From assembly GCA_031279515.1 (NCBI GenBank), contig JAITII010000100.1, positions 1-64,000 on the forward strand: a stretch of DNA of 64,000 nucleotides. The letters run 5' to 3'. The stretch is from Deltaproteobacteria bacterium (lineage in GTDB: Bacteria > Desulfobacterota > Desulfarculia > Adiutricales > Adiutricaceae). A program made the translations under genes and the position numbers. The notes beneath the pieces were generated by a model. It did not search any database. It was not told the origin of the DNA and was given only the letters and a program-made list of their open reading frames with translations. This document shows, in pieces, positions 1 to 64,000 of this stretch (positions within the stretch are counted from its first letter, which is position 1; each line of letters opens with the position of its first letter).

Positions 1-532
1 CTAGAAAGATCCAGTCCTTGCTTTCCTGGAGGCTTATCATGGTATTTAGTATTTCCAATAGAGAGTTCAAATAGAGGTTTAAATCTGAGGAGTCTTCTTC
101 ATCCCCGCCCTGCCACAGGTTGAGGACGCATCTGGACTGCTCTAACATGCTCATTAAGAGCTGCAGGGCCTCCAGAAAGTTCAAGAAATACTCATTGGCC
201 TCTACCTCGTCACCCAAGCGGAAGCTCTCCACTATCTTGGGGAGGGCTTCTTGTAAGGTGTTAAGGTACTCAGGTCCAGTCTTTAAGAAGTTTAAGCCCA
301 CATCCTCTAGGGTCAAGGTGCCCAGGATCAGGGTATCTATGGAACCCCTTAGAACCTCCAGGGCGGCGTGGGGTACCTCCTCGGAGTAGGGAAGACCGTT
401 TAAAACCACGCTGGTTATTATCCTGCCATTGGTCTTGGGGTGCTCCAAAAGGGATAGGAGGATCTCTTCTAGATTTTCTCCTGTAACCTCATTGGCCTTA
501 AGTTCCTCACCATCTATTACAAGCTGTTCCAT
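1..532 (-). CDS. Hypothetical protein, partial (C-terminus beyond window)
   Basis: An open frame runs from an ATG at 532-530 leftwards off the window edge, giving 177 codons. The start is supported by an AAGGAG ribosome site seven bases upstream. The protein begins MEQLVIDGEELKANEV and is acidic, Leu-rich and probably all-helical, with no signal peptide, membrane segment or motif that I recognise. It is divergent from the cpoB-like gene at 990, with 457 bases between them. The function is unknown; the clean start and codon use make it a real gene. Confidence 0.75.
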   Translation of the reverse strand, partial: MEQLVIDGEELKANEVTGENLEEILLSLLEHPKTNGRIITSVVLNGLPYSEEVPHAALEVLRGSIDTLILGTLTLEDVGLNFLKTGPEYLNTLQEALPKIVESFRLGDEVEANEYFLNFLEALQLLMSMLEQSRCVLNLWQGGDEEDSSDLNLYLNSLLEILNTMISLQESKDWIFL

Positions 533-989
533 GCCAAAACTCCTTTTTAATACTGCCGTTTTGCTGCCCTAACGAGTTAGGCCAAAGCTTACTTCCTGCC
601 TTGCAAGATGGGTGCCAGGAAAAAATATCCCTCTTCTTTGGGTATGCCTCTACTATTAGCAAAGTGAGGTTCGCCCATTACTAGTATCGGACGGGCGCTC
701 TCAAATCTTAAAAGTGCGCTGTATCTATGGAATTACTCGAGATTGACCTAAAAGATTGCATTACAAGCCAGCTTAGTAGTAGCCTTTTTCTGCTAAATCA
801 GGGCTAATTTTGGGGCTAATTTCTGGGCTAATTTCGGGGTTGGGGGCCTTAGCCCAAAGGCGCTAGTAAAAAGAGGCAATATGTAAAAGAAATTTGCAAT
901 TTTTGCGCCATTATGTTAAAAAAACTCACTAATCTAGTGGTTTTGGCCCTTAAAAAGCTTATCTATTTTGTGTAATAGGGGTATTTTTA
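533..989. other. Intergenic spacer between divergent genes
   Basis: This is AT-rich and contains no open frame of note. It must hold promoters for both flanking genes, but I cannot pick a convincing hexamer pair. The only structure I see is the 12-bp-period repeat at 801-834. Confidence 0.6.
801..834. repeat. Three copies of GGGCTAATTT with 12-bp period
   Basis: GGGCTAATTT occurs at 801-810, 813-822 and 825-834. It is a short tandem repeat in noncoding DNA, probably made by replication slippage. It resembles other 12-13 bp period arrays in the spacers of this window (36418-36470, 56685-56732). Confidence 0.7.
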
Positions 990-1889
990 ATGATTTTCCG
1001 CAAATTTATTCCAGCTGTCTTTTCTTTGGCTCTGGGACTTATGGTGTGCGCCTGCAGCGGCAGTGGCATAAGCGTAGGAAATACCTCCCTGGAAAGGGAG
1101 GTTGCCATGTTGCGGCAGGAAGTGGCTGATTTGAAAGACCAGGGGCGAGGCGGTGCGGGAGCTGGAGGAGGTACGCTGCAGATGCGTCAGGAGATAGACT
1201 CCATGCGGACTTCCATTCAACGCTTAAATGAGAGCGTTGAGACGGCGTCCTTGGGAGGACTTACCATCCGCCAGCAATTGGAGTTTCTCTCAGCCAGGCT
1301 GGACCGCCTGGAAAAGAGGGCCAATCTTCCTCCCTTGAGTCCTGATATCGTAGCCCCCACTGCCTTAAGTCCGGAAGTGCCGGTCTTAGCTACCCCACCA
1401 GTGGCCCCCGGGGCCCAGGGGCCTCCCTTAGCGCCCCAGGCCCAAGATGGTCCCATCCAGACAGGACCCCCAGTAGTTGCGGGCCCCAGCGGAGAAGTGC
1501 CCCAGGTCCCGCCTCCGGTTGCGCCCCCTTCAGCTTACGACCAGGGAAAAGCGCTCTTTGACCAGAAGAATTACGCAGCTGCACTAGGCCTCTTTAGGGA
1601 ATACCTTGCCGCAGAACCCTCTGGCTCCCAGGCAGCAGCGGCGCAATTTTACATAGGAGAATGCCTCTACTTTCAAAACCAGTTTGAAGACGCCATCTTG
1701 GAGTACCAAGTGGTGGTCTCCGGGTATCCCAAAAATAGCCTGGTCTCCAACGCCCTTTTAAAGCAGGGGCTCTCATTCCAGGCCGTGGGAGACAATTCCT
1801 CAGCTAAGATCCTCTACCAGAAAGTGGTGCGCGATTACCCCAATAGCTACTCAGCTGGGGTGGCCAGAGAGCGCCTTAAGACCATGTAA
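990..1889 (+). CDS. cpoB: CpoB/YbgF-like periplasmic TPR protein
   Basis: The 299-residue protein has an N-terminal signal with a lipobox-like end (MVCAC, Cys about residue 23), a coiled-coil trimerisation segment at about 30-115, a Pro/Ala-rich linker at about 115-175 and tandem TPR repeats at about 180-297. This is the architecture of CpoB (YbgF), which links Tol-Pal and outer-membrane constriction to septal peptidoglycan synthesis. The lipoprotein-type signal differs from the cleavable signal of E. coli CpoB but is seen in other groups. No tol or pal gene is adjacent, so the gene is alone; it is followed at once by a strong terminator. A general TPR lipoprotein is the alternative. Confidence 0.75.
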   Translation: MIFRKFIPAVFSLALGLMVCACSGSGISVGNTSLEREVAMLRQEVADLKDQGRGGAGAGGGTLQMRQEIDSMRTSIQRLNESVETASLGGLTIRQQLEFLSARLDRLEKRANLPPLSPDIVAPTALSPEVPVLATPPVAPGAQGPPLAPQAQDGPIQTGPPVVAGPSGEVPQVPPPVAPPSAYDQGKALFDQKNYAAALGLFREYLAAEPSGSQAAAAQFYIGECLYFQNQFEDAILEYQVVVSGYPKNSLVSNALLKQGLSFQAVGDNSSAKILYQKVVRDYPNSYSAGVARERLKTM

Positions 1890-1907
1890 TTTAGCTTTCC
1901 TTTAAAG

Positions 1908-1940
1908 CCCTGCCTTGATACCCCCAAGGCAGGGTTTTTT
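1908..1940 (+). terminator. Rho-independent terminator after cpoB
   Basis: A 10-bp perfect stem (CCCTGCCTTG with CAAGGCAGGG) has a 7-base loop and is followed by six T residues. It lies 18 bases after the cpoB stop codon. Confidence 0.9.
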
Positions 1941-2397
1941 AGCTTAAATTAGTTTTTTTAACTCTGAAAAGCCCCCCCCTTTAGCTTTTAAGGGCCCTTG
2001 CCTCTTTGGTAGACCCTTTAGCCCTTAAGCTATCTCCCCAACTTGTGGGAAAAATATGGTATTATGCGGTTTGCGGGGTCCTCTCGCACCTTAGAGCTCA
2101 AAACCCTTAATTATCCTACTTGAAGCAAAGTTTCTCAGATACACCCAGATTATAGTGGAGTAAAATTTCTAAGTTATCTAAATATTGTATAAACACCATT
2201 AAGCTACAATTTTGAAGCCCTTTCGCCCTTTCTTATTTCGGCTCTTTAGGATTATGCTGCACTTTTGGGGACTAAGTGCCCAAAAGATTGGGAGCGTTTG
2301 ATAAGCTTTGGCGTAAGTGCTATAATTAAAAAGTAAAATCCTGTTCTCTCCATTAAATCCCACCTAGGTGGGAGGTAAGTTTTTTTGGGAGATCTAA
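1941..2397. other. Intergenic spacer with a promoter near its end
   Basis: There is no coding potential. The spacer holds the sigma-70-type promoter described at 2298-2326; nothing else stands out. Confidence 0.6.
2298..2326 (+). promoter_or_regulatory. Sigma-70-type promoter of the signalling operon
   Basis: TTGATA at 2298-2303, a 17-base spacer, then a perfect TATAAT at 2321-2326 preceded by TGC, which makes an extended -10. It lies about 70 bases upstream of the receiver gene at 2398 and reads towards it. Confidence 0.75.
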
Positions 2398-2805
2398 ATG
2401 GCTCAGCAGCAGACAACTGGAAAGATATGGGAAGGCAAATCCGTGCTGGTGGTGGACGACTATCAGGCGGTACGCAAGACCATTAAAGAACTTTTTGCCA
2501 CCATGGGGCTTAAGGTCACAGAGGCCGGAAACGGCGTCGAGGCCTTAGAAGTCCTTTCCAAGGCAAAAGTGGACCTCGTCATCTCGGACCTGGTCATGGC
2601 GGAGATGGATGGTTTTGAGCTCACCGAGACTATGAAAAATAATCCCAAGTACCGCGCCATCCCTGTGGTTATCCTATCTACTCATGCTGATATCAAGTAT
2701 ATTTTTAAGGCCCTGCGCTTAGGGGCAGACGACTACTTAATTAAGCCCCCCACGGCACAGATGGTCACTATAGTTTTGGCCAGGGTATTCGATCATGTCT
2801 GGTAA
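2398..2805 (+). CDS. CheY-like single-domain response regulator
   Basis: The 135-residue protein is a stand-alone receiver domain. The acidic pair is D20-D21, the phospho-acceptor is D64 (motif ISDLVM), the switch Thr/Ser is at about S94-T95 and the conserved Lys is K116 (IKPP). It has no output domain, so like CheY or Spo0F it should act by protein contact or phosphotransfer. Its last 11 bases overlap the start of the CheA-like kinase gene, so the two are translationally coupled and the kinase is the obvious phosphodonor. The start follows a short purine-rich stretch (GGGAG). It is the first gene of an operon running to 6497. Confidence 0.88.
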   Translation: MAQQQTTGKIWEGKSVLVVDDYQAVRKTIKELFATMGLKVTEAGNGVEALEVLSKAKVDLVISDLVMAEMDGFELTETMKNNPKYRAIPVVILSTHADIKYIFKALRLGADDYLIKPPTAQMVTIVLARVFDHVW

Positions 2806-4972
2806 TGATGTCCAGAAAACCGCCCTGGAACCGAAAGCCGACGCCCCTAAGGGGGGAGGACCGCCGGAACTGGACCGCATGGCGGTAAAGATTTCCCACC
2901 TGGATAGGCTTTTAGGCCTAACAGGGGAAATTATCATCTCGGCTTCCAATATCTCTATCCTCCAGCGCCACCTTTCCACCTCCACAGTGAATATTGACAA
3001 AAATTCCATGGAGATGATAAAGAATGTGGCCTTGACCACCAACCGCATCTCCTCGGATCTCCACCACTTGGTCATGGACATCCGGATGGTGCCTATTAAA
3101 GAGACCTTCTTAAGGTTCAGGCGCCTGGTGAGGGACCTGGCGAAAAAACGGGGCCGCCAGGTGAACTTTGAGCTGGTGGGCGAAGATACCCTAGTGGATA
3201 AGACTGTAGCTGAGCGCCTCTACGAGCCCTTGGCCCATCAGATCCGCAATGCCATAGACCACGGCTTAGAGGACCCCTTAGAAAGGAAGCATGTAGGAAA
3301 GCCGCCTGTTGGGCAACTAGTCTTGACGGCTTACAAGAAGGAAGGCTATACCTACGTCTCTGTTAAAGACGACGGCCACGGCTTAGATGAGGCCAGGATC
3401 CGCCAAGTGGCGGTGGAAAAAGGCTTCCTGCCGCCTGCGGCGGCACAGGCCATAAAGGCCCAGGAATGCTGGAACCTAATTATGCTCCCGGGCTTTTCCA
3501 CCACAGCCGAGGCCACAGAGATCTCTGGCCGGGGCGTGGGCATGGATGTGGTTAAAAGTACTGTGGAGAACCTGGGCGGGGAGATCATCATAGAGACCGC
3601 CCCGGGTAAAGGTACTACCTTTACCTATAAGATACCCCAGCTTTCGGCGGTAAATATTACAGATGCCTTGATTATCCGCTCAGGGGAGAGCTTTTACGCG
3701 GTACCCATTGGAAATGTGGTGGCCACCCAGTCCTGTGATATCAAAGACATCCATACCACCATGGAGCGCACCGAATCCATCACCTATCTGGGTACCATAG
3801 TCCCCTTGTACGATCTAAGGGGCCTTTTGACGGGTAATCCCCTGGAAAATACCGAGTTTGAAGATTACCTGCCGGTAATTATCATAGACGCTAAAAATGG
3901 TCGCCTGGCCTTAAAGGTCTCGGAATTTATTAGGCCCCAGAAGCTAGTCTTGATCCCCTTGCCTGAGATCTTCTCCGTGAGGGGAGTTGCAGGTACCACC
4001 ATCTTAGGCGGCAGCCAATTGGGTATGGTCTTAGACCCCTTTGACCTTATTGCCATGTCTACTGGGAGGATCCTAGATGCTGCAGATGGGAGCTTCATGG
4101 ATCATTCATCCTTATTGGGGCCAGACGAGGAAGAGGTGACGCCGGCTCCAACTGCGCCTACCACCCCAGAAGGAGAGGCGGCATCTCATCCGGCCGAAGC
4201 TCCTGTCCCCAGGCCCCAGGAGATGATGGACGAGTCCATGGCCGAGGAATTCTTCGTAGAGATCCAGAACATCCTAAACGATCTAAATGAGGAGATCTTT
4301 CAGCTGGAAAAGGACCCCGAAAATATCCGCCGGGTCAATACCATCTTTAGGCATTTTCATTCCATCAAGGGCAATTTCATCATGACAGGATTTACCAATG
4401 TGGGCACCTTTGTCCACGAGGTGGAGACGGTCTTAGACCAGGTGAGGGAAAAAGAGCTCAAGGTGGACCAGAATGTAATTGACCTCCTCTTGGATGCAGT
4501 CAAGAACATGGAACACGGGATCTCAGAGATCCGGGCCGGCCGGGGCTACGAGGTGCAGGACGCTGACCTTTTGGCGGAACTGGCCCGCTACAAGAAGACC
4601 GAGACCAGGGAAAAGGCCGCCTCCGAGGAGCCCGATGATGGAAACTTCCACCTATCTTCCCTAGGCTCTATCCTGTACTTTTCTAAGATAAATACCCCAG
4701 GTACCAAGGTCTATCAGTCCATGTTTAAGATAGGTCCTTCCTTTCAAGAGATCTCCCTTGTGGCCTACCTTATTGTGAAAAGGATAGTCCTTTTGGGCGA
4801 TCTTATCGATACAGTACCCAGCTTAGACAAGATTGAAAAGGGATTGGCGACAGAAAAGCTCAAAGTCATGTTCGCCTCCACCCATTCCCTAGACGAGGTC
4901 AACGCCTTTTGTGAAAAGCAGCTAAAGCGCTTCTACAACGTCACTGAATACGAAAATTTACCAATTGAATAA
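2795..4972 (+). CDS. CheA-like histidine kinase with C-terminal HPt domain
   Basis: The 725-residue protein begins where CheA would have its dimerisation domain: P3-like helices at about 30-105, then an HATPase domain at about 120-280 with N-box N152 (HQIRNAIDHG) and G-boxes (DDGHGLD, GRGVGMD). A CheW-like domain follows at about 283-425, then a Pro/Ala linker, an HPt domain at about 478-600 with the phospho-His H522 in HSIKG, and a region at 610-725 that resembles a CheA P2-type response-regulator-binding fold. Canonical CheA has the HPt (P1) and P2 at the N-terminus, so the order here is permuted. No chemoreceptor, cheR, cheB or flagellar gene is in the window, so a non-chemotactic pathway is likely. 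Domain calls are by eye. Confidence 0.85.
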   Translation: MSGNDVQKTALEPKADAPKGGGPPELDRMAVKISHLDRLLGLTGEIIISASNISILQRHLSTSTVNIDKNSMEMIKNVALTTNRISSDLHHLVMDIRMVPIKETFLRFRRLVRDLAKKRGRQVNFELVGEDTLVDKTVAERLYEPLAHQIRNAIDHGLEDPLERKHVGKPPVGQLVLTAYKKEGYTYVSVKDDGHGLDEARIRQVAVEKGFLPPAAAQAIKAQECWNLIMLPGFSTTAEATEISGRGVGMDVVKSTVENLGGEIIIETAPGKGTTFTYKIPQLSAVNITDALIIRSGESFYAVPIGNVVATQSCDIKDIHTTMERTESITYLGTIVPLYDLRGLLTGNPLENTEFEDYLPVIIIDAKNGRLALKVSEFIRPQKLVLIPLPEIFSVRGVAGTTILGGSQLGMVLDPFDLIAMSTGRILDAADGSFMDHSSLLGPDEEEVTPAPTAPTTPEGEAASHPAEAPVPRPQEMMDESMAEEFFVEIQNILNDLNEEIFQLEKDPENIRRVNTIFRHFHSIKGNFIMTGFTNVGTFVHEVETVLDQVREKELKVDQNVIDLLLDAVKNMEHGISEIRAGRGYEVQDADLLAELARYKKTETREKAASEEPDDGNFHLSSLGSILYFSKINTPGTKVYQSMFKIGPSFQEISLVAYLIVKRIVLLGDLIDTVPSLDKIEKGLATEKLKVMFASTHSLDEVNAFCEKQLKRFYNVTEYENLPIE

Positions 4973-4992
4973 ATAACACCCAGAGATGCACC

Positions 4993-5904
4993 ATGAGCGC
5001 TACCGTATTATTTTTTATTGCCGATGAGGCCCTCCGAGACAAGCTTAGGGGCTATTTAGAAGGGGAAAAATTTACCCTCTTGGAAGCCGCCTTACCAATA
5101 GAGCCAAGGGAAACCCCAGGTGAGCTGGCAGCTAGGCTCATCAAGGATAAACCGGACATAGTGGTCATGGACTACATCCTAGAGGACGCCTATAGTGTCA
5201 AGGTCCTCCAGGAGGCCATAGATATAAAACCCGCGGTGAACTTTGTCTTTGTAGAGCAGGGCACGGTAGACATGGAAAACGTCATGATGGCGTTTAATGA
5301 GGGGGTCAGGGGCTTTATTAGGAAGAACGTGAGCGGGCCGGCTTTTATTAATATCCTCTCTAGGGCTTACGCAGGGCCTTCCCGCTTTCGCCCTGTCCTT
5401 CTGGATGAAAAGGCCAGGGAGGATGAGATCCAGCGCCTGGGCCAAAAGCTCTCTAAAAAGAATGTGCACCTTTCCAGTGCTCAGAAGCTAATAAATTACC
5501 TCTTGGTTACCCCCCTTAATATGCAGCCCAGAAGGGTCCTAGTCTTATCTGACTCAGGCTACCAAAGGGAGCTCTTAAAGAAGATCCTAGAGGACTCCAA
5601 CTTCATAGTGAATACTGCAGCCACCATAGAAGAGGCCTTGGGCATCATGAATGCGGAAAAACCCCGCATCATTATAAGCGACTATGGTTTGGAAGACGGC
5701 AAGACCGGGGTAGACTTCTGCCGCGAGGTGAAGTTTGTCCAAAAATACGGCCCCTGTTACTTCGTGGTCTGTACAGCCGGGGAAGATAAATTGCCCCTTA
5801 TCATGGCACCTGGCAATGGGGTGGACGACTGTATCCTGAAACCCTCCACAGACAGTTCCATCTCTGAATTCATAGCCAGGGTCTCCTTGGGCCTCATCCT
5901 TTAA
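4993..5904 (+). CDS. Double receiver-domain protein
   Basis: The 303-residue protein has two receiver-like domains and no recognisable output domain. The first spans about residues 1-125 with candidate phospho-Asp D60 (VVMDYI); its usual N-terminal acidic pair is weak (ADEALRD). The second spans about 178-300 with D230 (IISDYG) and Lys in ILKPS. A helical linker at about 135-175 joins them. It lies 20 bases after the CheA-like gene and ends two bases before the next gene, so it is in the same operon. A phosphorelay intermediate or phosphate sink for the kinase is plausible; this is inference. Confidence 0.8.
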   Translation: MSATVLFFIADEALRDKLRGYLEGEKFTLLEAALPIEPRETPGELAARLIKDKPDIVVMDYILEDAYSVKVLQEAIDIKPAVNFVFVEQGTVDMENVMMAFNEGVRGFIRKNVSGPAFINILSRAYAGPSRFRPVLLDEKAREDEIQRLGQKLSKKNVHLSSAQKLINYLLVTPLNMQPRRVLVLSDSGYQRELLKKILEDSNFIVNTAATIEEALGIMNAEKPRIIISDYGLEDGKTGVDFCREVKFVQKYGPCYFVVCTAGEDKLPLIMAPGNGVDDCILKPSTDSSISEFIARVSLGLIL

Positions 5905-5906
5905 AG

Positions 5907-6497
5907 ATGGATGAAGGCTTTCGCCATTCTAGGGCCTTTGATAGGATCTGGCGGCTTGTTGCCCTCTTTGTCCTTTGCGGCCTGGTCTATTATTTTAGCT
6001 TTGACAATGGCCGTCAGACCTCCAAGGCCCAGATGCAAAGGCTCATGGCGGACAATGATTCCTTGCGCACCCAGCTTGAATTACAATCCAAAGAGATTGA
6101 CGACCTAAGGCGGCAGAGGAACCAGTTCCAAGAGGAGCTAGCCAGAAGCGAAAGTGCTGCCTATGAGGCCCAAGAGCCCCCAGAGGCTAGCCCGGGAGCT
6201 AGTGCCATAGATGCCCAGAGCACAGGGGAAAATGCCCTGGAAATTACCCGCCTGCAGCTAAGATCCGACGAAAATAAGCTAATTTTAGATAGCCAGGTGC
6301 TCCTTAGCCTAGGCAATATTGATATCGCTGACGAGTCCGTTTTGGTCCGTATCCATTATCTGGATACGGATAGGCGGGAGACCCGCACCATGGAAGGGGG
6401 CGATAGCTTCATGATAACTAGAGGTGAGGCCAGCTATAGGCTCATCCTAGATAAGCTAACGGGTACTCTTGCCACCTTTCTTCTTATTAGCTCCTAA
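5907..6497 (+). CDS. Membrane-anchored coiled-coil protein, unknown function
   Basis: The 196-residue protein has one transmembrane segment at about residues 14-31 (RLVALFVLCGLVYYFSF), a coiled coil at about 42-80, an Ala/Pro/Ser linker and a C-terminal beta-rich domain at about 110-196. The topology suggests that the C-terminal part is periplasmic. It is the last gene of the signalling operon and starts two bases after the previous stop. I do not recognise the C-terminal domain. Its position suggests a sensor or effector partner of the CheA-like kinase, but nothing in the sequence proves that. Confidence 0.7.
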   Translation: MDEGFRHSRAFDRIWRLVALFVLCGLVYYFSFDNGRQTSKAQMQRLMADNDSLRTQLELQSKEIDDLRRQRNQFQEELARSESAAYEAQEPPEASPGASAIDAQSTGENALEITRLQLRSDENKLILDSQVLLSLGNIDIADESVLVRIHYLDTDRRETRTMEGGDSFMITRGEASYRLILDKLTGTLATFLLISS

Positions 6498-7055
6498 GGG
6501 ATTTTTCCCATCAGCCCATTTCTAAGCTTCTTTTAATAGCTTGGGCACTTATTGTAACCTCCTTCTATAATAGCTTGGGTAGCTTTTGAAGATACAAAAG
6601 CCGCTTCTTACATTAAGGATGTTGGCTTTTTAAAAGAAAATAATTTAATTCAAAAATTAGGCCCTTGGTAGTTTTTGGCTGATTCAAGCTTTAGGTATTT
6701 GCAAGCCGCTTTTAAATGTGCTTGTCCTATCCTATCCTCATCCTGGGGCTATCCTAGAAAGAAATCCAGAAAAGGGAGCCAGTGGGAAAAAACTAGAAAA
6801 ATTTGACATTACCTGCGAAATTGGTTAAAGTACAGGCTAAGAAAAAAGGGAAAATTTATATCTACCTGCTTAATATGTAAATATATAGCAAAATACTTTT
6901 GTTTATGCTATCATTTTACAATTTAGGCTATCATAAAAAATTTTTTTATCCTTCATATAAAATTAACATAATCATAAGCTATATTAGTACGACATTTTTT
7001 GGCTTTTTTTAAAAAACCAGAGCCAGTGATAGTATTTTGATGCAAGGGAGACAAT
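6498..7055. other. AT-rich intergenic spacer
   Basis: There is no open frame, RNA gene or clear terminator. Two GCTATCAT copies occur near 6908 and 6929. The promoter of the MaoC gene must lie here, but no convincing hexamer pair was found. Confidence 0.5.
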
Positions 7056-7472
7056 ATGCCCCGATTAAAGGATATGCGGATAGGAGACAGTGCTGAAAAA
7101 GAGGTCTTGGTCTCAGATGAGCTGGTTAGCGCATTTGCAGAGCTGACGGATGATACCAATCCTATTCATACCGATGAGGGGTATGCCGCCAAAAGCTTTT
7201 TTGGCAGAAGAGTGGCACATGGCATGTTGCCTGCAGCATTCTTCGGGACTCTCCTGGGGACTATGTTGCCTGGACCTGGCACTATCTATCTCTACCAAGG
7301 ATTGGAATTCAAGGCCCCGGTCTTCATTGGGGACAGTATTACCGTAAAGGTGGAAATAACCGAGATAGTGGAAAGGCTGGGGAAAATTACTCTCCGCACA
7401 ACGGCTAAAAAAAATGGGGAAATTTTAATAGATGGAAAGGCTGCTATACTCTTTAGACCTATTGAGAATTAG
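7056..7472 (+). CDS. MaoC-like (R)-specific enoyl-CoA hydratase
   Basis: The 138-residue protein is a single hot-dog fold of the MaoC/PhaJ family. The hydratase-2 catalytic pair is visible as D33 and H38 in DDTNPIHTD, followed by the glycine-rich RVAHGML segment. The family hydrates trans-2-enoyl-CoA to (R)-3-hydroxyacyl-CoA. The length matches PhaJ. The start follows AGGGAG at normal spacing. It stands alone, so the substrate (beta-oxidation, polyester or anaerobic acyl-CoA metabolism) cannot be told from context. It could also be a fatty-acid-type dehydratase. Confidence 0.85.
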   Translation: MPRLKDMRIGDSAEKEVLVSDELVSAFAELTDDTNPIHTDEGYAAKSFFGRRVAHGMLPAAFFGTLLGTMLPGPGTIYLYQGLEFKAPVFIGDSITVKVEITEIVERLGKITLRTTAKKNGEILIDGKAAILFRPIEN

Positions 7473-8088
7473 CCTCCTCTGTGCATTTTGTAGGGTCCCT
7501 GTACAAGCTATTTTGTATTGTTAGCGCAGCAAGCTAACAATTCTAGCAAAAATTTTTTTAATATCCCAGCTTTTATCTTGATTTTTGTCTAAAGGTTGTG
7601 TATTTTACACTATAAAATGATGAAATTGTAAAAGCTAAGGGCTTAAAAGCGCCGGGAAATACTTTTGACATGCAGTGCCTTTGAGACGATATCTTCCATT
7701 TCGCATGGCTAGAGGAAAGACAGCATGTTTTTCAAGCAAAGGCTATTGAAGATTGAAGTGAGCTTCCCGCAGGAATAGCTAAAAATTTGTATTTTATTAG
7801 TAGACTTAGCCGCTTTGCATCAATATTTAGGGCTTTTGCTATAAGCCCCAAAGAGATGTTTTGCGGCCAAAAAATGGAAAATGGAGAAAATCCACTGTTT
7901 ACATTAGCAGCCCTAAAAGCTTGGAATAATCGAAAAAAATTTTTACGGTTCAATAAAAATGGGTATCTTAGGAAGTATTCTATTATTTAACTATACTGTA
8001 TCGGTTCATAATGGAAACAAATATTTACAAAATTCAATAAAAAGTCATTATAATTGTAATTAACGTTCTAGGCGAGAGGTAGTAAGTA
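7473..8088. other. AT-rich spacer upstream of transposase
   Basis: It contains only a weak 67-codon frame (7787-7990) without a ribosome site or family resemblance, which I reject. I see no terminal inverted repeat that would mark the left end of an insertion sequence. Confidence 0.5.
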
Positions 8089-9453
8089 GTGCACAATAAA
8101 GACCATTCACCCCAGTTGTCGCTGGCAAAATCCATATCAGATTTTTTTATTAAGTTTGACCTGGTAAACTTTTGCGACAGGATTCTACCCAAATCTCGCC
8201 TTCATAAGCTCTCCAACGGGGAGTGCTTTCTCGCCTTATGCCTTTGTGGATTTTCGGTTTATGATAAGGCCCTTTATGGGGTCTCGGAAATTTTAAAGGG
8301 ACTACCAATTAACGAGTTCTTTAAAGGTGCTAAAGAATATGTTTACTTTAATGATGATGTTTTGGGAAGGTTCATGGAGGCAGTGCAAAATTTTGGGTCT
8401 TCTGAATTTTTCCTCTTGACGATTTCGCACATAAGAGACATTTTATTGAAAAGCCAGGGAAAAGAGCACCCAGGCGGCATTACCGGCCACGGACCCCATA
8501 GTACCCACCACGTCCGCCACGAACCTTATGAAACCCCTGAACACAATAATGCCATCAGGCTTTTTGCCTGTAAGCTCTTAGAAAAGGTGATGGGGGAAGG
8601 CCAGAAGAGCTTAAATCTGGATGAATACTATGACGCCAAAACCAAAGAGGTCTTTTTAAAGTGCCTTTTATCCTTGTCCGCTGGTTTGGAAAAGGAAGAC
8701 GGCTTTCACCTCATCTTTAATGAGAGCCAGTACGATCCCTCTTTAATGGACCTTAAGGCCACCTGGATCTGCCCTGTCCCTAGGTTCCATGAGAGCTTAG
8801 GCCAGTTTAGGTCCTTGCAAATACCTGCGGAAAAGCCCCTTGGTAAATCCCAGTATACACTCCATGAGGTTAAGTCAACTCTTGGAAATGAGCCTATAAA
8901 CTTCATCATAATTCAACCCTACTTGGGCGCCAAGGAAAAGGACCAGCTGATAAAAAAGCATCAGAACCAAGTGAAGCGTTTGGCTCAAGAGGACTTAAGG
9001 AAACTTTGTAAGGAAGGGTTTGAGACAGAAAACGAGGCTTGGGAGGCTAGCCAGCGCTTTTTGCAAAAGTGGGAGATATTTTTCTTCGACAAAATACTAG
9101 TGGAACCCAAGGCTAAGCACATTCCGGGAAAGCTAGGAAGGCCAAAGCTACACGAAAAGCGCTCCAAGCTCTTTCATATAAAGACCAATTTAATAATAAA
9201 TGAGGAGGCTTACGCCAGGGAAAAAATAGCTTTGGGGAGGGTATTTCTAGCCACCAATGATTTCACCACACCCAAGGAAAAGTTAGTTGCTATCTGGGAG
9301 GACAGTAAGCCCTTCCAGCGTCCTTTTCACTATCTGGAGGACAAATTTTTTTTGACGTCCAACTTTAAGATCCGTAAAGAAAAAAGAAGAGACGGTTTTT
9401 CTTCTATTCTATCACTTATGGTCATTATGCAAAGCTATTTAGCCGTACAATGA
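8089..9453 (+). CDS. Degenerate IS1634/DUF4277-type transposase
   Basis: The 454-residue protein starts at GTG. Its N-terminal 110 residues match the DUF4277 domain of IS1634-family transposases (motif NDDVLGRF), and its C-terminus matches the end of that family (LGRVFLATND, then a Trp-Glu-Asp...Phe-His-Tyr-Leu segment). By eye, the middle lacks the usual first catalytic Asp segment, and the position that normally carries the catalytic Glu (VERGFR in relatives) reads FQRPFH. Family members are usually longer, about 500-570 residues. No terminal inverted repeats or target duplication are visible. It is best read as an intact frame that has lost transposase activity; an aged remnant or a domesticated DNA-binding protein are both possible. 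Confidence 0.7.
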   Translation: MHNKDHSPQLSLAKSISDFFIKFDLVNFCDRILPKSRLHKLSNGECFLALCLCGFSVYDKALYGVSEILKGLPINEFFKGAKEYVYFNDDVLGRFMEAVQNFGSSEFFLLTISHIRDILLKSQGKEHPGGITGHGPHSTHHVRHEPYETPEHNNAIRLFACKLLEKVMGEGQKSLNLDEYYDAKTKEVFLKCLLSLSAGLEKEDGFHLIFNESQYDPSLMDLKATWICPVPRFHESLGQFRSLQIPAEKPLGKSQYTLHEVKSTLGNEPINFIIIQPYLGAKEKDQLIKKHQNQVKRLAQEDLRKLCKEGFETENEAWEASQRFLQKWEIFFFDKILVEPKAKHIPGKLGRPKLHEKRSKLFHIKTNLIINEEAYAREKIALGRVFLATNDFTTPKEKLVAIWEDSKPFQRPFHYLEDKFFLTSNFKIRKEKRRDGFSSILSLMVIMQSYLAVQ

Positions 9454-10532
9454 TCCTTTGGACCTTTCTCTGGACTTTAGCTTTTAGGGCCCGGATTAGA
9501 GGGGGGGTTAAAAAAGTTTTTTAAAATAGCACTTTGAAAATTGTCAAACTAAAGCTTTAACAAAAGTCAGATTTAAATAATTTTTGTTGCCTTCTAAATT
9601 ATTCATTTGTATCTTTGGAATATGTTTAAGAGTTCCTTTTTTATGCCTTTAATTTAAAAAATATTATCATATAAGTCCTTTAATTTACAGAAAAGCTATA
9701 TTCAATTTACCAGGGATAAAAATAAAGGGAGCTTTATTTCCCAAACAAGCTTTTTAAGTTCAACGATTAGATGCCCTCAATAAATATGTCATTAAATTTA
9801 TAATTTATCGTTATTAGATTATAATTATAATTTAACAATTAATAAAATATAATATTATAACCTATTTATATTAATAAAAGCTAATTAATTACATTTCCTG
9901 GATTTCTCCTCGGATTTTTTTCACCTTCTGCTTTTAAAAAATTCTTTTTTTCTTTATTTCTCAGAACAAACTGCTATAATTGGCTTATTAAAAGCTAAAA
10001 CGCCTTCAAGGGGCGACCTTTTCTATAGAAAGTAATTAACCATGGGTCTTTTTGTGCTGGCTTAAATGCTGAAAGTGGTCTTTTATATGGTTTCTGGGGT
10101 TTATATCTATGGTCTTTTTAGCTTGCCATTGCCTGTAGTTAGCATTTTTAAGGCCCCTAATTCTTGGACCGGCCGCCACGGGAGCTTTTAAGGCTTGCTA
10201 GCTAAGGCTTTTCTCTTCTAGCATTTAAGCCCAAAAAAAAGAAGGACCTCCAGGGGGCCTTACTAGTTGTATTCTATTGGGCTATCTGCTAATATTTGGC
10301 ATAAGTTATTCATATAACGTTAATAAGAGGCGCCCTTAGCCCCAACAAGGCGCCAAGAAAAATTTCATGGTAAAGCTACATGGTAAAACTAATGGTCACC
10401 TAGTACCTCATTTCCCCCCATACCACAATCTAATAAGGCCCAAAACAGTTAATTTTCATGGGCCTCTATTCAAAATTGGCGTTTAATTCAGTCACATAAC
10501 CATTAAATTAGGCAATCCTTTAAGGAGTTATT
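9454..10532. other. Long AT-rich noncoding spacer
   Basis: It has 1079 bases without a plausible gene. It is extremely AT-rich around 9580-9900. It contains an extended -10 promoter candidate at 9972-9980, 550 bases before HU, and a GGCGCC-based hairpin at 10329-10354. A small RNA or long 5' leader from that promoter is possible. Confidence 0.5.
9972..9980 (+). promoter_or_regulatory. Candidate extended -10 promoter
   Basis: TGCTATAAT at 9972-9980, the same nine bases (followed by T) as in the promoters at 2318 and 11942. No good -35 hexamer lies 17 bases upstream (CTTTAT), so it would depend on the extended -10. Confidence 0.4.
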
Positions 10533-10805
10533 ATGAAAAAATACGATCTCATTGCCCAGCTAGCCACTGATGCCGGTACCACACAGGCACAGGCCAGAGT
10601 CATCATAGATGGTCTGGTGGAAATCATTCTTAACACCCTGAAAAAGGAGAAGCGCTTTGCAGTATCCGGCCTCGGGGTTTTTCACCTTGTCAAAAGGGCC
10701 AAGAGGGTAGGCCGTAACCCGCAGAACGGGGAAAAGCTTACCATTAAGGCCCATAACGCCATTAAGTTTAAGCCCGCTCGCTCTGCTAAGCAGGAACTCG
10801 CCTAG
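10533..10805 (+). CDS. hup: HU-family DNA-binding protein
   Basis: The 90-residue protein is a typical HU/IHF-family histone-like protein: helical dimerisation region at residues 1-45 and beta-arm with the signature GRNPQNGEKLTIKAHNAIKF at about 60-79. It binds and bends DNA in the nucleoid as a dimer. The Asn-Pro at the arm tip, which intercalates DNA in HU, is kept. The start follows a strong AAGGAG. It is monocistronic, with a terminator 90 bases downstream. Confidence 0.95.
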   Translation: MKKYDLIAQLATDAGTTQAQARVIIDGLVEIILNTLKKEKRFAVSGLGVFHLVKRAKRVGRNPQNGEKLTIKAHNAIKFKPARSAKQELA

Positions 10806-10893
10806 TGGAGATTGGCGCGCACTCTTTATTATAGGATATTGTTAAATATCTTATATTGTGCAATTTTACCTTTTTTCGTACAATTCTAAGCTT

Positions 10894-10930
10894 GGGGGGC
10901 CTTTTTCATGAAAGGTACCCCCTTTTTTTT
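10894..10930 (+). terminator. Rho-independent terminator after HU gene
   Basis: GGGGG plus CCTTT pair with AAAGG plus CCCCC, separated by a two-base bulge and a six-base loop, followed by eight T residues. It ends 33 bases before the next gene, so it separates HU from the amidotransferase. Confidence 0.88.
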
Positions 10931-10962
10931 CTGCTACTATCTATACCTAAAGGGCACAAAAA

Positions 10963-11739
10963 GTGAAGAGGCCATATGTTGGGCTGACCTGTTCCCACGA
11001 TTGCGGAAAGGACTGGGACCGGGGGCGGCTTTATTACTCCAGGTTAAATATGGGGTACAGCGACGCCATTACTAGTAATGGTGGACTCGCCCTGGCCATA
11101 CCCACTCCAAGACCTAATAAGATATCTACCTACTCCTACTCTAAGGTTCAAAGTCTCAGCGAATTTTTTAACACCTACGCCTCTGGTTTGGACATCTTAG
11201 ATGCCCTAATCTTAACCGGAGGTGGGGATTTAACAGTACTTTCCCCCAGTTTTGAGCCCATAGATAGCACTTGGTCCTTAGATGCCTTTAGGGATATCTG
11301 GGAGATGACTCTCTTTTCTACCTTTATGAAGTGGGGTAAACCCATCTTAGGCATCTGCAGGGGTATGCAACTTATCAATGTGGCCATGGGAGGTACTTTG
11401 TGGGAGGATATCTCATCGTGTTGCCCAGGATCTTTAAATCATAGCCAATCTAAGGGCCGCAGCTCTGCTAGCCATAAGGTCACCTTAGAGGACAAGAGTT
11501 TTTTGTCACTCATCTACGGGCAAAAAACAATAGAGGTCAATAGTGGGCACCATCAAGCTATAAAGGATTTGGCACCTATGCTAAAGGCCACGGGCTTTGC
11601 CCCAGATGGTGTAATAGAGGCCTTGGAGCATCAGGGGGGTAAGAGGATCTTGGGGGTCCAATGGCATCCAGAGGGCATGTTTAGCTCCGACGCATTGGCG
11701 CAAAAACTCTTTAAGGCCTTCTTGGAGCTATGCCGCTAG
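10963..11739 (+). CDS. Class I glutamine amidotransferase-like hydrolase (peptidase C26, PuuD-like)
   Basis: The 258-residue protein, with a GTG start, has the class I amidotransferase triad: nucleophile C132 in GICRGMQ, and H235 and E237 in QWHPE. It has the LILTGGGD oxyanion strand typical of gamma-glutamyl-GABA hydrolase (PuuD) relatives. These enzymes hydrolyse gamma-glutamyl amide bonds. No other putrescine-pathway gene is nearby, so the substrate is open. It follows the HU terminator by only 33 bases, so its promoter probably overlaps that hairpin region. A stand-alone glutaminase of different specificity is the alternative. Confidence 0.85.
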   Translation: MKRPYVGLTCSHDCGKDWDRGRLYYSRLNMGYSDAITSNGGLALAIPTPRPNKISTYSYSKVQSLSEFFNTYASGLDILDALILTGGGDLTVLSPSFEPIDSTWSLDAFRDIWEMTLFSTFMKWGKPILGICRGMQLINVAMGGTLWEDISSCCPGSLNHSQSKGRSSASHKVTLEDKSFLSLIYGQKTIEVNSGHHQAIKDLAPMLKATGFAPDGVIEALEHQGGKRILGVQWHPEGMFSSDALAQKLFKAFLELCR

Positions 11740-12060
11740 AGGACTTAAAAACCAAAGAGCCGCTTTTATAGGCCATCAGCATAAAAATCAATTTGCCTGC
11801 CCTAGCTAACTTGCCATTTAATGAGCTTCCGGAGATGGGGGCAAGAGGACCTTTTTTTAGTGCGGCCGTACGCTTTGCCTTTGGCTAGTTTCCGGCACGC
11901 CGGCACGTGAGAAGCTTTTCGCAGCAACAATGGGGATTATATGCTATAATTATGCCCTATTGCGGTTTGGACTACCATTGGTGCCCTAGGGGGATTCGCG
12001 CTCTAAAGCGTCTCGGATAGGGCCCAATGATGCTTAGAGTTTCAAGGAGCTTACTAAAAA
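11740..12060. other. Spacer with leader of the activase gene
   Basis: It has no open frame. It contains an extended -10 promoter candidate at 11942-11950, about 110 bases upstream of the activase start. Nothing else is clear. Confidence 0.5.
11942..11950 (+). promoter_or_regulatory. Extended -10 promoter of the activase gene
   Basis: TGCTATAAT at 11942-11950 matches the extended -10 consensus. The -35 position (CAGCAA, 11922-11927) is poor, as is usual for extended -10 promoters. Confidence 0.5.
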
Positions 12061-15000
12061 GTGCCGGAAATTAATGCTAAGGCCACAGAACTCTTGTCCC
12101 TGGGTCTGGACGTGGGTTCCACTACTATAAAGATCGCTATCTTAGATGGCAGAGACAAACTCTTGTACTCCACCTATGGAAGGCATTACTCCGAGGTGAG
12201 GTCATCTGTAGTGGATACCATACTTGCCGCGGCAGATAAGTTTCAAGGGGCAGCTCTTACCGTCTCCGTTACCGGTAGCGGGGGTATAGGGGTAGCAGAG
12301 CTATTGGAGGTTCCCTTCACCCAGGAGGTAGTAGCTGGGGCAACAGCTATAAGGCAATATCTGCCCCGCACTAATGTGGCCATTGAGCTGGGAGGTGAGG
12401 ACGCAAAACTCACCTTTTTTGACGCTGGTATTGACCAGCGTATGAACGAGACCTGTGCCGGAGGCACTGGTGCTTTTATCGACCAAATGGCTACCTTTTT
12501 AAAGACGGACCCCCAAGGTCTAAATGAGCTGGCCAAGGCCTCCACCACCTTACACCCCATAGCCGCTCGCTGTGGGGTCTTTGCCAAGGTGGATATCTTG
12601 CCCTTATTAAATGAAGGGGCCCTGCGCTCAGATATTGCAGCCTCCATCTTCCAGTCTGTTGTGGATCAAACCGTGGGGGGCTTGGCCTGCGGGAGGCGCA
12701 TCAGGGGCCAGGTGGCCTTCTTAGGCGGCCCCTTATTCTTTCTCTCGGAACTGAGAAAGAGGTTTATCGAGACCTTAAAGCTCTTGCCCCACGAGGCAAG
12801 CTGCCCGGGTGAGGCCCAGCTCTTTGTGGCCATGGGCGCAGCACTGGTCTCCAAGGGCCAGGGAATAATCCATATGGAAGAGCTTGCCAAGAAGGCAAGG
12901 GCCCTTAAAAACGCAAAAAGTTCCGAGGGCAGTGCCCATCTTCCGCCCTTATTTAGAAACCTCAAAGAATTGAAGAGCTTTAGAGATAGGCACGCTAAAG
13001 CGCGCCTTCCTAAAGCAGAGTGGCCAATTACCGGCCCTATCTTTCTGGGCATGGACGCAGGGTCTACTACCACCAAGCTTGTGGCCCTAGACGGACAGGC
13101 TAGATTGCTCTATTCCCACTACCGCCACAACCAGGGCGACCCCTTACGTTCGGCTATTGATGCCCTTTCGGGATTTTACGCCGCTGCCCCCCGGGGCACA
13201 AAGGTGACCCGCAGCGGGGTAACGGGTTATGGAGAGGCCTTGATCCAGGCGGCCTTAGGCTTTGAGCTGGGAGAAGTGGAGACTGTGGCCCACTATAAGG
13301 CAGCTTCAAGCTTTGCCCCCGATCTATCATTTATAGTAGATATTGGCGGTCAAGATATTAAATGCCTCTCTGTGCGCAATGGTGTAATTGAAAAGCTCAT
13401 GTTAAATGAGGCCTGTTCCTCGGGTTGCGGATCCTTTTTGGAGACCTTTGCCTCCTCACTAGGCTTAGATGCCGCGGCCTTTGCAGATGAAGCCCTCTTG
13501 GCTGAAAAGCCCAGCGATCTGGGGAGCCGCTGTACGGTCTTTATGAACTCCAAGGTCAAACAGGCCCAGAAGGAAGGCAACTTAATTGGGGATATCTCAG
13601 CTGGGCTATCCTACTCAGTGGTAAGAAATGCCTTATATAAGGTCATCAGAATTGCCCGCCCAGAGGAGCTAGGGGAAAAGATAGTAGTCCAGGGCGGCAC
13701 CTTTTTTAATGATGCGGTTTTAAGGTGCTTTGAGCTCTCCATTGGCAGAGACGTTATCCGCCCAGATATCGCAGGTCTCATGGGAGCCTACGGGGCGGCC
13801 CTCTTGGCCATGGAAGAGTGGAAAGATGAGCGGGAGAAAAAGCCGTCTCTTATCTCAGCTGAAAAGCTCCAAGAGTTTTCCGTCAAGACCTCCACTCTGC
13901 GTTGCGGCAAGTGTGAAAACCATTGCCTTTTAACTATTAATAGGTTTTCCGATGGCCGCAGCTATATCTCCGGTAACCGCTGCGAGAAAGGGGCGGGTGC
14001 CAAGAGCCAGACAGTGGATAAAATTGATGCCTTGGCCATCAGGGCCGGAGTGGGAAGCATTTCTGAGCGTCTAGCCAAGTTGCCGGTCTTGGGCTCACTG
14101 GGTGAAAAACCACAGGAATACGAGGTCTTACCCAATCTCTTTGTCCGTAACCTCTATAGGCTCTTAGAGGTCTATAGGCCCCTGGAGGCCAGCGAATGCC
14201 GCGGGAGGGTGGGGATCCCCAGGGCCCTGGGCATGTACGAGACCTATCCCTTTTGGTTTACCTTTTTCCATAGCCTAGGATTTAGGGTGGAGCTTTCCCC
14301 GCCTTCCACCAAGGATCTTTTTAATTCCGCCTTGGATACCATCCCCTCCCAGACTGTGTGCTATCCAGCCAAGATGGTCCATGGCCATATCTTAGCCCTA
14401 CTTTCCATGAGGGTTGACTTTATCTTCTTTCCCTGCACTCCACTAGAGCTTCCGGCAGCTTATAAGACAGCCGATCGCTATAACTGCCCCTTGGTGGGAA
14501 GTTACCCTGAGGTCATACGCTTAAATCTAGATGCCATTTCCGACTCAGGGGTAAAACTTATTTGCCCCTTTTTGGACTTGGCCTCACCAGTTGGAAAGCT
14601 TGCAGGAAGACTTAAAAGTGAGCTCTCTTTTTTGCGCCTTAACATAGGGGAGATAAAGGGGGCTATTAAAAAGGCCCTTGCGGCCCAATACGATTACCGC
14701 CAGGACGTGCGGGTGGGTGGGGAAAAGGCCCTGGCCCACCTTTCTAAAACTGGTCGCAGGGCTATAGTTTTGGCAGGTCACCCCTATCATCTGGACCCAG
14801 GGATCCACCACGGGATCCCAGATCTTATTACTACCAATGGACTAGCTGTCTTAACAGCCGACAGCATAGATCACTTAGCCCCTGCCAATATTAACCTGCG
14901 CGTTCGCGATCAGTGGATCCCCCACTCCAGGTTGTACCGCGCAGCTATGGTGACAGCTTCCAGAGACGATTTGGAGCTGGTGCAGTTAAACTCCTTTGGT

Positions 15001-16494
15001 TGCGGCCTGGATGCAGTAACTACCGACCAGGTAGCCGAGATCCTAAAGGATGCCGGTAAAGTCTATACCCTCTTAAAGATTGACGAAGGGGCCAATCTAG
15101 GGGCAGCCCGCATCAGGATAAGATCCCTTTTGGCTGCCATGCGGGAAAGGGGACATAAGAGCGTCCCTAAATCCCCCCACAAGGAATATAGTTATCCAAA
15201 TAAACGTTTTGAAAGGGAAAAGGCCTTAAAACGCACCCTCCTGTGCCCTCAGATGTCCCCTATTCATTGGCGTTTTATCGGCCCCGCCTTTGAGCCCATG
15301 GGATACAATTTAAAGGTCCTACCTTCTGTGGGAAGGGGGGCTGTGGAAGAGGGCCTGCGCTATGTTAACAATGATGCTTGCTATCCTGCCCTCATCTCCA
15401 TAGGCCAGATAGTCTATGAGCTCAAACATGGAGGCTACGATTTAGACAATACCGCAGTCATGATGAGCCAGACAGGTGGGGGGTGTAGGGCTTCCAATTA
15501 CTTAGCTTTCCTTAAGAAGGCTTTAAATGAAGCGGGTATTACCCAAGTCCCTGTCTGGCCTTTGGGCCTTTCTTCTGGAAACATAGAAAAAGGCCTTACC
15601 TTGGATAGGGCAGCCTACGGAAGGGTCATCTTGGGACTACTCTATGGTGACATGCTCCAGAGACTTGTAAATGCCACAAGGCCCTATGAAAAGGTCAAAG
15701 GTGACGCAAGAGAGCTTATGGAAAAATGGATAGAAAGGGCAGCTAAAGCGGTACGCGAGGGGGACAAAGAGCTTTTCAGCGCCCATATAGGCGCCATGGC
15801 CGATGAGTTCAACTCTCTTCCAATGTATAGACAAGACCGTCCCAAAGTGGGTGTAGTGGGAGAGATCTTGATAAACTTCCATCCCGAGGCCAATAACCAA
15901 GCTGTACAGATCTTGGAAGAGGAAGGCGGTGAGGCGGTTTTACCTGAACTTACGGACTTCTTTTTATACTGCTTCCATGACAATGTCTTTAGAGCAGACT
16001 TCATGAATGGCTCTAGGATCAAAAAGTGGCTAAGCCTATGGTTCATAAGGGTCCTGGAAAAGCACAGGGAGCCTATGCGTAAGGCCCTTTTGCGGCATAA
16101 ACGCTTTGGGCACTTAAATAGCTTTGAGGAGCTTAAAAAGGCCGGAGAAAGCCTAGTATCCTTAGGTAATCAGAGCGGGGAGGGCTGGTATTTGGCAGCG
16201 GATATGTCCTTGATGCTGGAAAAGGGCATTAATAATATCTTGTGCCTGCAGCCTTTTGGGTGCCTACCTAACCACATTACTGGAAAAGGGGTCCTAAAGG
16301 AGCTTAAGCGCCGCTACCCCTATGCCAATGTGGCTGCAGTGGACTACGATCCAGGTGCCAGTGAAGTAAACCAGTTAAACCGTATAAAGCTCCTCATGTC
16401 AGTTGCGCGCTCACAAGGAGAGGAGAAAATAATACCGCCCAGCATAGAGGCCCTGGAAGATTCAATTGAGTCACCAGCAGGGCTCTTGAGTTAG
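12061..16494 (+). CDS. Giant acyl-CoA dehydratase activase (two ASKHA domains plus DUF2229-type region)
   Basis: The 1477-residue protein carries two BcrA/BadF/HgdC-type ATPase domains (about 12-275 and 330-600) and a long C-terminal region of the DUF2229/CoA-enzyme-activase-associated type. HgdC-like activases are homodimers that bind one [4Fe-4S] cluster through two Cys per subunit; here both halves are in one chain, with candidate ligands C132 and C171 in domain 1 and C452 and C491 in domain 2. A further Cys cluster (RCGKCENHC...NRCEKG) lies near residue 620-650. The family uses ATP to drive an electron into 2-hydroxyacyl-CoA dehydratase-like or related enzymes. The GTG start follows AAGGAG by 11 bases. 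No dehydratase subunits are adjacent, so the partner is unknown. Confidence 0.9.
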   Translation: MPEINAKATELLSLGLDVGSTTIKIAILDGRDKLLYSTYGRHYSEVRSSVVDTILAAADKFQGAALTVSVTGSGGIGVAELLEVPFTQEVVAGATAIRQYLPRTNVAIELGGEDAKLTFFDAGIDQRMNETCAGGTGAFIDQMATFLKTDPQGLNELAKASTTLHPIAARCGVFAKVDILPLLNEGALRSDIAASIFQSVVDQTVGGLACGRRIRGQVAFLGGPLFFLSELRKRFIETLKLLPHEASCPGEAQLFVAMGAALVSKGQGIIHMEELAKKARALKNAKSSEGSAHLPPLFRNLKELKSFRDRHAKARLPKAEWPITGPIFLGMDAGSTTTKLVALDGQARLLYSHYRHNQGDPLRSAIDALSGFYAAAPRGTKVTRSGVTGYGEALIQAALGFELGEVETVAHYKAASSFAPDLSFIVDIGGQDIKCLSVRNGVIEKLMLNEACSSGCGSFLETFASSLGLDAAAFADEALLAEKPSDLGSRCTVFMNSKVKQAQKEGNLIGDISAGLSYSVVRNALYKVIRIARPEELGEKIVVQGGTFFNDAVLRCFELSIGRDVIRPDIAGLMGAYGAALLAMEEWKDEREKKPSLISAEKLQEFSVKTSTLRCGKCENHCLLTINRFSDGRSYISGNRCEKGAGAKSQTVDKIDALAIRAGVGSISERLAKLPVLGSLGEKPQEYEVLPNLFVRNLYRLLEVYRPLEASECRGRVGIPRALGMYETYPFWFTFFHSLGFRVELSPPSTKDLFNSALDTIPSQTVCYPAKMVHGHILALLSMRVDFIFFPCTPLELPAAYKTADRYNCPLVGSYPEVIRLNLDAISDSGVKLICPFLDLASPVGKLAGRLKSELSFLRLNIGEIKGAIKKALAAQYDYRQDVRVGGEKALAHLSKTGRRAIVLAGHPYHLDPGIHHGIPDLITTNGLAVLTADSIDHLAPANINLRVRDQWIPHSRLYRAAMVTASRDDLELVQLNSFGCGLDAVTTDQVAEILKDAGKVYTLLKIDEGANLGAARIRIRSLLAAMRERGHKSVPKSPHKEYSYPNKRFEREKALKRTLLCPQMSPIHWRFIGPAFEPMGYNLKVLPSVGRGAVEEGLRYVNNDACYPALISIGQIVYELKHGGYDLDNTAVMMSQTGGGCRASNYLAFLKKALNEAGITQVPVWPLGLSSGNIEKGLTLDRAAYGRVILGLLYGDMLQRLVNATRPYEKVKGDARELMEKWIERAAKAVREGDKELFSAHIGAMADEFNSLPMYRQDRPKVGVVGEILINFHPEANNQAVQILEEEGGEAVLPELTDFFLYCFHDNVFRADFMNGSRIKKWLSLWFIRVLEKHREPMRKALLRHKRFGHLNSFEELKKAGESLVSLGNQSGEGWYLAADMSLMLEKGINNILCLQPFGCLPNHITGKGVLKELKRRYPYANVAAVDYDPGASEVNQLNRIKLLMSVARSQGEEKIIPPSIEALEDSIESPAGLLS

Positions 16495-17600
16495 CCCGAA
16501 AAAACTATTAAAAGTTTGTAAATAATAATTGGCTTTTATCATCTGGAAGGGGTAATCACCTTTTTGCGCCTTGATTACGGGTGTAATATTGCATGGGGCC
16601 CCAGATATTTTCTGCCCCCTCTTTGCAAAGAGAAGGCAAACTCAAATATCTTGAAAGCCATACTTTCTAGCGTATTTAGAGACTAAGGCTTTAAGGCATA
16701 TTAATGTCAAGTATATGCTTTGTGGTTTTTCTCATAAAAATAGAATTGTTATGCTAGGAAAATTTTAAAATTTTAAAAAAGCCCATAAAAAAGATTTACC
16801 AAAAAAATATAAGTTCCGACCTTGGGAGTTTAAAACTATCATTTGAGAAAAATGAAAGAAGAGATCTATTTTTTTGCCCCTCTGGGGGTAAGTAAGGCTA
16901 TTTCTTGTTGCCTTGCGGTAGTTTTAATTTAATCATAGTTTTCTACTTTTGGCCCATTTTTTTACACTAGAGTCCGAACTTTAAAGCCATTTTAAGCTTG
17001 GGCCTTAACTTAAATTTGCCAGAGCCCAAGTGATGGCGCCCTTTTATCCTAAATTTTGGACGCTTAGCTTAGCCTGGCCGCTAGGCTAGGGGCCCTCAAA
17101 ATGGCACCGGAGTGTTAGTAGTTCCGCAGCAACATGCCATTTTTGCATCCTCAAGCAAAAATTTACGCAGTTATTTTTGTTGGATAGAGATTCACATTTG
17201 TGAAAACAGCTTGTATTGATGGGAATCCTGGGGGCTTTTCTAAGGGCACGTTTAGTTAAGCTTTGGGACAGCATAAATTTAGTATGTAAAGCAAATGTGG
17301 TAGAGAGCTTTTAAACTATACAATAAATCCCTTATGCTGTTTGATAGTTCTGCCCTATTCAGGGTCTGTGCAACTTTATCTCACAAATACAGCATCTTTG
17401 ATATCCTTTACTACTTGTGCTTTATACATTTAACATTACTAGCCCTAGGATAGTTGCGCGCTAAAGGCCCTTTGGTAAAAATTGAAAAGAGAATTTTTAA
17501 AGAAAAAAAGCAATAGGGCCTTTTTGAGACTATTGATAGACCTTCTATATCTGGTGGATAAATGAGAGATACTCAAGCCATATATGGTAAAATCTGGTTA

Positions 17601-17615
17601 TGGGAGAAAGTGGAT
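17601..17615 (+). promoter_or_regulatory. MraZ-box-like operator, upstream copy
   Basis: TGGGA, five bases, TGGAT: the same 15-base pattern as at 17663-17677 apart from one spacer base. MraZ is known to bind TGGGN direct repeats spaced by five bases, so this is a probable second operator. Confidence 0.6.
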
Positions 17616-17655
17616 CATTGGAGCAAATTTTTTTAATTTTTCCCTCTTAAATATG

Positions 17656-17684
17656 TTGACAGTGGGACAAAGTGGATGTAAACT
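17656..17684 (+). promoter_or_regulatory. dcw promoter with an MraZ operator inside its spacer
   Basis: TTGACA at 17656-17661 and TAAACT at 17679-17684 are separated by 17 bases. The spacer contains TGGGA-CAAAG-TGGAT (17663-17677), an MraZ-type repeat pair. MraZ bound here would block RNA polymerase, consistent with autorepression of mraZ and the downstream cluster. The promoter is about 75 bases upstream of mraZ. Confidence 0.75.
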
Positions 17685-17763
17685 TCTTTATGTTAGTTTC
17701 AGTTATTTTTTGTCGTAAGTACAATTAGTCCCTGTAAAAGGGAAAGAGGCCTTTATTTTCAGT

Positions 17764-18273
17764 ATGCTAAGCGACCTGCCTAACATATTCTCCGGTACCC
17801 ATTACCATAGCCTGGACGAGAAGGGTCGACTGACCCTACCTGGACAGTTTAAGAAAGTCATGGAAAAGGCTGACCAAGGGGATTGGTTCTACCTGGGTTT
17901 TATGCCCGGGACCAGGCATTTAAACCTCTATACCAAGGACAGGTGGAAAAAGGCCGTGGAAGAGTGGAGTGACCCTCAGCGCTTTAGTAGCACCCAAGAG
18001 TTCATGACGGCTCAGCGGCTCTTTTTTGCAAACATTGAGAAAGTCACCTTGGACAAGGCTGGGAGGATCTTAATACCCCAGCATCAGAGGGAAAGATGCA
18101 ATATTGAAAGGGAAGTGGTGATCTTGGGTCTCTTTGACAAGATAGAGATTTGGGACCCGAGTTTGAGGAAGCTGGAAGAGGATGAGGAGCAGAAACTCTC
18201 CAAATCCCTCTTTTCCGAGGACAGGCAAAAGGATGGAAGCGAGGCCCCTAACCTGAGGCTTCCCGCATGTTAG
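17764..18273 (+). CDS. mraZ: Transcriptional regulator MraZ
   Basis: The 169-residue protein has the two SpoVT/AbrB-like halves of MraZ, each with the signature DxxGRxxxP: LDEKGRLTLP near residue 18 and LDKAGRILIP near residue 98. MraZ forms a ring-shaped oligomer that represses its own promoter through TGGGN repeats; matching boxes lie at 17601 and 17663. The charged C-terminal tail of about 25 residues is longer than in E. coli (152 residues). It overlaps rsmH by seven bases. It is the first gene of the dcw cluster. Confidence 0.95.
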   Translation: MLSDLPNIFSGTHYHSLDEKGRLTLPGQFKKVMEKADQGDWFYLGFMPGTRHLNLYTKDRWKKAVEEWSDPQRFSSTQEFMTAQRLFFANIEKVTLDKAGRILIPQHQRERCNIEREVVILGLFDKIEIWDPSLRKLEEDEEQKLSKSLFSEDRQKDGSEAPNLRLPAC

Positions 18274-19211
18274 AAAAGGAAACAAGCCAATCATTCAAAG
18301 ATGCTACCTTTGGGCACCAGCCAGTCATGGCACAAGAGTCCTTTGCCGCCCTAGGGGTCCGTCCCAATGGGCTCTATGTGGATTGTACCTTAGGGGGAGG
18401 TGGCCACAGCCGGCTCATTTTACGTCATTTGGGGGAAAATGGAAGGCTCTTGGCGCTAGATCTAGACCCGGCCGCAATTGAGGCAGCAAAGACTTGGGGG
18501 GCCCATGACCCTAGGCTTATCTTAAGAAAGGCCGATTTTAGGGATCTAACAGAGCTTCTTGCGGAAACTGGGCTGGGGCAAGTGGATGGGATCTTAGTAG
18601 ACTTGGGGGTAAATAGCGGTCAGCTTCTAAGCTCCGCGCGGGGTTTTTCCTTCCAGGGCGACGGCCCCTTGGATATGCGCTTTGACCCGGAAAGGGGGCA
18701 AACTGCAGCGGACATCTTAAATAGTTATGGGGAAAAGGCCCTAGCCGATCTCTTCTATCGTTATGGGGAGGAAAGGGGGGCTAGAAGATTGGCCCGGGCC
18801 ATAGTGGAAACTAGGGCAAAGGTACCCTTTTCACGGACAGGGGAGCTTGTTGCCTTGGCCAATAAGATCTTGGGCCATAAAACTAGGCAAAGGCGCATAA
18901 ATCCGGCCACCAGGGTCTTTCTGGCCCTAAGGTCAGAGGTCAATGATGAGCCAGGGGCGCTAGCTAGGCTCTTAAATGCTGCCTGGGACAACTTAAAACT
19001 AGGGGGAAGGCTGGTAATAATTAGTTTCCATTCTATGGAAGATAGGGAAGTTAAAAATCTCTTTCGGAAGGGGCCCAAGGACGTGCCGGCCCTGTGGCAG
19101 GGCCTTTGGAAAAAACCACACTATCCTTCAGAAAAGGAGCTTGCCCTTAATCCCAGGTCCCGTTCTGCAAGGATGCGGGCAGGGGTAAAACTTAAAGGCA
19201 GCTTAACATGA
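18267..19211 (+). CDS. rsmH: 16S rRNA (cytosine-1402-N4) methyltransferase RsmH
   Basis: The 314-residue protein has the RsmH (MraW) hallmarks: N-terminal HQPVMAQE, the SAM-binding LGGGGHSRLIL and LDLDPAA segments, and the C-terminal ISFHSMEDREVKNLF block. It methylates C1402 of 16S rRNA in the P-site. It overlaps mraZ by seven and ftsL by four bases, so the three are translationally coupled. Length and gene order are canonical. Confidence 0.97.
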   Translation: MLEKETSQSFKDATFGHQPVMAQESFAALGVRPNGLYVDCTLGGGGHSRLILRHLGENGRLLALDLDPAAIEAAKTWGAHDPRLILRKADFRDLTELLAETGLGQVDGILVDLGVNSGQLLSSARGFSFQGDGPLDMRFDPERGQTAADILNSYGEKALADLFYRYGEERGARRLARAIVETRAKVPFSRTGELVALANKILGHKTRQRRINPATRVFLALRSEVNDEPGALARLLNAAWDNLKLGGRLVIISFHSMEDREVKNLFRKGPKDVPALWQGLWKKPHYPSEKELALNPRSRSARMRAGVKLKGSLT

Positions 19212-19711
19212 GCGAGATTAGCATAGGTTCCGGCAGAAAACCCCGGTCTAAGATCAAGGAATTTATCTCCCGGGGGGAAAGGATCAAAGGTAAGGCGGAA
19301 GAAAAGCAAAAGGCGGTAGCTAAGGCGGCCTCAATAGAAGCCAAGAAGAAGGCCCAGGAGGACAGGTTAAGGCAACTTAAGGAGTATTCCACCCCGGAAA
19401 TGATGAGGCTTAGTCCCTCAGAAAGGGACAGGCTGAAGTACTTTTCCAGCTGGCATTTCACCCTGGTCATGGCAGGGATTGGGGTTCTGGTGGCAATCCT
19501 CTTTGCCATGGTGGTAATAGCCCAGGGCCGCTACCAGCTGGGCCTGGACGTTTCAAGACTAACCAAGGAGCAGGAAAGGCTCCAGGAAATAAATGGACAG
19601 CTAAAGACCCGGATAGAAGAAATGATGGTCCTAGAGGATCTGGAAGTCATAGCCAGAGAGAATCTTAGGCTCCAGACCCCGCAAAAGGGACAAATCTACG
19701 AGATAGATTGA
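19208..19711 (+). CDS. ftsL: Cell division protein FtsL-like
   Basis: The 167-residue bitopic protein has an 80-residue, highly basic and Lys/Ala-rich cytoplasmic tail, one transmembrane helix at about 83-105 and a periplasmic leucine-zipper-like coiled coil at about 108-150, ending in the QTPQKGQIYEID tail typical of FtsL relatives. FtsL connects FtsQ/FtsB with FtsW/FtsI at the septum. The identity rests on topology and position between rsmH and ftsI, since FtsL sequence is poorly conserved. The cytoplasmic part is longer than in E. coli. Confidence 0.85.
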   Translation: MSEISIGSGRKPRSKIKEFISRGERIKGKAEEKQKAVAKAASIEAKKKAQEDRLRQLKEYSTPEMMRLSPSERDRLKYFSSWHFTLVMAGIGVLVAILFAMVVIAQGRYQLGLDVSRLTKEQERLQEINGQLKTRIEEMMVLEDLEVIARENLRLQTPQKGQIYEID

Positions 19712-19813
19712 AGTTTAATACCTAAATAAGTTTCTGTGAAGATTACTTAAAGTTCAAGACCCCTTCTAAAGATCAAAGGCACCTACCACTATATATATAG
19801 GAAGCTATTTTAG

Positions 19814-21910
19814 ATGCAGCCCCTTCCCAAATTGATGCGCACCCGCCTTATCGCCCTGGCGATTATCTTCACCGTGCTCTTTGTACTGGTGGTGGCGCGA
19901 GCTTTTACCCTGCAGATAATGGATAGGGAAAGGCTCATGGGAAAATCCAGGCAGGCTACCCAAAAGACCTTGACCTTAAGTTCCAGAAGGGGGGATATCT
20001 TCGATTGCCACTTGGAAAAATTGGCCACCTCTGTTTCCTCAGATACTATCTCAGTGCACGGGGCCTTTATGAAATCCCCGGGAGAAGTCTTTTTGTATCT
20101 CTCCCAGGTCCTGGACATGGACTATGAATCCTTGGCTCAAACCCTCGAAGGGGCCAGGCGTTACGCCGTGGTTAAAAGGGATATCTCAGATGAGGAAAGT
20201 GAGGCCGTAAGAGGACTGGGCCTAGAGGACATATCCATTGAAAAGGGCTACAGAAGGGTCTATCCCAATGGCACCTTAGCGGCACATCTCTTGGGTTTTG
20301 TGGGAATAGATGACGCAGGCCTAGAGGGCTTGGAGATGGCCTTAAACGATTATCTCTTGGCTCCTGAGGTAAAGATACGGGTCACCAGGGATAAAAATGG
20401 CCGCATAGCCATGACCTCCGCGGACCAGGCCAGAGAGGCGCCCAAAGGCGCCTCGGTTATTCTGACCCTGGACCGCCGCATCCAGTTCATCGCGGAAAAG
20501 GCCCTGGCCAAGGCAGTAACTGAAACCAATGCCAAAAGGGGCATGGCCATTGCTGTCCGTCCCCGCACTGGTGAGATAGTGGCCTCAGCCATCTACCCCA
20601 CCTTTGACCCCAGTAATTTTGCCCAAACCGATATAGAAAGCCGTCGCAACATTATTCTCACAGACCCCTTTGAGCCGGGCTCTACATTTAAGGTCTTTAC
20701 CATAGCTGCTGCCTTGGAAGAAGGGGTAGTTACCCCTGAGAGCACCTTTTTCTGTGAAAACGGCTTCTATAAAGTGGATGGCGACACGGTAATAAGGGAT
20801 ACCCAGGCCTACGGGGACCTTACTGTGAGCCGGATAGTGCAAGTCTCTTCCAATATTGGCGCCTGCAAGGTGGGCGAACGCTTAGGGGCAAAGAAGCTCC
20901 ACAATTATCTGACCCGTTTTGCCTTTGGGGAAAAATCGAATCTGGCCTACCCCTCAGGTGAATCCTCCGGAAGGCTGCGTCCTGTGAAAGATTGGCACGT
21001 AGTGGACCTTTCAAATATCAGTTTTGGCCAAGGCATCTCCGTTACCGCCTTACAACTGGTAATGGCAGTGGCCGCCCTTGGTAATGACGGGGTCTTGATG
21101 CAGCCCATGCTGGTGGCCAGGGTAATAGACCCAGAAGGTAATATCGTAGAAAACCGCACCCCCCAAATAGTGCGCCAGGTGGTATCCCCCCTTACGGCCA
21201 GGCAGGTGAGCGCCATGATGCGCATGGCCAATATGCGCGGAGGGACGGGTACCAGGGCGGATATCCCCCAGTACCCGGTGGCTGGAAAGACAGGTACCAG
21301 CCAGAAGTGGAATACCGCTGCCGGAGTCTATAGCCACGATAAATTCGTAGCCTCCTATGTGGGTTTTGCACCTTACGAGAACCCTGAGCTCTGCCTTTTA
21401 GTGGTCTTAGATGAGCCCTGGCCAAGGTACTACGGAGGGATAGTGGCAGCCCCGGTCTTTAAAGAGATCATGGAAGAGGCCCTTCCACTTTTGGATGTCC
21501 CTCCCATGGATAGGGAGTCCCCGCCCCAATGGCCCACCTTAGATAAAGCCAGCTTGGGTGCCCCGGGGGTCTTGGCGGACTATTCCAGCTCTAACTTTGT
21601 CCGCACCCTTATCCCCAAAGGGGATAAGGGTGCGCAAGGTCCCATTCCCACTTTGGAAGGGGGACCCATTTCCCCTGTGGAGGAACCTTATAGCACATCG
21701 CCGCGGGCCCCTGAATACGAGCCAGGGGTTATGCCCCAGGTTATAGGATTATCCATGCGCCAGGCCTTGGGCGTCTTAGCCCCCCAGGGCTTAAATCTTG
21801 AGTTCAAGGGATCGGGCATTGCCTTTGCCCAGGAACCAGCGGCAGGTACCAAGCTCCCGGCCGGCTCTTATGTGCGCATCTATTTTAGAGGGAGCGATCT
21901 TGAAAGTTAG
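19814..21910 (+). CDS. ftsI: Septal peptidoglycan transpeptidase FtsI/PBP3 with PASTA domain
   Basis: The 698-residue class B penicillin-binding protein has an N-terminal transmembrane helix (about 8-28), a pedestal domain, and a transpeptidase domain with all motifs: S290 in STFK, S345-S346-N347 (SxN) and K492-T-G-T. A single C-terminal PASTA domain lies at about 636-695, as in many deltaproteobacterial and Gram-positive homologues but not in E. coli FtsI. It cross-links septal peptidoglycan with FtsW. A 102-base gap separates it from ftsL, and its end overlaps murE. Confidence 0.95.
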   Translation: MQPLPKLMRTRLIALAIIFTVLFVLVVARAFTLQIMDRERLMGKSRQATQKTLTLSSRRGDIFDCHLEKLATSVSSDTISVHGAFMKSPGEVFLYLSQVLDMDYESLAQTLEGARRYAVVKRDISDEESEAVRGLGLEDISIEKGYRRVYPNGTLAAHLLGFVGIDDAGLEGLEMALNDYLLAPEVKIRVTRDKNGRIAMTSADQAREAPKGASVILTLDRRIQFIAEKALAKAVTETNAKRGMAIAVRPRTGEIVASAIYPTFDPSNFAQTDIESRRNIILTDPFEPGSTFKVFTIAAALEEGVVTPESTFFCENGFYKVDGDTVIRDTQAYGDLTVSRIVQVSSNIGACKVGERLGAKKLHNYLTRFAFGEKSNLAYPSGESSGRLRPVKDWHVVDLSNISFGQGISVTALQLVMAVAALGNDGVLMQPMLVARVIDPEGNIVENRTPQIVRQVVSPLTARQVSAMMRMANMRGGTGTRADIPQYPVAGKTGTSQKWNTAAGVYSHDKFVASYVGFAPYENPELCLLVVLDEPWPRYYGGIVAAPVFKEIMEEALPLLDVPPMDRESPPQWPTLDKASLGAPGVLADYSSSNFVRTLIPKGDKGAQGPIPTLEGGPISPVEEPYSTSPRAPEYEPGVMPQVIGLSMRQALGVLAPQGLNLEFKGSGIAFAQEPAAGTKLPAGSYVRIYFRGSDLES

Positions 21911-23441
21911 TGAGTTAATTAGCCGATTCTCTTCTATGCCCAGTACTTTAGGGTCCCAAGGCCTCAAAGACTGCGAGTTGACGGGCATAAGTGAGGATTC
22001 CAGGGAGGTAAAAAAAGGGTATCTGTTTGCGGCCTTGCCCGGGACCTTTGCAGATGGCAGGGACTATATAAATGATGCAGTGGAAAAAGGGGCTGTTGCC
22101 ATCTTGCTTCCAGAAGATGGATATAACCTAGATCCTAAGCTCATGACCAAGGTAGCTATCTTAAAGGCGCCCCTAGAGTCAATAAGAAAGCTTACAGCCC
22201 AAGCGGCAAGGCTAATCTACGGAGAACCGGACAAAAATTTAATCATGGTGGGGGTAACGGGCACCAATGGCAAAAGCACTACCCTTTATTTGATGGAGTC
22301 TATTTTAAAGGAGATGGGACTTGCCCCAGGGCTCATGGGCACCGTAGGTTACAGTTGGGAGGGTGAATTTGTAGCGGCTCCCAACACTACACCCGAGGGC
22401 CCACTTTTGTATCGGACCTTAGCCCAGATGGTACTATCCGGGGTTAAAAGTTGTGTCATGGAGGTATCTTCACACGGGCTTAGCTTAAAAAGACTTGCAG
22501 GCCTTAGCTTTAAGGTAGGCCTTTTTACTAATCTATCTAGGGATCACTTGGATTTTCATGAGGATATGGAAAGTTACTTTAGGGCCAAAGAGAGCTTGTT
22601 TTTAGAGCATTTAACTAGCTTGGAGGGAAAAAAGAACTGCGCAGTAAATATTGACGACCCTTGGGGCTATAAGCTTTATCAAAAACTAGGGGCTGGTGCC
22701 TTAAGTTTTGGAAGCCAAAAAGGGGACCTTAGAATAAAAGAGGCCTCCTTTAGTAGAAAAGGCATAGAGCTAAAGCTAATAAGCCCTTGGGGGGACTATG
22801 AAATAAGATCGCAGCTATTGGGAAGTTTCAATGCCATGAACCTAATGGGGGCAGCAGCCCTAGGCCATCTTTTGGGAGGGGAAAAAGAAGTTATTGCGAG
22901 GGCTCTGTCAAAATCACAAGGTGCCCCAGGGAGGTTTTCCAGGGTGGGGTCTGGGGAAAATTATCTAGTCCTAATTGATTATGCCCACAGCCCCGGGGCC
23001 TTGGAGACGGTAATTAATTCAGCTAAGAGTCTAGCTCCTATTAGGCTCATCGTTCTTTTTGGCTGCGGAGGAGACAGGGATAGGGGAAAAAGGCCTCTCA
23101 TGGGAAAGGCGGCAAGTAAGGGGGATATTGTAATTTTAACCTCGGATAATCCCCGCACAGAAGACCCATTGGAGATCATTAAAGACGCTGAAGAGGGCTT
23201 AATAGAAAGCGGCATGCGCAAGGTTACAGAATCTGAGGCTTTTGGTACTAAGGTCTATCTAAGCGAGGTCGATAGACGAAAGGCAATAGAATTGGGGGTA
23301 AGGCTCATGGGCGCTGGAGACATCTTTCTTATCTGCGGAAAGGGCCATGAGGACTACCAGATAATAGGGAGGGTGAAAAGACCTTTCGATGACAGGAAAG
23401 AGGCGCAAATTGCCCTTTCTGCCCTGGGTAAGGACAACTAA
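21900..23441 (+). CDS. murE: UDP-MurNAc-tripeptide synthetase MurE
   Basis: MurE adds the third stem residue to UDP-MurNAc-L-Ala-D-Glu. The ATP site GTNGKST is at residues 121-127, and DNPR at 416-419 indicates meso-diaminopimelate as substrate. I place the start at TTG 21900 (513 residues): AGAGGGAG lies five bases upstream and the N-terminus KVSELISRF fits the family; an in-frame ATG at 21936 is the alternative. The frame stays open further upstream to 21798, but that part lies inside ftsI. The overlap with ftsI is 11 bases. Confidence 0.95.
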   Translation: MKVSELISRFSSMPSTLGSQGLKDCELTGISEDSREVKKGYLFAALPGTFADGRDYINDAVEKGAVAILLPEDGYNLDPKLMTKVAILKAPLESIRKLTAQAARLIYGEPDKNLIMVGVTGTNGKSTTLYLMESILKEMGLAPGLMGTVGYSWEGEFVAAPNTTPEGPLLYRTLAQMVLSGVKSCVMEVSSHGLSLKRLAGLSFKVGLFTNLSRDHLDFHEDMESYFRAKESLFLEHLTSLEGKKNCAVNIDDPWGYKLYQKLGAGALSFGSQKGDLRIKEASFSRKGIELKLISPWGDYEIRSQLLGSFNAMNLMGAAALGHLLGGEKEVIARALSKSQGAPGRFSRVGSGENYLVLIDYAHSPGALETVINSAKSLAPIRLIVLFGCGGDRDRGKRPLMGKAASKGDIVILTSDNPRTEDPLEIIKDAEEGLIESGMRKVTESEAFGTKVYLSEVDRRKAIELGVRLMGAGDIFLICGKGHEDYQIIGRVKRPFDDRKEAQIALSALGKDN

Positions 23442-23488
23442 GAAGATTTAATAGTGTAAAAAAATTCAAAAAATAGGAAATACAATAA

Positions 23489-24985
23489 ATGCTGGCAGCT
23501 ATCATAGATAATAATAAAGGCGGTAAGGCAATGGCAGAGGGAGCTGGACTTTCCTCAATGGGGGTCTCTTACTTAGAGCTTTTAAGTTTAAGCCGTTTTA
23601 AAGCGTTTTGGGACCCTAGACTATTGGGCACAGAGCTTTTGGAAGGAATCTCCACAGATACCAGAAGCCTAGAGCCTGGGGATCTCTTTGTGGCCTTAAA
23701 GGGTGAAAACTTCAATGGGGAGGATTTCGCCTTTAGCGCCCTTGAAAAGGGCGCAAAAGCTGCGATAGTTTCGCTAGAGTTTTATCAAAGCCGTAAAGAT
23801 AGCGGAAAGCTAAACGCCAATAGACTTATAGGGGTAGAAGACACTTTATTTTCCCTAGGGGAATTAGCCAGGACCTTAAGAATTAAAAGTAAGGCCAAGG
23901 TCATAGCCATAACAGGGTCAGTTGCCAAGACAACTGTTAAAGAGCTTATTTATTCAATCTTTTCTTGCCAGTACCCTGGCGGGGTAGTGGGTACCACCGG
24001 AAACTTTAATAATTTAATAGGCCTTCCCCTTTCTGTCTTTAAACTGGGTAGTGATACTACCCATCTTATCTTGGAGATGGGTGCCAATCATTTTGGAGAA
24101 ATAGCCAGATTGACCCAGATAGCTGAGCCCGATCTAGGTATTATCACCAAGGTGGAAAGGGCGCATCTGGAGTTCTTTGGGGATAAAAATGGGGTAGCTA
24201 GGGCCAAGGGCGAGCTCTTTTTGGGTATGGAGAAAATTGATTCAATAAAGGTCTTAAATGTATCAGATCCCTTTCTTAAGGGTATGGAGATAGGTATAGG
24301 AAGGCGCTTTACCTTTGGTCAGGGGGCAGTGGGGGCTGACCTTAGGCTTGTGAAAAGGGGCCAGCTCCCCGATGGCCAAGAGCTCTTTTTCGAAAGCGAT
24401 TATTTAGAGGGCGGCTCTTTAAAAGTAACTTCTAGCTTATTGGGCTACCACAATGGGGAAAATATCTTAGCAGCCTGCGCGGCAGCTTTGGCCTATGGGG
24501 TTAGCCAGGAGGCTATTTTAAAAGGGGTGGCAGAAGTAGAGCCCTTAAATGGGAGGGGGAAGACCTTCGAGCAAGACGGCATCTATATTATAGATGATAG
24601 CTACAATGCCAATCCCGGGTCCATGGAGGGGGCCCTCATGGCACTCATGGAAAGGCCCGGGACACAAAAATCAGCAGTATTGGGGGATATGTTAGAGCTT
24701 GGGGAAAAAAGTCCAAAGTACCATTTGGATTTGGGAAGGAGATGTGCCGCATATGGGATTAAAAATTTGTACTTAACTGGTGACTATGCGGGCTATGTAG
24801 AAGAGGGCGCTTTAGAGGGCGGCATGGAAAAGGAGCAGGTCTTTATCTTTGATGAGGGGGGGGAGGCCATAAGGAAAGCTTTACAAAAGGGGAGCCGGGG
24901 TGAATTTTTGCTTATCAAGGGTTCCCACGGCTCAGGTTTAGGGGCCCATTTGCAGCAAATTTTAAAGGCGAAAAATGCTCTATAG
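23489..24985 (+). CDS. murF: UDP-MurNAc-tripeptide:D-Ala-D-Ala ligase MurF
   Basis: The 498-residue Mur ligase attaches D-Ala-D-Ala to the UDP-MurNAc-tripeptide. Family blocks include the N-terminal STDTRSLEPGDLFVALKGENF and the ligase motif LEMGANHFGEI. The P-loop reads GSVAKTT (143-149), with Ala where MurF usually has Gly. The protein is slightly longer than E. coli MurF (452). The ATG at 23489 follows AGGAAA; a second ATG (23531) is possible. The end overlaps mraY by 11 bases. No ddl gene is in the cluster, so D-Ala-D-Ala is made elsewhere. Confidence 0.95.
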   Translation: MLAAIIDNNKGGKAMAEGAGLSSMGVSYLELLSLSRFKAFWDPRLLGTELLEGISTDTRSLEPGDLFVALKGENFNGEDFAFSALEKGAKAAIVSLEFYQSRKDSGKLNANRLIGVEDTLFSLGELARTLRIKSKAKVIAITGSVAKTTVKELIYSIFSCQYPGGVVGTTGNFNNLIGLPLSVFKLGSDTTHLILEMGANHFGEIARLTQIAEPDLGIITKVERAHLEFFGDKNGVARAKGELFLGMEKIDSIKVLNVSDPFLKGMEIGIGRRFTFGQGAVGADLRLVKRGQLPDGQELFFESDYLEGGSLKVTSSLLGYHNGENILAACAAALAYGVSQEAILKGVAEVEPLNGRGKTFEQDGIYIIDDSYNANPGSMEGALMALMERPGTQKSAVLGDMLELGEKSPKYHLDLGRRCAAYGIKNLYLTGDYAGYVEEGALEGGMEKEQVFIFDEGGEAIRKALQKGSRGEFLLIKGSHGSGLGAHLQQILKAKNAL

Positions 24986-26054
24986 ACTTTTTCTGGAATT
25001 AACCTCCGAGGTTAGCTTTTTTAATGTGTTCCGCTATATCACTATGCGGATAATACTGGCAGCACTAACCTCTATGGCCTTTTGGTTTTTCCTTGGCCCC
25101 CGCTTTATAAACTTTATCAAGGCCTATCACCTGCAGCAGTATATCAGGGCAGAGGGCCCGGAAAGCCACCAGAAAAAGGCCGGGACCCCCACCATGGGTG
25201 GGGTCATGGTACTGGGAGCGGCCTTGGCCTCCTGTATGCTCTGGGCAGATATCTTTTCCAGGCTAGTACTCTTGATGTGGGCTGTTATTGTGCTCTTTGC
25301 CTTGGTGGGATTCCATGACGACTATCTAAAGATAAAAAGGAGGAGAAACGAAGGGCTCTCTGGTAGGCAAAAGTTAGTGCTCCAGTGTCTCATTGGACTG
25401 GGGGCAGGGGTGGCACTTTTTTTCACTGGCAACTTTGATCCCACTTTGACCTTTCCGGTCTTTAAAAACCTCATCTTCAATTTGGGACCCTTTTATATCC
25501 TCTTTGCCTGTCTAGTCCTAGTTGCCACCTCCAATGCCGTAAACCTCACAGACGGTTTGGACGGATTGGCCACAGGACCTTTAATAATGGCCGGGGCCAC
25601 CTATATGGTCTTTGCCTATTGTGCTGGAAACAGCGTTATAGCTGGACATCTCCAGATCCCCAGGGTTCCCGGGGCAGCGGAGGTGTCTGTGGTATTAGCG
25701 GCCCTTATTGGCTCCTCTTTGGGATTTTTATGGTACAACACCTATCCTGCTGAGGTTTTCTTAGGGGACGTGGGCTCCCTTTCTTTGGGGGCTGCCCTAG
25801 GACTTACTGCCTTAATAGTAAAGCAGGAGCTCCTTTTAATCTTGGTGGGCGGGATCTTTGTCATGGAGGCCCTGTCAGTCATCTTTCAGGTGGTATTTTT
25901 CAAATGGACAAATGGGAAAAGGCTTTTTAGGATGTCGCCCATCCACCACCATTTTGAGCTAAAGGGCTGGCCAGAACCCAAGATCATAGTAAGGTTCTGG
26001 ATCATAGCCATTATCTTAGGCTTGGCTGGTCTTTCCACCTTAAAGCTACGCTAG
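24975..26054 (+). CDS. mraY: Phospho-MurNAc-pentapeptide transferase MraY
   Basis: The 359-residue polytopic membrane enzyme transfers phospho-MurNAc-pentapeptide to undecaprenyl phosphate to make lipid I. Visible family motifs are the first cytoplasmic loop (KKAGTPTMGG, then DDYLKI), NLTDGLDGLATG near residue 193 and the HHHFE block near residue 325. About ten hydrophobic helices are present. Length matches E. coli MraY (360). It overlaps murF by 11 bases and precedes murD by 19. Confidence 0.97.
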   Translation: MLYRLFLELTSEVSFFNVFRYITMRIILAALTSMAFWFFLGPRFINFIKAYHLQQYIRAEGPESHQKKAGTPTMGGVMVLGAALASCMLWADIFSRLVLLMWAVIVLFALVGFHDDYLKIKRRRNEGLSGRQKLVLQCLIGLGAGVALFFTGNFDPTLTFPVFKNLIFNLGPFYILFACLVLVATSNAVNLTDGLDGLATGPLIMAGATYMVFAYCAGNSVIAGHLQIPRVPGAAEVSVVLAALIGSSLGFLWYNTYPAEVFLGDVGSLSLGAALGLTALIVKQELLLILVGGIFVMEALSVIFQVVFFKWTNGKRLFRMSPIHHHFELKGWPEPKIIVRFWIIAIILGLAGLSTLKLR

Positions 26055-26073
26055 AAGGGATTAAACTATATCT

Positions 26074-27453
26074 ATGATTGACTTTAAGGGACAGAACGTC
26101 TTGGTACTGGGAGCCGGCACCTCTGGGGTGGCAGCGGCCAAGCTCCTAATTAAGTTAGGTGCCAAGGTGACTATTTTTGACGAAAAGAGCCAAGGAGAGC
26201 TTAGCCAGGCCCAAGAGGCGCTTAGGGGCTCTAAGGTCCTCTGGAATGTGATGGGTGATGCGCCTTTGGAGCTAAATACCTTCAGTGCTTTAGTCACTTC
26301 CCCAGGGGTCCCACTCACACATTTTCTCATAAAAAAAGCCAATACTTTAAAGCTCCCGGTAATAGGTGAGTTGGAATTGGGCTGGCGGAACCAGAATCTA
26401 GCTATTAGTGCAGTTACCGGTTCCAATGGAAAGACCACAGTTGCCTCTTTAACGGATCATATTCTTTCCAAACAAAACTATCGAAATTTTTTAGGGGGTA
26501 ATATAGGAAATCCTTTTTGCAACTGCGCATTAGAACTTATGGAGAAAAAAGAGGCGTATCAGACAGCCGTCTTAGAGGTCTCAAGCTTTCAGCTTGAGAC
26601 AGTTAGCCACTTTCATGCAAAAGGGGCTGCCTTTTTAAACCTAAGCTTCGATCACTTGGATCGACACGGGGATATGGAGCAGTACTTGCGGTTAAAAAAC
26701 CGCATCTTCATCAATCAGAGCCCAGAGGATATGGCTATTATTAATCTAGATGCCCACACACTTTATGGGGAGTTGAAAGCTCGCACCTTTGGCTTTTCCC
26801 GCAAAAAACGTCCAGATTTTGGAGCTTACGTCAATAATAGTACTGGCTCAGAACTTATCCAGGTGGTGGAAGGCGATAGGGTCTTAGCGGAGGGCAACTT
26901 TAAGGACTATTTAATGTTTGGAACCCATAATCAGGAAAACCTCATGGCAGCAGTGGGACTGGCCATGTCCTTAGGCGTGAATCCCCAGGCAGCTCTTCTT
27001 GCAGCAAAAGATTTTAGTGTTGCAGGCCACAGGCTCCAGCTGGTGGGAAGCTATAAGGGGGTCTCATATTACGATGACTCTAAAGCTACAAATGTTGGAG
27101 CAGTGGTGGTGGCCCTAGAAAACTTTGGGGCTAAAAGCGTCATACTAATTGCCGGAGGGCGGGACAAGGATATGGATTTTAGGCCTTTAATAGAGCCGGT
27201 AAAGGAAAAGGTTCGCTGGCTAGTTTTAATTGGGGAGGCCAAGGAAAAACTGCAAGGCCTCTTAGCTGGGGCCGCTCCCATGACCCTGGCAAGTGGCATG
27301 AAAGAGGCGGTAAGTGTGGCAAGTAGCTTCGCCCGCCCCGGGGATACGGTCCTATTGAGCCCGGCCTGTGCCAGCTTCGATCAGTTTTCCAGTTACAAAC
27401 AGAGAGGGGAGGTATTTCAAAAAGAGGTAAAAAGGCAAAATGGGGAGCTTTAA
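26074..27453 (+). CDS. murD: UDP-MurNAc-L-Ala:D-Glu ligase MurD
   Basis: The 459-residue Mur ligase adds D-Glu to UDP-MurNAc-L-Ala. It has the N-terminal Rossmann-like VLVLGAGTSGVAAAKLL, the P-loop GSNGKTT at 116-122, the central LEVSSFQLE block typical of MurD, and the C-terminal SPACASFDQFSSYKQRGE. Length is near the family norm of 440-460. It is followed by a 108-base gap before ftsW. Confidence 0.97.
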   Translation: MIDFKGQNVLVLGAGTSGVAAAKLLIKLGAKVTIFDEKSQGELSQAQEALRGSKVLWNVMGDAPLELNTFSALVTSPGVPLTHFLIKKANTLKLPVIGELELGWRNQNLAISAVTGSNGKTTVASLTDHILSKQNYRNFLGGNIGNPFCNCALELMEKKEAYQTAVLEVSSFQLETVSHFHAKGAAFLNLSFDHLDRHGDMEQYLRLKNRIFINQSPEDMAIINLDAHTLYGELKARTFGFSRKKRPDFGAYVNNSTGSELIQVVEGDRVLAEGNFKDYLMFGTHNQENLMAAVGLAMSLGVNPQAALLAAKDFSVAGHRLQLVGSYKGVSYYDDSKATNVGAVVVALENFGAKSVILIAGGRDKDMDFRPLIEPVKEKVRWLVLIGEAKEKLQGLLAGAAPMTLASGMKEAVSVASSFARPGDTVLLSPACASFDQFSSYKQRGEVFQKEVKRQNGEL

Positions 27454-27561
27454 GGCCAAGGGGAATATCTTGTAAAGTCCCATTGGTAAGATCATAGTTA
27501 AAGATTTTAAGATTTTAAAGGCCTTGGAGTAATTAACAATTTTTTCTAGAAAAGAGCACAG

Positions 27562-28740
27562 ATGAACCAAGATACGAAAAAATGTCACCTTGACACAATA
27601 ACCTTTTCCGTCTTCTGCCTCCTTTTGGGTGTGGGCTTTGCCACCTTGCTATCAGCAAGTTACCTGAAAGGCGGGGTAAGTGCTTCGGGGGATCACTACT
27701 TTTTCTTCCACAAGCAGGCCGGAAAGCTTATCTTGGGCGCTGTCCTCATGTTTATCATCTATAAGCTTCCCACTTCCCTGTGGATGGATCTTTGGTACCT
27801 GGTGGTGGGCCTATCCGTACTCTTACTCATCATGTCCTTTGTGCCCATCTTTCAGATAACTGCCATGGGGGCTTCCCGCTGGATCCGCGTGGGACCCGTT
27901 ACCCTCCAGCCCTCGGAGGTGGCCCGCATCGGGGTGGTGGTGTACATGGCACATTCCCTTTCCAGGAAAGGGGAACTGGCCAAAGAGTTTTTCTATGGTT
28001 TTACCCCCCACCTCTTAGTCCTCATTATCTTTGGATCTTTAATAGTCCTCCAGACGGATTTGGGAGGGGCTATTATCATAGCGGGCATCATCATGGCCCT
28101 CACCTTGGTCTCAGGGCTAAAGAAGATCTATCTCTTTCTCTTTGGGGCCGTGGTCTCAGGTATCTGCACCTTTCTTATCTATTCCATAGGCTACAGGGTA
28201 AACCGCATCAGGGGCTGGTTGGACCCGGAGGCGGATCCCTTGGGCGTGGGTTATCCAATCCTACATTCCTTCTATGCCTTTGCCAATGGAGGCATCTTCG
28301 GCATGGGACCTGGCCAGGGGCTAGAAAAGCAGCTCTATATCCCGGAGATCCACACGGACTACATCTTCGCCGTAGTGGGGGAAGAATTTGGCTTTTTTGG
28401 CGTCATCTTTGTCTCCGGGCTCTTTTTATTTTTGGTCTACAGGGGCCTCATGATAGCCAGGGCAGCCACTAAGTTGCCTGACTTTTATCTAGCAGTGGGG
28501 GCAACAATGGTGGTGGGGCTCCCAGCCTTTGTCAACATGGGCGTAGCCCTATCCCTGTGGCCTGCCAAGGGTCTGGCCCTTCCTTTTTTTAGCTATGGAG
28601 GCACCAATCTGGTTGTCAGCATGTGCGCAGTGGCAATCTTGCTGCAGGTGGCAAGGCAGGGGAGCTTGGACTTTTATGGAAGCGAGAAAACTAGCCTAAA
28701 GTTAAAGCTTTCCTTAAATAATCAGAAAGGTGAGAGCTAG
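27562..28740 (+). CDS. ftsW: Peptidoglycan glycosyltransferase FtsW
   Basis: The 392-residue SEDS-family membrane protein polymerises lipid II at the septum with FtsI. Family blocks include SRWIRVGPVTLQPSEVAR near residue 112, the large-loop region GLEKQLYIPEIHTDYIFAV near 255 and the C-terminal FFSYGGTNLVV. About ten transmembrane helices are present. RodA is the usual alternative in this family, but the position between murD and murG identifies FtsW. Its stop codon overlaps the first possible start of murG. Confidence 0.96.
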   Translation: MNQDTKKCHLDTITFSVFCLLLGVGFATLLSASYLKGGVSASGDHYFFFHKQAGKLILGAVLMFIIYKLPTSLWMDLWYLVVGLSVLLLIMSFVPIFQITAMGASRWIRVGPVTLQPSEVARIGVVVYMAHSLSRKGELAKEFFYGFTPHLLVLIIFGSLIVLQTDLGGAIIIAGIIMALTLVSGLKKIYLFLFGAVVSGICTFLIYSIGYRVNRIRGWLDPEADPLGVGYPILHSFYAFANGGIFGMGPGQGLEKQLYIPEIHTDYIFAVVGEEFGFFGVIFVSGLFLFLVYRGLMIARAATKLPDFYLAVGATMVVGLPAFVNMGVALSLWPAKGLALPFFSYGGTNLVVSMCAVAILLQVARQGSLDFYGSEKTSLKLKLSLNNQKGES

Positions 28741-28742
28741 TG

Positions 28743-29915
28743 ATGACTAAAATTATCATGGCAGCCGGGGCCACGGGCGGACACATCATGCCCGCCGTGG
28801 CCGTGGCCCTGGCATTAAAAGAGCAAGAACCCCAGCTAAAGGTGCTCTTTGTGGGCGTGGGTCGCAAGGCGGAAGCCGATATCCTAGACCCCATCTTAGG
28901 GCCTTTAGGTTGGGAGCGGGTAACTATTAAAGCAGGGGGCGTAAAAGGTCGGGGCATCTTAGGGAAGATAAAAGGGCTTCTGCTAACGGTTATGGGATTT
29001 TTTTCAGCCATTGGGGTCCTTAAAAAGTTTAAGCCGGATGCGGTCTTTGGGGCCGGCGGCTATGCCGCCGGCCCTGTGGGCCTGGCAGCCTGGGCATTGG
29101 GCGTACCACTTTTTATCCATGAGCAAAATAGGACCCCTGGGGTAACCAATAAGCTCTTAGCATCCCTTGCCCAAATTGTCTTTTTAGGTGACCCGGAAGG
29201 GGCAAAGTATTTTAAAGCTACCAAGGTCCGCATTGTGGGAAACCCGGTGCGCCAAGAGATCTTAAATGTAGTGCGGAAGGCGGAATCTATCTTTACCTTG
29301 CTAGTCTTGGGGGGAAGCCAGGGGGCCAGGGGGATAAATGAGGCGGCGCTAGGGCTATTAGATAACTTAGATAAGCTTAAAGCCCCCATAAAGATTATCC
29401 ACCAAGCCGGGGCCAGTGGGGTAACACTATTAGAAGAGGCATACCGTAAGGCCAAGCAAGAGACGGGTTTGGACTATGAACTTAGCGCCTTTTTCACAGA
29501 TATGGCCCGGGTATATTCTTTAGGCGATCTTGCCCTGTGCCGGGCAGGGGCTTTGACCTTGGCGGAACTAGCTGCAGTGGGTATGGCCTCTATCTTGGTA
29601 CCCTTGCCAACGGCAGCCGATGATCACCAGAGTCAAAACGCCCTTTCCTTTGAAAAAAAGGGTGCTGCTATTGTAATCCCGGAAAAAGAGCTAACTGGAG
29701 AAAGGCTTAGAGTAGAAATAGAAAGACTTATGGAAGACGGAGCCCTTTTAGAGGAAATGGGCACAAAGGCAGGAGAGCTGAAAAAGACGGATGCCGCAAG
29801 CAGCATGGCATCTGTAATTTTGGAAGAAATAGTAAAGAGCACCAATGCCTTTGGGCTGGAATTAAATCCCAATGGGACTCTAGGGGAAGTAGTGGAAAAA
29901 GCGGAAAGGCCGTAG
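28743..29915 (+). CDS. murG: Lipid II synthase MurG
   Basis: MurG transfers GlcNAc from UDP-GlcNAc to lipid I on the inner face of the membrane. The protein has the N-terminal glycine-rich GATGGHIMPAVAVA, the acceptor-side GAGGYAAGPVGLAA, HEQNRTPG, and the donor-site LGGSQGARGINEA and CRAGALTLAEL blocks. I choose ATG 28743, eight bases after AAGGTGAG, over GTG 28740. The 390-residue length is a little above E. coli (355) because of a C-terminal tail. Directly after its stop codon the telomere-like repeat begins. Confidence 0.96.
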   Translation: MTKIIMAAGATGGHIMPAVAVALALKEQEPQLKVLFVGVGRKAEADILDPILGPLGWERVTIKAGGVKGRGILGKIKGLLLTVMGFFSAIGVLKKFKPDAVFGAGGYAAGPVGLAAWALGVPLFIHEQNRTPGVTNKLLASLAQIVFLGDPEGAKYFKATKVRIVGNPVRQEILNVVRKAESIFTLLVLGGSQGARGINEAALGLLDNLDKLKAPIKIIHQAGASGVTLLEEAYRKAKQETGLDYELSAFFTDMARVYSLGDLALCRAGALTLAELAAVGMASILVPLPTAADDHQSQNALSFEKKGAAIVIPEKELTGERLRVEIERLMEDGALLEEMGTKAGELKKTDAASSMASVILEEIVKSTNAFGLELNPNGTLGEVVEKAERP

Positions 29916-30056
29916 TTTAGGGTTAGGGTTTATGGTTAGGGTTTAGGGTTAGGGTTAGGTTTAGGGTTTAGGTTAGGGTTAGGGTTTAGGGTTTAGGGTT
30001 AGAGTTTAGGGTTTAGGTTTAAGTTTAGAGTTTAGGGTTTAGGTTTTAGGTTTAAG
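29916..30056 (+). repeat. Telomere-like TTAGGG/TTTAGGG array between murG and murC
   Basis: Twenty-two consecutive units of 5-7 bases fill 141 bases. Most are exact TTAGGG or TTTAGGG; the rest are near variants such as TTTAGG, TTAGAG and TTTAAG. The units decay towards the 3' end. The array begins one base after the murG stop codon. The G-rich strand is the coding strand, so the operon transcript would carry it; four G3 tracts with 3-4 base loops occur at 29976-29998, enough for a G-quadruplex. It is similar in sequence to eukaryotic telomeres; origin by slippage or transfer cannot be decided here. Confidence 0.9.
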
Positions 30057-30106
30057 TTTTAAAGCTGATACATGGACTTGGAAAAAAAAGGGATTTTTTA
30101 GCAACT

Positions 30107-31495
30107 ATGTATAGAAAAAAGAGACACATTCATTTTGTAGGCATTGGGGGCATAGGCATGAGCGGCATAGCCGAAGTGCTTTTGAACCTGGGCCATACGA
30201 TAACCGGAAGCGATTTGGCCCAAGGCAATCAGACCAGAAGGCTAAAGGAGTTGGGTGCGCAAATTCACTTTGGGCATAAGGCCTCACAGGTAATGGGCGC
30301 GGATGTGGTTGTGGTCTCTTCTGCGATAAATGAGGATAATCCGGAACTTACGGAAGCTAAAAGGCTAAGGGTGCCTGTAATACCCCGAGCGGAGATGCTC
30401 TCAGAGCTCATGCGGTTAAAGACTGGGATAGCGGTGGCAGGTTCCCACGGGAAGACCTCCACCTGTTCCCTCATAGGTACTATTTTAACCCTAGGTGGAA
30501 TGGATCCCACCTTGGTCATAGGGGGTAAGATCAATAATCTAGGATTAAATGCTAGATTGGGCCAGGGGGAATACCTGGTGGCGGAAGCTGACGAATCCGA
30601 TGGTTCCTTTCTTTTGTTGTCTCCCACTATAGCAGTGGTAACTAATATAGATAGGGAGCACATGAACTATTATAGGGACTTGGGGCATCTAAAGGAGAGC
30701 TTTCTCTCCTTTATCAACAAGGTCCCTTTTTATGGGCTCTCTATTTTGTGTTTAGATGACCCAGAGGTGCAAAGCTTAATTCCCAAAGTGAAAAAGCGCT
30801 ATGTGACCTACGGGTTTTCTGCCCAGGCCATGGTCACGGCCAAGAACCTGGAAAAGGAGGCTTGGGGCTATAGCTTTGACCTCTATCTGCTGGGAAATAA
30901 GGTAACTAGACTTACCTTAAATATCCCAGGAAGGCACAATGTCTTAAATACCTTGGCAGCAGCAGCTGTCTCTTTGGAGATGGGCATATCCACCTCGGAT
31001 TTGGAAAGGGGGGTCTATAAGCTAACGGGTGTGGGAAGGCGTTTTGAGAAAAAGGGAGAGGCGCAGGGCATAGTAGTATTGGATGACTATGGCCATCACC
31101 CCACTGAGATAAAGGCAACACTATCAGCATTAGCTGAGACCTATCCCGAGCAGAGGCGGCTAGTAATCTTTCAGCCCCACAGGCACACCAGGACCAAAGA
31201 CCTCTTCCGGGAGTTTGTAAGCTCTTTTAATCAGGCAGATAAGCTCTGGGTAACTAAGATCTATTCCGCAGGGGAAACCCCTAGCGAGGGGATAGACGCC
31301 ATAGCCCTCACGGAGGCTATAAGGGAGCACGGACACAGCGGCGCCTATTACGGCGGAGAGGTAAGTGAAGTTCCTTATAAAGTAATAGAGGCAATAGAGC
31401 CCGGGGACGTTATCTTGACCTTGGGGGCGGGAAATGTCTGGGAGGCCTCAGAAGAGATCCTAAGACTGTGGCAGGAGAAGAACAATGCACTCTGA
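30107..31495 (+). CDS. murC: UDP-MurNAc:L-Ala ligase MurC
   Basis: The 462-residue first Mur ligase adds L-Ala to UDP-MurNAc. It has the N-terminal HFVGIGGIGMSGIAEVL nucleotide fold, the P-loop GSHGKTS at 112-118, EADESDGSF, and the C-terminal FQPHRHTRT block. Length matches the family. It is separated from murG by 191 bases, mostly the telomere-like array, so coupling with the upstream genes is looser here. The ATG follows a purine-rich stretch with weak ribosome-site character. It overlaps murB by 11 bases. Confidence 0.97.
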   Translation: MYRKKRHIHFVGIGGIGMSGIAEVLLNLGHTITGSDLAQGNQTRRLKELGAQIHFGHKASQVMGADVVVVSSAINEDNPELTEAKRLRVPVIPRAEMLSELMRLKTGIAVAGSHGKTSTCSLIGTILTLGGMDPTLVIGGKINNLGLNARLGQGEYLVAEADESDGSFLLLSPTIAVVTNIDREHMNYYRDLGHLKESFLSFINKVPFYGLSILCLDDPEVQSLIPKVKKRYVTYGFSAQAMVTAKNLEKEAWGYSFDLYLLGNKVTRLTLNIPGRHNVLNTLAAAAVSLEMGISTSDLERGVYKLTGVGRRFEKKGEAQGIVVLDDYGHHPTEIKATLSALAETYPEQRRLVIFQPHRHTRTKDLFREFVSSFNQADKLWVTKIYSAGETPSEGIDAIALTEAIREHGHSGAYYGGEVSEVPYKVIEAIEPGDVILTLGAGNVWEASEEILRLWQEKNNAL

Positions 31496-32426
31496 GTTAC
31501 GTGATTATAGGAGAAATTTTAGGGACCTGGCCCGTTTTAATCCTGCACTAAAGCTTCATGCCAATTACCCACTCTCCGGGGTAAGCACCTTTAGGATAGG
31601 AGGAGAGGCTGGGCTTATGGCTAAACCCCTCAATGTTGGAGAACTAATTAAAGTATTGACCTTTGCCCAAAAGTCCTCACTTCCCACCTATATCCTAGGA
31701 GGAGGGTCCAACGTACTGTTTGACGATTTGGGATTCCAGGGGGTGATGATAAAGCCTACCGGGGACTTTCGTAATATAGAGGAAAAAGAAAATCTTATCT
31801 TAGCAGGCAGTATGTGCCACCTAAATGAATTGGCTCACCTGACAGCTGACAGGGGCTATGACGGATTTTGCAACTTGGTGGGGATCCCCGGGACCGTTGG
31901 CGGGGCCATAGTCATGAATGCCGGGGCATCGGGCAGCTCTATGGCAGACAGGGTGGAGGAAGTCACCCTCATTAACAGGTCCTTTAAAATGAAGACCTTT
32001 AAAAGGAGAGAGCTAAGGTTTGGGTACAGGAGTTTTACTGCCCCAGAGACTGGGATAATAATCTCGGCGCTCTTGAATGTAGGTGAAAATGTTGGGAAAA
32101 ATGTGGCCAGTGTAAAAATGAAAGAACGCTATGATGAAAGGCGCAGGCTCATCCCCAAAGGGCCTTCAGCTGGATCGGTATTTAAAAACCCCCCTGGAAA
32201 ATATGCCGGAAGCCTTATTGAAAAGTGCCGGCTAAAGGGCCGTCAGGTGGGAGAAGCGATGATAAGCCCCAGGCACGCCAATATAATTATCAACAAAGGA
32301 AAGGCCTCGGCAGCCGAGGTAACTACCCTTATCCACATGGCCCGCTTCGAGGTGTATAAGAAATTTCATATAGAGCTCGCCTTAGAGATAAAAGTCTTAA
32401 ATAGAAGGGGAGGCACCTATCTATGA
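31485..32426 (+). CDS. murB: UDP-N-acetylenolpyruvoylglucosamine reductase MurB
   Basis: The 313-residue FAD enzyme reduces UDP-GlcNAc-enolpyruvate to UDP-MurNAc. It has the FAD-binding LGGGSNVLFDD and GIPGTVGGAIVMNAGA segments, the catalytic Ser in GPSAGSVFKNP, and the C-terminal ISPRHANIIINKG block. The SVFKNP/AGSLIE arrangement is that of the shorter type II MurB (B. subtilis style) rather than E. coli type I. It overlaps murC by 11 bases and ftsQ by four. Confidence 0.96.
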   Translation: MHSELRDYRRNFRDLARFNPALKLHANYPLSGVSTFRIGGEAGLMAKPLNVGELIKVLTFAQKSSLPTYILGGGSNVLFDDLGFQGVMIKPTGDFRNIEEKENLILAGSMCHLNELAHLTADRGYDGFCNLVGIPGTVGGAIVMNAGASGSSMADRVEEVTLINRSFKMKTFKRRELRFGYRSFTAPETGIIISALLNVGENVGKNVASVKMKERYDERRRLIPKGPSAGSVFKNPPGKYAGSLIEKCRLKGRQVGEAMISPRHANIIINKGKASAAEVTTLIHMARFEVYKKFHIELALEIKVLNRRGGTYL

Positions 32427-33511
32427 AGGGGCTAAAGCCAAGGGCAGTAAACTTAGAGGCGCTAAAAAGTGGTAAGGGCACCCAAGGCGCTAGAACTATT
32501 GCCCCTTTAGGAAGGCTTAAGAGGATGGGGGAGATAGAGTCCAAAAAGGACCAAAAGGATAAAAGGAGGCTTTTAAGGGAGAATAATTTAAAAAAAGTAC
32601 AGGAGTCAAAGGCCGCAGAAAGTAGCCAAAATTTGCAAAAGAAGGACAAAAGACCCTTCTTAACAGCCTTAAAAACCGCGCCCAGGGTAGTAAGACGGGC
32701 CTTTTCCCTTATCTTTATTGGGGTAATAAGCGCTGTAATCTTAGCCATAGTCTCAGGAGGGTGCATCTGGGCGTATCTGTATTTTACAGAAAGCGACTAT
32801 TTTCTCATCAAAAACCACGACATCAAGGGGATAAACAGGGTCTCTCGCCAAGAGATCCTGGAGGCCACGGGACTTGATAGACCAGTCAATCTTTTGACCT
32901 TCGATACGGTGCGGGCAACAAGGAGCTTAAAAAGCCTCCCTTGGGTAGAGGATGCAACTATCTCCAGGACGCCCCCGCCGGATGGGATAACCATCAGGGT
33001 AACGGAGTACAAGCCCAGGGCCATAGTCAATCTAGAGCAGCTCTACTATATAGATGAAAAGGGAAGGCCCTTTAAAAGTCTAGCCGCAGGTGAGATTCCA
33101 GATTTGCCTTTTATAAGCGGCTTTACCTTAGATGCCCTCTTGGAGGGAGGTCCCATGACCCAAAAGGCGGTCTTGGAGATCTATGAGCTCATGGACATCT
33201 TAGCTGTCCGCACAGATGAATGGAACATTGATAATATCTCAGAATTTCGCCATGACCCTGACATCGGGGTCACCATCTTTAGAAGGGACATACCTTTAGA
33301 GATAAGGGTGGGGCCCGGTCCTTTTACGGAAAAGGTCTTGCGCCTCACAAGGGTGATGGATTGGCTAAAAAACAACAATAGATTTGAAGGACTAATCTTT
33401 GCCAACTTAGAGTGCGTGCCAAGGGTGATAGTTCGTTATGAAAAAGGCAAAATACCAGGTAATCCTTTGGAGATGGAACTGGCTTTAGGGGGCAGATTAC
33501 CTTCTACTTAA
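32423..33511 (+). CDS. ftsQ: Cell division protein FtsQ
   Basis: The 362-residue bitopic protein has a highly charged cytoplasmic region of about 90 residues, one transmembrane helix at about 92-117, a POTRA domain at about 125-200 (IKGINRVSRQEIL, then LPWVEDATISR) and an FtsQ beta domain. FtsQ recruits FtsB and FtsL and checks septal wall synthesis. The cytoplasmic part is much longer than in E. coli (about 25 residues). Overlap with murB is four bases. Confidence 0.92.
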   Translation: MKGLKPRAVNLEALKSGKGTQGARTIAPLGRLKRMGEIESKKDQKDKRRLLRENNLKKVQESKAAESSQNLQKKDKRPFLTALKTAPRVVRRAFSLIFIGVISAVILAIVSGGCIWAYLYFTESDYFLIKNHDIKGINRVSRQEILEATGLDRPVNLLTFDTVRATRSLKSLPWVEDATISRTPPPDGITIRVTEYKPRAIVNLEQLYYIDEKGRPFKSLAAGEIPDLPFISGFTLDALLEGGPMTQKAVLEIYELMDILAVRTDEWNIDNISEFRHDPDIGVTIFRRDIPLEIRVGPGPFTEKVLRLTRVMDWLKNNNRFEGLIFANLECVPRVIVRYEKGKIPGNPLEMELALGGRLPST

Positions 33512-33553
33512 GACAGATAATGGAAAAGCTTTACTTATTAAGACAGATAATGG
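33508..33553. repeat. 16-bp direct repeat across the ftsQ stop codon
   Basis: TTAAGACAGATAATGG occurs at 33508-33523 and 33538-33553, a 30-base period. The first copy contains the ftsQ stop codon (TAA at 33509-33511). Confidence 0.8.
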
Positions 33554-33598
33554 GAAGCATGGACTTGGAAATAAATGGAGAAATTTAGTTTAATTTGC

Positions 33599-33627
33599 CG
33601 GCAGCTTGTGCCGCTTTCCGGCCGGAA
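33599..33627 (+). other. Two small hairpins in the ftsA leader
   Basis: CGGCA-GCTTG-TGCCG at 33599-33613, then the perfect palindrome TTCCGGCCGGAA at 33616-33627, just upstream of the ftsA ribosome site (AGGA, 33637-33640). An out-of-frame five-codon ATG...TAA mini-frame (33644-33658) overlaps the ftsA start. These could tune ftsA translation or mRNA processing; this is inference. Confidence 0.45.
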
Positions 33628-33650
33628 GGCCCTGATAGGATAAATGCATT

Positions 33651-34880
33651 ATGGATAACGATAGCGAAAAAATTGTAGGATTGGACCTGGGGACAACCAA
33701 GGTGACCTGCGTAGCAGCTATAGTCAATGATTTGGGGGGCCTGGAGATCATAGGGGTGGGCAACGCCCCCTCCCACGGCATGAGCCAAGGCATTGTCTAC
33801 AACATGGAACTCACCCAGGAGTCCATAGTAAAGGCGGTGGCCGAAGCCCAGCGCATGGCGGGTTGCAGCTTAAACAACGTCTATGTGGGTATAGCCGGGG
33901 CGCATATCGCGAGCTCCAATAGCCACGGGGTCATAGGCGTAAGAGACCTGGAAAACCGGGTGATAAGCGAAGAGGACAAAAAGCGCGCCTTGGTTGCCGC
34001 AGAGACTGTCAATATTCCCCAGGGCAGGGTCATCATTCAGAGCATACCCCAGGCCTATAAGGTGGATGACGTGGACGGGATCTTAGATCCCTTGGGCATG
34101 GTGGGCGTGCGCCTGGAGGTGAGGGTGCATATCATCACCGCCGCCATGAACGCCTATCAGAATCTTACCAACTGTGTAAACGGAGCTAATCTCAATATCT
34201 GCGACATGATTTTGGAATCCATTGCCTCCGCTGAGGCGGTGATGCATCCCCAGGAAATGGACATGGGCTCGGTTATCTTAGACATAGGGGGAGGCACTAC
34301 GGACATAGCCATCTTTTGCGATGGGGTCATAGTCCATTCAGCAGAGCTGGCCATGGGAGGAGACGATATCACCAGGGAATTGGCAGTTCAGCTCCGCACC
34401 TCCATAGATTCTGCTGAGGCCTTCAAAGTGCAGTTCGGTTGTTGCCTGGCTGAGCTTCTAGAGTCGGAACAGGTGGTGGAGGTGCCCTCCTTGGGCGGAG
34501 CGCCCCAGACCTTTGACTGCTACGATGTAGTGGGTATCCAGGAGAAGAAGGTCTCTGAACTTTTGGGGCTCATCGCAAATGAGATAGAAAGCTCGGGTTA
34601 CGAAAAGCGTATCTCCAGCGTGGTGGTGACAGGAGGCTCTTCCCAACTGCCTGGTCTTGCGGATTTGGCCTCCCAGATCCTCGCCAAACCAGTGCGCTTA
34701 GGTTTTCCCCATCTGGAAGGGGGCCTTTCTTCCATGGTGCGCGATCCACGCTATTCCACAGCCATTGGTTTAATTTTCCAGGGCTTGCAAAAAGAACGGG
34801 ATCTTTCTACCCCCAGTAGGGAGGACAGATCCCAAGCTGGTATCTGGCAAAGGTTCCGCAGTATCTTCAGATTGGTGTAA
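33651..34880 (+). CDS. ftsA: Cell division protein FtsA (first copy)
   Basis: The 409-residue actin-like ATPase anchors FtsZ to the membrane. It shows the phosphate-1 motif GLDLGTTKV, the SHS2/1C subdomain with RVIIQSIPQAYKVDD, phosphate-2 LDIGGGTTDIAIF, the adenosine motif VVTGGSSQLPGL and a C-terminal amphipathic helix (WQRFRSIFRLV). All features of a working FtsA are present. It is followed 85 bases later by a second, clearly related ftsA gene. Confidence 0.95.
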   Translation: MDNDSEKIVGLDLGTTKVTCVAAIVNDLGGLEIIGVGNAPSHGMSQGIVYNMELTQESIVKAVAEAQRMAGCSLNNVYVGIAGAHIASSNSHGVIGVRDLENRVISEEDKKRALVAAETVNIPQGRVIIQSIPQAYKVDDVDGILDPLGMVGVRLEVRVHIITAAMNAYQNLTNCVNGANLNICDMILESIASAEAVMHPQEMDMGSVILDIGGGTTDIAIFCDGVIVHSAELAMGGDDITRELAVQLRTSIDSAEAFKVQFGCCLAELLESEQVVEVPSLGGAPQTFDCYDVVGIQEKKVSELLGLIANEIESSGYEKRISSVVVTGGSSQLPGLADLASQILAKPVRLGFPHLEGGLSSMVRDPRYSTAIGLIFQGLQKERDLSTPSREDRSQAGIWQRFRSIFRLV

Positions 34881-34965
34881 AAGATAGGCTTTTTAGCACC
34901 TTTGGCAAAAAGTTTTTTTAAAACGCTTAATGACAAATTATTTAGCTTAAGACGAGGAGAGTCCA

Positions 34966-36207
34966 ATGCTTGAATCAAGCAACATCATAGGAGCCCTGGA
35001 CGTGGGCACAACCAAGGTTACCTGCGTTATCGCCTCCCCCGATGAAGACGGAGGGGTAAATGTGGTGGGCATTGGCAATGCCACCTGCCGGGGCATGGCC
35101 AGGGGCATGGTCATCAATGTGGATAGAACAGTAGCCTCCATCCGTCAAGCGGTGGGTGAGGCGGAGCATATGGCAGGCGTTAAACTAAAAAGCGTCATGC
35201 TGGGGGTAGCTGGGGGTAAGGTCCAGTGTTATAACGCCAAAGGCATTGCCGGAGTCAGAGATTCCCGCAAGAGGATAATAACCGAAGACGACAAGAGACG
35301 GGCTCTGGAAAACGCCATCTCCGGAGACATCCCCTCCGACAGGGAGCTCATCCACACCATAGAGCAGGAGTACACAGTAGATAACCAGACCAACATCAAA
35401 GATCCCTTGGGAATGATGGGCCTAAGGTTGGAGGTGAATGTCCATATCATCACGGTCTCTTTAAATGCCCTCCAGAATATCATGAATTGTGCCCGTCAGG
35501 CGGACCTGGAGATCATGGACGATGACGATGTGGTCTTGGAATCCTTGGCCTCTGCCAAGAGTTGCTTAAGACCGGAAGAGACCCAAATGGGAGTAGCCAT
35601 CGTGGACATAGGTGGAGGATCTGTGGATCTTGCGATCTTTGAAAATAGCTGCGTACGCCACACCAAGGTCTTTGAGATGGGAGGAGATAATCTCACAAGA
35701 GATATCTCACTGGGCTTCCAGACCCCCATGGATGCGGCGGAGCTTTTAAAGGTGGAGGAAGGGTGCTGCCTTAGAACCCTGTTGGGCGATGAAGAATTCA
35801 TCATTGTCCCGGGAACAGCAGGTAAGAATGTGGAAGTAAGTCGCCATGTCCTCTGCGACGTCCTGGTAGAGAGGGTAGAGGAGATATTGGGCTGCGTTAA
35901 TCATGAACTGGTGGTGAGCGGCTATTACGACAAGGTGATGGAAGTGGTTCTAACTGGAGGGGGTTCTCTCCTTTTGGGTCTTCCGGAAGTGGCAGAGCAA
36001 GTCTTTGATAGACCCGTGCGCCTGGGAGAACCCACCGGAGTGGGAGGGCTTACCAAATTAATCAAGAGCCCACGCTATTCCACAGCCATGGGCCTTATCC
36101 TCTACGGCATGGAAAACTATCTAGCCAGAGACCAGGGTCCCATCCTGAAAAATGGCAAGGGTTTTTTTAGTGGTGTCAAAGAGTGGTTTTCCCGCTCCTT
36201 AGGCTAG
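34966..36207 (+). CDS. ftsA: Second FtsA paralogue
   Basis: The 413-residue protein is collinear with the upstream FtsA through its whole length, at roughly 45% identity by eye. It keeps phosphate-1 (ALDVGTTKV), phosphate-2 (VDIGGGSVDLAIF, with Ser-Val replacing Thr-Thr), the TGGGSLLLGL adenosine motif and a C-terminal amphipathic helix (VKEWFSRSLG). An acidic insert (DDDD) lies near residue 180. GAGGAGA gives it its own strong ribosome site. Both copies look functional, so this is tandem duplication with divergence. Whether they co-polymerise or take separate roles is unknown. Confidence 0.9.
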   Translation: MLESSNIIGALDVGTTKVTCVIASPDEDGGVNVVGIGNATCRGMARGMVINVDRTVASIRQAVGEAEHMAGVKLKSVMLGVAGGKVQCYNAKGIAGVRDSRKRIITEDDKRRALENAISGDIPSDRELIHTIEQEYTVDNQTNIKDPLGMMGLRLEVNVHIITVSLNALQNIMNCARQADLEIMDDDDVVLESLASAKSCLRPEETQMGVAIVDIGGGSVDLAIFENSCVRHTKVFEMGGDNLTRDISLGFQTPMDAAELLKVEEGCCLRTLLGDEEFIIVPGTAGKNVEVSRHVLCDVLVERVEEILGCVNHELVVSGYYDKVMEVVLTGGGSLLLGLPEVAEQVFDRPVRLGEPTGVGGLTKLIKSPRYSTAMGLILYGMENYLARDQGPILKNGKGFFSGVKEWFSRSLG

Positions 36208-36346
36208 AAATGGACTAGCCTCTAATTTTTGGGTTTAAGGCAGCCCACAGTTTTCATCTTTAGATAATCTTGTTAAGGCCCATTAGAGGCCAAAATGGGC
36301 ATGATAATTTATGAGGCTTTGGGGCTAAATTTTTTATCTTTAAGCC

Positions 36347-36374
36347 CCCCAGGGCCTTTTAAGAGGCCCTGGGG
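36347..36374. other. Strong hairpin downstream of the ftsA pair
   Basis: An 11-bp perfect GC-rich stem (CCCCAGGGCCT with AGGCCCTGGGG) has a six-base loop. No T tract follows on the plus strand, so it is not a classical terminator; it may be a transcript-end or processing structure. Confidence 0.55.
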
Positions 36375-36417
36375 AAGGGAAAAAGGGTAGAGCTAAGATA
36401 TTATTTTTATTCTGGAT

Positions 36418-36470
36418 TTTAACTCTGGGGTTTAAGTCTTGGGCTTAACTCTAGGGTTTAACTCTTGGGC
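36418..36470. repeat. Degenerate 12-14 bp tandem repeat with G tracts
   Basis: Four units of the form TTTAACTCTTGGG (12-14 bases) run in tandem, each ending in a G3 or G4 run. The G tracts are on the coding strand, as in the array at 29916. Confidence 0.7.
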
Positions 36471-36744
36471 TTTTTGGCTTAAGTCTTTTTAGAAAAATTG
36501 GCCTTTTTAGAGGAAAAGAGAAAAATTGCCCCTTAGTTAGAAAGCTTTTCTGGGCCAAAATCCAAGAAATGCCCCTTAGAAAAAATAGATGGCCAAAAAA
36601 TATTTTTTTCCTTTGCGGCTTTTAACACTCCTTTCTATATCTCAAAGTCCGCATAAATAGTAGTTAATATTTGAGGGGCTCGCCAAAGGGAATAATTTCT
36701 AGGGAGGGGAGGAAAAAAAATATCAATTTTTTTTGTTTTTTCAC

Positions 36745-36773
36745 TTGACAAAGACCCCATATCTGGAGAAAAT
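36745..36773 (+). promoter_or_regulatory. Candidate ftsZ promoter
   Basis: Perfect TTGACA at 36745-36750, a 17-base spacer, then GAAAAT. It would give a leader of about 330 bases before ftsZ. The -10 is only a partial match. Confidence 0.4.
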
Positions 36774-37113
36774 GGCTTATGGGAATTTTATTCATTTGGG
36801 CTAAAGCCCAAAGTCGACACTACAATGCTAATAAAAGAAATGCCTCTTTAAGGCTTGGCTTAAGATGAGTGTCATTGGGCCCGGGGACGTGGGGGCACAG
36901 TCCCAAAAGGGAGTGGTATTTTGGTCAGTTAAAAAATAGCTGGCCCGCACCCTTTGGTCCATAAATTAAGAAATAGGGACCAGAGCTTAAGTTAAGCTTA
37001 TGGGCCTTAAATATTTTAAGCCAAGATACTAAACCCATATTTTAAACCCATGCAATGGATTGGACCCTAGGGCGATGATACCCGGGAAAGGGGTATAGGA
37101 GGGTAAGCATATA

Positions 37114-38484
37114 ATGAGCGAAGATTTCTCCTTCTTAGGAAAGAGTGAAGACCTAAAGCTAAGCGGTATCCACAAGCTCAGGGTGCTGGGCATAGGCGGC
37201 TGCGGCAACAAGGCCATCGACCATATGGTGAATATGGGAATCGAAGGGGTGGAATTCGTAGCTGCCAATACAGATCCCAATGACCTTAAGGTATGCCAAG
37301 CCCCAGTAAAGATCCTCCTTGGAGAAAAGATCACCAGGGGTGAAGGTTGCGGCGGAGACCCGGAGGTGGGCACCCGTGCCTGCAAAGAAACCTTGGATCA
37401 CCTGAAGTCCGTTTTGGAGGGCACAGATTTGCTCTTCATAGTTGCGGGTTTAGGAGGTGGTACTGGTAGCGGAGGGGCCCCTGTGGTGGCCGAGGCCTTT
37501 GCTGCCATGGAGCACCCGCCCTTAATCGTATCAGTGGTTACTACACCTTTTTCCTGGGAAGAGGATCGCCAGGTCATAGCCAAGGATATCTTAAAGGAAC
37601 TCACAAGGCACTCCAATGCGGTAATAACTGTTTCCAATTCTATCTTAGAGGAGCTGGTTCCCGACGATTTTACCTATGAGCAGACAGCAGCCAAGGGTAA
37701 TGATGTCCTCTACAAAGCAGTCTCCGGGATAGTGGAAATACTTATGGTAAACGGCAAGATCAACTGCGATTTTGCCGATGTACGCAAGACCTTAGAGTGC
37801 CGGGGCCCAGCCCTCATAGCCTTTGGCGAGGCCTCTGGAGAAAACAGGGCTAAAAAGGCTCTGCAGAATGCCATTGATGCTCCCTTGGTCTCTGAACACT
37901 CCATCAAAGGTGCCAAAAGGCTGTTAATCTATATAGTGGGCGACAAAAAACTCCTCATGAGCGAGTTTAAGGAAATTAACAAGTTGGCAACTGAGATGGG
38001 CGGTAAAGGAGTAAAGCCCATTACAGGACTTGCCGAAGATCCCTCTTTAGCAGAATCCGGCATCATCAGGGTAATCATCATCGCCACAGGTCTAGACAAT
38101 GAAATGGCCTGGGATGAGCCCCAAAAGCCCCAGGAAGAGGTGATAAATTTAACTGCCCTAGCTGACGAGCCGGATGTAAATGTTAGGTCAACAGATGATG
38201 TTCCTGTAAGAAAGACCTTAGCCGGTGCCTTTCGTCCTGTGCCACAGGTCCCAGCAAGTCCAGCGGATCCAGTCGGCATAGGCGCCATCAAACCAACCAT
38301 CCTAAGGCCCCAACCCCAAAAGGAGGGGACAGGTCTACATTCCAATCAAACCAATAGGGTGGTAAGGCCCTTAACTGGAAGTGGCCAAGCTTCCCGCTAT
38401 CAGCAGAATGCTGGAGTGGATCCAGGTGGTGCCAATCCTCCAGGTTTTGAGACCCCCACCTTCTTACGCAATAACGCCAATTAG
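37114..38484 (+). CDS. ftsZ: Cell division GTPase FtsZ
   Basis: The 456-residue tubulin homologue forms the Z-ring. It has the N-terminal GIGGCGNKAIDHM, the GTP signature GGGTGSG at 114-120, the T7 synergy region with NCDFADVRKTL, a Pro-rich disordered linker from about 345 and a C-terminal conserved peptide ETPTFLRN that should bind FtsA and other partners. It is longer than E. coli FtsZ (383) because of the linker. Two FtsA paralogues lie upstream, and a strong terminator follows. Confidence 0.97.
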   Translation: MSEDFSFLGKSEDLKLSGIHKLRVLGIGGCGNKAIDHMVNMGIEGVEFVAANTDPNDLKVCQAPVKILLGEKITRGEGCGGDPEVGTRACKETLDHLKSVLEGTDLLFIVAGLGGGTGSGGAPVVAEAFAAMEHPPLIVSVVTTPFSWEEDRQVIAKDILKELTRHSNAVITVSNSILEELVPDDFTYEQTAAKGNDVLYKAVSGIVEILMVNGKINCDFADVRKTLECRGPALIAFGEASGENRAKKALQNAIDAPLVSEHSIKGAKRLLIYIVGDKKLLMSEFKEINKLATEMGGKGVKPITGLAEDPSLAESGIIRVIIIATGLDNEMAWDEPQKPQEEVINLTALADEPDVNVRSTDDVPVRKTLAGAFRPVPQVPASPADPVGIGAIKPTILRPQPQKEGTGLHSNQTNRVVRPLTGSGQASRYQQNAGVDPGGANPPGFETPTFLRNNAN

Positions 38485-38673
38485 CCCCAAGGCTTACTAA
38501 TAAATATATGAATAGGAGTTCTCTACCAAAAAAGTGTTAAATTGGGACACTTTTTCTTTTAGGCATTTTTGCGGCGGCATCCGCAAAAAAGCAAGCGTCC
38601 AAGGGTCAATCGCTAAATTACCTCTTTTCTAGGGCGAAATATCTTTGGATTTTATTCTTCTGTTTTATCTTGG

Positions 38674-38715
38674 CCTGGGGAACAGGGTCTACCCTGTTCC
38701 CCAGGCTCCATTTTT
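38674..38715 (+). terminator. Terminator of the dcw cluster
   Basis: A 14-bp perfect stem (CCTGGGGAACAGGG with its complement), a 4-base loop and then five T residues five bases further on. It lies 190 bases after ftsZ and is the strongest terminator in the window. Confidence 0.85.
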
Positions 38716-38882
38716 AGCTCGCCAATGGCCAAAAAGTTTTCCCCTTAGGAAGGCGGGCCTGGGGCGGGCTCTTTTTTTATAAAGGGGGTTTTTTTATTAG
38801 AGGCATTAAGGAAAAGGGAGCGGCAAGAAAAGATCCAGGCGGCAGGGTAAATGTCGCCTTAATCTGGCCGGGTAGCTACCCA

Positions 38883-40490
38883 GTGGGTATGAGCTCACTG
38901 GGCTATCTTTCTATCTATAGCCTTATAAACTCCCACCCATATGCCCTAGCGGAAAGGGTATTTGTACCATCAGAGGGAAAGGTATTTAGCTTTGAGAGTA
39001 AAAGGGCGCTAGGGGCCTTTGATCTCATAGCTGCCTCCCTTTCTTTGGAAAACGACTACTGGGTCTTTTTGGATATCTTGGAAAGGGGAGGACTATCTCC
39101 CCTGCGGGAGGAAAGGGAGGCTTTTGCCCCTTTAATCTTAGCTGGAGGAATAGGACCCTGGTCTAACCCTGTGCCCCTTTTGCCTTTTTGCGACGTAATT
39201 CTAACTGGAGAAGGGGAGATCTCTTGGCCGGAGCTCTTGGACCTGGCTCATGGGAGGGACTTTTCTCTTTTAAGTAAAAGGGAAAGGCTTTTAATAATAG
39301 CCCAAAAGGTAGATGGGGCAGTGGTGCCAGAAATACTGCCCTTACCAATATCCAAGGATTTGGGCGCAGCTGAATTTAAAAAAGGGCAAAAAGAATTTTC
39401 TCCCATTGTCCCACCAAGGCTCTCCTTTCCTTTTAGCCCAGAACTAATGCCTCCCTTTTCCCCAATAAATACGCCCTTAGCTGAGTTTTCCTCCATGCGG
39501 CTCATTGAGACCTCAAGGGGTTGCCCCTTTGGCTGCAGGTTTTGTCTGGCGGGTTTTGTCTATAGGCCCCACAGGCCTTGGCCAGTGGAGAAGATCTTAC
39601 AAGCAGTATCCGCCCCTAACCCCTGGGACGGGGCCAATCCTTTTGAGGCTGATTTTTCAGTAGGTTTGGTAAGCCCGGCTGTGGCCTCCCACCCTGATTT
39701 TTATTCTCTTATAGAAGAGCTAATAGCCAGTAGACGCATTAGTTTTTCCTCCATAAGACTTAGCGCTTTGACTGAAGATATGGCCAAACTCTTTGCCATA
39801 GGTAAACTGAAAGGGCTAGCCGTAGCCCCTGAAGCAGGAAGCCAAAGGCTAAGAGACCTTATCAACAAAAATCTCAAAGAAGATGAGATCTTAAATGGGG
39901 TAAACCTTTTAGCCCGCTCTGGCTTAAGGAGTCTAAAGCTCTATTTCATGCTGGGGCTACCAGGGGAAGAGGACTTGGATCTAATTGAAATAGCCGCGCT
40001 TACTAACAAGATTAAAAAGGCGTCCATCATGAAAAGCCGGGCGCCTAAAATAAGCATTACTGTTTCCAATTTTACCCCCAGGCCCCATACCCCCTTTGAG
40101 GACATTGCCCTATTAAGTGAAAGAGAACTTATTAGAAAGGGTGAGATAATTGTAAAGCAGCTCTTGGGTAGTGGGGTAGAAATAACAATTGACCCCCCGC
40201 GCCATAGCCTTATCATGGGATATTTGGGTAAAAGCGGTCCCAATGGCGCTGCTCTTATTAGAATTCTGCAAAAGAACAGGGGCCGGGCCAAACCCTCTTT
40301 GCGCCAATGGGACAGAGAAGCTGCCAAAGAATATGAGCTCGCCCGTCCCTGGAGGCTAATAGAGCCGGCTTCTGGCATAGATTATCTCGAAAAAGAGTCT
40401 CAAGAAAAGGGGCCAACGGAACCCTGCCCCAAAGGGCTTGCTTGCGGGCGCTGTAAGGGGTGTGCTGGTACATTTTTGTCTGGAGTTTAG
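38883..40490 (+). CDS. Radical SAM protein (TIGR03960-like); true start probably further upstream
   Basis: The frame from GTG 38883 gives 535 residues with a radical SAM CxxxCxxC cluster (C214, C218, C221 in CPFGCRFC) and a terminal CGRCKGC motif. Relatives with a degenerate B12-binding-like N-terminus are often encoded near ftsZ or with rRNA/tRNA-modification genes; the substrate is unknown. The open frame continues upstream, encoding NVALIWPGSYPVGMSSLG, which matches the family's first strand, so 38883 truncates the protein. No ATG, GTG or TTG exists between the upstream stop (38715) and 38883. The only start with a ribosome site is ATT at 38796 (GGGGG seven bases upstream), adding 29 residues. 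Confidence 0.85.
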   Translation: MGMSSLGYLSIYSLINSHPYALAERVFVPSEGKVFSFESKRALGAFDLIAASLSLENDYWVFLDILERGGLSPLREEREAFAPLILAGGIGPWSNPVPLLPFCDVILTGEGEISWPELLDLAHGRDFSLLSKRERLLIIAQKVDGAVVPEILPLPISKDLGAAEFKKGQKEFSPIVPPRLSFPFSPELMPPFSPINTPLAEFSSMRLIETSRGCPFGCRFCLAGFVYRPHRPWPVEKILQAVSAPNPWDGANPFEADFSVGLVSPAVASHPDFYSLIEELIASRRISFSSIRLSALTEDMAKLFAIGKLKGLAVAPEAGSQRLRDLINKNLKEDEILNGVNLLARSGLRSLKLYFMLGLPGEEDLDLIEIAALTNKIKKASIMKSRAPKISITVSNFTPRPHTPFEDIALLSERELIRKGEIIVKQLLGSGVEITIDPPRHSLIMGYLGKSGPNGAALIRILQKNRGRAKPSLRQWDREAAKEYELARPWRLIEPASGIDYLEKESQEKGPTEPCPKGLACGRCKGCAGTFLSGV

Positions 40491-40551
40491 ACTATAAAAT
40501 AAAGTAGAATGAAGAGCTTATATATTTTTATCTGTAGCTTTTGGAGGTTCG

Positions 40552-41580
40552 ATGCCTAAGAACGCTCCACTAAACACCCGCCAAAATGAGGCCGGAAGAC
40601 TTTTATTGGTTGGCTGGGAGGGAATAGATGAAGGGGAGCCCATTTCCCTTTTAGAAGAGGTGCGCCCAGCGGGATTTATCTTTTTTGCCCGCAACTTTCC
40701 TGGAAGCTTTGAGCGCTTAAAGGACCAGCTTGGCCGCATCAAGGAAGAAGGACGGAAGATCTTGAAAAGGCAGATATTACTGGCAATTGACCACGAGGGG
40801 GGCTCTGTAAATAGGCTACCACTGGCCGAGGCCATCTTGCCCTCTGCCAGGGAGGCGGGTTCCCTTTTGGCCCTGGGCAAAAGGGAACTAGTGGCCAGGA
40901 TGTTTTCCCGCGCTTCCGCCTTTTTAATGGATCTGGGCTTCAATTTTAACCTGGCCCCTGTGGTGGACGTAGCCTTAGAGGACTCCTTTATTGGAGGGCG
41001 CTCTTTTGGGGACGGCCCCAGGGAAGTCCTCATAGCGGCCTCTTTATTTTGCCGCTGTTTTGCCGATTCAGGGCTGTTGGTCTGCGGAAAGCACTTTCCA
41101 GGATTGGGGAGTGCCACCTTAGATCCCCATGTAGAGCTTCCTATTATCAGCCGCACAATCCAGGACCTCTGGGAGATAGATGGTCTTCCCTATCGGGGGC
41201 TCATAAAAATGGGCCTGGACGCCATTATGACCACCCATGCCATTTACCGTAGCTTAGACCCCCTCTTACCTGCAACCTATTCCTCCAAGATAGTGGATCT
41301 AATAAAAAAGGACTATGCTTTTAAAGGACTAGTCTTAACCGATGACCTGGAGATGGGGGCCTTAAAAGGCATCTTCACCTTGGGCGAGTCTGCTAGTGAG
41401 GCAGTTATTGCAGGACACGACCTTTGTTTAGTCTGTCACAAGAGAGAAAATGTCTTAGCCGCCCACGAGGGCCTGTTAAAGGCGATATCCGATTATCGCA
41501 TCACACCTAGTAGGGTCCTCAAATCGGTAAAGCGCTTGAATAGGACCCTTAAGGCCTTGGAAGAAAGAAGTAACAACTAA
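40552..41580 (+). CDS. nagZ: Beta-N-acetylhexosaminidase, GH3 family (NagZ-like)
   Basis: The 342-residue glycoside hydrolase family 3 protein should remove GlcNAc from muropeptides in wall recycling. It shows IDHEGG(S)VNRL, KHFPGLG followed by DPHVELP (carrying the NagZ catalytic His), and the nucleophile Asp in LTDDLEM. KHFPG is usually followed by His in NagZ; Leu here is a known variant type in GH3 relatives. There is no signal peptide, which fits a cytoplasmic NagZ. GGAGG precedes the start. It is first in an apparent operon with a hypothetical gene, cdsA and dxr. Confidence 0.87.
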   Translation: MPKNAPLNTRQNEAGRLLLVGWEGIDEGEPISLLEEVRPAGFIFFARNFPGSFERLKDQLGRIKEEGRKILKRQILLAIDHEGGSVNRLPLAEAILPSAREAGSLLALGKRELVARMFSRASAFLMDLGFNFNLAPVVDVALEDSFIGGRSFGDGPREVLIAASLFCRCFADSGLLVCGKHFPGLGSATLDPHVELPIISRTIQDLWEIDGLPYRGLIKMGLDAIMTTHAIYRSLDPLLPATYSSKIVDLIKKDYAFKGLVLTDDLEMGALKGIFTLGESASEAVIAGHDLCLVCHKRENVLAAHEGLLKAISDYRITPSRVLKSVKRLNRTLKALEERSNN

Positions 41581-41613
41581 GATGCTCGCGCGCACTATAG
41601 AGAAGGTGAAATA

Positions 41614-42057
41614 ATGCCCAGGAGTCATACTTATCTTTTTATGCCTGGTCTCTGGCACGTGGAAGGGCTCTATTACGATGCCTATGAAAAGCCCCATGTC
41701 CAGGAAGGAGAGCTCTTGGTGGAGCACGCCCCGGATCTTTGGACCATAGATAGCCAGATGAAGATCTCTGGGCAAGACCTACGCGACTTTAACACCCGCT
41801 ATGAGATTGTCCCCTTCCCCGAGGGAGTTTCCTATACAGAATGGAAGTCTTTAACCGGAGGCCCTGAGCCCATATATGGGCTCTTTCTGGTGATAGACAA
41901 TGCCATCATGATGCCCTGGCAGTCCAAGTCAGGACAGTACTGGGGTCAAGAGGTCCTCTTTTCCCAAGATGAGGACAACTATCTTTCCCGGGGATTTGCT
42001 TTTTTAAAGGACAAAAAGGTCTCCTCCTGGGCAGCCAGGATGTCCAGGCAGAGTTGA
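41614..42057 (+). CDS. Conserved-looking hypothetical protein
   Basis: The 147-residue soluble protein is rich in Trp, Tyr and acidic residues, with no signal peptide, membrane segment or motif that I know. It begins MPRSHTYLFMPGLWHVEGLYYD. The start is preceded by GAAGGTGA. It sits between nagZ and cdsA, ending 17 bases before the cdsA start, so it is in the same operon. Function unknown. Confidence 0.75.
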   Translation: MPRSHTYLFMPGLWHVEGLYYDAYEKPHVQEGELLVEHAPDLWTIDSQMKISGQDLRDFNTRYEIVPFPEGVSYTEWKSLTGGPEPIYGLFLVIDNAIMMPWQSKSGQYWGQEVLFSQDEDNYLSRGFAFLKDKKVSSWAARMSRQS

Positions 42058-42074
42058 CCACCCAAGGGGTAAAC

Positions 42075-42911
42075 ATGACAGTTCCCGACTCTATCAGAAA
42101 GGGAGAATTGGGCCGCTGGCTCGTGGGTGTGGCCTTGGCCATCCCCACAGTAATAGCCATCTTGCTTCCCAATAAGCTTTTTATCCTGACCCTTGTAATC
42201 ATCATGGGCGGCATAGCCTGGTGGGAGTTTGCCGTAAGTCTTATGGGCCGAACTCGCCCTGGACTTATTTTACTATCCCTTTTGGGCTGGTGTTTGACTG
42301 CGGTGGGGGCTGCCTATCTTGGTCCTGAAGGCCTGGCTATGGGTCTTATTGCCGCCCTTTTTTTGGGCGGAATATATCTAATCTATATCTTAGAGCCAAC
42401 TGGGGACAAGATCTCGGTAAACCTCATAGCCCGCTATTTCATGGGCCATTTCTATATTTCCCACCTGTTTTCCTATGTCCTTTTAATAAAGGTCTTTGAG
42501 CACGGGCCCCAATTTTTGTTCTATGTGATCTTGGTAACCTCTTGTGCCGATATTGGAGCCATCTATGTAGGCTCCAGGCTAAAAGGGCCCAAGCTCTGCG
42601 AGAAAGTCTCGCCCAATAAGACCATCTCTGGATTTTTAGGAGGCTGCATTGCCGCCATGCTGGTGGGTTTTTTGTCCCGCTATTACCTGCCGGACGTCTT
42701 TTCCAACCTGGAGCTCATCTTAATGTCTTTAGGTTTGGCCTTTTTTGGGACCTTTGGGGATCTCTTTGAGTCCGCCTTAAAAAGGGCCATGGGCATCAAA
42801 GATTCCTCTACCCTTTTATTAGGACATGGCGGCTTTTGGGATAGATTGGATTCTTTGCTCTTTACCCTCCCAGTCTTTTATTACTATCTCTTTTTCCGCA
42901 TAGTGCCCTAG
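42075..42911 (+). CDS. cdsA: Phosphatidate cytidylyltransferase CdsA
   Basis: The 278-residue polytopic membrane enzyme makes CDP-diacylglycerol from phosphatidate and CTP. The C-terminal signature is clear: SALKRAMGIKDSSTLLLGHGG followed by DRLDS. About eight transmembrane helices precede it. I choose ATG 42075, with AAGGGG five bases upstream, over an earlier TTG at 42054 that overlaps the previous gene. It is followed after one base by dxr, a common arrangement. Confidence 0.93.
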   Translation: MTVPDSIRKGELGRWLVGVALAIPTVIAILLPNKLFILTLVIIMGGIAWWEFAVSLMGRTRPGLILLSLLGWCLTAVGAAYLGPEGLAMGLIAALFLGGIYLIYILEPTGDKISVNLIARYFMGHFYISHLFSYVLLIKVFEHGPQFLFYVILVTSCADIGAIYVGSRLKGPKLCEKVSPNKTISGFLGGCIAAMLVGFLSRYYLPDVFSNLELILMSLGLAFFGTFGDLFESALKRAMGIKDSSTLLLGHGGFWDRLDSLLFTLPVFYYYLFFRIVP

Positions 42912-42912
42912 C

Positions 42913-44088
42913 TTGATAGGCTCTCCCCTTCCCATAGTTGTCTTGGGGTCAACGGGCTCCATTGGCCGTCAGACATTAGAGATAGCTTTTGCCTTTAAGG
43001 AAAAAGTGCGGGTAGTGGGCCTGGCCTGCGGCACCAATATGGAGCAAATGGCCAAAGATGCACTAGCTTTTCAGCCGGAAGTCATATCCGTATTGGCAGA
43101 GGCCCAAAGGAAGGATTTAATCTCCCGCCTGCAAGGAAAGTTTTCGCCCCTTCCGGAAATACTAATTGGTCCAGACGGGCTTACAAAGATAGCACAATTT
43201 TCCAGTTCTAAGCTTATAGTCTCTGGAATATCCGGGGCTATAGGATTGGCACCTACTTGGGCGGCATTAAACTCTGGGAAAAGGGTGGCCTTGGCCAATA
43301 AGGAGTCCTTAGTCCTCTTTGGGGATAAAATAATGCCCCGCTTTAAAGACTTGATTATTCCAGTGGACAGCGAGCATTCGGCTATATTTCAGGCCCTGGG
43401 TTTAAGCTTGGACGGCTCTGGGCTAAGGCGGATAATCTTAACCGCCTCAGGGGGCCCTTTTTTGGGGCGCAGCTTGGAAGAGCTAAGGGGGGTAACAATA
43501 GCCGAGGCCTTAGCCCACCCCAGCTGGCACATGGGACCCAAAATAACTATTGAAAGCGCCACCCTCTTAAATAAGGGCCTTGAGGTCATAGAGGCTCATC
43601 ACCTCTTTGGGGTACCTTACGAGAAAATAGATATCCTTATCCACCCCCAGAGCATAATCCATTCTTTGGTGGAATATCCAGACGGTAGTTTAATTGCCCA
43701 GCTGGGGGTCCCGGACATGCGCGTTCCCATTGCCCTGGCTTTAAGCTATCCCCACCGCTGGCCCCTTTTAGACAGGAATATCGATTCTTTTGCTCCCCTA
43801 TCCTTTGAGAGGGCATTTACCTTTGCCAAACCGGACAGAGGCGCCTTCAAATGTCTCCCCTTGGCGGAAGCTGCTGGCACAGAGGGCGCCAGTGCGCCTC
43901 TTATCTTAAACGCGGCCGGAGAAACTGCAGTAGAGGCATTTTTACAAGGGGCTATAAGCTTTCTGGGTATCGGGGACCTGGTGGAAGAGACTTTAAACCG
44001 GGCCCAAAGGCAAAATATTGAAACTGTAGAAGATGCCCTAGAGCTGGATAAAAAGGTAAGGGAACTTGCCAAAAGCCTTGTAGGCTAA
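42913..44088 (+). CDS. dxr: 1-deoxy-D-xylulose 5-phosphate reductoisomerase
   Basis: The 391-residue enzyme is the second step of the MEP isoprenoid pathway, making MEP from DXP with NADPH. It has the NADPH-binding LGSTGSIGRQTLEIA at the N-terminus, ANKESLV, the metal-site DSEHSA, ASGGPF, and the HPSWHMGPKITIESATL block. It starts at TTG 42913, one base after the cdsA stop; there is no clear ribosome site, so translation is probably coupled to cdsA. dxs lies at 59975 on the other strand. Confidence 0.95.
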   Translation: MIGSPLPIVVLGSTGSIGRQTLEIAFAFKEKVRVVGLACGTNMEQMAKDALAFQPEVISVLAEAQRKDLISRLQGKFSPLPEILIGPDGLTKIAQFSSSKLIVSGISGAIGLAPTWAALNSGKRVALANKESLVLFGDKIMPRFKDLIIPVDSEHSAIFQALGLSLDGSGLRRIILTASGGPFLGRSLEELRGVTIAEALAHPSWHMGPKITIESATLLNKGLEVIEAHHLFGVPYEKIDILIHPQSIIHSLVEYPDGSLIAQLGVPDMRVPIALALSYPHRWPLLDRNIDSFAPLSFERAFTFAKPDRGAFKCLPLAEAAGTEGASAPLILNAAGETAVEAFLQGAISFLGIGDLVEETLNRAQRQNIETVEDALELDKKVRELAKSLVG

Positions 44089-44293
44089 TTTAAGTCTTTT
44101 AATTTATAAAAAATCAAATTTATTAAAAGGCTATTATATTTTTATATTGCCGTAAGTTACTAGTGTCTCAACTAGTAATTAGGGAAATTTACTGGCGTAA
44201 AAATATGATCATGAAATTGTTGTATCAGAAACTATAAAGGTGACTATATAACGATGAACTTTTTATATTTTTATCTGAAGATTTTGTAGGCTA

Positions 44294-44393
44294 AAAAACG
44301 GCAATAATTGTATATTATAAAAACGGCAAGAACTGTTTATTATAAAAACGGTAATAATTGTATATTATAAAAACTACAAGAATTGTACAATAT
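44294..44393. repeat. Four 25-bp tandem repeats
   Basis: Four contiguous 25-base units at 44294, 44319, 44344 and 44369, each beginning AAAAAC and ending in an AT-rich segment (TATTAT or similar). Units 1 and 3 differ at one position; units 2 and 4 are more diverged. There are no spacers, so it is not a CRISPR; the form is iteron-like. Confidence 0.85.
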
Positions 44394-44400
44394 AAAAAAT

Positions 44401-44441
44401 TTTTTTATTAAACAAAAAATTTTTTGTTGTTCAATAAAAAA
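44401..44441. repeat. Nested AT-rich palindrome
   Basis: The perfect 18-bp palindrome AACAAAAAATTTTTTGTT (44411-44428) is flanked by TTTTTTATT and AATAAAAAA (44401-44409, 44433-44441). It directly follows the 25-bp repeats. It could act as a weak bidirectional terminator for dxr, or be a protein-binding site. Confidence 0.6.
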
Positions 44442-44544
44442 TCTTGATTTAAGTAAAATAAATTAATAGCATAATAATATAAAAATATAGTAAATACGCG
44501 GTATTTATCATGAATATTGAAAGATGTTTTATGCTTCAATGCAC

Positions 44545-44574
44545 TTGACAAAACTATCATAGCTCAAGTAAAAT
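44545..44574 (+). promoter_or_regulatory. Promoter candidate of the acetate/succinate transporter gene
   Basis: TTGACA at 44545-44550, an 18-base spacer and TAAAAT at 44569-44574. The implied leader of about 160 bases contains two hairpins. Confidence 0.55.
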
Positions 44575-44743
44575 TTTTAAAAAAATTCCCCTAAGCACAA
44601 ATAAATCAAGTATTTTGGGGGGAGGGATACTTCGCTTACCCACTCGTGGGTGAATTTGCCAGAAAAAATTTTTAATGGCACTAAAATATACCACTCCTTG
44701 GCCTTGTCCTCCCGAGGTCAATATAGATGAAAGGATTTTGTTT

Positions 44744-45295
44744 ATGCAGTCGAAACTATCCGACCCCACTCCATTGGGGCTAGCTGCTTTTGGAATTACT
44801 ACAGGATTATTAGCTTGTGTTAATGCTGGATTTTTTCCCATTGGATCGCCGATTTTAGCACAGGCTATTTTTGTTGGCGGTCTGGTTCAGCTCATAGTTG
44901 GGATCATGGAATTTGTGAAAGGCAGCACCTTTGATAGTGTGAGCTTTTGCTGTTTTGGCGGCTTTTGGCTTAGCTACGCGGCATTTGATATCTTGCCTGC
45001 CTTGGGCTTTGCCGCTGCACCATCGGCAGCCCTTCTAGGTACATTCATGCTCATTTGGGCTATCTTTGTGTTCCTGCTCCTAGTGGGTGTTTTCAAAGGA
45101 GGTAGGCTCCTTACAGTAGTGGATACTACCTTGTTCATAGTGCTTATCCTTTTGGCTTTTAGCTATTACCTTGATTCTATAGTGTTAGTTAGGATTGCCG
45201 GCTGGGTGGGCATCGTGTGTGGTGCCTCTGCCCTCTATTTCGGCTGTGCCATAACCCTCTTTGAAACAAAAGGCAGACAGGTCCTTCCCTATTAA
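44744..45295 (+). CDS. satP: Acetate/succinate transporter, GPR1/FUN34/YaaH (SatP) family
   Basis: The 183-residue protein has six transmembrane helices and the family motif NPxPLGL as DPTPLGLAAFG, with Asp in place of the first Asn. E. coli SatP (188 residues) is a channel-like acetate/succinate:proton symporter of the inner membrane. The ATG at 44744 is chosen because AAGGA lies eight bases upstream and it gives the family length; the frame extends to 44675, but that start lacks a ribosome site. It is monocistronic with a terminator. Confidence 0.88.
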   Translation: MQSKLSDPTPLGLAAFGITTGLLACVNAGFFPIGSPILAQAIFVGGLVQLIVGIMEFVKGSTFDSVSFCCFGGFWLSYAAFDILPALGFAAAPSAALLGTFMLIWAIFVFLLLVGVFKGGRLLTVVDTTLFIVLILLAFSYYLDSIVLVRIAGWVGIVCGASALYFGCAITLFETKGRQVLPY

Positions 45296-45348
45296 TTTAA
45301 AAGATTCGGCTCTGATAGCTTCTGGCTGAAGGTGCCTATCGCATTTTA

Positions 45349-45389
45349 ATCCCCCACTTTGATAACTTGTCCTGGCGGGGGATTTTTTT
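45349..45389 (+). terminator. Terminator after the transporter gene
   Basis: ATCCCCC pairs with GGGGGAT across a 21-base loop, followed directly by a run of T residues. It may also serve the convergent ABC operon end at 45458. Confidence 0.75.
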
Positions 45390-45457
45390 AAAAGCTAAAA
45401 GGCTCTTTCAAGCTATACATGGGGAAAAAAATTTTAAGAGCTAATATTAAAAAGGAC

Positions 45458-46219
45458 CTATAAAAGGACCACAGGACGGCCTCCTATGGGATGTGGTATG
45501 ACAAGTGCTTCTATATTATAGACTTTGTGTATAAGCTCTGAGGTCATGATATCCATGGGGTCACCCTGGGCCACTAACAGGCCATCTTTCATGACAAAGA
45601 GCTCATCGCAGTATTTTGAGGCCAGGGAGAGGTCATGAAAGACCACAACTATTTTTTTGTCCAGTTCTTTTAAGATGTTCAAAAGCCGCAACTGATGTTG
45701 GATGTCCAGGTGGTTAGTGGGCTCATCTAAAAGGAGCCAGGGGGTGTCCTGGACTAGAGCCCTGGCCAAGAGCACCAGTTGTTTTTCCCCTCCAGAAAGG
45801 GAGAAAAACTTTCTCTGGGCAAAGCGCTGGAGTCCTAGGTTATCTAGGGTCTTTTTGGTTAGCTCCTCGTCATCGTGTCCCATGGATTCCATGAAGCCTT
45901 TATAGGGGTAGCGCCCCATCATGACAACATTTATCACCTTTAGATCCGTGGACCCGTCCTTGTGCTGCGGGAGTACGGCGGTAATCCTGGCGCAGCGCCT
46001 CTGCGAGATATCCTCCAGGCGCTCATTGTCATAGCTTATGTATCCGTGAAAGGGGGACAGGGCCTTATAGAAGGTCTTAATCAAGGTGCTTTTGCCGCTT
46101 CCATTGGGGCCTATGATACCGGTTAAGCGTTTTTCACCCAAGGATAGATTTATTCCGTGGAGGATCTCTGTGCCTTCCAGGGCAACTTTTATCTCATGAA
46201 CTCCCAGTTCCATTTTCAA
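45458..46219 (-). CDS. FecE/FhuC/BtuD-type ABC transporter ATP-binding protein
   Basis: The 253-residue ATPase has Walker A GPNGSGKST, the Q-loop (VLPQHKDG), the signature LSGGEKQ and Walker B WLLLDEPTNHLD followed by the H-loop. It is of the metal-chelate/vitamin B12 importer class. It is the last gene of a minus-strand operon and starts eight bases after the permease gene. The substrate class follows from its partners. Confidence 0.92.
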   Translation of the reverse strand: MKMELGVHEIKVALEGTEILHGINLSLGEKRLTGIIGPNGSGKSTLIKTFYKALSPFHGYISYDNERLEDISQRRCARITAVLPQHKDGSTDLKVINVVMMGRYPYKGFMESMGHDDEELTKKTLDNLGLQRFAQRKFFSLSGGEKQLVLLARALVQDTPWLLLDEPTNHLDIQHQLRLLNILKELDKKIVVVFHDLSLASKYCDELFVMKDGLLVAQGDPMDIMTSELIHKVYNIEALVIPHPIGGRPVVLL

Positions 46220-46227
46220 GCTCCTTA

Positions 46228-47232
46228 TCAGCCCCTTTTAGTCGGACGTAGTAAAAGCCAGAAGAAGAAGGGGGCTCCTATGACTCCGGTGATGACGCCC
46301 AAGGGGATTTCTGAGTCTGCCGCGGAGCGGGCCAGTGTGTCTACGAGGACCATGAAGATCCCTCCGCAAAGTGCCGTTAAAGGAGCCAAGCGCAAGTGAT
46401 CGCTGCCTACAAAAAAACGCATGATGTGGGGTACAATGAGTCCCACAAATCCTATTATGCCAAAGAAAGCGGTAAGTGATGAGGTGATAAGGGAGATGAT
46501 TATTAGATAGATTAGCCTTAGCTTTTGGGGGCTAGCCCCTAAGGAGCGGGACTCGTCATCGTCTAAAGAGATGAGGTTTAGGTTGCGGCCCTGGAACCAG
46601 AAGAAAAAGGAACCCAGCACAGTTATGATGCAAGGCCAGATGAGGTTAGTCCAGGTGGCCGGGGCCAGGCTACCCATCAGCCAGAAGGAAAGGTTCTGGA
46701 GCCTCTGGGGATTCACGTTGAAAAACACCAAAAGTCCAGTCAAAGAGGAGCATAAAACGTTCATGGCCAGACCGGCTAGGATCAAGCGGTACACCGGGGC
46801 CCTGCTTCTAGAGCCCAAGGCAAAGACCATGGCGCCCGCTATGAGGGCGCCTAAAAAAGCCATGATAGGAAGGCTGGGGCCCGCCGAGCCCAGCCAGAGG
46901 ATGGAGGCCGCAGCCCCTAAACCGGCCCCTGAGGATATTCCCATAAGATAGGGGTCTGCTAGTGGGTTGCGGACAACAGCCTGCATGCTTAAGCCGCAGA
47001 TAGAAAGACCAAAGCCGCACAGGGCCCCTGCTAGGGCCCTTGGCAGCCTTAGATTTACTATGATCTCTTTAAAGAGGGAGTGACCTTCTTGACGAATGAT
47101 GTCCAGCATCTGGGAGAGGGGGATTTTTACCTGACCCATAGAAATGCTTAAAATGATGGAAAGGACAAGAAGGATAGCCAATAATAAGATCCATGCCCAA
47201 AGGGCCAGGGTACTGTCTTTTTCCACTATCAT
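46228..47232 (-). CDS. FecCD/BtuC-family ABC transporter permease
   Basis: The 334-residue membrane protein has about ten transmembrane helices and the family blocks LRLPRALAGALCGFGLSICG, MQAVVRNPLADPYLMGISSGAGLG and the C-terminal GFVGLIVPHIMRF with ATPase-coupling loop. Its homodimer should form the channel for an iron-siderophore, haem or corrinoid substrate. It starts six bases after the stop of the binding protein gene. Confidence 0.93.
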   Translation of the reverse strand: MIVEKDSTLALWAWILLLAILLVLSIILSISMGQVKIPLSQMLDIIRQEGHSLFKEIIVNLRLPRALAGALCGFGLSICGLSMQAVVRNPLADPYLMGISSGAGLGAAASILWLGSAGPSLPIMAFLGALIAGAMVFALGSRSRAPVYRLILAGLAMNVLCSSLTGLLVFFNVNPQRLQNLSFWLMGSLAPATWTNLIWPCIITVLGSFFFWFQGRNLNLISLDDDESRSLGASPQKLRLIYLIIISLITSSLTAFFGIIGFVGLIVPHIMRFFVGSDHLRLAPLTALCGGIFMVLVDTLARSAADSEIPLGVITGVIGAPFFFWLLLRPTKRG

Positions 47233-47238
47233 ATGGGT

Positions 47239-48177
47239 TTACGCAAAGAGGATGTTAGACATATGTTTAAGGCCATCAATAATGCGAACGCCAGGGCAAT
47301 AGGTCTCTGAAAGAGGAACTAGCCCTATGCGTCGATCCTTGGAAGCCTGGGTGTATTTTAAAATAGGGTCGGTAAAAAAACTATTTAATAGGAGCTCTGA
47401 TTCTTCTAAAACGCTATCCATATAGATAATGATGACAGCATCGGGGTTGGCGGCAACTATGCTTTCTCTATTTTGGTCCCCTGTGCGACTAAAGACATTT
47501 ACCGCCCCAATTGTGATAAGCATCTGTCCTGGGGTGGAATCGTCACCCCAAGCCCGCATCCTTCCGCCGGACATGTTTTCCAAAATAAGGACCCTTAAGC
47601 TTTTGTCCCTGGCACCCGTGAGCTCGGCCATAGCCTGAAGCTCAGAGTCAATATCATTTATAAAAGACGCCGCCCTTTCCTCCACCTGAAAGATGAGACC
47701 CAAATCCCTTAGATCGTCATAGACATTCGAGATTCTGGAGGGAAGTGGAGAGGAGTCCCTCAAGATGAAGGTGGCTACACCCAGGCGGTTCCAGTAAGAG
47801 GTATCCCCTAAGTTTTGCGGCGCGAAGACACTATGCCAACCCACGATGAGGTCTGGTTCCAGTGCCAGAACTTGTTCTTTGCCAGGGTACATCCGGGAAA
47901 TGACGGGGATTCTATCGTAAGCCGCCTGAAGCTCTTCCATGGGAGGGTTATCCAGATAGGCGGTGCCTATCATGTTCTTTTCCAGACCCAATGCCAAGAG
48001 CGTCTCCGTAGCCGATCCATTGGTGGTTATAACCCTCTGGGGAATATTATTGAATATTTCCACATTGTCTGAAAGATCGTAGTTATAATTATGGATAGTG
48101 AGCGGCTGGGGCAAAGCGCTTGAAAAGACTATAGCCAGTACCGCTGCGCCTAAAATGTATAATGCGGTATTTAGCAT
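47239..48177 (-). CDS. Periplasmic metal-chelate binding protein (FecB/BtuF type)
   Basis: The 312-residue class III substrate-binding protein has an N-terminal hydrophobic signal (LNTALYILGAAVLAIVFSSA), two lobes joined by a long helix, and the family's QRVITTNGSATETLLALG start of the mature domain. I choose ATG 48177 with AGGAG seven bases upstream; the frame extends to a TTG at 48210, but that would run through a hairpin. It delivers substrate from the TonB receptor to the permease. Substrate not certain: ferric siderophore, haem or cobalamin. Confidence 0.88.
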   Translation of the reverse strand: MLNTALYILGAAVLAIVFSSALPQPLTIHNYNYDLSDNVEIFNNIPQRVITTNGSATETLLALGLEKNMIGTAYLDNPPMEELQAAYDRIPVISRMYPGKEQVLALEPDLIVGWHSVFAPQNLGDTSYWNRLGVATFILRDSSPLPSRISNVYDDLRDLGLIFQVEERAASFINDIDSELQAMAELTGARDKSLRVLILENMSGGRMRAWGDDSTPGQMLITIGAVNVFSRTGDQNRESIVAANPDAVIIIYMDSVLEESELLLNSFFTDPILKYTQASKDRRIGLVPLSETYCPGVRIIDGLKHMSNILFA

Positions 48178-48189
48178 GTGTTCACTCCT

Positions 48190-48223
48190 CCACACTAGAT
48201 TTTTGAACAAAAATCTAGTGTGG
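48190..48223 (-). other. 16-bp perfect inverted repeat between the receptor and ABC genes
   Basis: CCACACTAGATTTTTG at 48190-48205 pairs perfectly with its complement at 48208-48223, leaving only two bases between. On the transcript the hairpin sits just before the ribosome site of the binding protein gene. No T tract follows, so it is more likely an mRNA-stabilising or processing element, an attenuator or a dimer operator than a terminator. Confidence 0.7.
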
Positions 48224-48386
48224 TGTAGTTTGGAGTGACTAATTTAGAAAAGAAATTACCGCAAATTAAAGAGAAGATCAAACTAATTAAATGGATACCT
48301 ATATAGAACCAAAAATTTCCTGTTTTTCGAGTATATGATATCCATTTTTGTTTATACCCGACTATCAAAGGTCAGGTATTGGCGCT

Positions 48387-50351
48387 TTAAAATGTGTAGC
48401 TTATGCCTCCTGTTATTGTAAAAGGAACGCCAATTGGCGCGGCATAATAATAGTAGCCACCAGGCTCGGTAGAATCAGCTATGCGGGCTAAAGAATAGCT
48501 ATATTCAGTGTCAAATACATTGCCCAATGAAAGTGTAATCCTAAGCTTTTCAGTTGGAGCGAAATATAAATTAATATCAGTCAACCAATAATTGCCGAAG
48601 TTAATGCGCCCAGTACTAGAGTATATATCACCCATCCAAGTATTATAGATGCCAATGCCATAACGGTAATCGTCAAATTTACCATCCCACTGCATACTAA
48701 GCTTAGCATACTCTAGTGGGAAATTTCCAAGGGGAGCGTCAGATTTTACGCCATTATTTTCTTCCTGATATCGTTGAGATACATAGGAACCTGAAAAGAC
48801 TAATCCATCGACAGGATAAATATTAGCGATTATTGAATACCCTCGCACCCTGGTATAGCCTTTGGCATTTTCAAAAACGGAATTAGCATCAAGCCTAATT
48901 CTATCTTTTACCCGCTCATAAAAACCACCAAGTTCAAAATCAAAATACCTTTGCTTGGTTCCTATGCCAACATTGGCTGCTAAGCTTTCTTGAGGTTTTA
49001 GATTAGGATTGCCTTTACCGCTGGGTTCATCTAAAAATAGATTTTCAGCAGTTGGAAGAGTGAAAGATGTGCCGATATTGGCGCGTAGATATAAACGGTC
49101 TTCACTTATAATAGGCAATCTGGAACTTATGTTCCAGATAAAAGAGCTTCCGCCATCCGTGTGATTGTATCTGGCACCTATTGCCAATTTCCAATCTTCT
49201 TTAAAAGAAAAATGAGGCCGGAATTGGGCAAAAATCGCCCAAACCTGTTCATGCATTGCGCTAATTCTCCATACATCGTCCATAGCCCAATAGTTTTGGT
49301 AATCTAGACCAATAAGAAATTCATGTTCGCTATCGGTACGAATACTATTTAAAATATTGATGCCCCAGTCTTGGTAGCCCCAAAGCTCATCAATCCCAGC
49401 ATATTGATATTGTAGATTTACTCTTGTATACTTCGTCCACCAAGAATGATAATAAGCTTTAATGTAATAGCTATAGTTTGGCGTTACGTCGTGATCCCAC
49501 TTTAAGACACCAATGTATTCCTCGCGATCATTTACCCGGCTGTGGTAACTTGGAGTATGGTTGTCAAACTTTCCGGAATTTCTTTGCAGACTGAAGTATA
49601 GATTGTTATGGCCCTCAAGATTGAACTCATGGGTATATTTTACGCCTATATTGAGTCTGTCATAGGATCTTGTTACAGGATCAAAATTGTTGCTTAGGAT
49701 GTAAGCCCTTTCGGGAAACGGATCAAAGCCTTTCCAGGCATCTCTACTGGCGAAAAACAAAAAGTTGTGGCCATTTATGCCGCTGGATACATATCCATAG
49801 AAATCGCTGAAATTATAAGTTCCATAAGCAACTCCTACTTCCCCAGATAACTCGGGGGTTGGTTTTTTGGTAATAATATTTACAACTCCCGATGTGGAAT
49901 CTGTTCCGTAGAATAAACCCTCTCCGCCAACCAATACTTCAACTCTTTCAATCATATGGATGCCGATAGTATCGACATATGCACTGCCGTAAAGCCTATT
50001 GTTGACACGAATGCCATCTACAAGCCAAAGAACTCCTGAGTTGCCATTCATCCTAAAGGAGTTGTAGTCACCGCGGCTTTTGTTTATAAGGATCAAACTT
50101 GGGACCAGTTTAGCTAAAGCTTCGTTTATATCCGAGTACCCAAGTTTTGCTAAAGTTTCTCCCTGAATCACCTGAACCTGGTGCCCATATTCCGCAAGTT
50201 CAGCCGATAGCTTTTCCTCAATAAGCCTTCCTTCTACCAAGGTAGTTCCAAGAGTGTCTTCTGTTTGTGCCAAGGCATTAAAAGTTGATAAAGACATCAT
50301 AGTTATAATGCCTAAAGTGATTAAAAATAAATGTTTAATCATGGCGCTCAT
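48387..50351 (-). CDS. TonB-dependent outer membrane receptor
   Basis: The 654-residue protein has a signal peptide (IKHLFLITLGIITMMSLSTFNALA), a TonB-box-like DTLGTTLVEG, a plug domain (about 45-160, with RMNGNSGVLWLVDGIRVNNRLYG and RVEVLVGGEGLFYG) and a 22-strand-type barrel ending in ITGGISYTF with terminal Phe. It is closest in style to BtuB/FepA/colicin I receptor relatives. I choose ATG 50351 (AGGGAG eight bases upstream); the frame reaches 50444. It imports a metal chelate or corrinoid for the downstream ABC system. No tonB or exb gene is in the window. Confidence 0.92.
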   Translation of the reverse strand: MSAMIKHLFLITLGIITMMSLSTFNALAQTEDTLGTTLVEGRLIEEKLSAELAEYGHQVQVIQGETLAKLGYSDINEALAKLVPSLILINKSRGDYNSFRMNGNSGVLWLVDGIRVNNRLYGSAYVDTIGIHMIERVEVLVGGEGLFYGTDSTSGVVNIITKKPTPELSGEVGVAYGTYNFSDFYGYVSSGINGHNFLFFASRDAWKGFDPFPERAYILSNNFDPVTRSYDRLNIGVKYTHEFNLEGHNNLYFSLQRNSGKFDNHTPSYHSRVNDREEYIGVLKWDHDVTPNYSYYIKAYYHSWWTKYTRVNLQYQYAGIDELWGYQDWGINILNSIRTDSEHEFLIGLDYQNYWAMDDVWRISAMHEQVWAIFAQFRPHFSFKEDWKLAIGARYNHTDGGSSFIWNISSRLPIISEDRLYLRANIGTSFTLPTAENLFLDEPSGKGNPNLKPQESLAANVGIGTKQRYFDFELGGFYERVKDRIRLDANSVFENAKGYTRVRGYSIIANIYPVDGLVFSGSYVSQRYQEENNGVKSDAPLGNFPLEYAKLSMQWDGKFDDYRYGIGIYNTWMGDIYSSTGRINFGNYWLTDINLYFAPTEKLRITLSLGNVFDTEYSYSLARIADSTEPGGYYYYAAPIGVPFTITGGISYTF

Positions 50352-50618
50352 GATTTTTTCTCCCTGTGTCATAATGTTGAAACGCAACATGCTGCCCTTA
50401 TGCTTTTGCGGTTCCAATGGGTAATAAAAGAAATTTTTTCCCAATGAATCTTAAGTATTGATGTAAAGCCTCCTGATATTTGGCTCTAGGTTTTGAATTT
50501 TGTAAATGATTCCAAAATGCATCGAAATTGGTGGCATTTGGTAAAAACTGATTTTTTTCATTTTCAAATCAGTTCACCATGGCATTTCAAATGTAAAAAT
50601 AGAGCGCTCTCAAGTGGC

Positions 50619-50639
50619 GCGGCTAATTTAATTAGCCGC
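50619..50639. other. 21-bp palindrome in the receptor leader
   Basis: Perfect 10-bp arms (GCGGCTAATT and AATTAGCCGC) surround a single central T. It lies about 270 bases upstream of the receptor start and inside the leader if transcription begins near 50672. Confidence 0.6.
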
Positions 50640-50678
50640 CTTCCTGAGCTGGCAAAAAAGAGCATTGTTTAGCTAAAA

Positions 50679-50697
50679 ATTATAACTTAAGTATAAT
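50679..50697 (-). promoter_or_regulatory. Fur-box-like element overlapping a minus-strand -10
   Basis: A 9-1-9 inverted repeat, ATTATAACT-T-AAGTATAAT, with 7 of 9 pairs matching. On the minus strand it includes TATAAT (50684-50679). Its size and AT-richness resemble Fur boxes, but the core hexamers are not GATAAT. The -35 is weak. Confidence 0.3.
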
Positions 50698-51365
50698 TTA
50701 TAGCTAAAAATAACTGTTAGTTAATAAAAGAAAATATTTGGAGTGAAGAAGTGGGTTACAAGGAGTGAGATTGGTAGATGAATTTTCAGAGCTTTATAAT
50801 AACTATCAGTATATGTACTGTTTACATGGAGTGTTCCATAAGACCTTATGGTAAAAGCAAAGAGCCAATTTATTAAAAAACATCTAAAAAAATACTCTTT
50901 CGGCTATAAAAATAGCCTATCTTTAAGTCATTTAGCAAAAGCCTCATGGGAGCTCTTTTCATATTTTGACCGCGGTCATTTTTAGATTGCTTAATGCTAT
51001 ATGCTATGATTTTTTCTAGATGTTGAAGTGATAAGAAATATTATCTTATATTGCTTTCAGAGTGTCAAGCGAGTTAGTAGGTTTTTTTTAACAACAATAA
51101 ATAGTAGCTAAGACGATTACACCACTATATTTTACGTATCTTTTTTTTTTGGTATTTTAATTGCCCCATTAATTTAGGGCAAAATTATAGTTATTTTGTG
51201 AAACTAAAGTACTAAAACGTACAAAAATCCCAAGCTTCCACTAGCACCCAAGGGAAAAATTTTCAAAGGGCTTTATCTATAAAAATTGCTCATGGGAGCT
51301 TTCTCTGGCAATGTTCGATTCAATTCTGACTTAATTAGATAAATTTTAATGCAAAAATGTAACAC

Positions 51366-51400
51366 CTATCTCTTGGAGCCTATTAGTAATGATATCCAAG
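51366..51400. repeat. 35-bp exact copy of an internal ABC-F segment
   Basis: These 35 bases are identical and in the same orientation to 51560-51594 inside the ABC-F gene, where they encode LDIITNRLQEID. This copy lies just beyond the gene's stop codon and is flanked by the inverted pair AACACCT (51361-51367) and AGGTGTT (51399-51405), the latter including the stop codon. Confidence 0.92.
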
Positions 51401-51404
51401 GTGT

Positions 51405-53384
51405 TTACTGGCTTACTTCTAGATCTTCAGCGGCGCGCAGGTTTTCTTCGTAGGTTTGCTCTAAGTCACCCAATTCTTTGGCAAGTTCATTTCTTTCGCG
51501 GTTCAAATTTCGTACCAAATCTGAGTTGCGATAAATTTTGGCATCAGAGAGTGCATCATCTATCTCTTGGAGCCTATTAGTAATGATATCCAAGCGAGCT
51601 TCATTTTCAGCTATAGCCTTTTGGATAGTCTTCTTACGCTTTTGATTTTCTTTTTTCTTTTCGTTTTCTTTACGCTTGGCTTCCGGCTTTTTCCCTTTGT
51701 CAGCCTCTTCTATTAACTGTGCCGCGATAAGCTCTTCCTCTAGAGCTTCAGCCTCGATTTTTTTCAGCCAAATATCTCTATAGTCGTCATAATCGCCGGG
51801 GTAGATGTTAAGGGTACCATCATTTATGGTTCCAATGGAGCTTGCGAGTCTATTTATGAAATGACGGTCGTGACTGATTATGACCATGGTCCCTTCAAAA
51901 TTGATTAAAGCCTCTTCCAACATCTGCCTGCCTGCGATATCCAGGTGGTTGGTGGGCTCATCTAAAAGTAGGAGGTTAGGGGCACATACCATAATCTTGG
52001 CAAGTAAAAGGCGGCTTTTTTCTCCCCCTGATAGTACTTTTACCTTCTTGAAGACATCGTCACCGGAAAAGAGAAAGCTGCCTAAAAGAGATCTTTGGGC
52101 CCCTATTGTCATATTCCCCGAAACTTCTGAAAATTCCTCCAAGACAGTATTTTTGGCATTTAGGCTGTCCATCTGAAACTGTGAAAAATAGCCAATGTCC
52201 ACGTTCTGGCCAAGCCGCAGGGTCCCAGTTGTGGGCAGGATGAGCCCGGCTAAAAGCTTTATCAAAGTGGACTTTCCTCGGCCATTGGGGCCAATTAAGG
52301 CCAGGCTATCTCCTCTCTTAAGGCGAAAGTTAAGATCTTTTAAGACCAAAAGGTCCCCGTAGCTTTTAGAGACACCCGTAAGTTCGGCTACCAGGTCCGG
52401 ACCCCTTCTGCCTATGGGAAGAGACAGGTTAAAGGTTAGATCCCCAAGATCCTCGGGGGGGCTTAGTTTGTCCATCTTCTCTAAAGTCTTGATGCGGCTC
52501 TGGGCCCTGCGTGCGGTAGTTGCCCTGACTCGGTTTTTTTCAATGAACTTTTCTATCTGTTTGATGCGCTCTTGCTGGTTTAAAAAAGCATTAGATTCTG
52601 TTTGGATCCTTAGGGCCTTGGTCTCTAGAAATTTTTCATAGTTTCCCTGATAGCTGTCTGCCTTTCCCTGGCGCAGCTCTATTATCTTGTTGACTACGTT
52701 ATTGATAAACACCCTGTCGTGGGACACCAGTAAAAGTGCCGAGGTGATTCCCTTGAGGTAGGATTCGAGCCATAAAAGGCTATCTAAGTCCAAGTGGTTC
52801 GTGGGCTCATCTAAGATCAAAAGGTCGGGCTTGGCAAGTAAAAGACGGGCCAGGACCGCGCGCATGATCCAGCCTCCGGAAAACATAGAGAGCTCTCTTG
52901 TAAAGTCCTTTTCCGTAAAGCCTAGGCCCATTAAGATCTTTTTGGCCTCAAACTCCTTTTCCCAGCCGCCCAAACGCTCAAATTCATGGTGGAGCGCCCC
53001 TTGGCGCTCCACCATGGCCATGATCTCAGCCTGGGGGAGGGAATCCTCCTTAAGGGAGGCGAGCCTTTCTTCTATCTCCTTTAAGGCGAACTCCACCTGG
53101 CGGTACTCAGAGTCTATGTCTAAGACTAGGTCCAGAAGAGTTTGACCAAATTGGGTCAAGAGCTCTTGGGGGAGGTAACCTATTTTAAGGCCTCGGATTT
53201 TGGTCACCTGGCCCTTATCCGGAGTCTCCTCATCTAGGATAAGGCGTATGATAGTAGTCTTTCCTGCACCATTTTTACCCACGAGGCCTATGCGCTCTAA
53301 AGGTTCTATGGACAAGGTCACGTTTTTGAGGACTTCTTGCCGGCCATAAACCCTAGTGACATCGGAAAAGGAGACTAGTGACAT
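51405..53384 (-). CDS. ABC-F family ATPase (Uup/YdiF/EttA type)
   Basis: The 659-residue soluble protein has two ABC domains: Walker A GKNGAGKTT and GPNGRGKST, signatures FSGGW and LSGGEKS, and two LDEPTNHLD Walker B motifs, with the ABC-F linker between and a long, Lys/Glu-rich coiled-coil tail (about 535-659) as in Uup. ABC-F proteins act on ribosomes or, for Uup, also affect genome stability; there are no membrane domains. I choose ATG 53384 with AGGGG eight bases upstream; the frame reaches 53429 inside nrdG. It is downstream of nrdG in the same direction. Confidence 0.92.
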   Translation of the reverse strand: MSLVSFSDVTRVYGRQEVLKNVTLSIEPLERIGLVGKNGAGKTTIIRLILDEETPDKGQVTKIRGLKIGYLPQELLTQFGQTLLDLVLDIDSEYRQVEFALKEIEERLASLKEDSLPQAEIMAMVERQGALHHEFERLGGWEKEFEAKKILMGLGFTEKDFTRELSMFSGGWIMRAVLARLLLAKPDLLILDEPTNHLDLDSLLWLESYLKGITSALLLVSHDRVFINNVVNKIIELRQGKADSYQGNYEKFLETKALRIQTESNAFLNQQERIKQIEKFIEKNRVRATTARRAQSRIKTLEKMDKLSPPEDLGDLTFNLSLPIGRRGPDLVAELTGVSKSYGDLLVLKDLNFRLKRGDSLALIGPNGRGKSTLIKLLAGLILPTTGTLRLGQNVDIGYFSQFQMDSLNAKNTVLEEFSEVSGNMTIGAQRSLLGSFLFSGDDVFKKVKVLSGGEKSRLLLAKIMVCAPNLLLLDEPTNHLDIAGRQMLEEALINFEGTMVIISHDRHFINRLASSIGTINDGTLNIYPGDYDDYRDIWLKKIEAEALEEELIAAQLIEEADKGKKPEAKRKENEKKKENQKRKKTIQKAIAENEARLDIITNRLQEIDDALSDAKIYRNSDLVRNLNRERNELAKELGDLEQTYEENLRAAEDLEVSQ

Positions 53385-53394
53385 TTCACGGCCC

Positions 53395-54081
53395 CTATCG
53401 GATGAAGCAGGGGACAAAGCGGCGGGCAATGTCTCTGTAGCGCAAGAGGTCTTCCCTTGTGGGCTGGCGGGGAAATTTTTCCATGAAGGCCTGGTTATAG
53501 ACCCTCTGGGTCTTTACCTGCTGGAGAAAAAGGGGGGCTTCTCCGGAGGCAGCTGCGGCTATTTTCTCTATGACCTCTTCCGTGACAAAGGGCCAGGCGC
53601 AGGTGGTACGGAACTCGTGGGGATAGCCTAGGCGTTTAAGAAGATTTACTGTCTCTTTTATTCTTTCAGACTCCTTAAGTGGGGCAAGGTCTTTGGAATA
53701 GCTTTCTGGCTGCTGCTTTAAATCCAGGGCTATGTAATCAACGAGCTTTCGTTCCAAAAGGTCTTTGATGACCTGGGGCCTAGAACCGTTGGTGTCCAGT
53801 TTTACCTTGTAGCCTAAGCCCTTTAATTTTTTGATGTACTCGTCTAGGTCATCTACCAAGGTGGGTTCACCTCCGGAGATGACTATCCCATCTAAAAATT
53901 GGGTACGGGACCTTAAAAACTCCAAAACCCCGTCCTCGTCCAAAAGCTCCCCAAAGGGGCGGACAAGTTCGGGGTTTTGGCAATATGGGCAAAAGAAGTT
54001 GCAACCTTGGGTGAAGATCACCGCAGAGAGGACTCCGGGGAAATCAATTGTTGATATTTTTATTAGGCCTCCAATTCGCAA
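53395..54081 (-). CDS. nrdG: Anaerobic ribonucleotide reductase activating protein NrdG
   Basis: The 228-residue radical SAM enzyme generates the glycyl radical on NrdD. The cluster motif is C27, C31, C34 (CNFFCPYC), with the family N-terminus RIGGLIKISTIDFPG. The start is TTG 54081, overlapping nrdD by 38 bases, with AAGGAG nine bases upstream. It is longer than E. coli NrdG (154) but typical of the NrdG2/PflA-like type. The intact nrdG argues that the nrdD product is still made. Confidence 0.93.
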   Translation of the reverse strand: MRIGGLIKISTIDFPGVLSAVIFTQGCNFFCPYCQNPELVRPFGELLDEDGVLEFLRSRTQFLDGIVISGGEPTLVDDLDEYIKKLKGLGYKVKLDTNGSRPQVIKDLLERKLVDYIALDLKQQPESYSKDLAPLKESERIKETVNLLKRLGYPHEFRTTCAWPFVTEEVIEKIAAAASGEAPLFLQQVKTQRVYNQAFMEKFPRQPTREDLLRYRDIARRFVPCFIR

Positions 54082-55579
54082 CCTTTAAGGCTCCTTCCAA
54101 TTCTTCCTGGTCTTGGCTTTGTGCCGAAGCCTCCTCTACTAGAGACTCTTTTACAGGGCACATGGTATCCCCCATGAGACCGGCATAAGGGGTGCGCAAC
54201 TCGAACTCCTTTCTCTTGCCGTCGTTCCAGCGAGCTACTGGTCTCAGGTACCCAACTACCCGGGAGTAGACATCCGTCTCTTTATGGCAGTAGGGGCAGA
54301 TGGGCTCTTCTCCTGGCAAATAGCCGTGGTCCTGGCAAATGGAGAAGGTGGGGGTGATGGTAAAGTAGGGGATCTTGAAGTTGGCAGTTATCTTGCGTAC
54401 CAGATCCCGCACCAGAGTATAGTCTTTTATCTCCTCTCCCAAAAAGGAGTGCAGCACCGTCCCGCCGGTATAGGAAGCCTGAAGGTCGTCCTGGTGGCTT
54501 AAGACTTCAAATAGATCGTCCGAATAGTTCACCGGCAGATGGGTGGAGTTGGTATAGAAAGGCGTAAAGGGATCGGGGCCCTTATGGTCTTGCGCCCTGC
54601 CGGAGGCGAAGATCATGTCCGGATAGAGCCGGTGGTCCAGACGCGCCAGGCGATAGGAGCAGCCCTCGGCCGGGGTGGCCTCCAGGTTGTAAAGGCTTCC
54701 GGTCTCTTCCTGGATAGAAGCTATCCGCTCCCGCAAATGATCCAGGATCCGGAGGGCAAAGGCCTGACCCTTGGAGGTGGCTATACTTTCACCATAGAGG
54801 TTTAAGCAGGCCTCATTGGCCCCCAAGACCCCAATGGTGGAGAAATGGTTGTCCCAGTAGTGCCCGGAGCACTCTTTGACAGCCCTCAGGTAATAGCGGG
54901 TGTAAGGATACAGCCCGCCCTCGGTGAAGCGCTCCAACTCTTTGCGCTTGATGACGAGGCTGTCCCTTGCTAGATCAACCAAACGATCCATGAGATCCAT
55001 GAACTCGTCCTCATTTTGGGCTTGGTAGCCCAGACGAGGCAGGTTCAGGGTCACAACCCCCACGGAACCTGTTAAGGGATTGGCGCCAAAGAGGCCTCCG
55101 CCTCTTTTCTCCAGGTGAAGAGAGCCTCTTTCCTTTAGGACCCGATTGTCCAGCCTTAGGCGGCAGCACATGGAGCGGGCATCTTCCGGGTCCATGTCCG
55201 AGTTCACGAAGTTGGAGAAATAGGGGATGCCATAGTGGCCGGTCATCCGCCAGACGGGTCCCAGGTTGGGATCGTCCCAGTTGAAATCCTTGGATATATT
55301 ATAGGTAGGGATAGGAAATGTAAAGACGCGTTGCCTATTGTCGCCGGCCATCATGACCTCGGCAAAGGCCTGGTTTAAGATGTTCATCTCCCTTTGGTAG
55401 TCGCCGTAGACGCTATCCTGTTTTTCTCCCCCGATGATGACAGGGGAGTTGCGGTAGAAACTGGGAGGGGACAGGTCCATGGTGATATTGGTAAAAGGGG
55501 TCTGGAAACCCACTCTGGTGGGGATATTGATGTTAAAGATGAACTCCTGGAGGGCCTGGCGGACCTCCTTAAAGGTCAT
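54044..55579 (-). CDS. nrdD: Class III ribonucleotide reductase NrdD, C-terminal part after in-frame TAG
   Basis: The 511 residues from ATG 55579 hold most of the catalytic barrel, a zinc site (CQDHG, then CPYC) and the glycyl-radical loop RVVGYLRPVARWNDGK near the C-terminus. In the same frame the reading continues upstream through AVSNFDTLLAPFIR to a TAG at 55633-55631 and then into the N-terminal part. The ATG at 55579 lies within a conserved block, so it is not the natural start. With the TAG read through, the protein would be 757 residues, a normal NrdD length. Confidence 0.9.
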   Translation of the reverse strand: MTFKEVRQALQEFIFNINIPTRVGFQTPFTNITMDLSPPSFYRNSPVIIGGEKQDSVYGDYQREMNILNQAFAEVMMAGDNRQRVFTFPIPTYNISKDFNWDDPNLGPVWRMTGHYGIPYFSNFVNSDMDPEDARSMCCRLRLDNRVLKERGSLHLEKRGGGLFGANPLTGSVGVVTLNLPRLGYQAQNEDEFMDLMDRLVDLARDSLVIKRKELERFTEGGLYPYTRYYLRAVKECSGHYWDNHFSTIGVLGANEACLNLYGESIATSKGQAFALRILDHLRERIASIQEETGSLYNLEATPAEGCSYRLARLDHRLYPDMIFASGRAQDHKGPDPFTPFYTNSTHLPVNYSDDLFEVLSHQDDLQASYTGGTVLHSFLGEEIKDYTLVRDLVRKITANFKIPYFTITPTFSICQDHGYLPGEEPICPYCHKETDVYSRVVGYLRPVARWNDGKRKEFELRTPYAGLMGDTMCPVKESLVEEASAQSQDQEELEGALKVANWRPNKNINN

Positions 55580-55630
55580 GGAATCGGCCCTGATAAAAGG
55601 TGCCAGTAAGGTGTCGAAGTTGGAGACCGC

Positions 55631-56317
55631 CTAGGCCCCGGCTGCCTCCCCCTGGAGGGTGTAGAAAAAGTTCACGAGTTGGCCCAAGGCAGAGCGCAGG
55701 TGCCTAGGAGGTGCGCTTTCCACGTTACCAGAGATCCCCCTGAAACCCGACTCCAATAGGTCTTTGAGGTCCCAGCCCACGCAGTAGACGGATAAGAGGT
55801 TTAGGTCGTGGATGTGGAAGTCCCCTCTTTCATGGGCCTCTCTGATCTCGGGGGTATAGATGTTCTGGAGCCAGTAGCGTCCGGTGATGGCAGAGGCAAT
55901 GTAATTGTTTAGCCCCTGGAGGGAGAAGCCCATGTTGCTGTTTTCCCTCACCTTCCAGTCTATGTCCTTGAGGTAGGCGTCCATGAGCTCGGAGTGGCCC
56001 TGGCGGGCCAAGATCCTGTTGTGGGTCCTCTGCTCTCGGTAAAGGATATAGGCCTTGGTGGTCTTCAGGTAGCCTGACTCAAAGAGGACCTCTTCCACAA
56101 TGTCCTGTACCTTTTCCACATCAATGGTACTTTCCAATTGCAGTTTGGCAATTTTTTCAAGTACCAGCATAGACAGGGTGCCGGCAGTGACCTCTCCGAA
56201 CTGGCCAGTGGCCTGTCCGGCTTTCCAAATGGCCATCTTGATTTTGTCGCTTTCAAAGGGAGCGAAGCGTCCATCTCTTTTCTTGATTTGCGAAGCTGCC
56301 GTGAAGCGCTTATCCAT
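55631..56317 (-). CDS. nrdD: NrdD, N-terminal part ending at in-frame TAG
   Basis: The 228 residues contain an ATP-cone (about 10-100: IKKRDGRFAPFESDKIKMAI, allosteric nucleotide site) and the start of the reductase domain (FHIHDLNLLSVYCVGWDL). The frame ends in LQGEAAGA-TAG where relatives read GAQAFSNFDT, so a CAG glutamine codon appears to have become TAG. The remainder follows in the same frame. TAG is an ordinary stop in many neighbouring genes. Nonsense mutation, base-call error and natural suppression are the options. Confidence 0.9.
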   Translation of the reverse strand: MDKRFTAASQIKKRDGRFAPFESDKIKMAIWKAGQATGQFGEVTAGTLSMLVLEKIAKLQLESTIDVEKVQDIVEEVLFESGYLKTTKAYILYREQRTHNRILARQGHSELMDAYLKDIDWKVRENSNMGFSLQGLNNYIASAITGRYWLQNIYTPEIREAHERGDFHIHDLNLLSVYCVGWDLKDLLESGFRGISGNVESAPPRHLRSALGQLVNFFYTLQGEAAGA

Positions 56318-56654
56318 AATTTATCTCCCCCGAGGCTAGAGCCTGGTTAAAAAAAGAAAAAAAACCCTTGTCTGGTAATAGATATTGGCTAAAAAAAGAA
56401 AAGATCTCTCCTATGGCGGATAGATTCCGCTTTTAAAAAAGGACTTTCTTTTTAATTAAGGCCGTTTAAAGCTAAAAAACTTATATTTTTTTGTGAACTA
56501 AAACTACATAGCCATTTCTTATGAATTTTTTCATGCCTTTTCCAGAACTAAATGTTCTATGTAGTGATTAAACTATGGAAAAAAGACTAAATGGAAAAAC
56601 ATCGCCATAGGTCGCAGATATCCCGATATAGGCTCATCTTTTAAGCGAAGGCTT

Positions 56655-56752
56655 TTTGGACCAAATTTAACTGGTCCAAAGGGTGGTTAAACTAGTGATT
56701 AAACTAGTGGTTAAATTAGTGGTTAAATTAGCCAGGCCGCTATAGCGGCCTG
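56655..56752. repeat. Hairpin, four 12-bp repeats and palindrome in series
   Basis: TTTGGACCA/TGGTCCAAA hairpin at 56655-56680; four contiguous 12-bp units of the form GGTTAAAYTAGT at 56685-56732; then a perfect 20-bp palindrome centred on CCGCTATAGCGG at 56733-56752. The array is about 340-435 bases upstream of nrdD. Confidence 0.85.
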
Positions 56753-57457
56753 TGTGATGGTAGGGTCGGCTGGGGTGGTCAAAATCCTCCGGTCCGATTT
56801 AGGTCGGTTAAAAGTTTTGCTCTGGCCCTAGAGGAGTTTTTGCTCACCCGATTAAAATCACTTTTAATGATCTAAAGATACTCTCAAGTCCGGTGTGGAG
56901 TCAACACTTTTTAGAAAAAAAAACACAAAATCCAGTAAAGATAATCTGAGCATGGCTCTACAAGTAGATTTCCTATGAAAAAAAATTTTTGCCCTTGTAT
57001 TTACTAAATTTGTGGGAGTTGTTTTCTAAAGTCTATATTTTACGGCGGTTTTAAGTCCAGAGATCTGGGTTTTGGAAAAGAGCTCAAATTTTGAAAGTCC
57101 TCCCCTTTTTGCCCGGTTCTTGGGAAAATCTTAGAGTGATTAAAGCCCTTAAATCAGCTGAAAGCCTTATATTGCTTAAGGTTTAGGATGCTGAAGATAT
57201 TTCTCCTGGAAAGCTCTTTGAGACCCACTGGGGATACATACAAGAAGGCCTTGGCCAAAAAATAAATCATAGGAATAATTTTCCTTACCGTCCACTAGAT
57301 ATAGAGGGTACCACTAAATAGCTTTGGGAAATAGTCCACAAGATACGCGCATAAAAAAATTTTACCTTAAAATGCGGCTTAAAATGGATCAACAGGAAAT
57401 TGTTGGAGTAAAAAAATAACTCTACCAAGTACAATACACTATATCTAGTATTTAGGG

Positions 57458-57736
57458 TTTTAAACATCCTAAGTGTTTATTCAAGCCGGGTAAATGAAAG
57501 TTTTAAACAATTGCCTCTTTTAGGGAAAATGTTTAAAACTCCCCCCTTGGCATTAGATAAGCATGGTAAATACTAGGTTTTAGACTTTGGACGGGGCTTT
57601 AGAGTATGTTTAAAAAAAGGTAATTTTAAACATTTGAGGACACAATTTTTGCCCCCTTGTGTTTGGCTCTGTCCAATCTTGTTTAAAACTCTTTTAAAAG
57701 TTCTCTCTTTTTAGGTGATTTTTTTCTGTTTTAAAC
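57458..57736. repeat. Seven dispersed GTTTAAAA/TTTTAAAC motifs
   Basis: TTTTAAAC at 57458, 57501, 57624 and 57729, and its complement GTTTAAAA at 57531, 57608 and 57681. Spacing is irregular and both orientations occur. They precede the promoter of the 57976 gene. Confidence 0.6.
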
Positions 57737-57891
57737 AGCTGGGGGCACTATTTTTTTAAAAGTTTTTTGCCCCTAGAAAATGGAGTTTAGTGTAGCTTTA
57801 GCCCTGGGCCTTAAAGTAATTAGCCCCCAGGCTTAAAATCATTATTTTCGAGCTTTTCTTTTATAAAGAGTTCATTAGGGGTTTTTATTTC

Positions 57892-57918
57892 TTGACAGGT
57901 ACCAATTTTTAGTAAAAT
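57892..57918 (+). promoter_or_regulatory. Promoter candidate of the repeat-protein gene
   Basis: TTGACA at 57892-57897 and TAAAAT at 57913-57918 with a 15-base spacer, shorter than optimal. It lies about 60 bases upstream of the start codon at 57976. Confidence 0.45.
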
Positions 57919-57975
57919 GGAGATCGGGGAAATTTTTCTCTAAAATTTAAAATTAAAGGTTAAATAGGCTTTGGC

Positions 57976-58542
57976 ATGCGCCTCTACCCTGGTCTTGTGC
58001 TGGTGCTATCAAGCGTCTTTTGCGGCTTTTTAGGCGCCTTTTTCTATGGATTAATTTTTGACTCCCGGGCCTCTGCCCAAGCGCCCAACCCCAGCCAGAA
58101 CGCCTTAGTTACTGGCGAGATAAGGCTTGTGGATGAGACCGGACGCACCAGGCTCCTTATGACCCTGGTGCGGGGTAAACCCAGGTTCTTTATGTTGGAT
58201 GACAATGGGGAGTATCGTCTGGAAATGGGCTTGGGAGAACAAGGTGAGCCCCATATTTGGTTGAGGGATACCGACGGGGCCAGTAAGGTGCAGTTGGCCC
58301 TTTCTGGGAGGGGTATCCCCTCTATGGTCCTTCAAGATCAAAAAAACCGTCAGAGGATGCTCTTGGCTTTAAGTAGGGAAGGGGAGCCCACTTTTTTGTT
58401 GCGGGATGAAAATGGAGCCGATAGGGTAGCTATCTGGAGAGACGGTGATACCGAAGGTCTAGCCTTAGCAGATGAAAAAGGAAAACCAGTATTAACGCTA
58501 AGCGCTAAGGATAACCAAAAGGCTTCCCTGGATATATTTTAA
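57976..58542 (+). CDS. Exported protein of six 23-residue repeats
   Basis: The 188-residue protein has an N-terminal signal or anchor (LVLVLSSVFCGFLGAFFYGLIF, then ASAQA, a likely cleavage site at about 36) and then about six repeats of 23 residues. Each has the form (L/W/V)LxDxxGxxRLxLxLxxxGxPxF, seen for example in FMLDDNGEYRLEM and WLRDTDGASKVQL. The pattern predicts a regular beta structure, each repeat giving two or three strands. No enzyme motif is seen; a periplasmic scaffold or binding protein is possible. It is monocistronic. Confidence 0.75.
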   Translation: MRLYPGLVLVLSSVFCGFLGAFFYGLIFDSRASAQAPNPSQNALVTGEIRLVDETGRTRLLMTLVRGKPRFFMLDDNGEYRLEMGLGEQGEPHIWLRDTDGASKVQLALSGRGIPSMVLQDQKNRQRMLLALSREGEPTFLLRDENGADRVAIWRDGDTEGLALADEKGKPVLTLSAKDNQKASLDIF

Positions 58543-58677
58543 GGCTTTCTTTTTCTAGATCTGGCCTAAAAGCTACTACTATTATTCCAAGATATTAGGG
58601 GCATCTCTGGTTAGTAGCAATAAATGTGACTAGAAGGAGCTATTTAAGGAAACTAGAAAGAGCTATTTCAAGGGCTC

Positions 58678-59856
58678 TTACAAAAGGGCGCCTAGTAAGA
58701 GAAAAATATTATTTCCCACATACAAAAGCCTAACCAGATAGCCTGACTTATCCAAGGTGAGCCAGTCATCAGCCCGGCGAATCTTAAGGTAAGCGAAAAT
58801 ATGTATTGGCACTGTTAAGAGGGCCAAAAGGGCCCAGGCGGAAAGCTTTCCGCAGAGGTACAGTACCAGGATAAGGAGCCAGACTACTGGGTACCAGAGG
58901 AGATAGACGAGGGAGGCACCCTCTTTACCCAATACCCCGGCTAAGGTCTTCTTGCCTGCCAGCTCGTCTGTGACTATCTCAGGAAGGGACTGGAAATAAA
59001 GGATAGAGGCCACCATAAAGGAAAGGGGAAGGGCTATGGCCACCACGTCCTTCTGGAAGCTACCAGTTAAGGCCATAAAGGTGCCCACTACTATAATTAG
59101 TCCCATGTTCACAAAGACCATGAGCTCACCTAAGGCCCTATGGCCGTATTTAATGGGAGGGGCCACGTAGAAGAAACTGGAAAGTGCGGCAAAGAGGACT
59201 AGTGCCCAAAGGGCTATGGCGAGGGGATTTTTATAGACATTGATAATGATGATGGCTAGGACAAAGGCCGTCAAATAGCAAATTAAGATGCCCGTCAGAA
59301 TAGCCTTGACTGAGAGCTTACCCTCCTGGAGGACCCGGGAACCCCCTATGGTGCCCTGTTTGTCTATGCCTTCCCTGTATTCGAAAAAGTCATTGGCAAT
59401 GTTTGTGGCCAGATGCACCAGAAAACAGGCAATGAGGATCAAGATAAATTTTACTATGCTTACTTCCGGCCTAGAGGGGGAATTCCAGGCTAGGATGAAC
59501 CCAAGGCCACAAGGAAAAAGTGTTGCTACAAAAAATGCCGGCCTGGAGGCCTGGACCCAAGGGAGCAGGTAATGCTGGTAATAGCCTATAAGTTTTTCCC
59601 TATTACCTTCGGATGCTTTTTTCCCCCGGGAGGCCAGAGTTAAAGGATCGTTTTGGGTAGGGCTTATCTTTTGCTTTAAGGGGGCACTTATTAGCTTGGA
59701 GTCTCTTTCTAAAACTGGCGCCTTTAGGTTCTTTTGGCCTTTGGGAGTTTCGGCTGCCTTTAAGGGAAGAGGTTTTACCAGGAAAGAGGTAGTTTTTTGA
59801 GGCTTATCATCTAGAGCCTTAAGGGGCGGGAAATCTTTAGGGTAGTTTTCTTCCAT
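58678..59856 (-). CDS. menA: MenA/UbiA-family prenyltransferase
   Basis: The 392-residue protein has a hydrophilic N-terminal extension of about 105 residues followed by a UbiA-type domain with eight or nine transmembrane helices. The first Asp-rich motif is NDFFEYREGIDK, the MenA form (NDxxD-like), and the second is near LPEIVTDELAGK. MenA joins a polyprenyl chain to 1,4-dihydroxy-2-naphthoate to make demethylmenaquinone. It lies downstream of dxs and ispA in the same direction, which supplies the prenyl donor. Other UbiA-family activities are possible. The extension is unusual. Confidence 0.82.
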   Translation of the reverse strand: MEENYPKDFPPLKALDDKPQKTTSFLVKPLPLKAAETPKGQKNLKAPVLERDSKLISAPLKQKISPTQNDPLTLASRGKKASEGNREKLIGYYQHYLLPWVQASRPAFFVATLFPCGLGFILAWNSPSRPEVSIVKFILILIACFLVHLATNIANDFFEYREGIDKQGTIGGSRVLQEGKLSVKAILTGILICYLTAFVLAIIIINVYKNPLAIALWALVLFAALSSFFYVAPPIKYGHRALGELMVFVNMGLIIVVGTFMALTGSFQKDVVAIALPLSFMVASILYFQSLPEIVTDELAGKKTLAGVLGKEGASLVYLLWYPVVWLLILVLYLCGKLSAWALLALLTVPIHIFAYLKIRRADDWLTLDKSGYLVRLLYVGNNIFLLLGALL

Positions 59857-59907
59857 CTGGTAATTCCTAATGCGCTTTTGGTCTAATAAATGATAGCGCT
59901 TATTTAA

Positions 59908-59940
59908 GGCCTTTAAAGGCCAAAAGGGCCTTTAAAGGCC
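59908..59940. repeat. Two copies of a 14-bp palindrome, 19-bp period
   Basis: GGCCTTTAAAGGCC at 59908-59921 and 59927-59940, between dxs and menA. Each copy is self-complementary and the two can also pair with each other, so the intercistronic mRNA can form alternative hairpins. Confidence 0.8.
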
Positions 59941-59974
59941 AAAGGGCGACTATCATTTTATAAGAGGGTTATTT

Positions 59975-62005
59975 TTAAGTTGGGGAAACTAATGCCAAGG
60001 CCCTAGCTAAGATCCCCTCGGAAGTCAGCCCCAGCTTTTGGCGCTGTTCTTTTTGGGAGGCGTGAAGGACGGGCTCTTCAGGTAGTCCCATGGAATCAAA
60101 GGCTAAAAGAGAGAGCCTTTTAGTGACTAAGAGCTGGGATACTGCCCCAGCTAAGCCCCCTATCAAGTTATTTTCTTCAATAGTTAAGACCCTTTTAGAT
60201 TTTTCTGCGTACTCTAAGATGAGCTCTTCGTCTAAGGGTTTTACGAAGCGCAAGTTTATCACAGCAGCTTCTATCCCCTTTTTGGATAGGGCCTCTGCTG
60301 CCTCAAAGGCGGGCCAGACGCTTTGACCTATGGCTATTATAGTAAGATCGCCTCCGTCTTTCATAAGTTCCCCCTTGCCGGGGGTTATTATCTGCTCCTG
60401 TGCCGGAGGTTTTTTACCAGTAACAGGGCCCCTGGGGTAACGGATAGCAGCAGGGCCTGGAAGAGTAATACCAAGCTTTAGCATGCTTAGCTGTTCATGC
60501 TCGTCTTTGGGGGCCATGACCACAAAGCCAGGCAGGAGTCTTAAATAGGAAAGATCCATACATCCGTGGTGTGTAGGACCGTCTTCTCCCACTAAGCCTG
60601 CCCGGTCCACGGCAAAGAATACTTTTAGCTTTTGCAGGGCAACATCGTGGTAGAGCTGGTCAAAGGACCTCTGGAGGAAGGTGGAGTAGATGGCCACCAC
60701 AGGACGAAAGCCGCTTACAGCCAGACCTGCGGCAAAGGTTACCGCATGTTGCTCGGCTATGCCCACGTCAAAGGCCCTTTCCGGATACAGGTGAAAGAAT
60801 TCCCCAAGCCCAGTGCCTTGGCTCATGGCAGCGGTTAAGGCAACTAGAAGGGGATTTTCTTTGGCTTCCTTCACCATAAAAGAACCAAAGACATCGGTAT
60901 AGGTAAGCTTGGGGGAAAATAGTTCCTTAGCTTGGCTCTCATTTGGGCTTTTGCCATCTGCCTTATCTATTACTAGAGGAGCTGAGGCTTCTTCTGGCTT
61001 TTTGTCGGGCAAGATTAAAGATTGCCGTTTTTCGGCTAAGGAGGGGAAGGGGTTTACCGGGTCTATTAAGAGCTCAGGGCCTTTGGGTTTTCCCAGGCCG
61101 TGGAATTTTAAGGGGTTATCTTCAGCCGGGGCATAGCCTTTACCTTTGGTGGTGAGGACATGCAAAAAGACAGGGCGCTCAAGGGGTTTTATATGCCTTA
61201 AGGCTTCAATTAAGGTCTTAAGGTCGTGCCCGTCTATGGGGCCTAGGTACTTGAAACCCCAGGCTGCCAGAAAGGAGCTGGGGGAGACCAAAAAGGCCTT
61301 TAGGGCTTCTTCGGCCCCCTGGAAGCGGCGAATAAGGCGGGTACCCTTTTGGGGCATGATCTTCTTTAGGATAGATTTCACCTTTTCGCGCAAGGTAATG
61401 TGTTCCGGAGAAGTAAACTTTAAAGATAGGTACTGGCTGATGGCACCCACATTGGGGCTGATGGACATCCTATTGTCATTGAAGATGACTAGAAGGTTAT
61501 TATTGATGCCTCCGGCGTGGTTCATGGCCTCTAGGGCCATGCCGCCTGTTAAGGCACCATCTCCTATGATGGCTATGACCTTATGCTTTTCCCCTTTTAA
61601 ATCCCTGGCTACAGCCATACCCAGGGCTGCGGAGATGGAAGTGGAGCTGTGGCCTGTGTTAAAGGAATCGAAAGAGCTTTCCTCCCTCCTGGGAAAGCCG
61701 GCTATGCCGCCGGATTGTCTTAAGGCGGAAAAGCCTTTTAATCTTCCAGTTAGGATCTTGTGGGCATAGGCCTGGTGGCCTACGTCAAAGACAATTTTGT
61801 CAGAGGGGCTGTCAAAGACGTGGTGCAGAGCCACTATAATCTCTACGGCACCTAAGGATGAGGCAAGGTGCCCCCCATTGGTGGTAACAACATCTATTAT
61901 TACTTGGCGGATCTCAGAGGCCAAGAGATTAAGATCCTCTAAGGTAAGATCCTTTACGTCTTCCGGATAGATGTCTTTGTTTAGAAAAGTTAGCTCTCTG
62001 GACAT
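59975..62005 (-). CDS. dxs: 1-deoxy-D-xylulose-5-phosphate synthase
   Basis: The 676-residue thiamine-diphosphate enzyme condenses pyruvate and glyceraldehyde 3-phosphate, the first step of the MEP pathway. It has FDVGHQAYAHKILTGR, the TPP motif IGDGALTGGMALEAMNHAG, DGHD and the catalytic Glu in DVGIAEQHAV. An extra Pro/Lys/Glu-rich insert of about 40 residues at around 315-360 makes it longer than the usual 620-640. It starts 17 bases after ispA. Confidence 0.96.
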   Translation of the reverse strand: MSRELTFLNKDIYPEDVKDLTLEDLNLLASEIRQVIIDVVTTNGGHLASSLGAVEIIVALHHVFDSPSDKIVFDVGHQAYAHKILTGRLKGFSALRQSGGIAGFPRREESSFDSFNTGHSSTSISAALGMAVARDLKGEKHKVIAIIGDGALTGGMALEAMNHAGGINNNLLVIFNDNRMSISPNVGAISQYLSLKFTSPEHITLREKVKSILKKIMPQKGTRLIRRFQGAEEALKAFLVSPSSFLAAWGFKYLGPIDGHDLKTLIEALRHIKPLERPVFLHVLTTKGKGYAPAEDNPLKFHGLGKPKGPELLIDPVNPFPSLAEKRQSLILPDKKPEEASAPLVIDKADGKSPNESQAKELFSPKLTYTDVFGSFMVKEAKENPLLVALTAAMSQGTGLGEFFHLYPERAFDVGIAEQHAVTFAAGLAVSGFRPVVAIYSTFLQRSFDQLYHDVALQKLKVFFAVDRAGLVGEDGPTHHGCMDLSYLRLLPGFVVMAPKDEHEQLSMLKLGITLPGPAAIRYPRGPVTGKKPPAQEQIITPGKGELMKDGGDLTIIAIGQSVWPAFEAAEALSKKGIEAAVINLRFVKPLDEELILEYAEKSKRVLTIEENNLIGGLAGAVSQLLVTKRLSLLAFDSMGLPEEPVLHASQKEQRQKLGLTSEGILARALALVSPT

Positions 62006-62022
62006 GGGGCACCCAATTTAAG

Positions 62023-62937
62023 TCAAAAGAGGCGGTCAACAAGGGACAAAAGCGACCACTCTAACTGGGGGCAAATGTAGACGCTAGCTAGGAGAATGCT
62101 TTCCAAGATAAGTTTTTTGGCCATTCCATAGGCCTCATGGGGATCCATATGGTCCAAAATGGAGGCCTTGCCCCGTGAGGCATCGGTGCCCACTGCCTTG
62201 CCCATGAGCTTTGGATCGCCTTCATGGTTTAAGATGTCGTCTACTATTTGAAAGGCCATGCCCGCGGATTGGCCTATCTTATACATGTTTAAGAGGTCGC
62301 CATCTTCTGCCTCTGAGACTATGGAGCCCAGGCACAGTGATACGCGTATCAGGCAAGCGGTTTTACCTTCCACCATCAAGCTATAGTCCTCAAGTGGAGG
62401 ATGCTTGGTCTCATAGGCCAGGTCCAGGGCCTGGCCGCCCACCATGCCCAAGGGGCCAATGGCAGTGGCTAAGGTATTGATAGCTAAAAGGAGCTGGGCT
62501 GGGGAGATATTTTCCTGGGGTTCAGAGAGGATGGTAAAGGCCAGAGACTGCAAGGCGTCACCAGCTAAGATGGCAGTGCCCTCATCAAAGGCTATGTGGG
62601 AAGAGGGTACCCCTCTTCTTACACTATCATTGTCTAAAGCCGGAAGATCGTCGTGGATGAGAGAATAGGTATGGATTAGCTCCACAGCCAAAGCCGCATT
62701 CATGGCGTCTTCTTCACTACCTCCTGTGGCAAGGGCGGCAGACAGGGTCAAAAGGGGCCTTAGGCGCTTGCCCCCGCTTTTGACTGAGTACTCCATAGCG
62801 GTGAGTAACCTTACCTGATCCGGCGGCTTATCTTCTTTTAAGTCCTTAAATCTCCTTTCCAGCTCGCCATTTATTGCCTCTACCATCTTGTTGCGCCAGG
62901 AGAAAAAGGCCTTGTCACCGCGAAGGTTCAAAGTCAT
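62023..62937 (-). CDS. ispA: Polyprenyl diphosphate synthase (IspA-type)
   Basis: The 304-residue enzyme makes short-chain (C15-C20) prenyl diphosphates. It has GGKRLRPLL, the first Asp-rich motif in HDDLPALDND and the second in QIVDDILNHEGD, where the usual last Asp of DDxxD is Asn. The insert pattern (two residues in the first motif, LPALDND) is that of bacterial farnesyl/geranylgeranyl synthases. A second ATG 17 codons in is possible. It overlaps xseB by 23 bases, the usual xseB-ispA-dxs order. Confidence 0.94.
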   Translation of the reverse strand: MTLNLRGDKAFFSWRNKMVEAINGELERRFKDLKEDKPPDQVRLLTAMEYSVKSGGKRLRPLLTLSAALATGGSEEDAMNAALAVELIHTYSLIHDDLPALDNDSVRRGVPSSHIAFDEGTAILAGDALQSLAFTILSEPQENISPAQLLLAINTLATAIGPLGMVGGQALDLAYETKHPPLEDYSLMVEGKTACLIRVSLCLGSIVSEAEDGDLLNMYKIGQSAGMAFQIVDDILNHEGDPKLMGKAVGTDASRGKASILDHMDPHEAYGMAKKLILESILLASVYICPQLEWSLLSLVDRLF

Positions 62938-63361
62938 CTGGGTCCTCGTCGTCTTCCAAGCTTATATAATCCGCGTCCTCGTCCTCATCGTATTGGTCGT
63001 CCTCGTATTCAAAGTCTAGTGGGTCTTCGTAGTCATCATCCTCAAGATCTTGCGGGTCCTCATCTTCAAGGTCTTGCGGGTCCTCATCTTCAAAGTCAGA
63101 AAGGGAGCTCCCCTTTTTCTTGGGTTTGGAAAAGCCCGTAAGGGGAGAATGCTTTGCGGTCCCATCTGGGGAGATGGAGATACTTTCTATCAAAGCTTCC
63201 GCCTGGGAGAGCATGCTGGTGAGCTTTTGGCATAATTCCACTGCTGTTTTATAGGTCTTTATTGATTCGTCCAGGTCTTGGTCCTGGTTTTCCAGGGAAC
63301 TTACCAGCTCACTTAGCTTTTTAAGTTCCTCTTCAAAGCTGGATTTTTTGTCTTTAGTCAT
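62915..63361 (-). CDS. xseB: Exodeoxyribonuclease VII small subunit with acidic tail
   Basis: The first 75 residues are a standard XseB (SFEEELKKLSELVSSLENQD, then LDESIKTYKTAVELCQKL), the small helical subunit that controls XseA on single-stranded DNA. The remaining 70 residues are an Asp/Glu-rich tail with tandem copies of DEDPQDLE, encoded by a 24-base DNA repeat; normal XseB is about 80 residues. xseA is not in the window. The acidic tail is unusual and may be disordered. Confidence 0.88.
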   Translation of the reverse strand: MTKDKKSSFEEELKKLSELVSSLENQDQDLDESIKTYKTAVELCQKLTSMLSQAEALIESISISPDGTAKHSPLTGFSKPKKKGSSLSDFEDEDPQDLEDEDPQDLEDDDYEDPLDFEYEDDQYDEDEDADYISLEDDEDPDDFEPSR

Positions 63362-63439
63362 GTTTTACCTAACTTAAAGTGCCCAAAAAATGGTGGTGGG
63401 CTGGGGAAATAACTAGCTCCCAAGTCCTTTATAAGGTAT

Positions 63440-64000
63440 TTAGAAAAAATAATAAACAAGGGCGCAAACCAAGGTCAAAAAGCCTGTGAAAAGCCAGGAT
63501 AGATGCGGAGCAGCCGCTAGGAAGGCGGCTAGTAAGGCCAGATAGGACAAAGAGCCGCAGAGGGCATCAATGTGGGAAAAGAGGATAAGGCCTATGATGC
63601 CGCCAGAGACAAAGCCCAAGGCCAAAAAGAAATTTATCTTTCCCAGGCAGAGGGCAAAAAATCCTTTTTGGCTCACCCCCACCCGCCCAGCTAGGGGTAA
63701 AAAGGAACCTATGAGGATAAAGGGTAGGGCTAGGACTATGGGCGAGCTAGAGCCCTGGTCCAGGGGAAGGAAAAGCACCACATACAGGGAAGTGAGCCAG
63801 TTATTTAGCGCCAAGGCCGTCATGGGCGAGAAAAAGAGGGCCAGGGCCGGACCTAAGAGTAAGGCCCCCAGAGAGATAGAAGCAAGAGGGAAAAAGAGCC
63901 AGCCGTAGTCAGTTGGAAGGTAGGCCTTTGGAAAAGATCCTTGGGAAAGTACTAGATAAATGATGGAGCCCAGACAAATAGAGGCTAGAAAAGAGGACAG
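63440..64000 (-). CDS. Integral membrane protein, partial (N-terminus beyond window)
   Basis: The frame is open from the right window edge to a stop at 63440, giving 186 residues. The protein is very hydrophobic with about five or six transmembrane helices, ending in LVYYFF. I do not recognise the family. It reads towards xseB, with 78 bases between, and may be in the same operon. Confidence 0.7.
   Translation of the reverse strand: MSSFLASICLGSIIYLVLSQGSFPKAYLPTDYGWLFFPLASISLGALLLGPALALFFSPMTALALNNWLTSLYVVLFLPLDQGSSSPIVLALPFILIGSFLPLAGRVGVSQKGFFALCLGKINFFLALGFVSGGIIGLILFSHIDALCGSLSYLALLAAFLAAAPHLSWLFTGFLTLVCALVYYFF

Follow-up and report, generated by a model that had tools for sequence, protein, structure and literature searches.

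How did 141 nt of TTAGGG/TTTAGGG-type repeats, the units of eukaryotic telomeres, come to fill the spacer between murG and murC in a bacterial dcw cluster? The window (the whole stretch of 64,000 nucleotides that was analyzed) contains murG on the + strand (28740-29915; 391 aa, GTG start, above the NCBIfam TIGR01133 cut-off), whose TAG stop codon (29913-29915) abuts the array, followed by murC on the same strand (30107-31495; 462 aa, ATG at 30107, above the NCBIfam TIGR01082 cut-off). The array (29916-30056, + strand) runs head-to-tail from the murG stop and is followed by 50 nt of non-repeat spacer (30057-30106) before the murC ATG. It is made up of 22 units of 5-7 nt each, comprising seven TTTAGGG, five TTAGGG and 10 variants (TTTATGG, TTAGG, TTTAGG, TTAGAG, TTTAGAG, TTTAAG and TTTTAGG), i.e., 12 of the 22 are exact telomere-type units.

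The array in its dcw cluster

A 22-unit array directly behind the murG stop had been reported in an earlier note on this DNA, and both the sequence and a TRF analysis bore this out. TRF called the repeat at 29915-30054 with a best period of 13 (GTTTAGGGTTAGG x10.8, score 171), while the alternative periods of 7 and 6 scored 161 and 130, respectively. Such head-to-tail copying in non-coding DNA was well above chance, since the best of 100 dinucleotide-shuffled 64-kb windows scored 70; shuffles of the gap by itself (n = 500) reached at most 92. The array lies in the interior of a 70,878-base contig, between murG and murC, with neither a replicon end nor eukaryotic sequence as its neighbor. Together, these data show that the telomere-like array at this position is real.

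The surrounding dcw cluster comprises murF, mraY, murD, ftsW, murG, murC, murB, an FtsQ-like gene (a weak match below the cut-off), two ftsA genes and ftsZ. A second spacer array, built from four copies of the non-telomeric 13-mer TTTAACTCTGGGG, was detected by TRF in the ftsA2-ftsZ gap (36418-36472, + strand). A consensus scan of the murG-murC spacer returned neither a sigma-70-like promoter nor a + strand terminator, and a promoter or terminator role of the spacer was therefore rejected. The tandem ftsA genes (33651-34880 and 34966-36207) both score above the TIGR01174 cut-off and share 45% identity; the pair is also present in the related genomes G001, G002, G005, G008, G012, G015, G024, G028 and G032, which largely coincide with the genomes having long murG-murC spacers. 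In addition, a 14-mer, CATGGACTTGGAAA, occurs at 30071-30084, shortly before murC, and again at 33558-33571, before ftsA1; as two matches with at most two mismatches were obtained in 16 of 100 shuffles, this pair may be due to chance. A 25-nt unit is repeated 4.2 times in the intergenic region at 44294-44398.

Growth in place and repeat load of the genome

The internal structure of the array indicated how it was built. The best period of 13 corresponds to a pair of units, TTTAGGGTTAGGG, and autocorrelation was found at lags 6, 7, 13, 19, 20 and 26, with a value of 0.68 at lag 26. The longest exact repeat inside the array is a 22-nt block, TTAGAGTTTAGGGTTTAGGTTT, of which one copy lies at 29999-30020 and the other 26 nt (2 x 13) downstream at 30025-30046 (both + strand; coordinates from reading the sequence). 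Given that this block of variant units recurs without a change at a 26-nt spacing, the array must have expanded in situ, for the most part probably by its 13-mer, and the second copy is a later duplication of units that were already variant. The earlier note had taken a decay of units toward the 3′ end as a sign of age. Variant units are indeed concentrated at that end; however, part of this concentration is the one 22-nt block present twice, and since variant units were copied after they had changed, the 3′ decay is no simple age gradient.

The source genome is a 3.5-Mb draft in 148 contigs, a MAG of Desulfobacterota type. Its nearest named relatives are MAGs labeled Deltaproteobacteria (bins named Gx485, Nc350 and the like), which appear to derive from termite guts, and their family is probably the Adiutricaceae discussed in Arora et al. 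(2022; PMC9137090). Repeat statistics for the genome itself were taken from a sample of ~0.98 Mb, which has a GC content of 46% (61% in the dcw stretches of the relatives) and is ~26% non-coding under a simple ORF rule. Arrays detected by TRF made up 2.4% of the non-coding bases in this sample and, with the same settings, 8.4% in the dcw stretches of the relatives (0.46 Mb) and 0.7 and 0.3% in two control genomes of the same class, an enrichment that is indicative only, as the stretches of the relatives were picked by murC, the ORF rule was simple and the controls covered 0.2 Mb each. Apart from isolated two-unit near-matches, pairs of TTTAGGG do not occur elsewhere in the genome, and an exact (TTAGGG)3 was absent from it. 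Seeding of the array by an over-represented TTTAGGG in non-coding DNA was rejected, as this word ranked 241 of 8141 by count and lay outside the top Markov-enriched words.

Both mutS and mutL were found in the genome above their cut-offs; loss of mismatch repair was thus rejected as a driver, and no lesion explains the frequency of arrays. Repeat units of such length would largely escape MutS. In G001, G015, G020, G024 and G028, the MutS matches are each split into three pieces that share one reading frame, inside open frames 1060-1372 residues long (e.g., G028:C184:7386-10640), a pattern in the sequence that suggests large insertions between the MutS domains.

Fillings of the same spacer in relatives

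Positions for both murG and murC were obtained in 29 other genomes of the family. The gap between the two genes measures at least 40 nt in 17 of these genomes; in the remaining 12 it is at most 34 nt or the genes overlap. TRF arrays scoring at least 50 were present in five of the 17 long gaps with a different unit in each, namely GCAAGGCAAACA x5 in G002, GGAATCTTAA x4.5 in G011, AACAGGCGGCCGGA x4.6 in G015, a 19-mer x2.3 in G023 and GGCTCCGGGGATAA x3 in G024. An array of GGCGAAA type was also seen upstream of murC in G008, on a contig that ends before murG. An all-against-all BLAST comparison of the gaps found no more than 12-14 nt shared between genomes, and the fillings thus arose independently in the different lineages.

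Other spacers of the cluster are occupied as well. Before ftsA1 there is GTTTCCA x13 in G015 and ATGGGA x6.5 in G002, GCCTTGC x11 lies between the two ftsA genes of G024, and the ftsW-murG gap of G021 and the murD-ftsW gap of G032 hold TCAGTCAG x14 and TGAAGCTTTTGAC x14, respectively. Elsewhere in the family, arrays of CCGAAC x12, CAAAGGA x17, TAAGGGC x30 and AAACCC x8 were found. The claim that such arrays are abnormal in dcw clusters may hold for bacteria at large, but the dcw gaps of this family do carry them. Telomeric units are one rare outcome among many in the family. Of 37 family genomes, three contain four-unit TTAGGG arrays (at most two mismatches) and six contain TTCGGG arrays, and further GGGTTN-type arrays (for example GGGTTAA, GGGTTT and GGGTTC) are equally easy to find. 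Such sites accordingly show no specificity for telomeric units, as arbitrary units occupy the same and neighboring gaps in relatives. Our literature searches for bacterial telomere-like arrays gave nothing relevant.

Origin of the array

These comparisons bear on the suggestion of the earlier note that the repeat might have been acquired from a eukaryotic host. Insertion of eukaryotic telomeric DNA, be it from a termite, a gut flagellate or plant food, into the dcw operon would draw on the identity of the units with the vertebrate/protist and plant telomere units and on the apparent termite-gut source of the nearest named genomes, yet it is extremely improbable given that murG and murC directly flank the array with no recognizable foreign sequence, that the units are a mixture of 6 and 7 nt with a 13-nt period and a 26-nt block duplication, that the same slot in relatives holds non-telomeric arrays, and that just three of 395 genomes from the phylum contain (TTAGGG)4 with at most one mismatch, two of these being from outside the family. 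The telomere unit of insects is TTAGG, not the unit of the array, and this likewise counts against an insertion. Non-telomeric arrays at many loci, named beforehand as the observation that would speak against an exotic origin, were looked for in the relatives and were found. As the gaps of the relatives are filled with unrelated short repeats, the array is better explained by ordinary expansion of a repeat in a tolerant spacer than by capture of eukaryotic DNA, and its resemblance to telomeres is coincidental. It is also very unlikely that misassembly of the metagenome created the array or its number of units. The genome is a fragmented draft, and some relatives have contigs that break off no more than a few hundred bases before murC, for G008 and G028 within repetitive spacer; against this, a longest exact internal repeat of 22 nt is short for typical short-read assembly, the variant units serve as unique anchors, and both flanks run on into the expected genes.

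The G-rich polarity of the array and a run capable of forming a G-quadruplex (G4), both pointed out in the earlier note, were recovered in a motif scan, which found a single canonical motif (G3+N1-7), GGGTTAGGGTTTAGGGTTTAGGG, at 29976-29998 on the + (mRNA-like) strand. The transcript may form a G-quadruplex, and the spacer RNA is predicted to fold at -41.4 kcal/mol in a G4-aware model, in which this motif takes part, vs. -34.2 kcal/mol without G4. A plain RNA hairpin was rejected: the spacer fold beats shuffles (z = -2.73), yet the ensemble is diffuse, the MFE structure having a frequency of 0.0002. We consider it unlikely that the array is a selected regulatory element in which a G-quadruplex in the transcript, past the murG stop codon, would tune mRNA stability, transcription or ribosome passage from murG to murC. 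The four-tract motif on the G-rich mRNA-like strand, the gain of 7 kcal/mol in the G4-aware fold and the finding of Rehm et al. (2015; PMC4692102) that, in Xanthomonas and Nostoc, sense-strand G-rich heptamers are enriched near stop codons would all be in keeping with such a role. However, the element is not conserved, as relatives lack such an array in the murG-murC gap or lack the gap itself, and only a single stretch of four G-tracts is still intact. Moreover, 58 G3 motifs occur in the 0.98-Mb sample, so that one more is not special, and in the same sample the intergenic arrays between co-directional genes showed no G-strand bias (mean skew -0.09).

The array is therefore very probably a short tandem repeat specific to its lineage, expanded in situ within the murG-murC spacer by strand slippage or unequal exchange. 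Slippage had already been proposed as its simplest origin, and the unrelated arrays in the gaps of relatives, the 13-nt period and the 22-nt block duplication support this proposal. Growth would have begun just past the murG stop, where coding constraint ends; the 13-nt pair of units probably accounts for most of the expansion, over which slips of 6/7 nt, point changes and one or more later block duplications would have been laid. The family seems to tolerate long dcw spacers, which would be filled by whichever unit happens to expand. The array would then be neutral, with no established function, and any effect of a G4 would be incidental. Some observations count against slippage: the murG-murC array is the sole intergenic array of 6/7-mers in the ~1 Mb sample of the genome, where all others have periods of at least 9, the same-genus G001 has no clear array in the 198 nt of sequence that precede its murC, and the presence of mutS and mutL leaves the many arrays without a repair defect to account for them.

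Among described systems, the array comes closest to the G-rich heptamer SSRs (GGGNATC) described for Xanthomonas and Nostoc by Rehm et al. (2015; PMC4692102). Most of these sit between aligned genes; they are enriched near stop codons on the sense strand and often recur at the same gene pairs across related species, and a Xanthomonas genome carries one unit at ~180 places, preferably as runs of four. The murG-murC array is alike in unit size and place. In contrast to one unit dispersed over many loci, however, its unit is arrayed once in the genome, and the murG-murC gaps of the relatives hold other units. With ordinary bacterial intergenic tandem repeats and minisatellites it shares an arbitrary lineage-specific unit, a location in a spacer, imperfect copies and higher-order duplication; it differs from these in that such arrays are apparently common in the dcw spacers of its family. 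With eukaryotic telomeric and interstitial repeats it has in common the TTAGGG and TTTAGGG units and a G-rich strand predicted to be able to form a G4, whereas its position inside a bacterial operon, its mixed units, its 13-nt period and the absence of a telomerase context and of a eukaryotic flank set it apart.

The array is thus real and very probably ordinary in mechanism, which removes a tempting claim of telomere transfer from a eukaryote to a bacterium; comparison of the same gap in relatives offers a way to test claims of this sort. Tentatively, and with some doubt, one may go further and suppose that an unusual family-wide expansion process repeatedly refills the spacers of this essential operon with new arrays in each lineage, in which case the dcw junctions would record recent slippage, the usual tight coupling of the dcw genes may be loosened, and the telomere-like array would be one snapshot of the process. 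A bacterial family with such repeat-rich operon spacers is useful for studying how long spacers are tolerated in the dcw cluster.

Follow-up and report, generated by a model that had tools for sequence, protein, structure and literature searches.

FtsA, a protein related to actin, anchors the division ring at the membrane, and rings built of paralogous subunits exist in other systems. The structures nearest to the proteins described here are the antiparallel double filaments of V. maritimus and E. coli FtsA with FtsN (PDB 7Q6F and 7Q6I), in which one protein supplies both strands (PMC7613929). PilM and MreB share the actin fold, and PilM has an IC-type domain as well (PMC7613929). Archaeal FtsZ1 and FtsZ2 are paralogous division-ring proteins that occur side by side. 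In a few bacteria, a second ftsZ is reported outside the dcw cluster (PMC9871819).

In the present study, we analysed a stretch of 64,000 nucleotides (the window) from a deltaproteobacterial genome of 3.5 Mb (148 contigs, 94% complete). As in the archaeal case, paralogous division-ring proteins are found next to each other, but here it is the actin-like partner that is doubled, and two paralogues, FtsA1 and FtsA2, are available where the known double filaments use one protein. The two proteins agree with the FtsA family in score, in the ATP motifs and the IC/SHS2 domain, in the amphipathic tail, in predicted fold and in being encoded within the dcw cluster. They differ from it in being two diverged tandem copies, in a shared three-residue IC insert, in an acidic insert of the second copy, and in an evolution about threefold faster than in near relatives. 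FtsA is single in the phylum sample, doubled through four genera here, and found beside a genus with doubled FtsZ. Such a pair is a natural way to ask which tasks of FtsA (membrane anchor, FtsZ tether and FtsN-controlled switch) are separable, and whether two different subunits could make up an FtsA double filament.

Organization of the locus

The dcw genes of the window are arranged in the order pbp, murE, murF, mraY, murD, ftsW, murG, murC, murB, ftsQ, ftsA1, ftsA2 and ftsZ, followed by a radical-SAM gene and then nagZ (all gene names other than those of ftsA and ftsZ were assigned from position and are putative). The order murC, murB, ftsQ, ftsA and ftsZ is common to relatives. A preliminary description of this DNA had reported two tandem, diverged and collinear ftsA genes before ftsZ, each with its own ribosome site and with the actin-fold motifs and a membrane-binding helix in its product. 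This was borne out: the two genes lie on one strand between ftsQ and ftsZ, 85 bp apart (Table 1), both products exceed the cut-off of the FtsA family, with 45% identity between them over 381 positions, and the ribosome site is strong for ftsA2 and weak to fair for ftsA1.

Table 1. Coordinates of the features of the ftsA1-ftsA2 locus in the window
Feature	Position	Strand	Basis or remark
ftsQ, upstream neighbour	32423..33511	+	Open reading frame and gene order
AGGA, possible ribosome site of ftsA1	33637..33640	+	10 nt before ftsA1; weak to fair
ftsA1 (FtsA, 409 aa)	33651..34880	+	TIGR01174, 363.0 bits; PF14450 and PF02491; FtsA1 clade 100/99; model pLDDT 87
C-terminal amphipathic helix of FtsA1, residues 397-407	34839..34871	+	Moment 0.72, charge +3
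GAGGAG, ribosome site of ftsA2	34954..34959	+	6 nt before ftsA2; strong
ftsA2 (FtsA, 413 aa)	34966..36207	+	TIGR01174, 377.5 bits; PF14450 and PF02491; FtsA2 clade 100/100; model pLDDT 88
Acidic insert of FtsA2, about residues 185-187	35518..35526	+	Alignment of the copies
Phosphate-2 GGGSVD of FtsA2, residues 216-221	35611..35628	+	Motif reading
C-terminal amphipathic helix of FtsA2, residues 398-408	36157..36189	+	Moment 0.69, charge +1
Terminator-like hairpin	36201-36221		Overlaps the start of the ftsA2-ftsZ gap
ftsA2-ftsZ gap, 906 bp	36208..37113	.	Terminator-like hairpin, promoter-like site and repeats inside or at its start
Promoter-like site in the ftsA2-ftsZ gap	36745-36773		
ftsZ	37114..38484	+	Sole FtsZ match of the genome; TIGR00065, 268 bits; PF00091 and PF12327

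The FtsZ of the window has the T4 loop GGGTGSG, the T7 motif NCDFAD and the C-terminal peptide FETPTFLRNNAN. As in most of its clade, its score is below the TIGR00065 cut-off (295.2).

The gap between ftsA2 and ftsZ contains 13-bp tandem repeats at 36418-36469 (4.0 copies) and 37011-37051 (3.2 copies). A decayed ftsZ or ftsA in this gap was considered and rejected (best tblastn match, E 0.005 over 14 aa). Between ftsQ and ftsA1, a 19-bp direct repeat (95%) occupies 33508-33526 and 33538-33556 and overlaps the ftsQ stop. The promoter scan gave three promoter-like sites against a mean of 4.1 in shuffled sequences, that is, no excess; terminator-like sites numbered 9 against 4.4 in shuffles and are left out of the argument. 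No RNA element near the ftsA and ftsZ genes reached the gathering score.

Both proteins are members of the FtsA family

Both copies far exceed the equivalog cut-off of TIGR01174 (175.85), and both contain the FtsA domain (PF14450) and the SHS2_FTSA domain (PF02491), the latter corresponding to IC/SHS2 at residues 83-163. The ATP motifs are intact: DxGTTK, DIGGGTTD in FtsA1 or DIGGGSVD in FtsA2, and TGG. At the C-terminus, the best 11-residue helix moment had a composition-shuffle p of 0.03 in FtsA1 and 0.06 in FtsA2; thus, an amphipathic helix is predicted for both copies, less strongly for FtsA2, in a region where the AlphaFold confidence is low. The genes also lie where an ftsA is expected, beside ftsQ and ftsZ among the dcw genes. 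AlphaFold models built on 20 natural sequences retain the FtsA fold in both copies; the top PDB match of the FtsA1 model was V. maritimus FtsA (Z 49.9), and that of the FtsA2 model was the V. maritimus FtsA double filament (Z 50.2).

Assignment of FtsA2 to another actin-like family was rejected. It scores 377 bits as FtsA compared with 35 as PilM and 34 as MreB, and its model gives a Z of 50 with FtsA compared with 31 for PilM and 28 for MreB/Mbl. For the two copies together, the scores are 363-377 bits against 27-40 (pilM, 27-35 bits with a cut-off of 133; mreB, 34-40 bits with a cut-off of 366), and the structural Z values are 50 against 28-32.

Among the 10 genomes with the pair, the position of E. 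coli R300, which we take to be that of FtsZ binding, is R or K in all FtsA1 and R in all FtsA2 (10/10 each). The acidic phosphate-2 residue (E. coli D210) and G336 are also kept in 10/10 of each copy. The R153 and I143 positions, which bear on comparison with the V. maritimus and E. coli double filaments, are kept in all 20 copies, R153 as R in 10/10 of each. Both copies may bind the C-terminal peptide of FtsZ and membranes and polymerise with ATP; the residues at the R300 position and the FtsZ tail FETPTFLRNNAN are indirect signs of this.

Distribution of the pair

The preliminary description held that most dcw clusters have one ftsA, and our survey agrees. When 297 genomes of the phylum were searched with FtsA2 as the query (E 1e-25), 285 had an FtsA match: two in the window genome and one in each of the other 284. 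Only four genomes of this sample belong to the family of the window, and thus the survey gauges rarity outside the family and not inside it. Within the order, at least two (two or three) FtsA over the cut-off were found in 12 of the 41 genomes, all in family f1. FtsA1 and FtsA2 are both present, in identical order, in 10 of the 11 genomes of genera g1, g5, g6 and g7; the eleventh (G024) has no FtsA over the cut-off. The recurrence of the pair in 10/11 genomes of four genera shows that it is not a chance arrangement. A search of genome contigs with FtsA2 alone gave no match, and one with an alignment as the query gave nine records, whose ftsA products are identical in sequence to those of nine relatives of the window genome.

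Members of the Adiutricaceae have been reported from the guts of termites and millipedes (PMC9137090, PMC10823672), and the group with two FtsA is probably gut-living and in or near the Adiutricaceae of the Desulfobacterota. Our searches of the open-access literature gave no publication about a natural FtsA pair, which is a weak sign of novelty.

Age of the duplication

In the FtsA tree (53 rows), each copy groups with its own orthologues from relatives: the FtsA1 clade has 10 rows (100/99) and the FtsA2 clade 11 rows (100/100), and the two are joined at 97/93. A recent duplication was rejected, as forcing the two copies of the window to be sisters lowers lnL by 164. A second FtsA tree was made with seven long or truncated FtsA rows left out. 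In the tree of six other dcw proteins, the four genera are together (100/100), with genus g4 as their sister (82/76). AU tests in which either copy was placed with g4 did not reject these placements (p 0.21 and 0.37). All 21 copies of the FtsA1 and FtsA2 clades share three additional residues in the IC domain, an insert that at this length occurs in 0/32 others, two of which have an insert of two residues. The shared insert, together with the species tree, speaks for a duplication younger than the separation from g4. The pair most likely arose when ftsA was duplicated in tandem long ago, in an ancestor shared by the four genera.

Both copies are under purifying selection in genus g5: over 10 pairs for each copy, pairwise dN/dS ranged from 0.12 to 0.26 in FtsA1 and from 0.09 to 0.28 in FtsA2. 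FtsZ in the same genus is looser than the FtsA copies (0.31-0.57; 6 pairs, linker included).

Three later ftsA duplications were also seen, in G029 (a third copy, from FtsA2; branch 2.89), G019 (1.47) and G008 (1.07). They look independent, the placement of such long branches being unsure. The extra FtsA of G029 and G019 (L090:8458-9654 and L081:2682-3842) have a damaged phosphate-2 and no amphipathic tail, on very long branches.

Differences between FtsA1 and FtsA2

The preliminary description had seen hints of specialisation in the acidic insert and in the GGGSVD motif of the second copy, and the two fared differently. The insert is indeed a trait of FtsA2: it consists of two additional, mostly acidic residues in the orthologues (three in the window), is present in 10/10, and is absent from FtsA1 and every other FtsA copy aligned. 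GGGSVD is not such a trait. Among the FtsA2 orthologues, it is found only in the window (0/9 of the others, of which six have GGGTTD, one has GGGTAD, and those of g7 have GAGTTG and GAGTTD), and it recurs in a copy of G008, which belongs to a different genus; it is therefore no evidence of specialisation.

The moment of the C-terminal helix is larger in FtsA1 than in FtsA2 in 10/10 genomes, which are related and do not represent ten independent events (means, about 0.78 and 0.65), and the helix of FtsA1 is usually the more basic. At the site of E. coli E124, all FtsA2 (10/10) have D, whereas FtsA1 has G or A in 7/10 (g1 and g5) and E or D in g6 and g7. The site is acidic in 23 of 30 other copies, a set compiled with the three extra FtsA copies left out. 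Thus, FtsA1 of g1 and g5 differs from E. coli FtsA in having no acidic residue there. In E. coli, the mutation E124A suppresses FtsN defects, and with FtsN the mutant protein assembles into double filaments more readily (PMC7613929).

The two copies are fixed differently at 13 sites, six of which are in the IC domain, with the subdomain limits assumed here. Enrichment in this domain had a p of 0.03 against all columns; with the better null of equally conserved columns the values were 0.09 and 0.19, and thus the enrichment is not a proof. The fixed differences, the acidic insert and the membrane helix, kept across four genera, suggest that some specialisation is likely, and this part of the preliminary description stands.

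Possible roles of the two copies

We lean somewhat towards the explanation that the two FtsA act as a two-subunit tether, both serving one FtsZ with unequal, divided labour and probably unequal control. Both copies would bind the membrane and the C-terminal peptide of the single FtsZ, FtsA1 as the stronger membrane anchor and FtsA2 as the weaker one. FtsA1 of the window's lineage is altered at the site whose mutation makes E. coli FtsA more responsive to FtsN, and FtsA2 keeps the ancestral acidic residue there. As FtsA1 of g6 and g7 lacks this change, it cannot be the original reason for having two copies. The copies would be made together and might meet in one ring or filament. Paralogy, age, retention, intact motifs, an intact predicted fold, copy-specific differences and purifying selection on both copies were observed; binding to FtsZ and membrane by both, co-expression, co-assembly and the division of labour are conjectured.

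A tentative alternative is that FtsA1 and FtsA2 form a two-component bacterial actin without any new function: each copy would have partly lost self-polymerisation, and by this complementary loss the two must alternate or pair in an obligate mixed filament, g4 having doubled FtsZ instead. If so, this clade would offer a natural experiment on the passage of the division ring from one-subunit to two-subunit polymers. Such dependence would fit the presence of both copies in 10/11 genomes with no FtsA over the cut-off in the eleventh, as well as the decay of extra FtsA copies elsewhere. In the V. maritimus double filament, lateral contacts are formed by the IC domain (PMC7613929), and it is in this domain that the shared insert and six of the 13 fixed copy-specific sites lie. 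However, the excess of such sites in the IC domain is not significant when conserved columns serve as the null. Furthermore, mutation of R153 together with M96 abolishes E. coli double filaments (PMC7613929), but R153 is intact in every FtsA1 and FtsA2, so that no loss of the lateral contact is apparent in either copy.

Rates of evolution and losses in the clade

The clade repeatedly duplicates and quickly alters its division-ring genes, and the rest of the cell-wall cluster is ordinary. To put proteins on one scale, distances were expressed relative to the mean of MurD, FtsW, MurG and MurC. The relative distance of FtsA (copy 1) is 0.43 for the 45 pairs outside the clade and about threefold higher, 1.29, for the 210 pairs within it; the corresponding values for the FtsZ core are 0.80 (36 pairs) and 1.24 (210 pairs). 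Neither FtsQ (1.48 outside, 1.16 within) nor MreB (0.43 and 0.32; 15 pairs each) shows a rise. These tables contain one FtsZ per genome, with FtsZ under 360 aa left out, and the MreB of 17/30 fetched loci, the remainder having failed the motif and length filter; pbp, murE and murF yielded no pairs. The FtsA ratio is also high (1.36; 91 pairs) in the genera of the clade with a single FtsA. Thus, the rate rose before the duplication or apart from it, and the divergence of the copies need not mean new roles.

Several partners of the ring are missing. SepF and MinC are absent from 41/41 genomes of the order, and with SepF an alternative tether is lacking. ZapA was not found in the window genome or its genus mate. 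The extracellular domain of FtsX (PF18075) is missing in 37/37 genomes of family f1 and present in 4/4 of two neighbouring families.

These observations raise another, rather unlikely, explanation, in which loss of regulators, or conflict with phages or toxins aimed at FtsA or FtsZ, has relaxed or driven the evolution of both proteins, and the duplicates are spare or decoy by-products that appear and disappear. The rise in rate of FtsA and FtsZ but not of MreB and FtsQ, the frequency of duplicates in the order (at least two ftsA in 12/41 genomes and at least two FtsZ matches in 16/41), the damaged extra FtsA of G029 and G019, and the loss in FtsX are all in keeping with it. However, the FtsA1-FtsA2 pair is old and under purifying selection, and the FtsX loss includes genus g2, where FtsA is slow.

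The divided two-subunit tether is also to be preferred to a simple need for more FtsA. The tandem arrangement on one strand with a ribosome site for each gene would suit an effect of dosage, but dosage copies usually stay alike, and the 45% identity, the separate clades and the inserts and helices that distinguish the copies across four genera make this explanation very improbable. An error of assembly or binning is scarcely credible: although all the genomes concerned are drafts (completeness, 74-94%), the two genes share a contig and keep their order in 10 genomes, and nine of these are separate records from several samples.

Duplication of ftsZ in the order

At least two FtsZ matches were found in 16 of the 41 genomes of the order, some of the matches being fragments at contig ends; a match over the cut-off was found in only 13/41. 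All seven genomes of genus g4 (G015-G021; L077-L083 and L115) have two full-length ftsZ, whose products are 464-494 aa and 430-483 aa. In the FtsZ tree, from which FtsZ under 200 aa were left out, these copies form two clades (SH-aLRT 97 and 100), and the T4 loop of the second copy is altered in 6/7. Whereas the bacterial second ftsZ mentioned above is reported outside the dcw cluster, the g4 pair is in tandem inside it. In the dcw loci fetched from G015-G018, G020 and G021, the two genes lie after ftsA and before the radical-SAM gene, either adjoining or with a single short ftsZ between them. Short FtsZ of about 214-375 aa with no C-terminal peptide were also seen near full-length ftsZ in L085, L079, L080, L114 and L074, and the genomes with such tail-less proteins include G023, G017 and G018.
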